Part shown: positions 1 to 44,878 of the stretch, piece by piece | How the letters are laid out: each line of letters begins with the position of its first letter | Numbering within the stretch: the stretch's first letter is position 1 | NCBI GenBank assembly: GCA_025361885.1 | Contig: JANYJF010000057.1 | Location: 1-44,878 of the forward strand | Source: Coriobacteriia bacterium | GTDB lineage: Bacteria; Actinomycetota; Coriobacteriia; Anaerosomatales; PALSA-660 | Direction of reading: 5' to 3' | Length of the DNA stretch: 44,878 nucleotides | Program-made: the position numbers and the translations under genes | The notes under the pieces: model-generated | The model's database searches: none | What the model was told of the DNA's origin: nothing | The model's input: the letters and a program-made list of their open reading frames with translations, nothing else

Positions 1-105
1 GAGATGGTACGCTCGGACGGTAAGGGATACGAACCACCGGCGGGGCACCTGATGCCGTTCTCCACGCGCCAGCCGTTCCGCGGGATGTTCGATCCCATGA
101 ACTGA
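1..105 (+). CDS. C-terminal end of an unidentified protein truncated by the window edge
   Basis: Frame 1 reads EMVRSDGKGYEPPAGHLMPFSTRQPFRGMFDPMN then TGA at 103-105; too short to assign. Confidence 0.4.
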   Translation, partial: EMVRSDGKGYEPPAGHLMPFSTRQPFRGMFDPMN

Positions 106-404
106 GAGTAGACCCCCCCAAATCCTTACGCGCTCGTCCGGCACGCTCTTGCGTCCTATGCGACGGTGAGCGCATCATCAAGTTCGGAAGTGACGCTGTT
201 GATGCGGAGCAGCCGGGGACACGCTTGACGACCCAGGGCCTGTGGCTGAACTCAAGTTCGCCGCGTCCGCGACACCGAGTAAGGGGGGGGCCGGCGACGC
301 GTTGCCGTGAAGACAGTAATCACACTGACAGTCAGGCACTGTCAAAGCGGAAGACCCCGTCATTGCGCCGCTGGACTTGAGCGGCGAATCAACTAGGAGG
401 ATCA

Positions 405-1226
405 ATGTCCGAAAGAAGAGCTTCATGGTCGTCCCGCTTGTTGAGTTCGATGATTGCGATAGCGATCGCTGCGATGGTCGTCCCCTTAGGTCCCGCGCAA
501 GCACTGGCGGTGCCCGCGCTGTTCGTCCTCAACGCGTCCCCGACCTCCGTCAAGGTCCTCAAGGGCACGCTGCTCGCAGCCGCCCCGACCGCTGCTCCCG
601 CGGCTGCCTCCAACGTCGGCGTCACGCTGACCAACAGCTCCGGCTCGACAAGGACCGTCAAGGTCGTCGTCGCCGCCAACGCTGAGGCCAAGGCCCACGT
701 GCAGGCATGGTTCAAGGACTCAGCGGGCAACTGGTACAACTCGGTGGTCGACGGCTTCGGCCCGCCCGCCGGCTTCACGGTCCCCAACGGCTACAGCGCC
801 ACGACCGACTTCTATGTCATTGCTGACAAGGTCGGGACCTACTCGACGACGCTGACCCTCGAAGACGCCACGACCAACGAGGTGCTCGCCACGACTTCGA
901 TCGTGTGCGTCGCAGGCGAGTTCGTCTATACACCCATGTCCGTGTACCGCTTCTACAACTTCAAGGCCGGTGTGCACTTCTACACCGCGAGCGAGTCGGA
1001 GATGTGGAACGTGCGCAACACCCTCGGCACCGTGTATCGCTTCGAGGGACCGTCCTACGCGATCAACACCGCCAACCCGACCAACACGCTGCCGGTCTAC
1101 CGGTTCTACAACATCAAGAAGCGTGCCCACTTCTACACATCCTCTGAGAGTGAGAAGCAGAATGTCATCGACACCCTGGGCGGCGTCTACCGCTTCGAGG
1201 GAATCAGCTACTACGTGGGCAACTAG
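405..1226 (+). CDS. Secreted protein with two C-terminal DUF5648-like YRFYN...HFYTASESE repeats
   Basis: AGGAGG upstream of ATG 405; N-terminal signal-like hydrophobic segment ending PAQALA; two repeats VYRFYNFKAGVHFYTASESE...VYRFEG and VYRFYNIKKRAHFYTSSESE...VYRFEG. Confidence 0.8.
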   Translation: MSERRASWSSRLLSSMIAIAIAAMVVPLGPAQALAVPALFVLNASPTSVKVLKGTLLAAAPTAAPAAASNVGVTLTNSSGSTRTVKVVVAANAEAKAHVQAWFKDSAGNWYNSVVDGFGPPAGFTVPNGYSATTDFYVIADKVGTYSTTLTLEDATTNEVLATTSIVCVAGEFVYTPMSVYRFYNFKAGVHFYTASESEMWNVRNTLGTVYRFEGPSYAINTANPTNTLPVYRFYNIKKRAHFYTSSESEKQNVIDTLGGVYRFEGISYYVGN

Positions 1227-1252
1227 CCCTCACGAGAACTGTTGACGCGTGA

Positions 1253-1294
1253 ACGAGGGACTCGCAGGGCGGAGACGTCAGGCGGGTCCCTCGT
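1253..1294 (+). terminator. Possible hairpin terminator after the DUF5648-like gene
   Basis: ACGAGGGAC / GTCCCTCGT 9-bp perfect arms separated by 24 nt; weak downstream T content. Confidence 0.4.
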
Positions 1295-1684
1295 GTTGTG
1301 CGGGCACTTCATGAGGAAGCCTGCGCCGCTCCATAGCTGAGCATCGGCGTGCTATTCGCGTGCCTTGTGTCCGGGAAACGCCATGAACCCGCCCGCAAAC
1401 CGCTGGGATGCGGCAGGGAGATTCGGCACGAGACACAGCCCCTGATCTGCGGCGATGCGACACTCAGCGAGCACGAGGGGTGGCCCGACCCCCGATCAGA
1501 TTGTCGCTGCAGATGCTCGAGCAGTGGAATCAAGAAGCCGCCGCGCCAGCCGCGGCATCCACGTAATCGAGCCAACGTGGAACTCTGGGCGCTTCGGCAT
1601 CGATTCCGCCGGGTTGATAGCGGGTACGCACCCGCCAGGCGGGGTCGACGACACTGGCTCCCGCCAAACATCAAGGAGGCCACC

Positions 1685-3793
1685 ATGGCTGCACGCAGGA
1701 GGGACCAGCCCGCTGTCGGCAAGAGGAGGGTACCGGTCAAGGACGAGCCCGGGATCAGGGGTAACGCCGGTGAGCTGCATCAGCAAGCCGGGGGCAAGCA
1801 CCCGGCTCTCACTACCAACCAAGGCCTGCAGATCTCGGACGACCAGAACTCGCTGCACGCCGGCGAACATGGTCCGACATTGCTCGAGGACTTTGTCCTC
1901 AGAGAAAAGATCATGCACTTCGATCATGAGCGTATCCCGGAACGCATCGTGCACGCGCGTGGCACCGGTGTTCACGGATACTTCGAACTGACGGGATCGC
2001 TGAGCAAGGCCACGACGGCGAAGATCTTCACTGAGGTCGGCGTCAAGACCCCCGTCTTTTGCCGCTTCTCGACCGTGGCTGGGGGAGCCGGGTCCGTGGA
2101 CACCCCCCGCGACGTGCGCGGCTTTGCCGTGAAGTTCTATACCGGGGAAGGCAACTTCGACATCGTCGGCAACAACATCCCCGTCTTCTTCATCCAAGAC
2201 GCGATCAAGTTCCCCGACTTCGTCCACGCCGTGAAGATGGAGCCTGACCGCGGGTTCCCGCAGGCTGGAAGCGCTCACGATACGTTCTGGGACTTCGTGT
2301 CGCACACCCCCGAATCGATGCACGCCGTCATGTGGGCGATGTCGGACCGCGCCATCCCACGTTCGCTTCGGATGATCGAAGGGTTCGGCGTCCACACCTT
2401 CCGGCTGATCGATCACTTGGGTCATAGCACCTTCGTGAAGTTCCACTGGCGCCCCAAGCTCGGCCTGCAGTCGACCGTGTGGGATGAGACGGTCAAGCTC
2501 GCCGGTGCGGACCCTGACTTCCACCGGCGTGACATGTTCGAAGCCATCCAAGCCGGCGAGTATCCGGAATGGGAGTTCTCCGTGCAGTTGTTCACGCAGA
2601 AGCAGGCGGACAGCTTCCCCTTCGACCACCTCGACCCCACCAAGCTGATCCCGGAAGAGCTCGTGCCGCTCACCACCATCGGGCGCATGGTACTCGACCG
2701 CTGGCCCGACAACTTCTTCGCCGAGACCGAGCAGGTCGCCTTCTGCCCGGCCAACCTCGTACCGGGCATCGACTTCAGCAACGACCCGCTCCTGCAGGGT
2801 CGGCTCTTCTCGTACACCGACACGCAGTTGTCACGTCTCGGCGGGGTGAACTTCCACCAGATCCCCATCAATGCGCCCAAGTGTCCCGTGAACAACAACC
2901 AGCGTGACGGGCACATGCAGATGTCCGTTCCCCGCGGCCGGACCAACTACGAGCCGCAGTCACTCGAGCCGGACCGGCCCCTCGAGACACCCAACGGGTT
3001 CACCAGCGCGGCCCTGTCCATCGATCATGGCCTGAAGAGCCGCATCCGACCGGGCAGCTTCGCCGATCACTACAGCCAGCCGCGACAGTTCTTCCGCAGT
3101 CAGAACTCCGTCGAGCAATCCCATATCGCGGCGGCGTACGTGTTCGAGTTGTCCAAGCTGGAAACGCCGCACGTGCGTGATGCGGTGGTCGGACATCTGC
3201 GCAACATCGATCCCCGTCTGGCCAAGCGGGTGGCGGACGGCCTGTCGATGGGCAAGCTGCCCCCTGCGCCGAAGGCTGCCGCGCGCATCCTCGACCTGCC
3301 GGGATCGCCCGCCTTGGGGCTCATCGGCAAGATGAAGGACACGCTCAAGGGACGCTCTGTGGGCATTCTGATAGCGGAGGGATCCGACGCGGCCGCCATC
3401 GACTCGATCCGCCGGGCGGCACACGGCGCCGGCGCCACCGTCAAGCTCGTCGCGCCCAAGATCGGCGAGGTCGGGCTGGAAGGCGGCAAGTACGAGATCG
3501 TCGAACACCAGCTCGCGGGGACGCCGTCAGTCGTGTTCGACGCCGTAGCGGTGATCGTTTCCGGCGAAGGCGCGAAGCGGCTCGCCAAGGAGGGTGCGGC
3601 GATCGACTTCGTGCGCGACGCGTTCGGCCACCTCAAGGCGATCGGCGCTGATGAAGGTGGAAAGATGCTGCTCAAGGCGGCCGGCCTCAAACTCGACGCA
3701 GGAATCGTCGACGCCGCCGACCCCACGTCGTTCATCGAGGCGGCAAAGACCCGCCAGTGGGCACGTGAGCCCAAGGTGCGCTCGCTCCCGTAA
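1685..3793 (+). CDS. katE: Large-subunit (clade II, HPII-type) catalase with C-terminal DJ-1/PfpI-like domain
   Basis: [67 protein letters not shown]-terminal [17 protein letters not shown]. The supplied ORF starts at 1349, but ATG 1685 is preceded by AAGGAGG. Confidence 0.95.
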
Positions 3794-4012
3794 GCGTCAC
3801 TTCTGTTGACTGCGATGCTCCGTCATCCGTTTCGGGAGGGCGGGGCGTCGCTCGTTCACACAGGGCGATGAGTACGGTCGCCGGCGGGCCTCGGCACGAT
3901 CACGGCCTGAAGCGGGCTCGGGCGGACGGTGGCCTCGGCCCCGTGGTGAGCCCCCAATCCGCTAGAATGGTCGCCAGCCGAACGCCGATCCCGATCGCAC
4001 GGAGGCCTCCCA

Positions 4013-6550
4013 GTGACCAGCAAGTACGATCCCCACGCCATCGAGACCAAGTGGCAGGACGCCTGGGACGCCGAGGGACTCTACTCGGTGGTCGAGGACG
4101 CCGCAAAGCCCAAGAAGTTCGTCCTCGAGATGTTCCCGTACCCTTCGGGCGACATCCACATGGGACACGTCCGCAACTACACGATCGGCGACGTCGTCGC
4201 GCGCGCGGCCACGATGCGCGGCTTCAACGTGCTGCACCCGATCGGCTGGGACGCGTTCGGTCTGCCTGCTGAGAACGCGGCGATCAAGAGTGGGACGCAT
4301 CCCGCGACGTGGACCTACGCCAACATCGAGAAGCAGGCCGCTTCCTTCCGTCGCATGGGTTTCTCGTACGACCCCGACCGCATGATCAAGACCTGCGACG
4401 TCGACTACTACCGCTGGGGCCAGTGGATCTTCCTGAAGATGTGGGAGCGCGACCTCGTCGAGCGCAAGTCCTCGCCCGTGAACTGGTGCCCGAGCTGCAA
4501 GACGGTGCTGGCCAACGAGCAGGTCATAGGCGAAGGCGTGTGCTGGCGCTGCAAGTCCCGGGTCGAGAAGCGCGAGCTGGAGCAGTGGTTCCTCAAGATC
4601 ACCGACTACGCCGACGAGCTGCTCGACGACCTGGAGGGGCTCACCGGCTGGCCCGATCGGGTCAAGGCCATGCAGGCCAACTGGATCGGCCGCAGCCACG
4701 GTGCCGAGGTGGAGTTCGCTCTCTGCGACGATTCTGGCGAGGAGTGCGACGAGCGCATCACGGTGTTCACGACGCGTCCCGACACGCTCTTCGGCTGCAG
4801 CTTCTTCCTGCTCGCGCCGGAGCACCCGCTCGTGCGCACGATCGTGGCTGGGACGGAGTACGAGACCGACGTCATGCGAGTCGTCGACATCACATCCAGG
4901 GAGACCGCCGTCGACCGCTCGAGTGGCGAGACCCCGAAGGTCGGCGCGTTCACCGGCCGCCACGTGGTCAACCCGGTCAACGGCCAGAAGGTGCCGGTAT
5001 GGGTCGCGAACTACGTGCTCATGGACTACGGGACGGGTGCGGTCATGGCCGTGCCCTCCGGCGACCAGCGCGACTTCGAATTCGCGAGGAAGTACGGCCT
5101 GCCGGTGCCGCCGGTGGTCATCGCGGACGACGACCCGGCTCTCGCGGAGCTCGCGGGCGTGCAGGAGCTGCTGAGCGAGGACGTGTCGTGGGACGAGGCA
5201 TACGCCGGCCCCGGCGTCATGGTCCAGTCGGGCGAGTTCACCGGGCTTCGCGGCGGCAAGGACTCCGAAGGCATGAACGCGGTCACGCGTTGGCTCGAGG
5301 AGCGCGGCCTCGGTCGCTTCGCCGTGAACTACCGGCTGCGCGACTGGCTCATCTCGCGGCAGCGGTACTGGGGCAACCCCATCCCGGCGATCCACTGTCC
5401 GACGTGCGGGCTCGTGCCCGTGCCCTTCGACCAGCTGCCGGTCGTGCTCCCGATGGACGTCGACATCACGAAGGGCGAGACGCTCGCCGACCACCCGGAG
5501 TTCTACGAGACGATATGTCCGAGATGCGGCGGTCCCGCCAAGCGCGAGACCGACACGATGGACACGTTCACGTGCTCGTCGTGGTACTACCTGCGCTACT
5601 GCGACGCCCGCAACGACCAGGCCGCCTTCTCGCGTGAGAACGCCGACTACTGGATGCCGGTGGACCAGTACATCGGCGGCATCGAGCACGCGATCCTGCA
5701 CCTGCTGTACTCGCGTTTCTTCACGAAGGTCCTGCGCGACCTGGGGCTGCTCGGCTTCGACGAGCCGTTCACCAACCTGCTGACCCAGGGGATGGTCAAG
5801 CTCGACGGCGCCACGATGTCCAAGTCGAAGGGCAACGTGGTGGCACCCGAGGACATGATCGCGAAGTACGGCGCCGACACGCTGCGCGCCTACATCCTGT
5901 TCATGGCGCCGCCGGACAAGGACCTCGACTGGAGCTACGACGGCCTCGAGGGCATGTGGCGGTTCATGTCGCGCGCCTGGCGGCTCGTCGATGAGATCGC
6001 CGGGGAGACCGCGGGCGGCTGCGGCGTGGCGGCTGCGGGCGGTCCGGGCGAGAAGGCGCTGCGCGCGGCGACGCACCGCTCCATCGGTCGCGTGACCGAG
6101 GACGTCGAGCGCTTCCAGTTCAACACCGCCATCTCCGCCATCATGGAGCTCGTGAACGCCGCGATGGACTACCGCCGCGACACGGCCCCGGGGATGCGCG
6201 ACCTGGCCCTGCTGCGCGAGGTGGCCGAGGCGGTGACGCAGCTGCTGTCGCCCATCGCCCCGCATATGGGCGAGGAGCTGTGGCGCGTGGTGCTCGGGCA
6301 CCACGGCTCCGTCCACCGCTCCGAGTGGCCGGCGTTCGACCCTTCGGCCGTGGTGATGGACGAAGTCGAGATCCCGGTGCAGGTCAACGGGAAGGTCCGC
6401 GACCGGCTGGTCGTCCCGACCGACATCGACGATGAGTCGCTCAAGGCGCTCGCGGTGGCGGCGCCCAACGTGGTGGCGCATCTGGCCGGGCTGACCGTGC
6501 GCAAGGTCGTCGTGGTGCCAGGCAAGCTCGTGAGCGTGGTCGCTGGGTAG
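4013..6550 (+). CDS. leuS: Leucyl-tRNA synthetase
   Basis: [31 protein letters not shown]-like [15 protein letters not shown], LeuRS editing and tRNA-binding regions; GTG start. Confidence 0.97.
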
Positions 6551-6684
6551 ACGCGAGCTGCCTCGGCTGCGCGGTGCGCTCTCGATATGTGCCGCGCGGC
6601 TTGCCCCGGATGGCGATGGCGGGCCGGAACCGGTAAGGACCCGGTCGGAGCGGTGCCCTAAGATCGAGCAGAACCGCAGTCGGC

Positions 6685-6714
6685 GCCCCCTTCGCCCCGG
6701 ATGGCGAAGGGGGC
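6685..6714 (+). promoter_or_regulatory. Perfect 12-bp hairpin spanning the comEA start region
   Basis: GCCCCCTTCGCC-CCGGAT-GGCGAAGGGGGC; the 3' arm contains AAGGGGG 5 nt before GTG 6719. Confidence 0.7.
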
Positions 6715-6718
6715 GTCC

Positions 6719-7450
6719 GTGCGTCCGGAGATACGAGACTGGCTCGAGGAGATCGCCTGCAGGGCGGGGCTGTCGGGATTGCCGAAACCCGGCGTCCTGG
6801 CGGCGGTGGCGGTGTGCGTGGTTCTGCTGGGCTTCGGGGCGTGGCGGTGGTTGGGCGGGCCGACTGGGGCGCAGCCGGTCGGTGGCGCAGGCTCGCGGAC
6901 GAGCACGGCCAAGGCGGGTGGTACGGGGGCTGACGGCGGTTCGGGGCCTGACGGCGCCGGCGGCGGCTCGGTGGCGGCCACGGAGTCCGCGCGCGTCACG
7001 GTACATGTGGTCGGCGCGGTGCGGATGCCCGGCGTCTACACGGTGCGCAAGGGCTCCCGGGCGGCGGATGCCATCACGGCCGCTGGCGGGCTGCTCGCTA
7101 ACGCCGCGCCGGCTGCTCTCAATCTCGCCCGCGTCGTCGAGGATGGCGAGCAGGTGATCGTGCCGACGGCGGACGAAGCGGCGGCGGGGTCGGCGGGTGG
7201 GGGCGGAGCGGGCGCGAGCGGAGGAGCGGCAGGCGGCGCCTCGCCATCAGCCGGCGGCAAGGTGAACCTCAACACGGCGACGGCCGCCCAGCTCGATGCA
7301 CTGCCCGGCGTGGGCCCGTCGACGGCTGCGAAGATCGTGGCCGACCGCGAGAAGAACGGACCGTTCCGCTCGGCCGACGACCTGATGCGTGTCACGGGTA
7401 TCGGCGCGAAGAAGTTCGACTCGCTCAAAGATCTGATATCGGTGCGGTGA
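6719..7450 (+). CDS. comEA: ComEA-type competence protein (SLBB plus helix-hairpin-helix DNA binding)
   Basis: VHVVGAVRMPGVYTVRKGSRAADAITAAGG (SLBB) and VNLNTATAAQLDALPGVGPSTAAKIVADREKNGPF (HhH). Supplied ORF starts at ATG 6701, inside the hairpin loop; GTG 6719 has a better-placed Shine-Dalgarno. Confidence 0.92.
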   Translation: MRPEIRDWLEEIACRAGLSGLPKPGVLAAVAVCVVLLGFGAWRWLGGPTGAQPVGGAGSRTSTAKAGGTGADGGSGPDGAGGGSVAATESARVTVHVVGAVRMPGVYTVRKGSRAADAITAAGGLLANAAPAALNLARVVEDGEQVIVPTADEAAAGSAGGGGAGASGGAAGGASPSAGGKVNLNTATAAQLDALPGVGPSTAAKIVADREKNGPFRSADDLMRVTGIGAKKFDSLKDLISVR

Positions 7451-7453
7451 GGC

Positions 7454-10036
7454 GTGGCGCCGTCACATCCTACACGTCCTTCGATACCGCCGCTGGCGTG
7501 GTGCGCGGCGGGGCTGTGGTGCGGCGCCCTGCTCGCGGAGGAGCTGTCGTGGGGTTCGTACGCCTCAGGAGCGTGGCCGGGGTGGGTGTGGTGCGCGGTC
7601 GCGGTCTTGGGCGCCGCCGCGACCGGCGCTGTAGCCCTGCGTGACCGCTGGAGTGCTGCCCGCATGGTGTGTCTTCTGCTCGCCGCCTGCGCCGCGGGGA
7701 CGGCTTTGGGCGGCATGTATTGGATCCGGTGGCGCACGGACGCCTCCGTGCTCGCTGCCTCGAAGCCGGCCGAGTGGACCGGGGTCGTGGTCGAGGATCC
7801 CTCCGCGGGGATGAGCGGGCTGCGGGTCGCGGTCCGGCTGGACGGGGGAGGAGACGGCGCAACCAGGGGTGGCGTCGGGGCGCTGGTGTCGCTGCGATGG
7901 CCGAAGGATGCTTGCGAGCCGGCGTTCGGGATGCGCGTGGTGTTCAAGTCGCGGTTCGCGGCGGTGGATCCGGCAAAGCCTGGTGCGCGGGATGCCGAGC
8001 GCGCGGGGGAGTGCGCGAACGGCAGCGTATGGGCTGTGACGTCGCGGGAGTGGCCGGGCGGTCCGGCCGCATCGATCGCCAGGTGGCGCGCGCAGCTCGG
8101 CACTCGTTTGGGGCGGATCCGGGGCCCGGGAGCGGACCTTCTGGTCTCGACGCTGCTCGGCGATCGGCGGCGGATCGCGGGGACGCCCGCGGAGGACGCG
8201 CTGCGGGCGGCGGGAGCGGGTCACCTGGTGGCCGCGTCCGGGCTGCATCTGGGCCTGGCCTGCCTCCTCGCGGCGTGGGTCGTGCGGGTGGCGGGGGCGG
8301 ATCGGCGGACGCAGGCCATGGCGGCGCTCGTCGTCGGGTCGGTCTTCGCCCTTGCGACGGGACTGCGGGTGGCTGTGCTGCGCGCTCTACTGCTGGTCGT
8401 CGCCGGATGGTTGGCCCACCTGCTGGGCCGAAGGCGCGACGCGCTCGCGGGGCTCGCCGCGGCGGCTGTCGTGCTCGTAGGACTGGAGCCGCGCGCCGTG
8501 TTCGAGGTGGGACTGCAGCTTGGCGTCATGGCGGTCGCCAGTGTGGTGGTGTTCGGGCCGCTCGCGGGCAGGTGGCTGACCGCGGCCCTGCCGGACGGCC
8601 TGCGACGGGTCGGGGATGGGCTGGGCAGTCTGCTCAGTCTGCAGCTCGGGACCCTGCCGCTCGCGGCAGGGATCTTCGGGATGATCTCGACCGCGGGCGT
8701 GGTCACACTCGTGGCGGTCGTGCCGCTCGTGCAGGCGGCGCTCGCGGGGGGCGTCTCCGGTGCAGTCCTCGCGACGTTGTGGCCGGCCGCGGCCGACGTG
8801 CTGCTCGGGGGAGCATGTGCCGCGACCTCGATGGCCGTGCGAGTGGCAACCGCTATCGCGGCGCTGCCCGGCGCCGCCTTTCCGGTGGACGCGCTTCCCG
8901 TGTGGGCTGTCGTCGCTTGGGCGGCCGGGATGGTGGTCGCGTGGGTGCGGTGGCCGCAGCCCCAGCGGCGCTGGCGCGTGCGACTGGCTGCGGGGTTCGC
9001 GACGGCGTGCCTGATGTTGGTCGTCTTGGGGCCGCCGCTGCGGCCGGGGAGCGCGATCGTCGTGCTGGATGTCGGGCAGGGAGACTCGATCCTGGTGCGC
9101 GACGGCGAGGCGGCCATGCTCATCGACACGGGGCCGGACGCCAAGACCATGCGCCGCGCGCTCGCCCGGGCGGGGATCCGCGACCTGTCCTGCGTGGTTC
9201 TGACACACGCGCACGCCGACCACACCGGGGGGCTGAAGGGGCTTGTCGGGGTGGCGCGAGTGGGCTGGATCGGCGGCCCCGACCTCTCTGACGCCGCGCC
9301 TCTGAAGGATGCGCGCGCGACCGCCGATTCCCTCGCACGCGACGGGTGGACCCCGCTGCACGCCGGGATGGAGTGGCAGCTGGGCGCGTCGCACGTGCGC
9401 GTTCTGTGGCCACCAGCGCAAGCGTCGAAGGACCTGGAGACGAACGACACGAGCGTCATCCTTGCCGTCGAGCGCGATGGATGTTCGGCACTGCTCCTTG
9501 GCGATGCCGAGCAGCGCGCGCAGCTCGGGGCGCTGGAGAAGGGCGGCGCCGCCGCCACGGGTCCGTTCCAGGTGATGAAGGCCGCCCATCACGGGAGCGT
9601 CAACGGTGTCCTACCGCAGACCCTGGCGAAGTGGCGTCCCAGCGAGGCGCTGATCAGCGTGGGCGGTGGCAACCGCTTCGGGCACCCGCACGCCGCGGCC
9701 ATGCGCGTGCTCGCGGACGCGAACGTCCGGGCGTGGCGCACGGACCTCCAGGGTGACATCACGGTCGACACGGGAGCAGGCGGGTGGCGGGTCTCGTCGG
9801 CCCGCGTGGCGGCGGCCACGTCGCTGGGCGAGCCCGGACGACGCGCCGTCGCGCCCGTGTCGTATGCGACAATGGACGCCACCCGGTGCACGAGCGCGCG
9901 AGCCGCGCCGGGACTCTTCCCCGACCCGCGCGCGGAGCGTCATGGCAGTCAACGACCTGGCGGACCTCAAGCCCGTCTATCTCATACACGGCACCGAGGA
10001 GCTCTTGCTGGAGCGCGCGGTCCGCCGCTTGCGTGA
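7454..10036 (+). CDS. comEC: ComEC/Rec2 DNA internalization channel protein
   Basis: Competence domain (LVAASGLHLGL), C-terminal metallo-beta-lactamase-like domain (LDVGQGDSILVRDGEAAMLIDTG, THAHADHTGG, AAHHGS). The open frame runs 95 bp into holA. Confidence 0.9.
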   Translation: MAPSHPTRPSIPPLAWCAAGLWCGALLAEELSWGSYASGAWPGWVWCAVAVLGAAATGAVALRDRWSAARMVCLLLAACAAGTALGGMYWIRWRTDASVLAASKPAEWTGVVVEDPSAGMSGLRVAVRLDGGGDGATRGGVGALVSLRWPKDACEPAFGMRVVFKSRFAAVDPAKPGARDAERAGECANGSVWAVTSREWPGGPAASIARWRAQLGTRLGRIRGPGADLLVSTLLGDRRRIAGTPAEDALRAAGAGHLVAASGLHLGLACLLAAWVVRVAGADRRTQAMAALVVGSVFALATGLRVAVLRALLLVVAGWLAHLLGRRRDALAGLAAAAVVLVGLEPRAVFEVGLQLGVMAVASVVVFGPLAGRWLTAALPDGLRRVGDGLGSLLSLQLGTLPLAAGIFGMISTAGVVTLVAVVPLVQAALAGGVSGAVLATLWPAAADVLLGGACAATSMAVRVATAIAALPGAAFPVDALPVWAVVAWAAGMVVAWVRWPQPQRRWRVRLAAGFATACLMLVVLGPPLRPGSAIVVLDVGQGDSILVRDGEAAMLIDTGPDAKTMRRALARAGIRDLSCVVLTHAHADHTGGLKGLVGVARVGWIGGPDLSDAAPLKDARATADSLARDGWTPLHAGMEWQLGASHVRVLWPPAQASKDLETNDTSVILAVERDGCSALLLGDAEQRAQLGALEKGGAAATGPFQVMKAAHHGSVNGVLPQTLAKWRPSEALISVGGGNRFGHPHAAAMRVLADANVRAWRTDLQGDITVDTGAGGWRVSSARVAAATSLGEPGRRAVAPVSYATMDATRCTSARAAPGLFPDPRAERHGSQRPGGPQARLSHTRHRGALAGARGPPLA

Positions 10037-10925
10037 CCGGTTGGCGAAAGTCGCCGACCTCGACTTCAACCTGGATACGTTCGACACCGAGACAGGTGCG
10101 AACGCCGACGACGTTCTGGGCGCCGCCAACACGATGCCCTTCATGTCCGAGCGGCGACTCGTGGTGCTGCGTCACGCCGAGAAGCTGCCCGCCGCCGAAC
10201 TGGGCGCGCTGGCGGACTACGCGAAGGACCCGGCACCGTACACGTGCCTCGTGCTGACCGCGGAGAAGCTCGCGAAGAACACGCGGCTGTACAAGGCCGT
10301 CGCTGCACTGGGGGGCGTCGCCGAGTACGCGGCTCCCAAGCGCAACGAGTACCCGGGCGAAGTGGCCCGGATGTTCCGCGACAAGGGGCATGCGGTGTCC
10401 GCCGCTGCCGCCGAGGCGCTCGTGGCCGCTGTCGGCCGCGATCTGCGCAGGCTCGACAGCGAGGCGGACAAGGTCGTCGCGTACGTGGGCGACGGCTGTG
10501 AGGTCACGGCCAAGGATGTCGAGGAAGTCGTTTCCTCCGCCGCGCCGGTGTCCGTGTTCGACTACCTCGACGCCCTCGGGTCGCGCGATTGTCGGGGCGC
10601 GCTGCGGCTGCTCGCTCGTCTGGTCGAGTCGGGGGAGTCGGTGCACGGGACCCATGCCATGTCGGTGCGCCACGTTCGCACGCTCATCGGCGTCAAGGCG
10701 ATGATGGACCGGCGCGCGCCCGTCGCCCAGATAGCGCCCGCGGTCGGGATGGCGCCGTGGCAGGTGGAGAAGGCGGCGCGTCAGGCCCGCTCGTTCACCG
10801 CCGAGGAGCTCACGCGAGCGCTGCGTGCCGCCGCCAAGGCGGAGGGGGAAATGAAGACGAGCCCGGTGGATACCAGGCTCGTCCTCGAGCGGTGGGTCGC
10901 CGGTGTGTGCCGGCGGGAGCGCTAA
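9942..10925 (+). CDS. holA: DNA polymerase III delta subunit
   Basis: [32 protein letters not shown]... HolA-like N-terminus; ATG 9942 is internal to the longer ORF 9666..10925. Confidence 0.9.
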
Positions 10926-11188
10926 CCCTCGAGCTTCGCGACCTTCTTGACCACGCCGGACTTGCGGTTCGCGGCCTGGTTCGCGTGGATGACACCCTTG
11001 CTGGCGGCCTTGTCCAGCGCACGGGTCGCGACCAGGGCGGCCTCGGTCGCCGCGGTCTTGTCGCCGGCGTCTACTGCCTTGTCGACCTTCTTGAGTGCGG
11101 TCTTCACGGACGACTTGACCGCCTTGTTGCGCTCAGCGGCCTTGGCGTTGGTGAGGATGCGCTTCTTCTGGCTCTTTATGTTCGCCAA
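10922..11188 (-). CDS. rpsT: Ribosomal protein S20
   Basis: (L/M)[34 protein letters not shown]...; TTG start at 11188 matches the canonical S20 N-terminus. Confidence 0.95.
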
Positions 11189-11257
11189 CTGATCCAGATC
11201 CTTCCGATGCGTTGATGGTGCCCGTTCGCGCACAGGGGTGTACGGACGAACCCGCAG

Positions 11258-11287
11258 AGTCTATCACACGGTCTCGGGTGTCGCCAA
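11258..11287 (-). promoter_or_regulatory. Putative rpsT promoter
   Basis: Minus-strand TTGGCG - 18 nt - TAGACT upstream of rpsT. Confidence 0.4.
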
Positions 11288-11497
11288 CGGGTTGCGCGAC
11301 GTCGCCGGCGCTGTTGGCTGAGCTCGCCCGCGTGCCCGCCGACAAGCTGGAGTTCGACCCGGAGCATGTCGGGGCGGTCATCGCCCGGATCGCGCGGGTC
11401 GCCGCCGTGGTCCAGCCACGGGTCCCTCGCGGCCCGTGTGCGAAGCCGTGCTCCCAGCGTCGCCATTCCACGTCTCGCCTGCTAGACTATCGCGGCC

Positions 11498-13292
<1,795 letters not shown>

Positions 13293-13300
<8 letters not shown>

Positions 13301-14465
13301 GTTCCCCGAGCACGTCTACGTGCACGTGCCGCTCTGCGTCTCCAAGTGCGGCTACTGCGACTTCTGCTCGGTCGTGACCTCCGAGCGGCTGGCCGATACG
13401 GTGGTCGCCGCACTGACCGTCCAGGCGAGCACGCTTGCGCCGGCCGGCTCCTGCGCCCATGCGTCGACCCTCTACTTCGGTGGCGGCACTCCCTCGGTAC
13501 TCGGAGCGCGGCTGCCGCGGCTCGTGACCGCGATGCGGACCGTGTTCGGTGTCGCGGGCGAAGGTGCCGAGGTCACGGTCGAAGCCAATCCCGACTCCAT
13601 GGTGCCCGCGCTTGCGGCGGCGCTCGTGCCCGCCGGCGTGACGCGGGTCAGCCTGGGCGTCCAGTCGTTCGACGACTCGGTGCTGCGAGTGCTCGGACGC
13701 CCGCACGACGCGGGCAGCGCCGAGCGCGCGGCGGGTGGCGTGATGGCGACCGGTGCCTTGGACCTGTCGATCGACTTGATGTGCGGGGTGCCGGGGCAGG
13801 ACATGCGTTCCTGGGAGGAATCCCTTGTTCGCGCGATCGATACCGGCGCCGCACATGTCTCGGTCTATCCGCTGACCGTGGAGCCCGGGACGCCCATGGA
13901 CGCCCAGGTGCTGTCCGGAGTGCTGCCCGCGCCGGACCCGGATCTGGCTGCGGAGATGATGCTGACGGCCGAGCGGATGCTGGGTGCGGCAGGGATCGTG
14001 CGCTACGAGGTGGCCAACTTCGCGGTTCCCGGGCATGAGTCCCGCCACAACTCGGCGTACTGGACGGGGCGGCCGTACCTCGCGGTGGGGCCGGCCGCAC
14101 ACGGGATGGTCGCAGCTGATGACGCGCGACTCGTTGGCGTGAGCGCGACCGCTCCGGCTGGCGCGGCCCGTCTGCGCTATGCATATGCGTCGGATGTTCA
14201 GGCATGGCTCGACGCGCCGCTGGCGCCACCGGCCGAGATCGAATGGCTGACCGCTGACGAGGCGGCTCGGGAGGACGCGATGCTGGGGCTGCGCCTGTCC
14301 GCTGGGATCGACCCGGCGCTTGCGAGCCGCGCGGGGGTCGTGGGCGTCTTGGAGTCGCTGGTCGGCGACGGGCTGCTCGAGCGCGCTGACGATCGCTGGC
14401 GCGTGACGCAGCGCGGATGGCTGCTGGGCAACCAGGTGTTCGGGCGGGTCTGGGCGGGCGAGTAA
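13293..14465 (+). CDS. hemW: HemW-like radical SAM protein (coproporphyrinogen III oxidase-like / heme chaperone)
   Basis: [20 protein letters not shown] (CxxxCxxC), FGGGTPSVL; overlaps lepA by 8 bp. Confidence 0.9.
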
Positions 14466-14512
14466 GGCTGTGCGCCCGGACTCGGGGGGCGCGTGTCCCT
14501 CGTCGAGAGTCG

Positions 14513-14842
14513 TCAGAACATCGGCCGCGTGTCGCGGGACTCTACGAAGTGCCTGTCGATGAACTCCTTCAGGTGCCTCACGCCCTCCTCATCGACGGCG
14601 TAGCGACTCCAGCTCACCCGCTGAACCAGCCCGCTCCTCTGGAGGATCGCGAGATGTTCGGAGACGGTCTGCTGCCTGACCCCCAAGTGGTCACCGATGT
14701 CGGTCGCGGAGAGCGACGGCGTGCGAAGAAGCCACAGGATCGAGCGCCGGGTGTCCGAGGCCAAGGCATCGAACATCGCGGGGATAGGCTCGTCCCGAGG
14801 TCCGTAGAAGATGGTCACATCGGCTCCTTGCTCTTGGGTCAT
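14513..14842 (-). CDS. ArsR-family winged-helix regulator
   Basis: MFDALASDTRRSILWLLRTPSLSATDIGDHLGVRQQTVSEHLAILQRSGLVQRV. ATG 14842 preferred to the supplied start at 15007, which would translate repeat DNA. Confidence 0.85.
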   Translation of the reverse strand: MTQEQGADVTIFYGPRDEPIPAMFDALASDTRRSILWLLRTPSLSATDIGDHLGVRQQTVSEHLAILQRSGLVQRVSWSRYAVDEEGVRHLKEFIDRHFVESRDTRPMF

Positions 14843-14880
14843 GCTGGGCGAGGTTCTTTTTCGCCCCCGTTGGGTGGCGG

Positions 14881-14930
14881 GCACGGGCGGGCACGAGCGG
14901 GCACGGGCGGGCACGGGCGGGCAGGGCGGG
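14881..14930. repeat. 10-bp tandem repeat (GCACGGGCGG)n, about 5 units
   Basis: GCACGGGCGG GCACGAGCGG GCACGGGCGG GCACGGGCGG GCAGGGCGGG read directly. Confidence 0.9.
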
Positions 14931-15064
14931 GTGCCCTTTTCGGCGCCACAGGCCGCGGCCTGTGAGAGGCAGGTAACACAGGCACCTGGCTGTGACATCA
15001 CAGGCAACTGCCAGTGTTATGTGGGACTCACAGGTCGCGGCCTGTGGCCCGCTGAAGAGGACCC
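14931..15064. repeat. Palindrome-array element, copy A (inverted dimer)
   Basis: 18-nt dyads at 14947-14964, 14977-14994, 14999-15016, 15029-15046 with spacers of 12, 4 and 12 nt; flanks resemble those of copy B. Confidence 0.85.
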
Positions 15065-15158
15065 GCCGGCCCCCGAGCTCCCGGCCCCGATCACTGCGGG
15101 CCCTGGATCGTGACCGGAGCGTGGCATCCGCGCCCAACCGTCGCCCGAACCGGGTCTG

Positions 15159-15202
15159 ACCGAACTCCCACCGAACTCCCACCGAACGCCCACCGAACGC
15201 CC
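15159..15202. repeat. 11-bp tandem repeat x4 upstream of hrcA
   Basis: ACCGAACTCCC ACCGAACTCCC ACCGAACGCCC ACCGAACGCCC. Confidence 0.92.
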
Positions 15203-15220
15203 CGCGGCTTTCGCCTACGG

Positions 15221-15247
15221 CTGGCACTCCGTATACTCGAGTGCTAA
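15221..15247 (+). promoter_or_regulatory. CIRCE operator (HrcA-binding) upstream of hrcA-dnaJ
   Basis: CTGGCACTC-N9-GAGTGCTAA versus consensus TTAGCACTC-N9-GAGTGCTAA; a TATACT -10-like hexamer lies in the spacer. Confidence 0.93.
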
Positions 15248-15267
15248 CGACAGGAGCGATGCCCACC

Positions 15268-16284
15268 ATGCTCAGCGAACGGCGCCGCGCGGTCCTCTCC
15301 GCGCTCATCGACGAATACGTCTCCTCCGCCCACCCCGTGTCCTCCAAAGTGCTCGTGGAGCGGTACGGGCTCGGCTGCTCGCCGGCCACCGTCCGCAACG
15401 ACCTGGCGGCGCTCGAGGGGACCGGCTACGTCTACCAGCCGCACGTCTCCGCGGGACGCGTGCCCACGGACGTCGGGTATCGCGAGTACGTCGACACGCT
15501 GGCCAGCGAGCCGCGCGGCACGTACACCCCGAACGAGGCCGAGTCGATCCGCCGCTTCTACGCCACCCACGAGCTCGAGGTGAGCGACTTGATGCGCCGG
15601 ACCGCCAGCCTTCTCGCCGACATGACGGGCTACGTGTCGGTGGTGATCGCGCCGGCGGTGCGCCGCAGCCGGATCAAGCGCGTCAGCCTGGTGGCGATGG
15701 GCGAGCGGCAGGTCCTCCTCGTGGTCATCACCGACCTCGGGCAGGTGGCGAAGCGATTCGTCGAGCTGGCCCAGCCGCTGACCGACGAGCAGTTGCACGA
15801 ATTGGAGGGCTTCCTGTCGCATAGCCTCGATGATCGCGTCGCGGAAGAGGCGGAAGTGCTGGAGCGCGAGCTTCTGCGGGCACCCTCCTCGTTCAGGGCG
15901 GCTGCCGCCACCTTGATCCGCGAGATCGTCGACTGCATGGAAGAGGCGGACGACGAGCGGGTCGTGCACGGGGGCGCCGCCGGCCTGCTCAAGCTCCCCG
16001 AGTTCGCCGACTCTCAGCGGGCGACTCCGCTGCTCGGCATGCTCGAGGACGGGCTGTCCATGCTGCGGACGCTCACGGACATCAGTGGACCGGGAGGTAC
16101 CGTCGTCAGTATCGGGCGCGAGAATGCTCGCGAGGAGCTGGCGGGCGCCAGTGTGGTGGCGACCGACTACGGCGATCGTGACGCATCCGGTTTCGTCGCA
16201 CTGATCGGACCGACCCGCATGGACTACGGCCGGGCGATGGCAGTCACCAGCTGCGTCGCAGGCGAGCTGGATGACGCGCTGTAG
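15268..16284 (+). CDS. hrcA: Heat-inducible transcription repressor HrcA
   Basis: MLSERRRAVLSALIDEYVSSAHPVSSKVLVERYGLGCSPATVRNDLAALE. Supplied GTG 15241 lies inside CIRCE; ATG 15268 (or 15259) follows AGGAG. Confidence 0.95.
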   Translation: MLSERRRAVLSALIDEYVSSAHPVSSKVLVERYGLGCSPATVRNDLAALEGTGYVYQPHVSAGRVPTDVGYREYVDTLASEPRGTYTPNEAESIRRFYATHELEVSDLMRRTASLLADMTGYVSVVIAPAVRRSRIKRVSLVAMGERQVLLVVITDLGQVAKRFVELAQPLTDEQLHELEGFLSHSLDDRVAEEAEVLERELLRAPSSFRAAAATLIREIVDCMEEADDERVVHGGAAGLLKLPEFADSQRATPLLGMLEDGLSMLRTLTDISGPGGTVVSIGRENAREELAGASVVATDYGDRDASGFVALIGPTRMDYGRAMAVTSCVAGELDDAL

Positions 16285-16352
16285 TCTGACCAGGCTTCGC
16301 CCGAACATTCCCTGAGCGCCCGACCAGCGCTCGCGGCACGGAAAGGATCCAA

Positions 16353-17462
16353 GTGGCACATTCGACCGACTACTACGAGACGCTCGGCGTGAGCCGGGAA
16401 GCTTCCGCCGAGGAGATCAAGAAGGCGTTCCGCCGCCGCGCGCGCGAGACGCACCCCGACACCTCCGACCACGAGGACGCCGAGGAGCGGTTCAAGGCGC
16501 TCAACGAGGCGTACGAGGTGCTCGCCGACCCGCAGAAGCGCGAGACGTACGACCGCTTCGGCACCGCGGACCCCCGCCAGACCGGCTTCAGCGGCGGAAG
16601 CGCCGGTGGCGGCTTCGGCATGGGCGACTTGTTCTCGGTGTTCTTCGACGGCATGAGCGGCAACTTCGCCAGGCAGGCGAGCCCCGAGGGTCGCGACATG
16701 TCCGGGCAGGTCGTCGTGACGCTGCTCGAGGCCGCCGACGGCACTGAGAAGGAGATCCGCTACAACCGTCTCGCGGAGTGCGGCACCTGCGACGGCACCG
16801 GCGCCGAGCCGGGTGGTCAGGTCACGATGTGCCCGCGGTGCCACGGCACCGGTCAGGTCCGGACCGCCAGGCGCACCATCATGGGCACGTTCGAGAGCGT
16901 CGGGCCATGCGAGAGGTGCGAAGGCACGGGCCAGGTCGTCGATCCGCCGTGTCCCACGTGCCAGGGCGACGGACGGGTGCGTGTCACGGAGACCGTCGAG
17001 GTCAAGGTGCCCCCGGGAGTGATGGACGGCGTCCAGCTCCGCGTTCCCGGCAAGGGCGAGGCCGGCTTGCGAGGCGCCTCGGGCGGCGACCTGATCGTAC
17101 AAGTGCGCGTCGCGCCGCACGAGACCCTGCATCGCGACGGCGACGACCTGCATGGCCAGGCGCGCGTGCTGTTCACGGTCGCCGCGCTCGGCGGCGAGAT
17201 CACGGTCGACGGGCTCCATGGCCCGGTCGCCGCGAAGGTGCCCGCCGGAGTCGCCAACGGTGACACGGTGAGCGTCAAGGGCGAGGGGATGCCGCGCCTG
17301 CGCGGAAGTGGCTCCGGCGACCTCATCGTGCACATCAACATCATCGTGCCGAAGAAGCTCACCAAGGACCAGCGCCGTCTCATGGAGGAGCTCTCCGCAT
17401 CGCTCGGCGACGGCCACGAGCACTCCGCGTTCGAGCGCATCCGTGACTGGCTGGGAGTGTAG
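16353..17462 (+). CDS. dnaJ: Chaperone DnaJ
   Basis: DYYETLGVSREASAEEIKKAFRRRARETHPD; CxxCxGxG zinc repeats CGTCDGTGAEPG, CPRCHGTGQV, CERCEGTGQV, CPTCQGDGRV. Confidence 0.96.
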   Translation: MAHSTDYYETLGVSREASAEEIKKAFRRRARETHPDTSDHEDAEERFKALNEAYEVLADPQKRETYDRFGTADPRQTGFSGGSAGGGFGMGDLFSVFFDGMSGNFARQASPEGRDMSGQVVVTLLEAADGTEKEIRYNRLAECGTCDGTGAEPGGQVTMCPRCHGTGQVRTARRTIMGTFESVGPCERCEGTGQVVDPPCPTCQGDGRVRVTETVEVKVPPGVMDGVQLRVPGKGEAGLRGASGGDLIVQVRVAPHETLHRDGDDLHGQARVLFTVAALGGEITVDGLHGPVAAKVPAGVANGDTVSVKGEGMPRLRGSGSGDLIVHINIIVPKKLTKDQRRLMEELSASLGDGHEHSAFERIRDWLGV

Positions 17463-17468
17463 ACACCC

Positions 17469-18257
17469 ATGTCGCTGCACCGCTTCTTCGCGACAGGCCC
17501 GCTGCCGGAGCACGCCACGGCGGATTCGCCGCTCCCGCTCGATGCGCGCGACGTCCATCACCTCGTGCATGTCCTTCGCATCCGCGCCACCGAGCGGATC
17601 GTGCTTGCCGGAACGGACGGGCGCGAAGCCGAGGTGGAGCTCACGCACGTTGCCACCGACGAGGTGCGCGGTGACATCGACGAGCCGCGCGTCCGCCAGG
17701 TCGGTCCGCGCGTGACGCTCATGCAGGCGCTCACGAAACGCGAGCGCATGGAGCTCGTCATCCAAAAGACCACGGAGCTCGGCGTCACCGAGATCATCCC
17801 GGTGGTGACCGCCCGCGTCATCGTGAAACTCGACGAAGGTCGTGCCGGCCGCCGCACAGAGCGGTGGCAGCGCATCGCCCGGGAGGCCGCGAAGCAATCG
17901 CAGCGCACAACGGTTCCGCACGTGCGCGAGCCGGTCGCGCTCGGGGACGTGCCCGCGCTGTTCGAGCGCTTCGACGCGGTCCTCGTCCCGTGGGAGGAGG
18001 AGGCCGGCAGCGCGCCCGGGATCGGCCGTGCTCTGCACCAAGCCGGTGTGGCCGCCGACAGCGGCGCCGCAGTGGCTGTCATCGTGGGCCCGGAGGGTGG
18101 ACTCGACGAGGCCGAGGTGGCGCTGCTGACCGCTCGCGGTGCGGTCGCCGTCAGCCTGGGCGACACCATACTTCGCACTGAGACCGCGGGCATCGTGGCG
18201 CTGGCGCTGACCATCTACGAGCTCGGCGGGCTCGGGAACCGCGGTCCGCGTGTGTAG
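17469..18257 (+). CDS. rsmE: 16S rRNA m3U1498 methyltransferase RsmE
   Basis: HLVHVLRIRATERIVL, LVIQKTTELGVTEIIPV, VIVGPEGGLDEAEV, SLGDTILRTETA. Confidence 0.94.
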   Translation: MSLHRFFATGPLPEHATADSPLPLDARDVHHLVHVLRIRATERIVLAGTDGREAEVELTHVATDEVRGDIDEPRVRQVGPRVTLMQALTKRERMELVIQKTTELGVTEIIPVVTARVIVKLDEGRAGRRTERWQRIAREAAKQSQRTTVPHVREPVALGDVPALFERFDAVLVPWEEEAGSAPGIGRALHQAGVAADSGAAVAVIVGPEGGLDEAEVALLTARGAVAVSLGDTILRTETAGIVALALTIYELGGLGNRGPRV

Positions 18258-19692
18258 CGATCCGCCACTCGAGCATCCTCGCGTGGCCTTCGTGACCCTG
18301 GGCTGCAAGGTCAACCGCACGGAATCGGACACCATGGCCGGCGAGCTGCTGGGCCGAGCCATCGATGTCACAGGCGAGGCGCCCCGGGCCGACGTCGTCG
18401 TGATCAACACGTGCACCGTCACGGCCGAGGCCGACGCCAAGGCGAGGAAGGCCGTGCGTCACGCGCTCGGGATGCCGCTCTCGCCGGTGGTGGTCGTGAC
18501 CGGATGCCTCGCGGCGATCGACCCGTCGGGCCTGCGCGAGCTCGGCGAGCGGGTGGTCGTCGAGGCGGACAAGGCCGCGGTGGCCGCGCGGGTGGCGCGG
18601 TTGCTCGGCATCCGGGGGGCCGCGGTGGGCACCGGGGACCGGGTGGCACGGGGCGGACCGGAGGAACGCATGCGCACCGCGTCCACGACCCGCGTCATGA
18701 TCAAGGTCGAGGACGGATGCGACAACGCCTGCGCCTACTGCATCGTCCCCAGAGCGCGCGGCGTGCCGCGCGCGGCGCCGGCGGCTCGCGTGATCGGCGA
18801 CGTCAGCGCGCTCGTGGCCGCCGGCACCAGGGAAGTCGTGCTCACCGGCATCAACATCGGACGGTACCGGGATCCGTCCGCGTCCGGGCCCGCCGCCGCC
18901 TCCGCCTGCGCCGCGGACTCCGCCTCCGCCTCCGCCTCCGCCTCCGCCGCGGGCCCCAGGGAGGAGGCGGCCTTCACCGACCTCCCGGCGCTCCTGGGAC
19001 TGCTCGTAGCCACGGGCATCCCGCGGATCCGTCTCTCCAGCATCGAGCCGCCGGACGTCACGCCGCGCTTCCTGGACGTCATCGCCCGGCATCAGCAGGT
19101 CATGCCGCATCTGCACGTCCCGCTGCAATCCGGCTCGGACCGCATCCTGAGCGCGATGGGACGCGCGTACTCGACCGCCGACTTCGCCCGGATCGTCACC
19201 GACGCGCGAGCCGCGCTCCCGCACCTCGCCATCACCACCGACGTCATCGTCGGTTTCCCCGGCGAGACCGAGGCCGACCACGCGGCGAGCCTCGCGTTCG
19301 TGGAGGCGTGCGCGTTCGCGAAGCTTCATGTGTTCCGCTACTCGCGACGACCGGGCACCCCGGCGGCGGATATGCCCGGGCAGGTCGACCCGCGCACCAA
19401 GGTGGCCCGTGCCGCCGAGATGCGCGCGCTCGGCGCGAGACTGGCGGCGGCATGGGCCCTCGCCCACACGGGCCAGCGCGCGCACGTGCTCGTGGAGTCC
19501 GCGGACCCCGGCGCGCGCACTGCGCAGGGCACGTCGGAGGACTACCTGCGCGTGGTCATCGAGCGCTCGAACGCCCGCCGCGGCGATGTCGTTCGCGTGC
19601 GCATCTCGGGCCCCGCTCCCACCGCCCGCCCCTGGTCGCCGGCATCCGTCACCGCCGTGGAAGACCCGTCGCCGGTGGTAGAATCCAACTGA
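18250..19692 (+). CDS. mtaB: MtaB-type tRNA (t6A37) methylthiotransferase
   Basis: FVTLGCKVNRTESD, VVINTCTVTAEAD, KVEDGCDNACAYCIVPRARG; overlaps rsmE by 8 bp. Confidence 0.92.
   Translation: MCSDPPLEHPRVAFVTLGCKVNRTESDTMAGELLGRAIDVTGEAPRADVVVINTCTVTAEADAKARKAVRHALGMPLSPVVVVTGCLAAIDPSGLRELGERVVVEADKAAVAARVARLLGIRGAAVGTGDRVARGGPEERMRTASTTRVMIKVEDGCDNACAYCIVPRARGVPRAAPAARVIGDVSALVAAGTREVVLTGINIGRYRDPSASGPAAASACAADSASASASASAAGPREEAAFTDLPALLGLLVATGIPRIRLSSIEPPDVTPRFLDVIARHQQVMPHLHVPLQSGSDRILSAMGRAYSTADFARIVTDARAALPHLAITTDVIVGFPGETEADHAASLAFVEACAFAKLHVFRYSRRPGTPAADMPGQVDPRTKVARAAEMRALGARLAAAWALAHTGQRAHVLVESADPGARTAQGTSEDYLRVVIERSNARRGDVVRVRISGPAPTARPWSPASVTAVEDPSPVVESN
18918..18947. repeat. In-frame hexanucleotide repeat (CTCCGC)5 inside mtaB
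   Basis: Five exact CTCCGC units encoding part of SASASASASA. Confidence 0.95.
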
Positions 19693-19788
19693 CGGATCGG
19701 CTGCGGCCACAAGCACCCGAAGCGCCGATCGCCCGGTCCGCGACCCGCAAAGCCTCAGTCCCGCCGAGACAAGGGAGCGTCCGCATCC

Positions 19789-20772
19789 GTGCCTGAAACC
19801 CAGATCCGTCTCGTCGTGCCCGCCGGGCGCGACATGGTCGACCTGCTCGGCCAGGGGGACCACCTTCTCAAGTTGATCGAGGACCAGTTCGAGGCCGACA
19901 TCAACGTGCGCGGCAACGAGATCACCATCACCGGCGAGCCCTCGGAGTCGCAGGCCGTCTCCGCGCTGTTCACCGAGCTGCTCCAGCTGCTGGACCGGGG
20001 GTCCGTGCTGACACCGGACTCGATCGACCGCGCCATCGATATGCTCAAGCGCGGCGAATGCAGCCCCACGGCGGTCTTCTCCGACGTCATCCTCACGCAT
20101 CGGGGAAAGACCATCCGGCCCAAGACCGCGGGGCAGAAGCGGTACGTCGACGCCATCCGCGAACACACCATCACATTCGGCATCGGACCGGCGGGCACCG
20201 GCAAGACCTACCTCGCCATGGCGATGGCGGTCGACGCTCTGAAGCGCAAGGAAGTCGGCCGCATCATCCTGACGCGCCCAGCCGTGGAGGCGGGAGAGTC
20301 GCTCGGCTTCCTGCCCGGCACGCTCACGGAGAAGATCGATCCGTATCTGCGGCCGCTCTACGACGCGCTGTTCGACATGATGGAGTCCGAGAAGTACGCG
20401 GCGCTCATGGAGCGCGGGACCATCGAGATCGCGCCGCTGGCGTTCATGCGCGGCCGCACGCTCAACGACTCGTTCATCATCCTCGACGAGGCGCAGAACA
20501 CGAGCCCCGAGCAGATGAAGATGTTCCTGACACGTCTCGGCTTCGGCTCCAAGGTGGTCGTCACGGGCGACATCACGCAGATCGACCTGCCCAAGGGTGC
20601 GTCGGGCCTCAAGCAGGTGCGCGACATCCTCAAGGGCGTGGGGGACATCGAGTTCATCGCGCTCGAGAGCCGCGACGTGGTGCGCCACAAGCTCGTGCAG
20701 TCCATCGTCACCGCCTACCACGAGTTCGAAGAGGCGCGGGACGCCGCGGCCGAGGCGAAGAACCGGTCATGA
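19789..20772 (+). CDS. PhoH family ATPase (PhoH/YbeZ)
   Basis: GIGPAGTGKTYLAMAMAVDAL, ILTRPAVEAGESLGFLPG, FIILDEAQNTSPEQMKMFLTRLGFGSKVVVTGDITQIDLP; GTG start. Confidence 0.95.
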   Translation: MPETQIRLVVPAGRDMVDLLGQGDHLLKLIEDQFEADINVRGNEITITGEPSESQAVSALFTELLQLLDRGSVLTPDSIDRAIDMLKRGECSPTAVFSDVILTHRGKTIRPKTAGQKRYVDAIREHTITFGIGPAGTGKTYLAMAMAVDALKRKEVGRIILTRPAVEAGESLGFLPGTLTEKIDPYLRPLYDALFDMMESEKYAALMERGTIEIAPLAFMRGRTLNDSFIILDEAQNTSPEQMKMFLTRLGFGSKVVVTGDITQIDLPKGASGLKQVRDILKGVGDIEFIALESRDVVRHKLVQSIVTAYHEFEEARDAAAEAKNRS

Positions 20773-20851
20773 TGGGATCGGGCGAAGGGGCGGTGTGCGC
20801 CGCCCGGATGAGCCGGAACCGCGCGCCGCAACACGGGAGGACACGGAAGCC

Positions 20852-21298
20852 ATGCAGGTAGACGTCACGAGTCACCGCGACCCGGAGCCGCTCGCGTCCG
20901 AGGCGTTCGTCCGCCTCGCCACGTTCGTGCTGGTGCGCGAAGCTGTTCCCGACTCCATCGAGCTGTCCATCGCGCTGGTCGACTCCGAGGAGATCGCGGA
21001 GCTCAACGAGCGGTATCGCGGCATCGCCGGCCCCACCGACGTGCTGTCGTTCGGCTGTGACGACCCGTGCCCCGCCGAGGGCGACGAGCCCATAGCGCTG
21101 GGTGACGTCGTCATCGCGCCGACGATCGCCGAAGCGCAGGCGACCGAGCTGGGCACCACGGTGGAGTCCGAGCTCAACCTTCTGCTCGTGCACGGCATCC
21201 TGCACCTTCTCGGCTACGACCACGATTCCGACAAGGACGCGGAGGTGATGCAGGCCCGCGAGCGCGTCCTGCTCGGCGCGTGGGCGGACCAGTCGTGA
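20852..21298 (+). CDS. ybeY: Endoribonuclease YbeY
   Basis: HGILHLLGYDHDSDKDAEVM (HxxxHxxGYDH motif); start ATG 20852 inside the supplied ORF. Confidence 0.94.
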   Translation: MQVDVTSHRDPEPLASEAFVRLATFVLVREAVPDSIELSIALVDSEEIAELNERYRGIAGPTDVLSFGCDDPCPAEGDEPIALGDVVIAPTIAEAQATELGTTVESELNLLLVHGILHLLGYDHDSDKDAEVMQARERVLLGAWADQS

Positions 21299-21320
21299 CG
21301 GCACCCGGAGGTCGTGTCCG

Positions 21321-22028
21321 ATGAGGAGCCGGACCCTGCTGTGGAGCTTCAACTACGCGATCGAGGGCATCGTCTTCGCACTGCGCACTCAGCGCAACAT
21401 GCGCCTGCACGCGCTCGCGACCGCCGTCGTCCTCATCGCCGCCATGGTGTTCCGCGTCTCCGGCCTCGAGCTCATCGCGCTGCTGTTCGCGATATGCCTC
21501 GTGCTGGTGGCCGAACTGGCCAACACGGCCTTGGAGGCGGCGGTCGACATAGCCGTGGACGGCCACGACCCGCTCGCCAAGACAGCCAAGGACGTGGCGG
21601 CCGGCGCGGTGCTCGTGGCGGCCGTCAACGCGGTGGCCGTGGGATACGTCGTCTTCTTCGGTCGTGCGACGCCGGTCGCGCAGAGGTTCATGGAGCAAGG
21701 CGGGCGCTCGGCTTCCACGCTGACGCTCATCGCGCTGGGTCTCACCGCCGTGGCCGTGCTCCTGCTCAAGGCGATGACGCGCGAGAAGGGCGCCTCCTTG
21801 CTCAGCGGCGGCTGGCCGAGCGGGCACACCGCGCTCGCCTTCGGCATCGCCGCGGCCATCGGCTACACCTCGCAATCCGCGAAGGTGTTCGTGCTCGCGC
21901 TGTTCGGCGCGGCGCTCGTGGCGCAGAGCCGCGTCGAGAGCGAGGCCCACACCATCCCGCAGACCATCCTGGGCGGCCTGCTCGGCTTCCTCATCATGAC
22001 CGCGGTCTTTCAGGTATTCTTCAGGTAG
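21321..22028 (+). CDS. DgkA-type (diacylglycerol/undecaprenol) kinase fused to a PAP2-type phosphatase
   Basis: N-terminal FNYAIEGIVFALRTQRNMRLH...ELANTALEAAVDIAVDGHDPLAKTAKDVAAGAV; C-terminal PSGHTALAF and SRVESEAHTIPQ. Confidence 0.88.
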   Translation: MRSRTLLWSFNYAIEGIVFALRTQRNMRLHALATAVVLIAAMVFRVSGLELIALLFAICLVLVAELANTALEAAVDIAVDGHDPLAKTAKDVAAGAVLVAAVNAVAVGYVVFFGRATPVAQRFMEQGGRSASTLTLIALGLTAVAVLLLKAMTREKGASLLSGGWPSGHTALAFGIAAAIGYTSQSAKVFVLALFGAALVAQSRVESEAHTIPQTILGGLLGFLIMTAVFQVFFR

Positions 22029-22096
22029 GGAGCACGAGGCCGGATCCTCCCGTCCCCGTGACGCTTTCTCCCACGACACTATGTGAAGGACACCGC

Positions 22097-23392
22097 ATGT
22101 CAGCCGCCAAGACGCTCATCCTGCTAGCGGCACTGCTCGTCGCGCTCGCCGGGTCGGCGCTCATGTCGGCCGCCGCGGCTGCCAGCGCCATGCTCACTCG
22201 TGTGCGAGCGCGCCGCCTCGCGGAAGCCGGTATCCCCGGAGCCAACGCGCTCGAGCGGATGATCGAGCGTCCGAGCCGCGTGGCCGCCTCCTCCGCGCTC
22301 GTGCTCGCAGCGGCGTATTCGGGCGTCGCAGCGGTCTCGGCGTGGGCGCTCCAGGGCGTCTACACGGGAGCTCCGCGGTGGCTCGACGTCGCGGCGGGCG
22401 TGCTGGTGTCCACGGGTGTCGTCTATGTGTTCGGCGAGATACTGCCGCGCACCCTGGCCGTGGCCGATCCGGAGACGGTCGGGCTCGCCGCCGCACGGTC
22501 GGCGACGCGGGTGACCGCGTTGGTGTACCCGATCGCGCGGCTGCTCTCCACCGGCTGGCGTTGGATCGCCGCTACCATGTCTGGCGAAGCCGTCCCCGAG
22601 GTCCCGTGGGTCGACGCCGAGGAGCTTGCGGCGCACCCGGCCGACGAGGAGGCCGAGAACGGGACCGAGGAGTCCGAAGAGGACTTCTTCGAGAACGTGA
22701 CCGGCTTCCGCGAGAAGGTCGTGCGCGAGATCATGGTCCCGCGGCCGGACATGGTGTGCCTCGAGGACACCGCGAGCGTGGACGAGGCGCTGGCCACCGT
22801 GCGGGAGCACGGCTTCTCGCGAATGCCCGTCTACCACGACACGGTCGATGACGTGCGCGGCGTGCTGTACGCCAAGGACCTGCTGCTCCGCCTCGGCGAC
22901 GGCCGCGCGGGCATCTCCATAGCAGAGTTGGCGCGCCCGGCGTTCTTCGTGCCCGAGACCAAGTCGGTCGAGGAACTCCTGCTGGAGATGCGCAACCGCA
23001 CGCACATCGCCATCGTCGCCGACGAGTACGGCGGCACTGCCGGGATGGTGACCATCGAGGACATCCTCGAGGAGATCGTGGGCGAGATATTCGACGAGTA
23101 CGACCGCGCGGTCCCGCTCGTCGAGGAACTCGGCGACGACCGCTACCGCGTGGATGCCCGGCTGTCCATCGACGAGCTCAACGAGCGGTTCGGCACAGCG
23201 CTCGAGCTGGAGGCCGATTCCGTGGGCGGCCTGTTCACTGAGCTCGCGGGGCGCATCCCCCATGCCGGGGAATCGATCGAGATCGAAGGACTGCGTCTCA
23301 TTGTGGAGGCGCTCGAAGGCGCGCGCATCACATCACTCATCGTCGAGCCGTCACAGGCCGGCGACCACACTCGAAGGGGCGACGATGACTGA
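22097..23392 (+). CDS. CorC/HlyC-type transporter-like protein (DUF21, CBS pair, CorC domain)
   Basis: ENVTGFREKVVREIMVPRPDMVCLEDTAS, RMPVYHDTVDDVRGVLYAKDLL, IVADEYGGTAGMVTIEDILEEIVGEIFDEYD. Confidence 0.92.
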   Translation: MSAAKTLILLAALLVALAGSALMSAAAAASAMLTRVRARRLAEAGIPGANALERMIERPSRVAASSALVLAAAYSGVAAVSAWALQGVYTGAPRWLDVAAGVLVSTGVVYVFGEILPRTLAVADPETVGLAAARSATRVTALVYPIARLLSTGWRWIAATMSGEAVPEVPWVDAEELAAHPADEEAENGTEESEEDFFENVTGFREKVVREIMVPRPDMVCLEDTASVDEALATVREHGFSRMPVYHDTVDDVRGVLYAKDLLLRLGDGRAGISIAELARPAFFVPETKSVEELLLEMRNRTHIAIVADEYGGTAGMVTIEDILEEIVGEIFDEYDRAVPLVEELGDDRYRVDARLSIDELNERFGTALELEADSVGGLFTELAGRIPHAGESIEIEGLRLIVEALEGARITSLIVEPSQAGDHTRRGDDD

Positions 23393-23807
23393 GAGCAAGC
23401 AGACGGACCTGGCGCTGCTCGCGTTCGCGCGAGAGGCGCAGGAGAAGGCCTACGCGCCGTACTCGGATTTCCGAGTGGGCGCGGCCGTGTTCGCGGGCGG
23501 GGAGATCTACCAGGGCTGCAACGTCGAGAACGCCGCGTACGGCTCGACCATCTGCGCCGAGCGAGGCGCCGCCATGGCGGCCGTGCTGGCCGGCCACACG
23601 TTCTTCGACGCGATAGCGATCGTCGGTGACTCGGAGGCTCCGACGTCGCCGTGCGGGTCCTGCCGCCAGTTCCTTGCCGAGTTCAACCCGGAGATGCGCA
23701 TCGTGATGGGCGGCTCGGGCGACGCCGTCGAGGTCTCATCGCTCGACGTCTTGCTTCCCGAGGCGTTCGTTCGCGGCTACCTCGACCAGGACGCCGGCAA
23801 GGCGTGA
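23385..23807 (+). CDS. cdd: Cytidine deaminase
   Basis: YSDFRVGAAVFAGGEIYQGCNVENAAYGSTICAERGA, PCGSCRQFLAEF. Confidence 0.95.
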   Translation: MTESKQTDLALLAFAREAQEKAYAPYSDFRVGAAVFAGGEIYQGCNVENAAYGSTICAERGAAMAAVLAGHTFFDAIAIVGDSEAPTSPCGSCRQFLAEFNPEMRIVMGGSGDAVEVSSLDVLLPEAFVRGYLDQDAGKA

Positions 23808-24718
23808 GCGCCGCCTCCATACCGCAGGTCCCCAGCGGCTTCGTCGCACTCGTCGGCAGGCCCAACGCCGGAAAGTCCACGCTCACCAACGCGCTCGTGG
23901 GCGAGAAGGTCGCCATCGTCTCGGACAAGCCGCAGACCACGCGCCATCGTCTTCGCGCGATCGTGGACACCGGCGACGCGCAGGTCGTGCTCATCGACAC
24001 CCCGGGGCTGCACAAGCCCAAGGATGCCCTGGGCGAGGAGCTCAACCGCTCCGCGCTCATGGCGCTCTCCGACGTGGACGTGGCATGCATGGTGGTCGAC
24101 TCGTCGGCGCCCGTCGGCGGCGGCGACCGTTGGGTGGGCGCGCACATCGCCAAGTCGTCCGCCAAGAAGGTCCTCGTGATGACGAAGGCCGACCTGCCGA
24201 GCGAGCGCACCATGGAGGAGCGGATCGCGGAGGCCTCCAAGCTCGCCGCGTTCGACGCGGTCGTTGTGGTCTCGGCACTCGAGGAGTTCAACATCGAGGG
24301 CTTCCTGAACACCGTCAAGGCGATGCTGCCGATGGGCCCGCGCTACTTCCCGCGCGACATGGCCACCGACCAGCCGCTCGAGGTGATGCTCGCCGAGTTC
24401 ATCCGCGAGAAGGTGCTCGTGCGGACGTCTCAGGAGGTCCCGCACGCGGTCGGCGTCACCATCGACGACCTGTCGCTCGACGAGAAGCGCGACATGACGA
24501 CCGTGCAGTCCACGATCTACGTGGAGCGCGATTCGCAGAAAGGCATCATCGTCGGCCGGGGAGGGGAGACCATCAAGGCCATCGGCACCGAGGCCAGGGT
24601 CGACCTTGAGCGCCTGCTCGGAACGAAGGTCTACCTCGACCTCAGGGTGAAGGTGAAGAAGGACTGGCGACGGGATGCATCCCAGATCCGTCGCTTCGGG
24701 TACGGCGAAGGGTTGTGA
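23804..24718 (+). CDS. era: GTPase Era
   Basis: VALVGRPNAGKSTLTNALVGEKVAIVSDKPQTTRHR, DTPGLHKP, C-terminal KH domain GIIVGRGGETIKAIGTEAR. Confidence 0.95.
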   Translation: MSAASIPQVPSGFVALVGRPNAGKSTLTNALVGEKVAIVSDKPQTTRHRLRAIVDTGDAQVVLIDTPGLHKPKDALGEELNRSALMALSDVDVACMVVDSSAPVGGGDRWVGAHIAKSSAKKVLVMTKADLPSERTMEERIAEASKLAAFDAVVVVSALEEFNIEGFLNTVKAMLPMGPRYFPRDMATDQPLEVMLAEFIREKVLVRTSQEVPHAVGVTIDDLSLDEKRDMTTVQSTIYVERDSQKGIIVGRGGETIKAIGTEARVDLERLLGTKVYLDLRVKVKKDWRRDASQIRRFGYGEGL

Positions 24719-25473
24719 GCATGATGGACCGAGCGAGCCTCGCGAGCTACATCGACCAGACGCTGCTCAAACCGTCGGCGGGCTACCGCGCCGCGTCCGC
24801 CTGGCTCGAGGAGCAGGTGCCGCATCCGTTCGCGGCGCTGTGCGTCTCACCGTTCCTGGTCCCGCTGACGGCGCAGCGCCTCGCGGGTTCCGTGACGCGC
24901 GTGTGCTCGGTGGCGGCGTTCCCGAACGGGACCCAGTGCACCGAGACGAAGGCCGACGAGGCCCGCCTGCTGGTGACGCTCGGCTGCGTGGAGGTCGACA
25001 TGGTGATCAACGTCGGCGCGGTGATCGAAGGCGACGACGACTTCGTGGTCGATGACGTCGCGGCCGTCGTGCGCTCCGTGGATCAGGCCTCCGGCGGTGC
25101 CGGACTCGTGAAGGTGATCCTGGAGACCGGCTACCTGAACGAAGAGCAGATCGATCGCGCCAGCCGCCTGTGCGTGCTCGGGGGCGCGCTGTTCGTGAAG
25201 ACGTCGACCGGGTTCGGTCCGCGCGGAGCGAGTCTGCAAGACGTGCGGATCATGCGCGCCGCGGTCGGTCCGCACATCGGCGTGAAGGCGGCCGGCGGCA
25301 TCCGCGACCTGCCGACGGCACTGGCCATGATCGAGGCGGGCGCGACCCGCATCGGCACGTCATCGGGCGCGGCGCTGCTCGACGCGCTGGACGCGTCATC
25401 GGGCGGCGGCGCGGGCGCAGGTGGCGCCGCGAGCGAAGCGGCGACCGGCGGCTCCGCCACCGGCGCGCACTAG
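24715..25473 (+). CDS. deoC: Deoxyribose-phosphate aldolase with a Gly/Ala-rich C-terminal tail
   Basis: YIDQTLLKPSA, EVDMVINVGAVIEGD, FVKTSTGF, KAAGGIRD; overlaps era. Confidence 0.92.
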   Translation: MSMMDRASLASYIDQTLLKPSAGYRAASAWLEEQVPHPFAALCVSPFLVPLTAQRLAGSVTRVCSVAAFPNGTQCTETKADEARLLVTLGCVEVDMVINVGAVIEGDDDFVVDDVAAVVRSVDQASGGAGLVKVILETGYLNEEQIDRASRLCVLGGALFVKTSTGFGPRGASLQDVRIMRAAVGPHIGVKAAGGIRDLPTALAMIEAGATRIGTSSGAALLDALDASSGGGAGAGGAASEAATGGSATGAH

Positions 25474-25483
25474 CCGCCGCGGG

Positions 25484-26230
25484 ATGCCCACCTATCCGCT
25501 GCGCGCCCTCGTCCTTCGCAAGACGAAGCTCGGCGAGGCCGACACCATCGTGACGCTGCTGGCCGAGGACGGCCGGCAGGTCCGAGCGGTGGCCAAGGGC
25601 GTGCGCCGCACCCGCAGCAAGATCGGCAGCCGCGTGGAGCCGTACGCCGTCGTCGATCTGCTGCTGGCTGCCGGGCGCAACCTCGAGGTCGTGCAGGAGG
25701 TCCAGACCATCTCGACCCACGAGGCGATCCGAAGCGACTACGACCGCACGGCCGCGGCGTCGGTGGTCGTCGACTTTCTCGACAAGGTGTCGGTCGAGGG
25801 CCAGGTGGAGCCGAAGACGTTCCCGCTGGCGCTCGCCACCCTCGACGTGATGGAGACCGCCGAGCCGGACGACCTTCGGGCGCTCGTGCTGGCGTTCCTG
25901 GTCAAGGCCCTGGCGATGCAGGGCTACCGCCCCACGCTCGATTCGTGCGCGCGCTGCGCGTGCGAGGCCACCGACGCCACGATGTTCTCGGCGGCTGCCG
26001 GGGGTGTGCTGTGCTCGGAGTGCGCCCGCATCGCCGAGGGCGTGATGCCCCTGACGTGTGACGCCCGCCTCGCGATGGGAGCGCTGCTCGGCGCGCGGAT
26101 GGCCGACGTGGCGGCGCTGCGGATACCGCGCCCGGTGGCGGACGAGGTGCTGCGTGTGCTGGGCGTCTTCGCCGGCTACCACATCCCTGCGCGGCTCAAG
26201 GCGCTGGAGTACTTCGCCCGGCACGGGTAG
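25484..26230 (+). CDS. recO: DNA repair protein RecO
   Basis: RALVLRKTKLGEADTIVTLLAEDGRQVRAVAKGVRRTRSKIGSRVEPYAVVDLLL; CARC...CSEC zinc site. Confidence 0.93.
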   Translation: MPTYPLRALVLRKTKLGEADTIVTLLAEDGRQVRAVAKGVRRTRSKIGSRVEPYAVVDLLLAAGRNLEVVQEVQTISTHEAIRSDYDRTAAASVVVDFLDKVSVEGQVEPKTFPLALATLDVMETAEPDDLRALVLAFLVKALAMQGYRPTLDSCARCACEATDATMFSAAAGGVLCSECARIAEGVMPLTCDARLAMGALLGARMADVAALRIPRPVADEVLRVLGVFAGYHIPARLKALEYFARHG

Positions 26231-26254
26231 CGGACGCGTTGCTTCGTGTCACAG

Positions 26255-26298
26255 GTAAGGCGTATCGTGAGAAGTAAGGCAACGGGCGAAGAGTAAGG
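26255..26298 (+). promoter_or_regulatory. Three GTAAGG direct repeats at exact 19-bp pitch upstream of the abrB-like gene
   Basis: GTAAGG at 26255, 26274 and 26293. Confidence 0.6.
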
Positions 26299-26315
26299 AC
26301 GGGTGGCGATCGCAC

Positions 26316-26684
26316 ATGGTGAAGGCGAAGGTCACGTCCAAGGGACAGATCACGATCCCGGCCGAGATCCGCGCGGCGCTCGGCGTGAAGACCGGCGACA
26401 TCCTCGTGTTCGAGGCGAAGGCGGACTACGTGTCCGTGCGCGCCGCGCGGGCGATCGGTGATGTGCTCGACGACATCGACCGGCGGTCGCCGGCGGGATC
26501 GGGCGCCGCGCCGATGTCGGACCGCGAGGCGCTGCAAGTTCACTTCGAGGCCGTGGACATGGAAGACTTCTACGGGGACGGGAGCGCCGGAGTCGTTCGG
26601 ATCCAGCCACGTGATCCGGGAGACACGGTCGCGGACCGGCTTGCGAGCGCCAGGGAGAAGAAGGCCGCACGTCATGCTGGCTGA
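26316..26684 (+). CDS. AbrB/SpoVT-type antitoxin
   Basis: MVKAKVTSKGQITIPAEIRAALGVKTGDILVFEAK. Confidence 0.9.
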   Translation: MVKAKVTSKGQITIPAEIRAALGVKTGDILVFEAKADYVSVRAARAIGDVLDDIDRRSPAGSGAAPMSDREALQVHFEAVDMEDFYGDGSAGVVRIQPRDPGDTVADRLASAREKKAARHAG

Positions 26685-27069
26685 CACGAACGTGATCGTT
26701 GCGCTGTTCGACGTCGGAGGGACGTGTGCGCATACAGAGGCCAGAGCGCTCGCCGAGAAGGCTGCGGCGAGCGGTGAGTCGTTGATGGTCACCGAGGGCG
26801 TCCTCGTCGAATGCGTATGGGTCCTCACGGCCAGATTCCGGCTCACGATAGCCCGGGTCGCGGAGGTACTTGCGGAGATGTTGAGCACCGCTCCGTTCGA
26901 GCTGTGGGACGAGCGCCTCGGCGCGGCGGCACTGCGACTGATGGCGGCGGAGCCGAGGCTGGATGTCGTCGATTGCCTGCTGCTCGAACGGTCCCTTGCC
27001 AGCGGCGAGCCCCTCGTGACGTTCGACCGGCTGGCACGTCGCATCGGCGACGAGCTCGTGGAGATCTGA
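26674..27069 (+). CDS. PIN-domain toxin
   Basis: MLADTNVIVALFD, EGVLVECVWVL, RLDVVDCLLLERSLASGEPLVTFD; overlaps the antitoxin gene by 11 bp. Confidence 0.9.
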   Translation: MLADTNVIVALFDVGGTCAHTEARALAEKAAASGESLMVTEGVLVECVWVLTARFRLTIARVAEVLAEMLSTAPFELWDERLGAAALRLMAAEPRLDVVDCLLLERSLASGEPLVTFDRLARRIGDELVEI

Positions 27070-27075
27070 GCCCCT

Positions 27076-27558
27076 GTGACCTTCACGTCTCACCTCACAC
27101 CCGTGGCCCACGCCCGCGTCATGAGAGCGCTCGCCGTGCGCAACCCCGTGAACTGGATCCTTCTCGCATGGGGGCCGCTGTTCGGGATCGGCTGGCTGCT
27201 GACCCGAGCGGATCTGGCCCAGCGCTGGTTCTTCCTCGGCCTCGGGGCGCTGGCCATCGGCGCCGCCGGCCAGTGGCTGATCCTTTCGTACCTGGCGTAC
27301 AGCCCGGCCTCAGCGGGGCTCTACCAGCCGCTGGCCGTCGAGATGGGCGAGGACGGCGTGCGCCTCACCGGTGAGGGGTACGACAACCTCGCCGGGTGGA
27401 GCGATTTCGCCGCGTGGCGCCTGGTCGGGGGTGTGTGGCTGCTCTACCGCCATCCGCGCGGGTACATCGCACTGCTGCCGGAGGACCTCGGCGAGGGCGG
27501 GGTGGACGAGCTCGCCTCGCTGCTGACGGATCGGCTCGGTCCGGTCAGGACGGTGTGA
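27076..27558 (+). CDS. Membrane protein, possibly YcxB-like
   Basis: Two hydrophobic helices near the N-terminus followed by a soluble region (VEMGEDGVRLTGEGYDNLAGWSDFAAWRLVGGVWLLYRHPRGYIALLPE). Confidence 0.65.
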   Translation: MTFTSHLTPVAHARVMRALAVRNPVNWILLAWGPLFGIGWLLTRADLAQRWFFLGLGALAIGAAGQWLILSYLAYSPASAGLYQPLAVEMGEDGVRLTGEGYDNLAGWSDFAAWRLVGGVWLLYRHPRGYIALLPEDLGEGGVDELASLLTDRLGPVRTV

Positions 27559-27689
27559 CCTGCGGGAATCACCAAGGCGTGGGTCCGCGCATCCCGGTGG
27601 TGTTGTAGGATAGCGGGCACACCCGCCGCCTCCTTCGGACCGCCGATGAGCCGCGGCGCCAGGCACACAACGAGCACTACGGAGACACT

Positions 27690-28616
27690 ATGTCGCTGAC
27701 CTTCCAGGACATGATCCTCGCACTTTCGCGCTATTGGGCCGACCAGGGCTGCGCGCTCCTGCAGCCCTACGACATGGAGGTCGGTGCCGGCACCTCGCAT
27801 CCCGCGACGCTGCTACGCGCGCTCGGCCCGGACACGTGGCGCTGCGCGTACGTGCAGCCGTCCCGGCGTCCCACGGACGGCCGCTTCGGCGAGAACCCTA
27901 ACCGCCTGCAGCACTACTACCAGTTCCAGGTGCTGCTCAAGCCTTCGCCCGATGACGTCCTTGACCTGTACTTCGGGTCGCTGCGCGCACTGGGCATCGA
28001 GCCTGCCGAACACGACATGCGCCTCGTCGAGGACGACTGGGAGAACCCGACCGTCGGCGCGTGGGGACTGGGCTGGGAGGTCTGGCTCAACGGCATGGAG
28101 GTCACGCAGTTCACATACTTCCAGCAGGTTGGCGGCATCGAGTGCCGACCTGTGCCCTCCGAGATCACGTACGGGCTCGAGCGGCTGGCCATGTACATCC
28201 AGGGCGTCGACTCGGTCTACGACATCACCTGGGTCGACGGCGTGAAGTACGGCGACGTCTTCTTGCGCAACGAGCGCGAGTACTCGGGCTACAACTTCGA
28301 CACGGCGGACACGACGATGCTTCGCTCGCTCTTCGACATGTTCGAGGCCGAGTCGAAGCGCACGCTCGAGGCAGGCTACGTGCTGCCCGCCTACGACTAC
28401 GTGCTGAAGTGCTCGCACGCGTTCAACCTGCTCGACGCTCGCGGCGCCATCGCGGTCACCGAGCGCGTGGCGTTCATCGGTCGGGTGCGGGTGCTGGCCC
28501 GCGCGTGCGCGGAGGCGTACGTGGCGACCGGCGGCCCCAAGCACACGTCGTGGGGCGACGGGGCGCACGTGCCCTCGCAGGACACCGCGCCGCTCAAGGA
28601 AGGCGGTGCCGAGTGA
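27690..28616 (+). CDS. glyQ: Glycyl-tRNA synthetase alpha subunit
   Basis: [37 protein letters not shown]...[27 protein letters not shown]. Confidence 0.97.
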
Positions 28617-30694
28617 CCGCCACACGCGACCTTCTGTTCGAGATCGGGGTCGAGGAGATCCCGTCCGCAGCCCTGTACAACGCGATCGGGCAGCTCAAGA
28701 CCCTCGCCGTCAAAGCGCTCGACGACGCGCGTCTGGAGTACGCCGAGGTCCGCACGTACGGCGCGCCGCGGCGACTCGTCTTGATGGTCGACGGCCTCGC
28801 TGAGGTCCAGGCCGACCAGCATCTCAAGATCAAGGGCCCGGCGCTGCGTGCGGCGTTCGACGCCGAGGGCCTGCCCACCCGCGCGGCCGAAGGATTCGCG
28901 CGGGGTCGAGGAATCGCGGTCGAGGACCTCGTGCGCGAGGCGGACGGTGTGGGCGGCGAGTACGTGTACGCCGTCATCGACTCCGTGGGACTGCCTGCGG
29001 CCGACGTCCTGCCGGCACTGCTGTCCGGGCTCGTCACGCGCTTGGACTGGCCGAAGTCGCAGCGCTGGGGTGCCGGCACGGTCCGGTTCATCCGTCCTGT
29101 CCGCTCGCTGGTCGCGCTGTTCGGTGCGGACGTTGTGGAAGCGACGTTCGGCGACATCACCGCCGGGCGCGTCGTGAGCGGTCACAGGTTCATCGGCGAG
29201 CAGGCGATCGAGTTGCCGAGCGCCGAAGAGTACGACCGGGCCGCCGAGCGCGGCTGCTTCGTCTACGATCACGACGAGCGCGCCCGCATGGTCCGCGAGG
29301 GGATCGCGGCCCGCGCCGCTGACATGGGCGCCACGGCCGTGGTGCCGGACAAGACGTTCGCCGAGGTCGTCAACCTCGTGGAGTGGCCGACCGTCGCGGT
29401 CGGACATTTCGACGCCGACTTCCTGAGCGTGCCGCGCGAGGTGCTCGAGACCGCCATGGAGTCCCACCAGCGCTACTTCCCGCTGCAGGGCGCCGATGGC
29501 GCGCTGCTCAACGCCTTCGTGGTCGTGCACAACGGCGATCCGGAGCGCACGGGGCAGATCGTCGCGGGTCACGAGCGTGTCATCCGCGCGCGCCTGTCCG
29601 ATGCCGCCTTCTTCTATCGCGAGGACCTCGCGGCGTCGATGGAGGACTGGGTCGCCGGACTCGACCGGATCGTGTTCCAAGAGAAGCTCGGAACCTTGGC
29701 CGCCAAGGTCGCGCGCGTCGAGGTGCTCACGGGCGCGCTCGCGAGCCTGGCTGGCGCCGATCCCGCGGCGTCCGCCGAAGCCGTGCGCGCGGCGCACCTG
29801 TGCAAGGCCGACCTGGTCAGCCACGTCGTCGTGGAGTTCCCGAGCCTGCAAGGTGTCATGGGCCGCTACTATGCCGAGGCGGCGGGGGAGAGCCCGGCCG
29901 TTGCGCAAGGCATCGTCGAGCACTATCGGCCGCGGTACGCGGGAGACACCGTCCCCGCCACTCTTGCCGGCATGCTCGTCTCCGCTGCCGACAAGCTCGA
30001 CACCATGGTCGGCATCTTCGCGACTGGCTCCGCCCCCACGGGGTCGGCCGACCCCTACGCCCTGCGCCGCGGCGCCATCGGTGTGCTCGCGATGGTGTTC
30101 GACGGCGGCCTGAAGCTCACCTTGGACGAAGCGATCTCGTCCGCTCTCGACGGCTACGGGGAGACCCTGCCGGCGCTCGACCGCGACGCGGTCGGCCGCG
30201 CCGTCAAGGAGTTCATGGCGGGTCGCATGGAAGGCATGCTCAAGGACCGGGGTCACGCGTTCGACACCGTCGCCGCCGTGCTGGCCGTGGTTTCCGACGA
30301 TCCAGCCGACGCATTGGCGCGCGTCGAAGCGCTCACCCCGTTCCGCGATGCCGAGGCGTTCCGCGACCTCGCCATCGCCTACGGCCGTGCCGCCAACCTG
30401 TGCAGACCTGAGCTGGGCGTCGAGGCGGACCAGTCGCTCATGGACGTCCAAGAGCAATCGCTGGCGGGGGCTGTCGCGCGCGCGGAGGGTGTCGTCGCCG
30501 ACGCTTTGCGGCAGAGGGCGTACAGCGCGGTGCTGGACGAGGCCGCGGCACTGCGCGACCCGATCGACGCGTTCTTCGACGCGGTGCTCGTGATGGACCC
30601 CGACCCGGCCCTTCGCGATATGCGGCTGCGTCTTCTCAACCGATTCGTGGCGGTGTTCGCGGCGTTCGCGGACTTCGCGCGCCTGGAGGGCTGA
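28613..30694 (+). CDS. glyS: Glycyl-tRNA synthetase beta subunit
   Basis: [37 protein letters not shown] 28613 overlaps the glyQ stop. Confidence 0.96.
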
Positions 30695-30742
30695 CCGGTC
30701 GAGTCGGCTCACGGCGCCCAGCCCACTGGAGGAGGCAGCACG

Positions 30743-31558
30743 ATGTCCGAGGTCTCGAACGTCTACATCTTGTCCGACTCGCTCGGCGAGACGGCGGACC
30801 AGGTGGCAAAGGCCGCGCTCTCGCAGTTCGAGGCGGACCTGTTCCACATCGTGCGACTCCCCAAGGTGGGCTCGACCGTGCAGCTGGAGCAGCTCGTCGT
30901 CGCGGCGTGCGGGGAGCGATGCCTGTTCCTCTACACGCTCGCCGACCCGAGCCTTCGCGAGGAGATGCGCCACATCGCGAACAAGGTCGACATCCTGGCC
31001 ATCGACATCCTGGGGCCGTGCATCGAGGCGCTCGCCCTGATCTCCGGCGAGGTCCCGGCGTGGGAAGCAGGCATGATCCGCAAGACCGACCGCGGCTACT
31101 TCGAGAAGATCGAGGCGCTGGAGTTCGCGGTCAAGCATGATGACGGCCGCGGCGCCGAGGAACTCGACGAGGCGGAGATCGTGTTGATAGGCGTGAGCCG
31201 CACATCGAAGACCCCGCTGTCGATGTACCTGGCGTTCAAGGGCTACAGGGTGGCCAACGTGCCGCTCATGTCCGAGGTCGACCCGCCGCCGCAGCTCATG
31301 GAGATCGACAATCGCAAGATCTTCGGCCTCATCTCCTCGCCGGAGATGCTCGCCGAGATACGCGGACAGCGCATCTCGGACCTGGGGTTGTACGCGCGGC
31401 GTTACGCGGACCGCGAAGCCATCGAGCGCGAGGTGGACAACGCCAGGGCACTCATGCGCCGCATCGGCTGCCTCATCGTGAAGACGGAAGCGCGCGCCAT
31501 CGAGGAGACCGCGCAGGAGATCCTGCGCCACCTGGAGGCGTCCCGCGGGCACGCGTGA
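30743..31558 (+). CDS. ppsR: Pyruvate, phosphate dikinase regulatory protein (DUF299)
   Basis: VYILSDSLGETADQVAKAALSQF, LIGVSRTSKTPLSMYLAFKGYRVANVPL; lies directly upstream of ppdK. Confidence 0.94.
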   Translation: MSEVSNVYILSDSLGETADQVAKAALSQFEADLFHIVRLPKVGSTVQLEQLVVAACGERCLFLYTLADPSLREEMRHIANKVDILAIDILGPCIEALALISGEVPAWEAGMIRKTDRGYFEKIEALEFAVKHDDGRGAEELDEAEIVLIGVSRTSKTPLSMYLAFKGYRVANVPLMSEVDPPPQLMEIDNRKIFGLISSPEMLAEIRGQRISDLGLYARRYADREAIEREVDNARALMRRIGCLIVKTEARAIEETAQEILRHLEASRGHA

Positions 31559-31587
31559 GACGGCTGCCCGCGCCTGCGCCCGCACCC

Positions 31588-31609
31588 GCCCCGCCCCGCC
31601 CCGCCCCGC
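31588..31609. repeat. CCCCG-type pentanucleotide tandem repeat
   Basis: cgccccgccccgccccgcccc read directly. Confidence 0.8.
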
Positions 31610-31616
31610 ACCTTCA

Positions 31617-31753
31617 GGTACCCTCTCGGCGGGCCACAGGCGGTCGCCTGTTAGTGCCAGGTAACACAGGTAGTCACCTGTGGGCCCACAGGCGCCTGCC
31701 TGTAAGGCCCAGATAACACAGGCCGCCGCCTGTGGGCCACCAAAAGGGTGTCC
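31617..31753. repeat. Palindrome-array element, copy B (direct dimer)
   Basis: 18-nt dyads at 31635-31652, 31665-31682, 31687-31704, 31717-31734 with spacers of 12, 4 and 12 nt; inverted-repeat-like flanks. Confidence 0.85.
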
Positions 31754-31908
31754 GACTGCGCGCTCGCTCTCGAGCGAGGGAAGGCCGAACGGCGCGGGCC
31801 CCGGAATCCTGACGGCGGCGGGCGCGTAGGGTACGATACCGAATACGCCGCAAGGCGATATCCAGTCCAGGGGACTCAGATCAGTAAGCCGAGTAAGGGA
31901 GTGGGGAA

Positions 31909-34650
<2,742 letters not shown>

Positions 34651-34684
34651 CGGCGGGCATCGGCACCGCGACGCGGGGGGAACA

Positions 34685-34861
34685 ATGGTCGGCAGGACGA
34701 AGCTTTTTCAGGAGACGCGGTCGCCGCTCATCCGCGGATTCACCCGTCCCCGCAGGTCGGGCGGGAAGACGGCAGCCATATGGATCGCCGTCGTGGTGGT
34801 CATCGCAGCGATCGTCTTGGTTGTCACATCGTTGATCTACCATTGGCCGGTGTCGCTGTAG
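34685..34861 (+). CDS. Small single-pass membrane protein, 58 aa (not in the supplied ORF track)
   Basis: ATG after a G-rich Shine-Dalgarno-like stretch: MVGRTKLFQETRSPLIRGFTRPRRSGGKTAAIWIAVVVVIAAIVLVVTSLIYHWPVSL*. Confidence 0.6.
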   Translation: MVGRTKLFQETRSPLIRGFTRPRRSGGKTAAIWIAVVVVIAAIVLVVTSLIYHWPVSL

Positions 34862-34882
34862 CCAGGCGGGCCTTCGGACCTT

Positions 34883-35950
34883 ATGGCGAGCATCGGAAGG
34901 GAAGCTTGGGTACGCGTGACCATCACCACTCGTCAGATGGCCGAGGCCGAGGAGCACGAGCGCCTCACGCCGCGCGCTGCCTTCTCCGACGCCAATCGAG
35001 GCCGCGAGCGCCCGCTCGAGCTCGATCCCCTGCGCACCGAGTTCCAGCGCGACCGCGACCGGATCATCCACTGCAAGGCGTTCCGGCGCCTGTCGCACAA
35101 GACGCAGGTATTCCTGGCGCCCGAGGGCGATCACTACCGCACGCGCCTGACGCACACCCTCGAGGTCGCGCAGATAGCGCGGTCCATCGCACGCGCGCTG
35201 TCCCTGAACGAGGACCTCACCGAGGCCATCGCACTCGGGCACGACCTGGGTCACACCCCGTTCGGTCATACGGGCGAACAGGCGATGAGCGAGTGCCTCG
35301 CCGAGATTGCCGACCGCTACCCGGGCATGCACGTCCCCTTCGAGCACAACCTGCAGTCGCTTCGCATCGTCGAGGTGCTCGAGTACGAGGGGAAGGGCCT
35401 GAACCTGACGTGGGAGGTCCGCGACGGCATCGCGCACCACACCGGCTCGCAGCGGGCCGCCACCCTCGAGGGCCAGATCGTGGCCACCGCGGACCGGATC
35501 GCCTACATCAACCACGACATCGACGACGCCATGCGCGCGGGCGTGCTGACCGAGGCCGACCTTCCCGCGCACTGCACCGGCGTTCTCGGACACAACCACG
35601 GCGCCCGGATCACCACCATGGTGCAGGACATGGTCCGCACCAGTGAGGACGCCGATGAGATCCGCATGTCGGAGCCGGTGTGGGAGGCGATGGGCGAGCT
35701 GAGGGCGTTCCTGTTCGAGCGCGTCTACTTCGGATCGATCGCCAAGATCGAGGAGCCCAAGGCGCACAACTTGGTCGCCGCCCTGTTCCGCCACTTCATG
35801 GCGCATCCCGACGAGCTTCCCGACGACCAGTTGCCGGCGACACCCGACGAGCTGCCGCTGATGGTCACCGACTACATCGCGGGCATGACGGACCGCTTCG
35901 CCATCCGCACCTACGAGGGCATCTTCCTGCCGCGCAGTTGGATGGTGTAG
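34883..35950 (+). CDS. dGTPase-like HD-domain triphosphohydrolase
   Basis: RDRDRIIHCKAFRRLSHKTQVFLAPEGDHYRTRLTHTLEVAQIAR, ALGHDLGHTPFGHTGE; GTG 34916 is an alternative start. Confidence 0.92.
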   Translation: MASIGREAWVRVTITTRQMAEAEEHERLTPRAAFSDANRGRERPLELDPLRTEFQRDRDRIIHCKAFRRLSHKTQVFLAPEGDHYRTRLTHTLEVAQIARSIARALSLNEDLTEAIALGHDLGHTPFGHTGEQAMSECLAEIADRYPGMHVPFEHNLQSLRIVEVLEYEGKGLNLTWEVRDGIAHHTGSQRAATLEGQIVATADRIAYINHDIDDAMRAGVLTEADLPAHCTGVLGHNHGARITTMVQDMVRTSEDADEIRMSEPVWEAMGELRAFLFERVYFGSIAKIEEPKAHNLVAALFRHFMAHPDELPDDQLPATPDELPLMVTDYIAGMTDRFAIRTYEGIFLPRSWMV

Positions 35951-35953
35951 GCG

Positions 35954-37876
35954 ATGGGCCGCATCTCGGACGAGGACGTCACGCGAGTCCGGGACGCCAC
36001 GGACCTGGTCCAGCTGGTATCGGAGACCGTGCCGCTCAACCAGAAGGGCCGGCTGTTCTGGGGCCGCTGCCCCTTCCACGGCGAGAAGACCCCGTCGTTC
36101 AAGGTGGATCCCGGCACGCAGCTGTGGCACTGCTTCGGGTGCGGTCTGGGCGGCGACGCGTTCGGGTTCGTCATGCGCTCCGAGAACCTCGACTTCCCCG
36201 ACACGGTGCGCCGGCTCGCCGAGCGTGCGAGGATCGAGATCCACGAGGAGTCCGGCGGCGGTCCGGTGGGACAGAAGGAGCGGCTGATGGCCGCATGCGA
36301 GGCCACCGCCGAGTTCTACCACAAGCAGCTGACCTCCTCGCGCGAAGCAGGGCCGGCCAAGGCGCGCGAGTATCTGGCCAGGCGCGGGTTCAACACCGAG
36401 GTCGCGAAGCGGTTCCGTCTGGGCTTCGCGCCGGGCCGCGGAGCGCTGGCCGCTCACCTCGGTCGGCTGGGCTTCACGTCCGAAGAGATCGTCATCGCGA
36501 ACCTCGCCATGCGCGACGAGCGCACGAACAAGCTTCGCGACCGATTCTACGAGCGCGTCATGTTCCCGATCACCGACCTGTCGGGGCGCGTGATCGCGTT
36601 CGGCGGCCGCGTCATCGGCACCGGTGAGCCCAAGTACCTCAACTCGTCGGACACGCCCGTGTTCCACAAGTCCGCGAACATGTACGGCATCGCCATGGCG
36701 AAGGCGGACATAGTGCGGACCGGCGTGGCTGTGGTCGTGGAGGGTTACACGGACGTCATAGCGCTGCACGAGGCGGAGATGCGCAACGCCGTCGCCACGC
36801 TCGGGACCGCGCTGACCCCGCAGCACGTCAAGCTGCTGGGCCGCTTTGCCAAGAGCGTCGTGTACCTGTTCGACGGCGACGAGGCCGGGATGCGCGCAGC
36901 CGACCGGGCCGGGGAGTTCCTGGACTGGCAGGCGACGCCGGAGGCCGGCAGCGCGCGCATCGACCTGAAGGTCGCGCTGATCCCGGACGGGATGGACCCC
37001 GCGGACTACGTGGGCATCAAGGGCGCGGACGGCATGCAGCTCGTGGTCGATAACGCGCAGCCGCTACTGCGGTTCGTGCTCGACCGGCGCCTCGCCAAGC
37101 ACGACCTCACCAGCCCGGAGGGTCGCTCCCGGGCGCTGGCGTCCGCGGTCCGCGTGCTCGCGGGCATCAAAGGCTCGCTGCTCGCGCAGGACTACGCGAA
37201 CTACCTCGCGGGGCGACTGACCACCGACTACGCGACGGTCCTCGCTGTGCTCAAGGACGCGAAGCCGGAGCCGGCCGCCGCCGCGCACCGGGCCGACGCC
37301 GAGGCGGGGGAGGCGGCGGCCGGCTTTGGCAGCGGGGCCGCCGGCGCAGGCGGGGGCACGCCCCCCGCGGCGCGCAAGGCCGCCCGCATGCCCGCGCAGG
37401 AGCGCGCGGAGGTGGAACTTCTTCGCCTGTTGACGCTGTATCCCGCGTTCAGGGGACAAGAGGTACGGGAGTTGCTTACAGTCCAGGACACCATGAGTTC
37501 GCCGGAGACCCTGGCGTTGGCGTCCGCCGTTCTCGACGCTGGAACCCTCATCGAACACGACCTGTACTCCGCCGTATCGGCCTCGCTGGGACGCGATGCG
37601 GCCGAGCCGTTGAGCGCGTGGCTGACCGGCGCGGGAGACGAAGTGGACGACACCGGGGCCGGCAACGTAGAATCGACGTTTCGGGAAACCGTGGTGAGAC
37701 TCAAGGATTTCGCCCTGCGACGTCAAATACTCACACTACAGGCGCGAATGGGTTCTACCGACGGGGTAAAGGACCCGTCGGGCTATGACGAGCTGTTTCG
37801 AAAGATCGCGATGCTCAGACGTTCACAGGAGTTGCTGCGCGCGAGCGACGCCATGACCGACGACACGGAGGCGTGA
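35954..37876 (+). CDS. dnaG: DNA primase
   Basis: CPFHGEKTPSFKVDPGTQLWHCFGCGLGGDAFGF zinc finger; TOPRIM VVVEGYTDVIALHEA, YLFDGDEAGMRAA. Confidence 0.96.
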   Translation: MGRISDEDVTRVRDATDLVQLVSETVPLNQKGRLFWGRCPFHGEKTPSFKVDPGTQLWHCFGCGLGGDAFGFVMRSENLDFPDTVRRLAERARIEIHEESGGGPVGQKERLMAACEATAEFYHKQLTSSREAGPAKAREYLARRGFNTEVAKRFRLGFAPGRGALAAHLGRLGFTSEEIVIANLAMRDERTNKLRDRFYERVMFPITDLSGRVIAFGGRVIGTGEPKYLNSSDTPVFHKSANMYGIAMAKADIVRTGVAVVVEGYTDVIALHEAEMRNAVATLGTALTPQHVKLLGRFAKSVVYLFDGDEAGMRAADRAGEFLDWQATPEAGSARIDLKVALIPDGMDPADYVGIKGADGMQLVVDNAQPLLRFVLDRRLAKHDLTSPEGRSRALASAVRVLAGIKGSLLAQDYANYLAGRLTTDYATVLAVLKDAKPEPAAAAHRADAEAGEAAAGFGSGAAGAGGGTPPAARKAARMPAQERAEVELLRLLTLYPAFRGQEVRELLTVQDTMSSPETLALASAVLDAGTLIEHDLYSAVSASLGRDAAEPLSAWLTGAGDEVDDTGAGNVESTFRETVVRLKDFALRRQILTLQARMGSTDGVKDPSGYDELFRKIAMLRRSQELLRASDAMTDDTEA

Positions 37877-37885
37877 CACACCCCA

Positions 37886-39334
37886 GTGACTGCCACACCA
37901 AGCAACGATATGCCGGCCGCTGAGCCGAAGACCGTCGCGAAGAAGACCGTCGCGAAGAAGACCGCGCCCGCCAAGAAGGCTGCAGTCGAAACGCCCGTTG
38001 AAGCCAAGGCTGCGCCCGCCAAGAGGACGACAGCCGCGAAGAAGCCTGCGGCCGGTTCCGGCAAGGTCGCGCCCGAGCTCGAGCTCGCCGAGGTCAGGAC
38101 GCTCGTGAAGATCGGCAAGTCCAAGGGCTCGCTGACCGAGGACGAGATCGGCGGCGCGCTGTCCGACATCGACCTGTCGGAAGAACAGGTCGAGAACATC
38201 TACGCGCACTTCTCGAAGGCCGGGATCGACGTCACCGAAGATCACGGTGCCGGCGCGGCCGGCGGAGAGGCCGAGGACATCCTGCTCGAGGCGGACGACA
38301 CCGTCGCCCCGGTGGTCGAAGAAGTCCCCGAGATCGCCATCCCCGTGCCGAAGCCGGCCATCAAGGGCAAGAAGAAGGCCCGCAAGCGCGCCGACACCCA
38401 TGCGATGTCGCCCCTGACCTCCGACCCGGTGCGCATGTACCTCAAGGAGATCGGCAAAGTCTCGCTGCTCAACGCGCGCCAGGAGGTCGACCTCGCGAAG
38501 AAGATCGAGGCCGGTCTCATCGCCACGGCGGCGCTCGAGGAAGCCGAGGACAACAACGTCAAGTTGGACCGCACCCAAGAGCGCGGCTACCAGCGTATCG
38601 AGGCCATCGGCCTGTCGGCCAAGCGCCAGCTCGTCGAGGCGAACCTGCGACTGGTCGTGTCGATCGCCAAGCGGTACGTCGGGCGAGGGATGCTGTTCCT
38701 GGACCTCATCCAAGAGGGAAACCTCGGACTGATCCGCGCAGTCGAGAAGTTCGACTACGGCAAGGGCTTCAAGTTCTCCACCTACGCCACGTGGTGGATC
38801 CGCCAGGCCATAACCCGCGCCATCGCGGACCAGGCCCGCACGATCCGCATCCCCGTGCATATGGTGGAGACCATCAACAAGCTCATCCGCGTGCAGCGCA
38901 ACCTGCTGCAGGAGCTCGGCCGCGAACCCACACCGGACGAGATCGGCGCGCAGATGGAGATGACCGCTGAGCGGGTCCGCGAGATCCTCAAGATCTCGCA
39001 GGAGCCGGTGTCGCTCGAGACGCCGATCGGCGAGGAGGAAGACTCCCAGTTGGGAGACTTCATCGAGGATTCCGAGGCCATCGTGCCGCCGGACGCCGCG
39101 AGCTTCTCGATGCTGCAGACGCAGCTCGGTCGCGTGCTCGACTCGCTGTCCGAGCGTGAGCGCAAGGTCATCGAGTTACGGTTCGGCCTGGTGGACGGGC
39201 ACCCGCGCACGCTCGAGGAGGTCGGACGGGAGTTCGGCGTCACCCGCGAGCGGATCCGGCAGATCGAGTCGAAGACGCTGTGCAAGCTGCGGCACCCGTC
39301 GCGATCGAGCAAGCTGAAGGATTACCTGGAGTAA
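37886..39334 (+). CDS. rpoD: Primary-type sigma-70 factor with Lys/Ala-rich N-terminus
   Basis: [65 protein letters not shown], region 4 [20 protein letters not shown]. Confidence 0.95.
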
Positions 39335-39370
39335 GAGGCACCGCCCGCAAGCACGTGCGAGCACGGACCC

Positions 39371-39394
39371 AGACCCCCGCACCCACGGGGGTCT
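39371..39394 (+). terminator. Hairpin between the two sigma-factor genes
   Basis: AGACCCCCG-CACCCA-CGGGGGTCT, 9-bp perfect stem; no clear T-tract. Confidence 0.5.
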
Positions 39395-39502
39395 CGCCGT
39401 CCAAAGAATTATCGTCGACCGGCCGGCGAAAGTCCGGTGGTGTGGCGTGACACACGACAAGTACTACGGTAGGAACTCACGATCCGAAGATGGAGAAACC
39501 GC

Positions 39503-40483
39503 ATGCCCCCAGTGAAGACCAAAAAGGCCGTCCGGACCGCCGCCGCGGCCACCGCCAACTCGCTCGCCCCCGATCCCATCCGGCAATACCTCAAGGAGAT
39601 CGGCCGGGTGCCGCTGCTCAACGCCCGCCAAGAGGTCGAACTCGCCAAGAAGGTCGAGGCTGGCGCGGCAGCAGCCACGGCGCTCGACGTGGCCAAGGCC
39701 GACGGCGTGTCTCTCGACCCCACCGAGGTGCGCCGTCTGCATCGCATCGAGGCGAACGGCCAGGTGGCCCGCAAGCACATGGCCTCGGCCAACCTCCGGC
39801 TCGTGGTGTCCATCGCACGGCGCTACAACAACCACGGGCTGTCCCTGCTCGACCTCATCCAGGAGGGCAGTGTCGGCCTGCTGCGCGCCGTCGAGAAGTT
39901 CGACTACAACAGAGGCTTCAAGTTCTCAACGTACGCCACGTGGTGGATCCGCCAGGCCATCACCCGCGCGATCGCGGACCAGGGCCGCACCATCCGCATC
40001 CCGGTGCACATGGTCGAGACGATCAACCAGCTCACGCGCATCCAGCGCACGCTCGTCCAGGAACTCGGGCGCGAGCCCACGGAAGAGGAGATAGGCGAGC
40101 GGGCCGAGATGACCCCGGAGCGCGTGCGGGAGATCCTCAAGATCTCGCAGGCCCCGACGAGCCTGGATAGCCCGATCGGCGAGGAGGGCGACGGCAGACT
40201 CGGTGACTTCATCGAGGACTCCGACGCCGTGGCCCCGCCCGAGGCGGCCGAGGACTCGGTCATGCGGGAGCAGCTGCACGGCATCCTCCGCACGCTGCCG
40301 GACCGCGAGCGCAAGGTTATCGAGCTGCGCTACGGGCTCATCGACGGGCATCCCCGCACGCTCGAGGAGGTCGGTCGCGAGTTCGGAGTCACCCGCGAGC
40401 GCATCCGCCAGATCGAGTCCAAGACGCTGTCGAAGCTGCGTCATCCCTCGCGGTCGGGCAAGCTCAAGGACTACATAGACTAG
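39503..40483 (+). CDS. Second sigma-70 factor, RpoD paralogue without the long N-terminal extension
   Basis: [69 protein letters not shown], region 4 [20 protein letters not shown]. Confidence 0.94.
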
Positions 40484-40514
40484 CGGCGGATCTGGGAAAG
40501 AACGTATGTGTCGC

Positions 40515-40544
40515 AGCGCCTCGGCCCTCATCGGCCGGGGCGCT
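40515..40544 (+). terminator. Hairpin terminator after the second sigma factor
   Basis: AGCGCCTCGGCC-CTCATC-GGCCGGGGCGCT (12 bp, one G-T) followed by gctttgcc. Confidence 0.65.
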
Positions 40545-40637
40545 GCTTTGCCTACAGCTCGCGAAGGGGGAGAGCCAGCGTGCCGTCCCCGAGTCCGACG
40601 GCGACTTCGCCGGGGTGCACGACGTAGCGACACTCTC

Positions 40638-40684
40638 CGAATGTGTGCAAGTTTGCATTCGAAATGCAAAGTTGCACACATTCG
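40638..40684. repeat. 47-nt near-perfect inverted repeat
   Basis: CGAATGTGTGCAA-g-TTTGCATT-cga-AATGCAAA-g-TTGCACACATTCG: arms of 13 and 8 bp with one mismatch, 3-nt centre. Confidence 0.9.
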
Positions 40685-40758
40685 CCAAGGCAACGACTCG
40701 TTCACTAGCGCCTGTCAGTCGTTGTTTGACGCCCGTCACGTGACGCACTACAGTCGCC

Positions 40759-40821
40759 CGCATATGCTTCCGGTTCGAAGACGGCGATGCCTATGACGTC
40801 GAGATATGCGACTACCACTAG
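40759..40821 (+). pseudogene. C-terminal remnant of a HigB (RelE-superfamily) toxin
   Basis: Frame reads RICFRFEDGDAYDVEICDYH*, the typical HigB C-terminus; an in-frame stop at 40741-40743 and no upstream toxin body. Confidence 0.75.
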
Positions 40822-40836
40822 CGAGGTGAGCGAGAG

Positions 40837-41151
40837 ATGAGCATCCCAAACACCAGGCCGCTGCAGCGCCGGCCCGTCCACCCGGGCGAGATCCTGCGCG
40901 AGGATTTCGTCCCCGAATACGAGCTGTCGGTCAGCGGACTCGCGACGGCGCTCGGCGTCTCGCGGCAGTCCGTCAATGAGCTGCTTCGCGAGCGCCGGGC
41001 CGTGAGCCCGGAGATGGCTCTTCGGCTCGCTCGGTTGTTCGGCAACTCCGCGGAGTTCTGGCTGAACATGCAGCGCGGGGTCGATCTGTGGGACGCGCAG
41101 GTCACCATCAAGGACGAACTCCAGCAGATCAAGCCGCTGTCCGTCGTCTGA
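40837..41151 (+). CDS. higA: HigA-type Xre-family antitoxin, apparently orphaned
   Basis: RPVHPGEILREDFVPEYELSVSGLATALGVSRQSVNELLRERRAVSPEMALRLARLFGNSAEFWLNMQ. Confidence 0.92.
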   Translation: MSIPNTRPLQRRPVHPGEILREDFVPEYELSVSGLATALGVSRQSVNELLRERRAVSPEMALRLARLFGNSAEFWLNMQRGVDLWDAQVTIKDELQQIKPLSVV

Positions 41152-41200
41152 CGGAACCGGCAGCCAACCCCTTGAGCCTCTTCGCCGCCGTCCGGCCGAC

Positions 41201-41216
41201 GGGTACGATCGTATCC
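41201..41216. repeat. Left arm of a 16-bp perfect inverted repeat (contains palindrome TACGATCGTA)
   Basis: GGGTACGATCGTATCC; reverse complement occurs at 41284-41299. Confidence 0.9.
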
Positions 41217-41283
41217 CTCGCTTGCGTCCAGCTGCGGACCAGTCTCCAACCGAACTCCAACCATCCTTGCCTGTATCACAAAA

Positions 41284-41299
41284 GGATACGATCGTACCC
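41284..41299. repeat. Right arm of the 16-bp perfect inverted repeat
   Basis: GGATACGATCGTACCC. Confidence 0.9.
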
Positions 41300-41383
41300 A
41301 ACGAGCAGACGGTCCAGGAACACCCCCGACTTACCGGCGGTCCGACGGTCTCCGAGACCTTCGGGGTGTTCGCGGCAAGCAAG

Positions 41384-41410
41384 AAGGCCCCCGCGCGGTG
41401 CGGGGGCCTT
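41384..41410 (-). terminator. Terminator of tRNA-Asn
   Basis: AAGGCCCCCGC-N5-GCGGGGGCCTT perfect 11-bp stem, followed on the minus strand by CTTGCTTG. Confidence 0.75.
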
Positions 41411-41424
41411 CCGTATGCGAGAAA

Positions 41425-41499
41425 TGGCTCCTCGGGCAGGACTCGAACCTGCAACATTTCGGTTAACAGCCGAACGCTCTACCATTGAGCTACCGAGGA
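41425..41499 (-). tRNA. tRNA-Asn (anticodon GTT)
   Basis: Minus strand TCCTCGGTAGCTCAATGGTAGAGCGTTCGGCTGTTAACCGAAATGTTGCAGGTTCGAGTCCTGCCCGAGGAGCCA; cloverleaf arms and encoded CCA. Confidence 0.96.
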
Positions 41500-41517
41500 A
41501 TGTGGCGCCGAGTGGGG

Positions 41518-41547
41518 ATTATAGGGCAGCCCGCGGCGGCAAGTCCA
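41518..41547 (-). promoter_or_regulatory. Putative tRNA-Asn promoter
   Basis: Minus strand TGGACT - 18 nt - TATAAT just upstream of the tRNA. Confidence 0.5.
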
Positions 41548-41755
41548 CCCGGTATCCCCGACGGTCGGGCGGGCCTGTGGCGCGCCAGGACCCCGCACAG
41601 TGCGCGCACCGGCATCCCGGCGCGCCGCTTGCTTCGCATGCGTGCGTAAAGCCCCTAGTGGTAGACTTGCACACGCTTGCCAGCGCCCTCTGGCCGCCGA
41701 GTGCGAATCCGGCGGTGCCGATGTGGCGGACAAGGTCGGAGCGGTCGCACCTCAG

Positions 41756-41830
41756 GGGCCCGTAGCTCAATGGTGGAGCAGGGGACTCATAATCCCTTGG
41801 TTGTAGGTTCGAATCCTACCGGGCCCACCA
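41756..41830 (+). tRNA. tRNA with CAT anticodon (Met elongator or Ile2; not resolved)
   Basis: GGGCCCGTAGCTCAATGGTGGAGCAGGGGACTCATAATCCCTTGGTTGTAGGTTCGAATCCTACCGGGCCCACCA; complete cloverleaf and encoded CCA. Confidence 0.95.
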
Positions 41831-42972
41831 TGCGAACAAAGACACTCGCGAGGAACATGAGTACTGCACGCAGGTCAGCACGACGAGCCAACAAGCTCAC
41901 CCGTCGCCGCCCGTGGCTCCTGCCGGTGCTGGCGGGACTCGCCGTCGTCGCTGTGATCGCGGGCGTCGCTTTCGCCGTATCCGGCGTCAAGACGATGTCG
42001 GCCAAGCCCGTCACCAAAGACGCGATGCCCAAGGTGTCCGCGTCGATCCCCGCCACCGACGAGACCACACCCACGGCCGACGCGTCGAGCTCATCGACGT
42101 CCGCGGTCGAGGTCCCCAACGTCATCGGCACGCCACTCACCACCGGCGAGACCGTCATCAAGGCCGCCGGCCTCACGACCGTGACGCGCGTTGCGAGCAA
42201 GAACACGCCCGCTTCGCCGGTCAACGCCGTGCTCAGCCAGGATCCGCCGCAGGGCACGAAGGTCCCGTCCGGCACCACCATCACGCTGACGTACAACCCC
42301 AAGCCCGCTCCGGCGCCCGTCGCGAACACGCAGGCGGCGCCGACAGGCCTCGTCATTGCTATCGACCCGGGGCATCAGCAGAACGGGGACAGCAGCACGG
42401 AGCCGATCGGTCCGGGCTCCAGCACCGTGAAAGCCAAGGTCGCCGGTGGCGCCAGCGGCGCGAGCACTCCTCGCGAGGAGTACAAGCTGACCCTGCTGAC
42501 AAGTCTCAAGCTCCGCGACATCTTGCAGAGCCGCGGCATCACCGTGGTCATGATCCGTACCACCAACAACGTCCATGTCTCCAACGCGGAGCGCGCGCAG
42601 ATCGCCAACCGCGCCCACGCCGCCCTGCTCGTGCGCGTCCACTTCGACGGAGTGGACGGCTCGCCCGGCACCAGTGGCATCTCGACTCTGTACGGCAAGG
42701 GCAACGCCTGGGTCAACCCATACACGGCCGCCAGCCTGCGCGCCGCAAACCTGATCGGGAATGCTGCCGCCGCAACCACCGGTGCGCCGTACCGCGGCGC
42801 GGTGGCACACTCCGACATGACCGGCCTCAACTGGGCCACGGTCCCCTCCATGATCATCGAGGGCGGCTTCCTGTCGAACCCGACTGAGGACGCCAGGATC
42901 GTCACCGACGCCTATCAGCAGAAGCTGGCGCAGGGCATCGCCAATGGCGTCATGCAGTACTTGGGCAGATGA
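41830..42972 (+). CDS. Membrane-anchored PASTA domain plus N-acetylmuramoyl-L-alanine amidase (amidase_3)
   Basis: TM segment, PASTA-like VPNVIGTPLTTGETVIKAAGLT...VLSQDPPQGTKVPSGTTITLTYN, amidase AIDPGHQ...IIEGGFLSNPTEDARI. ATG 41857 is an alternative start. Confidence 0.87.
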   Translation: MRTKTLARNMSTARRSARRANKLTRRRPWLLPVLAGLAVVAVIAGVAFAVSGVKTMSAKPVTKDAMPKVSASIPATDETTPTADASSSSTSAVEVPNVIGTPLTTGETVIKAAGLTTVTRVASKNTPASPVNAVLSQDPPQGTKVPSGTTITLTYNPKPAPAPVANTQAAPTGLVIAIDPGHQQNGDSSTEPIGPGSSTVKAKVAGGASGASTPREEYKLTLLTSLKLRDILQSRGITVVMIRTTNNVHVSNAERAQIANRAHAALLVRVHFDGVDGSPGTSGISTLYGKGNAWVNPYTAASLRAANLIGNAAAATTGAPYRGAVAHSDMTGLNWATVPSMIIEGGFLSNPTEDARIVTDAYQQKLAQGIANGVMQYLGR

Positions 42973-43021
42973 GCACGTACGGCCGACGAGTGCGACCGGT
43001 GATCCAAGGGTTGGGGGAAGC

Positions 43022-43786
43022 GTGAAACAAGGGCGGGACAAAGCCTTCCGGCGCGCCGTGACCACGGTCTCGATCGTCGTGGTCGTGGTGCTGGCCGTCG
43101 CGGTCGCGACGCTGCTGTATCTGCGGACGACGCCTTCGCGCGGAGGGGTCGCGGCATCCCTGGGTCTCGCGCGCGGCAACGACGCCTCGCACGTCGCCCT
43201 GGTGATCGCCTCGCCCGCTGCGGACGGCGCTGTGGTGGCGCAACTGGTCGCGATCGTGGACTCCAACGCGTCGCAGAACGCGTCGACAGCGATCACCGAC
43301 GTCGATCCCGACACCAAGGTCGCCATCCCGGGCACCAGCTTCGACCGCCTGCGCGACGCCTATGCGTTCGGCGGCGGGGCGGCGGTGGTAGCGGCGCTGC
43401 CCAAGCCCAAGCCCGAGCTCAAGCCCCAGCCCAAGCCCGCGTACGTGGCCGTGCCCCAGCCCGTGTGGACCGCGGCCGTCGACCGCTCGAGGGGCGTGAC
43501 GGTGACCCTCCCGGCCTCGCTCGACGTGTTCGACGGCACGAGGCTGACCTCCTTCAGCGCGGGAGAACAGCGCATACAAGGCGAGGGGATCGCGGCCCTG
43601 CTGATGGGTCTCGCCCACGTGCCCGCCACAGATCGCGCGACCGTGCGCACGCAGCTGGAGCGCGGCATCGCCGCGAGCCTCGCGACCGACGCGGCGGCCA
43701 CCGAAGCGGGCGTGAGCAGCGACCTGTCTCGCACCGCACTCCATGGATGGCTGAACGGGTCCGCACTCAAGTCGGGCGGTCGGTAA
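43022..43786 (+). CDS. Membrane-anchored protein resembling a degenerate LytR-CpsA-Psr (LCP) domain
   Basis: TM helix; VDPDTKVAIPGTSFDRLRDAYAFGG and GVTVTLPASLDVFDGTRLTSFSAGEQRIQGEGIAALL resemble LCP core blocks; PKPKPELKPQPKP linker. Confidence 0.5.
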   Translation: MKQGRDKAFRRAVTTVSIVVVVVLAVAVATLLYLRTTPSRGGVAASLGLARGNDASHVALVIASPAADGAVVAQLVAIVDSNASQNASTAITDVDPDTKVAIPGTSFDRLRDAYAFGGGAAVVAALPKPKPELKPQPKPAYVAVPQPVWTAAVDRSRGVTVTLPASLDVFDGTRLTSFSAGEQRIQGEGIAALLMGLAHVPATDRATVRTQLERGIAASLATDAAATEAGVSSDLSRTALHGWLNGSALKSGGR

Positions 43787-43898
43787 GCCGACGTATGGTA
43801 TATTCGTCCCCGGTGCCGCGGCGTCTCCTTTGCGTGCGCCGCAACCGGGGGATGTGCCGGATGCCGTGAGGCGTCCGGTCCGACAGGGTGGAGAGACG

Positions 43899-44750
43899 AT
43901 GTCCGACACAGATTCCGGCGCGCCCGCGGGCGCACCCGGGCACGCGCGACACAAAAGCAACCTCCTGCGGTCCGTGCTCATCGCCGTTGTCGCGCTCGCC
44001 GTCTTCGGAGCCGCGCTGTGGTACGTGGGCGGCGTGGACTACGTGATGGGTCTCCTCGGCGGCGGCAAGCCCGCCACCGCGCCCGCCACCGCCGCCAAGC
44101 CCGCAGCCCCAGCGGCCGCTTCCGCCAGCGCGTTCAAGCTCCCCGCCGGCGTCGATGAGATGCTCGCCAAGCGGATGTACGTGGAGCAACTGGAGTCCAG
44201 CAAGAACCTCTCAAGGTTGGCCGACGGTAGCGCCAACCGCTTCGTCATCAACCGCGTGGATGCCACCGACAGCACCGCCACCATCTCCCTGACGGCGTTC
44301 TTCAAGGACGGCACCTCGGCGCCCGGCGTCATGTACCTGGTCAAGCGCTCGGACGCCTGGTACTTCATGGCCATCGGCGGCATGAACCTCCCCAACGCGA
44401 CCGGTCTGGCCGGCGGCGTGGGCACTGCCGGCAGCACCGAGATCGTTGAGAGCGACGTGCTCGATGTTGCGGAAGGCATGAAGGAAGCCGGCATCAAGAC
44501 CTTCGATACCGGCGTGATCAACAGCATGCTGTCGCAGCAGACGGTCAACCAGCCGATGCTCAAGGAGATCGTGGCCGGCACGTACACCACCTACGAGTTC
44601 GGCGCGCCCTCCATCGGCACCGGTACCGTCACGGTGCCCGTGACACTCAAAGGCAAGTCCGGCGATAGCGCTAAGGGCGAGATCGTGCTCATCAAGTCAA
44701 CGATCGACAGTCACGACTTCACATTCCTGACGACGTTCAAGAAGCAATAG
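43899..44750 (+). CDS. Membrane-anchored extracytoplasmic protein of unknown function
   Basis: Single TM helix, Ala/Pro-rich linker, about 200-aa extracytoplasmic domain; ATG 43899 after GGAGAG. Confidence 0.7.
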   Translation: MSDTDSGAPAGAPGHARHKSNLLRSVLIAVVALAVFGAALWYVGGVDYVMGLLGGGKPATAPATAAKPAAPAAASASAFKLPAGVDEMLAKRMYVEQLESSKNLSRLADGSANRFVINRVDATDSTATISLTAFFKDGTSAPGVMYLVKRSDAWYFMAIGGMNLPNATGLAGGVGTAGSTEIVESDVLDVAEGMKEAGIKTFDTGVINSMLSQQTVNQPMLKEIVAGTYTTYEFGAPSIGTGTVTVPVTLKGKSGDSAKGEIVLIKSTIDSHDFTFLTTFKKQ

Positions 44751-44798
44751 GCGGTACCACGCCCGACCGCAAGCCAGGCGACCGAAGTAAGGAACACG

Positions 44799-44878
44799 GT
44801 GGAACTCCGCGACTACCTGAACGTCATCCGGGCCCGCAAATGGATCATCATCCAGGCAGTCGTGATCGTGACCCTGAC
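44799..44878 (+). CDS. Start of a Wzz/chain-length-determinant-like membrane protein (truncated by window)
   Basis: GTG after TAAGGA; MELRDYLNVIRARKWIIIQAVVIVTLT resembles Wzz N-termini. Confidence 0.65.
   Translation, partial: MELRDYLNVIRARKWIIIQAVVIVTL

Follow-up and report, generated by a model that had tools for sequence, protein, structure and literature searches.

The window, the whole stretch of Coriobacteriia DNA analysed here (44,878 nucleotides), contains two copies of an intergenic element in which four dyads follow one another at fixed spacing. With a confidence only a little better than even, we read this element as a multi-dyad binding array for an ArsR-type regulator, the letters of which appear to have diverged between genera while the geometry was kept. 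The reading draws on the geometry of the element and its genome-wide count, on a pattern of constraint without covariation, and on the presence of an array upstream of an ArsR-type gene in three genomes.

Anatomy, distribution and constraint of the element

Both window copies carry dyads at offsets 0, 30, 52 and 82, with exactly the sequences and coordinates given by the first-pass annotation. In copy A the dyads, all pattern matches without assigned strand, are U1 CACAGGCCGCGGCCTGTG (14947–14964), U2 CACAGGCACCTGGCTGTG (14977–14994), U3 CACAGGCAACTGCCAGTG (14999–15016) and U4 CACAGGTCGCGGCCTGTG (15029–15046). They are separated by an asymmetric 12-nt spacer, AGAGGCAGGTAA, in forward orientation (14965–14976, plus strand), a 4-nt linker between the modules, ACAT (14995–14998), and a second 12-nt spacer in reverse orientation, which reads AGTCCCACATAA on the minus strand (15017–15028). 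The corresponding dyads of copy B are CACAGGCGGTCGCCTGTT (31635–31652), CACAGGTAGTCACCTGTG (31665–31682), CACAGGCGCCTGCCTGTA (31687–31704) and CACAGGCCGCCGCCTGTG (31717–31734), with both spacers forward on the plus strand (AGTGCCAGGTAA, 31653–31664; AGGCCCAGATAA, 31705–31716) and with the linker GGCC (31683–31686), which linker comparison finds in 5 of 11 copies. Flank conservation adds outer flanks of about 17 bp at 14930–14946 and 15047–15063 in copy A and at 31618–31634 and 31735–31751 in copy B. These flanks are mutually inverted (consensus of the inverted-repeat motif, GGACCCTTTCGCGGGC) and, across 22 flanks from 11 copies, conserved from −17 to −1 with a signal peak at TT −10/−9; beyond −17 just scattered single positions exceed the null. 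The full layout is thus flank, U, 12, U, 4, U, 12, U, flank, or about 134 bp, with a half-site consensus of C A C A G G C/T R R (88 halves) and an asymmetric spacer consensus of AGNCSCAGGTAA (22 spacers) that occurs in both directions. The first-pass annotation had described copy A as an inverted dimer of a 48-bp module. Its spacers bear this out, the first running forward and the third in reverse, but it is not a general rule: both modules point in one direction in 8 of 11 copies, among them copy B, a direct dimer, and are opposed in three, including copy A.

Copy A lies, as had been noted, between the ArsR-type gene on the minus strand and hrcA; copy B begins 77 bp past the stop of the PPDK regulatory protein (RP) gene, upstream of ppdK. 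Matches to CACAGGN6CCTGTG with up to 2 mismatches number 10 in the window against 2.5 expected (maximum in 100 shuffles, 8), and eight of them are units of copies A and B. As a separate observation, ACTCGAGTGCTAACG at 15238–15256, upstream of hrcA, resembles one CIRCE half, the other half not being evident.

A genome-wide search with the module pattern CACAG-N8-CTGTG-N12-CACAG-N8-CTGTG, allowing up to 3 mismatches, found 22 two-dyad modules against none in the reversed control; because the pattern is self-complementary, they appear as 22 forward and 22 reverse matches. The 1.65-Mb draft genome (G000) holds 11 complete copies on eight contigs, every one at 0/30/52/82 and free of indels. The first-pass annotation had staked its reading on further copies and a constant spacing, and both were found, with 30/22/30 kept in all 11. 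A covariance model of the element recovered the identical 11 copies and nothing else significant in the genome. Contig C2 carries the unit CACAGGCCTAGGCCTGTG 6 bases in from its beginning, most likely the remnant of a 12th copy cut off by the contig end; apart from this case, the genome contains no half copies, and solo dyads show no genome-wide excess over the control level. The copies are mutually just 57–75% alike. They occupy unrelated intergenic sites in tandem, divergent and convergent gene contexts, with a gene start within 300 bp in 10 of 11 cases. Their neighbours (a DEAD-box helicase, a G6PD/6PGD fusion, mfd, hrcA, ppdK, radical SAM, EamA and others) have no apparent common function. 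A promoter-only operator array, one of the readings first offered, does not fit cleanly: the lack of a shared function among neighbours speaks against it, as does copy C17a, whose two neighbouring genes converge on it and leave a promoter operator without an evident task.

Short degenerate tandem repeats stand beside arrays at 14880–14925 and 31570–31612 of the window and at L032 6100–6200 and L263 8260–8315. A self-repeat index above 0.15 was found in 6 of 11 array gaps, whereas none of 23 gaps of 150 bp or more that lack an array exceeded 0.03 (p=0.003). At L031 3109–3180 the right end of the C13 copy is apparently partly duplicated, with GCTGCCTG...GGCGAAAAGGG present twice. Several contigs break off at or close to an array, or immediately upstream of the ArsR-type gene (L232 1–28, contigs C46 and C11 of G046, and L221), as if arrays or flanking repeats broke assemblies.

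The pattern of constraint within the dyads is uneven. Arm positions 2–5 of CACAGG/CCTGTG are almost invariant in the 44 dyads, and the inner cores are saturated and random between copies: core identity between copies is 2.55/6 at the same position and 2.54/6 at different positions. Core sequence matches within one element (U2/U4 direct, U1/U4) were weak, with twelve tests uncorrected, and were set aside. Pair 6/13 comprises 33 GC, 5 GG, 6 CC and 0 CG, so that none of its 11 changes is compensated; the two positions of the outer core pair 7/12 in the CACAGG units vary without association (p=0.61), and G-T wobbles are not in excess of A-C mismatches (22 vs 20). A selected stem would show compensation, and a dyad read by a dimer would be expected to vary independently in this way. 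Fixed arms with independently varying pairs thus fit a dimeric DNA-binding protein and not a stem selected for pairing, which favours one of the options initially listed for the dyads, a dimeric-protein site, over the other two, a hairpin or cruciform. Neutral repeat decay would affect arms, cores and spacing equally, and plain decay of this kind does not give fixed arms and spacing beside saturated cores. Each copy has therefore been kept by selection or by an arm-restoring process.

Arrays with other half-site letters and the ArsR-type gene

A search of 68 other genomes of the order, none of which belongs to the genus of the window genome, and of a 397-genome sample of the phylum brought up no CACAGG-type array; single weak matches in G008 and G016 were judged to be chance. 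Arrays with other letters emerged from the neighbourhoods of ArsR homologs, where G058 carries, upstream of its homolog, a three-dyad array of ATCGA-N6-TCGAT at a 30-bp pitch. ATCGA arrays are present in two species, G058 and G046, of one genus in a different family from the window genome. When 1.23 Mb of DNA from relatives was scanned independently of sequence for dyads of any letters at 0/30/52/82, just the G046 array scored above 38/48, with a few positions at 37–38 and five control geometries reaching at most 35. This array runs 0/30/52/82/104/134, its gaps of 12 and 4 nt alternating as they do in the window; those of G058 run 0/30/60, 0/30 and 0/30/52. The 20 ATCGA dyads show no compensatory change at pairs 7 and 8, and pair 7 pairs below chance. 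By eye, tandem repeats similar to those of the window genome lie beside G058 and G046 arrays.

In G058 the arrays lie between recO and glyQ, between RP and ppdK, upstream of the ArsR gene and upstream of a gene with PASTA-like sequence, and two short near-identical contigs also carry them. A genome-wide motif search placed ATCGA arrays of G046 in two places. Common to both species are the array in the gap between the sigma factor and PASTA-like genes and that at the ArsR site; recO-glyQ and RP-ppdK are occupied in G058 only, the G046 gaps being short and array-free. The comparison shows site turnover within a genus. The RP-ppdK gap (window 30743–34650) holds an array in both the window genome (copy B) and G058, and so in two families, at 77 and 68 bp, respectively, past the RP gene stop. 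A tolerant scan of larger RP regions flagged only G058 and G046. An exact-arm test of the RP-ppdK loci of 29 other genomes found no array of at least three dyads, a test that misses the imperfect G058 array too.

Wider scans returned other repeats. In the viral scan, 11 stretches were found, and those inspected resemble other hairpin repeats, several of the CACAGGCTTTAGCCTGTG type. Many Acidobacteria, Cytophagales and other records were among the matches listed in a scan of genome contigs. Also among the matches listed, Cytophagales and Pyrinomonadaceae contigs (L065, L082, L099, L112, L132 and L141) contain CACAG-N8-CTGTG pairs totalling 48 bp, several of the Cytophagales ones coming from one genome, and Pseudomonas kilonensis (L095 3787–4415) has a long, regularly spaced cluster of CACAG-N8-CTGTG dyads.

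The candidate array binder is a 109-aa ArsR-type winged-helix protein encoded on the minus strand at 14513–14842 (Pfam HTH_20, 9e-12; HTH_5, 9e-10). An array lies upstream of the start of its gene or of the homolog in all three genomes, at 84 bp in G058, 104 bp in G000 and about 130 bp in G046, the last distance spanning a junction between two contigs that have a 25-base end in common. ArsR homology led to G058 and G046 before anything was known of their arrays; the ArsR neighbour of copy A was known from the start, so that the independent cases are these two species of one genus only. A profile search of 400 genomes of the class gave 131–164 bits for G000, G012, G046 and G058, the four that built the profile, against 60 for the next. 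No close homolog of the window's protein was found in the other compared genomes of its family. The recognition-helix region reads VSQGT[MV]SYH in both ATCGA-arm species and VRQQTVSEH in the window. G012, with a clear homolog, has no array in the roughly 236 kb sampled, the stretch upstream of the gene being cut by a contig end, and no array lies near the ArsR-like gene of G011. A single perfect dyad, GTCGAA-N6-TTCGAC, does occur in G011 (L268, around 4750–4900), upstream of this more distant ArsR-like gene.

The arrays resemble ArsR/SmtB operators in that conserved half-sites stand 6 bp apart, in CACAGG-N6-CCTGTG as in ATCGA-N6-TCGAT, and in lying upstream of an ArsR-type gene in G058, G000 and G046. 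Tabulated examples of such operators show N6 between half-sites, as in TGAA-N6-TTCA inside a 12-2-12 repeat, and the known ones comprise a single dyad or two, as a rule at the promoter (PMC8790569). The arrays depart from this in their CACAGG or ATCGA half-sites instead of TGAA/TTCA, in an unusual number of dyads, four to six, that alternate rigidly at 30 and 22 bp, in spacers that are both asymmetric and conserved, in inverted outer flanks, and in about 12 dispersed copies.

Mobility, chromosome organisation and folding

The copies must have dispersed at some time, because a 134-bp anatomy cannot arise a dozen times by chance, and one could envision a non-autonomous MITE or REP/BIME-like element that spread by transposition, with the outer flanks as terminal inverted repeats and the dyads as binding or folding sites for a transposase. 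The discrete outer boundary at −17 and the imperfect inverted flanks match the sharp terminal inverted repeats of MITEs, which are likewise small, intergenic and present in several copies; unlike MITEs, the arrays have no recent copies, and their binding-site anatomy is under strong constraint, the arms staying fixed while the cores are saturated. No target-site duplication was seen by eye in the flanks listed, although the copies are old and duplications may have decayed. Dispersal over unrelated sites in all three gene contexts, the lineage-specific occurrence of the element and the differences in site occupancy between G058 and G046 also speak for mobility, whereas decayed, half and solo copies are absent and the variable form of the G058 arrays does not resemble unit-length insertions.

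The likeness to REP/BIME/REPIN systems with RAYT lies in short intergenic palindromes in ordered groups, direct or inverted, and REP dimers are common (PMC3733652). Such systems differ in their high copy number, singletons and variable groups, and in a hairpin stem maintained by compensatory change. In the arrays we find fixed spacing, no covariation, cores divergent between units and no singletons beyond chance among about 12 copies. A search for the Y1 transposase (RAYT, PF01797) gave no match in G000, which is 91.6% complete, and matches in 5 of 14 control genomes. The REP/BIME reading first proposed is disfavoured: no Y1 transposase gene was found, copies are few, solo dyads stay at chance level and the cores show no sign of recent relatedness. 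As neither a transposase candidate (PF01797 search) nor a target duplication was found, mobility is a rival of modest weight, and rather unlikely as the explanation of the element. It and the binding-array reading are compatible and can both be true, each of different times.

Sites such as parS, matS and those of SlmA are limited in number, dimer-bound chromosomal palindromes, mostly single and of 12–16 bp. The arrays share with them a small number of chromosomal palindromes probably bound by dimers, and might likewise seed a nucleoprotein structure independent of neighbour expression, a possibility that we consider unlikely. Unrelated neighbours and one convergent location would fit it, as would the rigid multi-dimer geometry, the local clustering (in G000, pairs separated by 3.8, 4.0 and 16.7 kb; in G058, a stretch of 17.4 kb with four arrays) and the tandem repeats beside arrays, such as slippage at blocked forks might leave. 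Against it, the ArsR-type gene is preceded by an array in three genomes, which suggests autoregulation, arrays were seen in scattered genera only, and their positions come from a draft genome and not a chromosomal map; four-dyad arrays of fixed geometry also depart from single short sites.

Finally, that each dyad acts as a stem-loop in structured RNA or single-stranded DNA is very improbable: window copies do fold as DNA far better than shuffles (z −8.8 for copy A, −5.9 for copy B), but many shuffles of the G046 array, which has equal geometry, fold as well as the array itself (z −1.4), the 44 dyads hold no compensatory changes and no more wobbles than A-C mismatches, and no Rfam family reaches threshold in the window copies. 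Structured RNA, tried as a candidate in its own right, was rejected on the same lack of Rfam families and covariation and on chance-level matches to one copy.

A candidate regulatory platform

Under the preferred binding-array reading, the element would present four sites for a dimeric protein, each an 18-bp dyad whose half-site reads CACAGGCRR, with 30, 22 and 30 bp from one centre to the next. On a helix of 10.5 bp per turn, 22 bp between centres amounts to 2.1 turns, 30 bp to 2.9 and 52 bp to 4.95; because the 52-bp double unit repeats at nearly five helical turns, the dimers would share roughly the same face of the DNA. Together with the asymmetric 12-nt spacers and the outer flanks of about 17 bp, they may build a nucleoprotein platform some 134 bp long. 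The likeliest protein is the small ArsR-type winged-helix regulator encoded beside copy A, which would bind the arrays cooperatively, regulate its own expression from copy A and work at about 12 sites between genes, transcriptionally or otherwise. Related regulators in the other family would use arrays of the same core length and pitch with different half-site letters. A further, more doubtful proposal is that protein and arrays together make up a module, regulatory or chromosome-organising, that is self-contained and spreads, with geometry kept across families, letters and recognition helix changing together, and arrays gained between species at intergenic sites such as RP-ppdK.

The sequence-independent geometry search finds arrays that ordinary repeat and RNA searches miss, and it is applicable to other genomes. 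If the arrays were mobile instead, they would represent a repeat class whose copies stay functional. If the binding-array reading is true, ArsR-type regulators extend from one or two promoter dyads to dispersed platforms of four to six dyads, a protein family and its site arrays would have changed recognition letters between genera with the architecture constant, and the rules of higher-order operator assembly could be read apart from sequence specificity.
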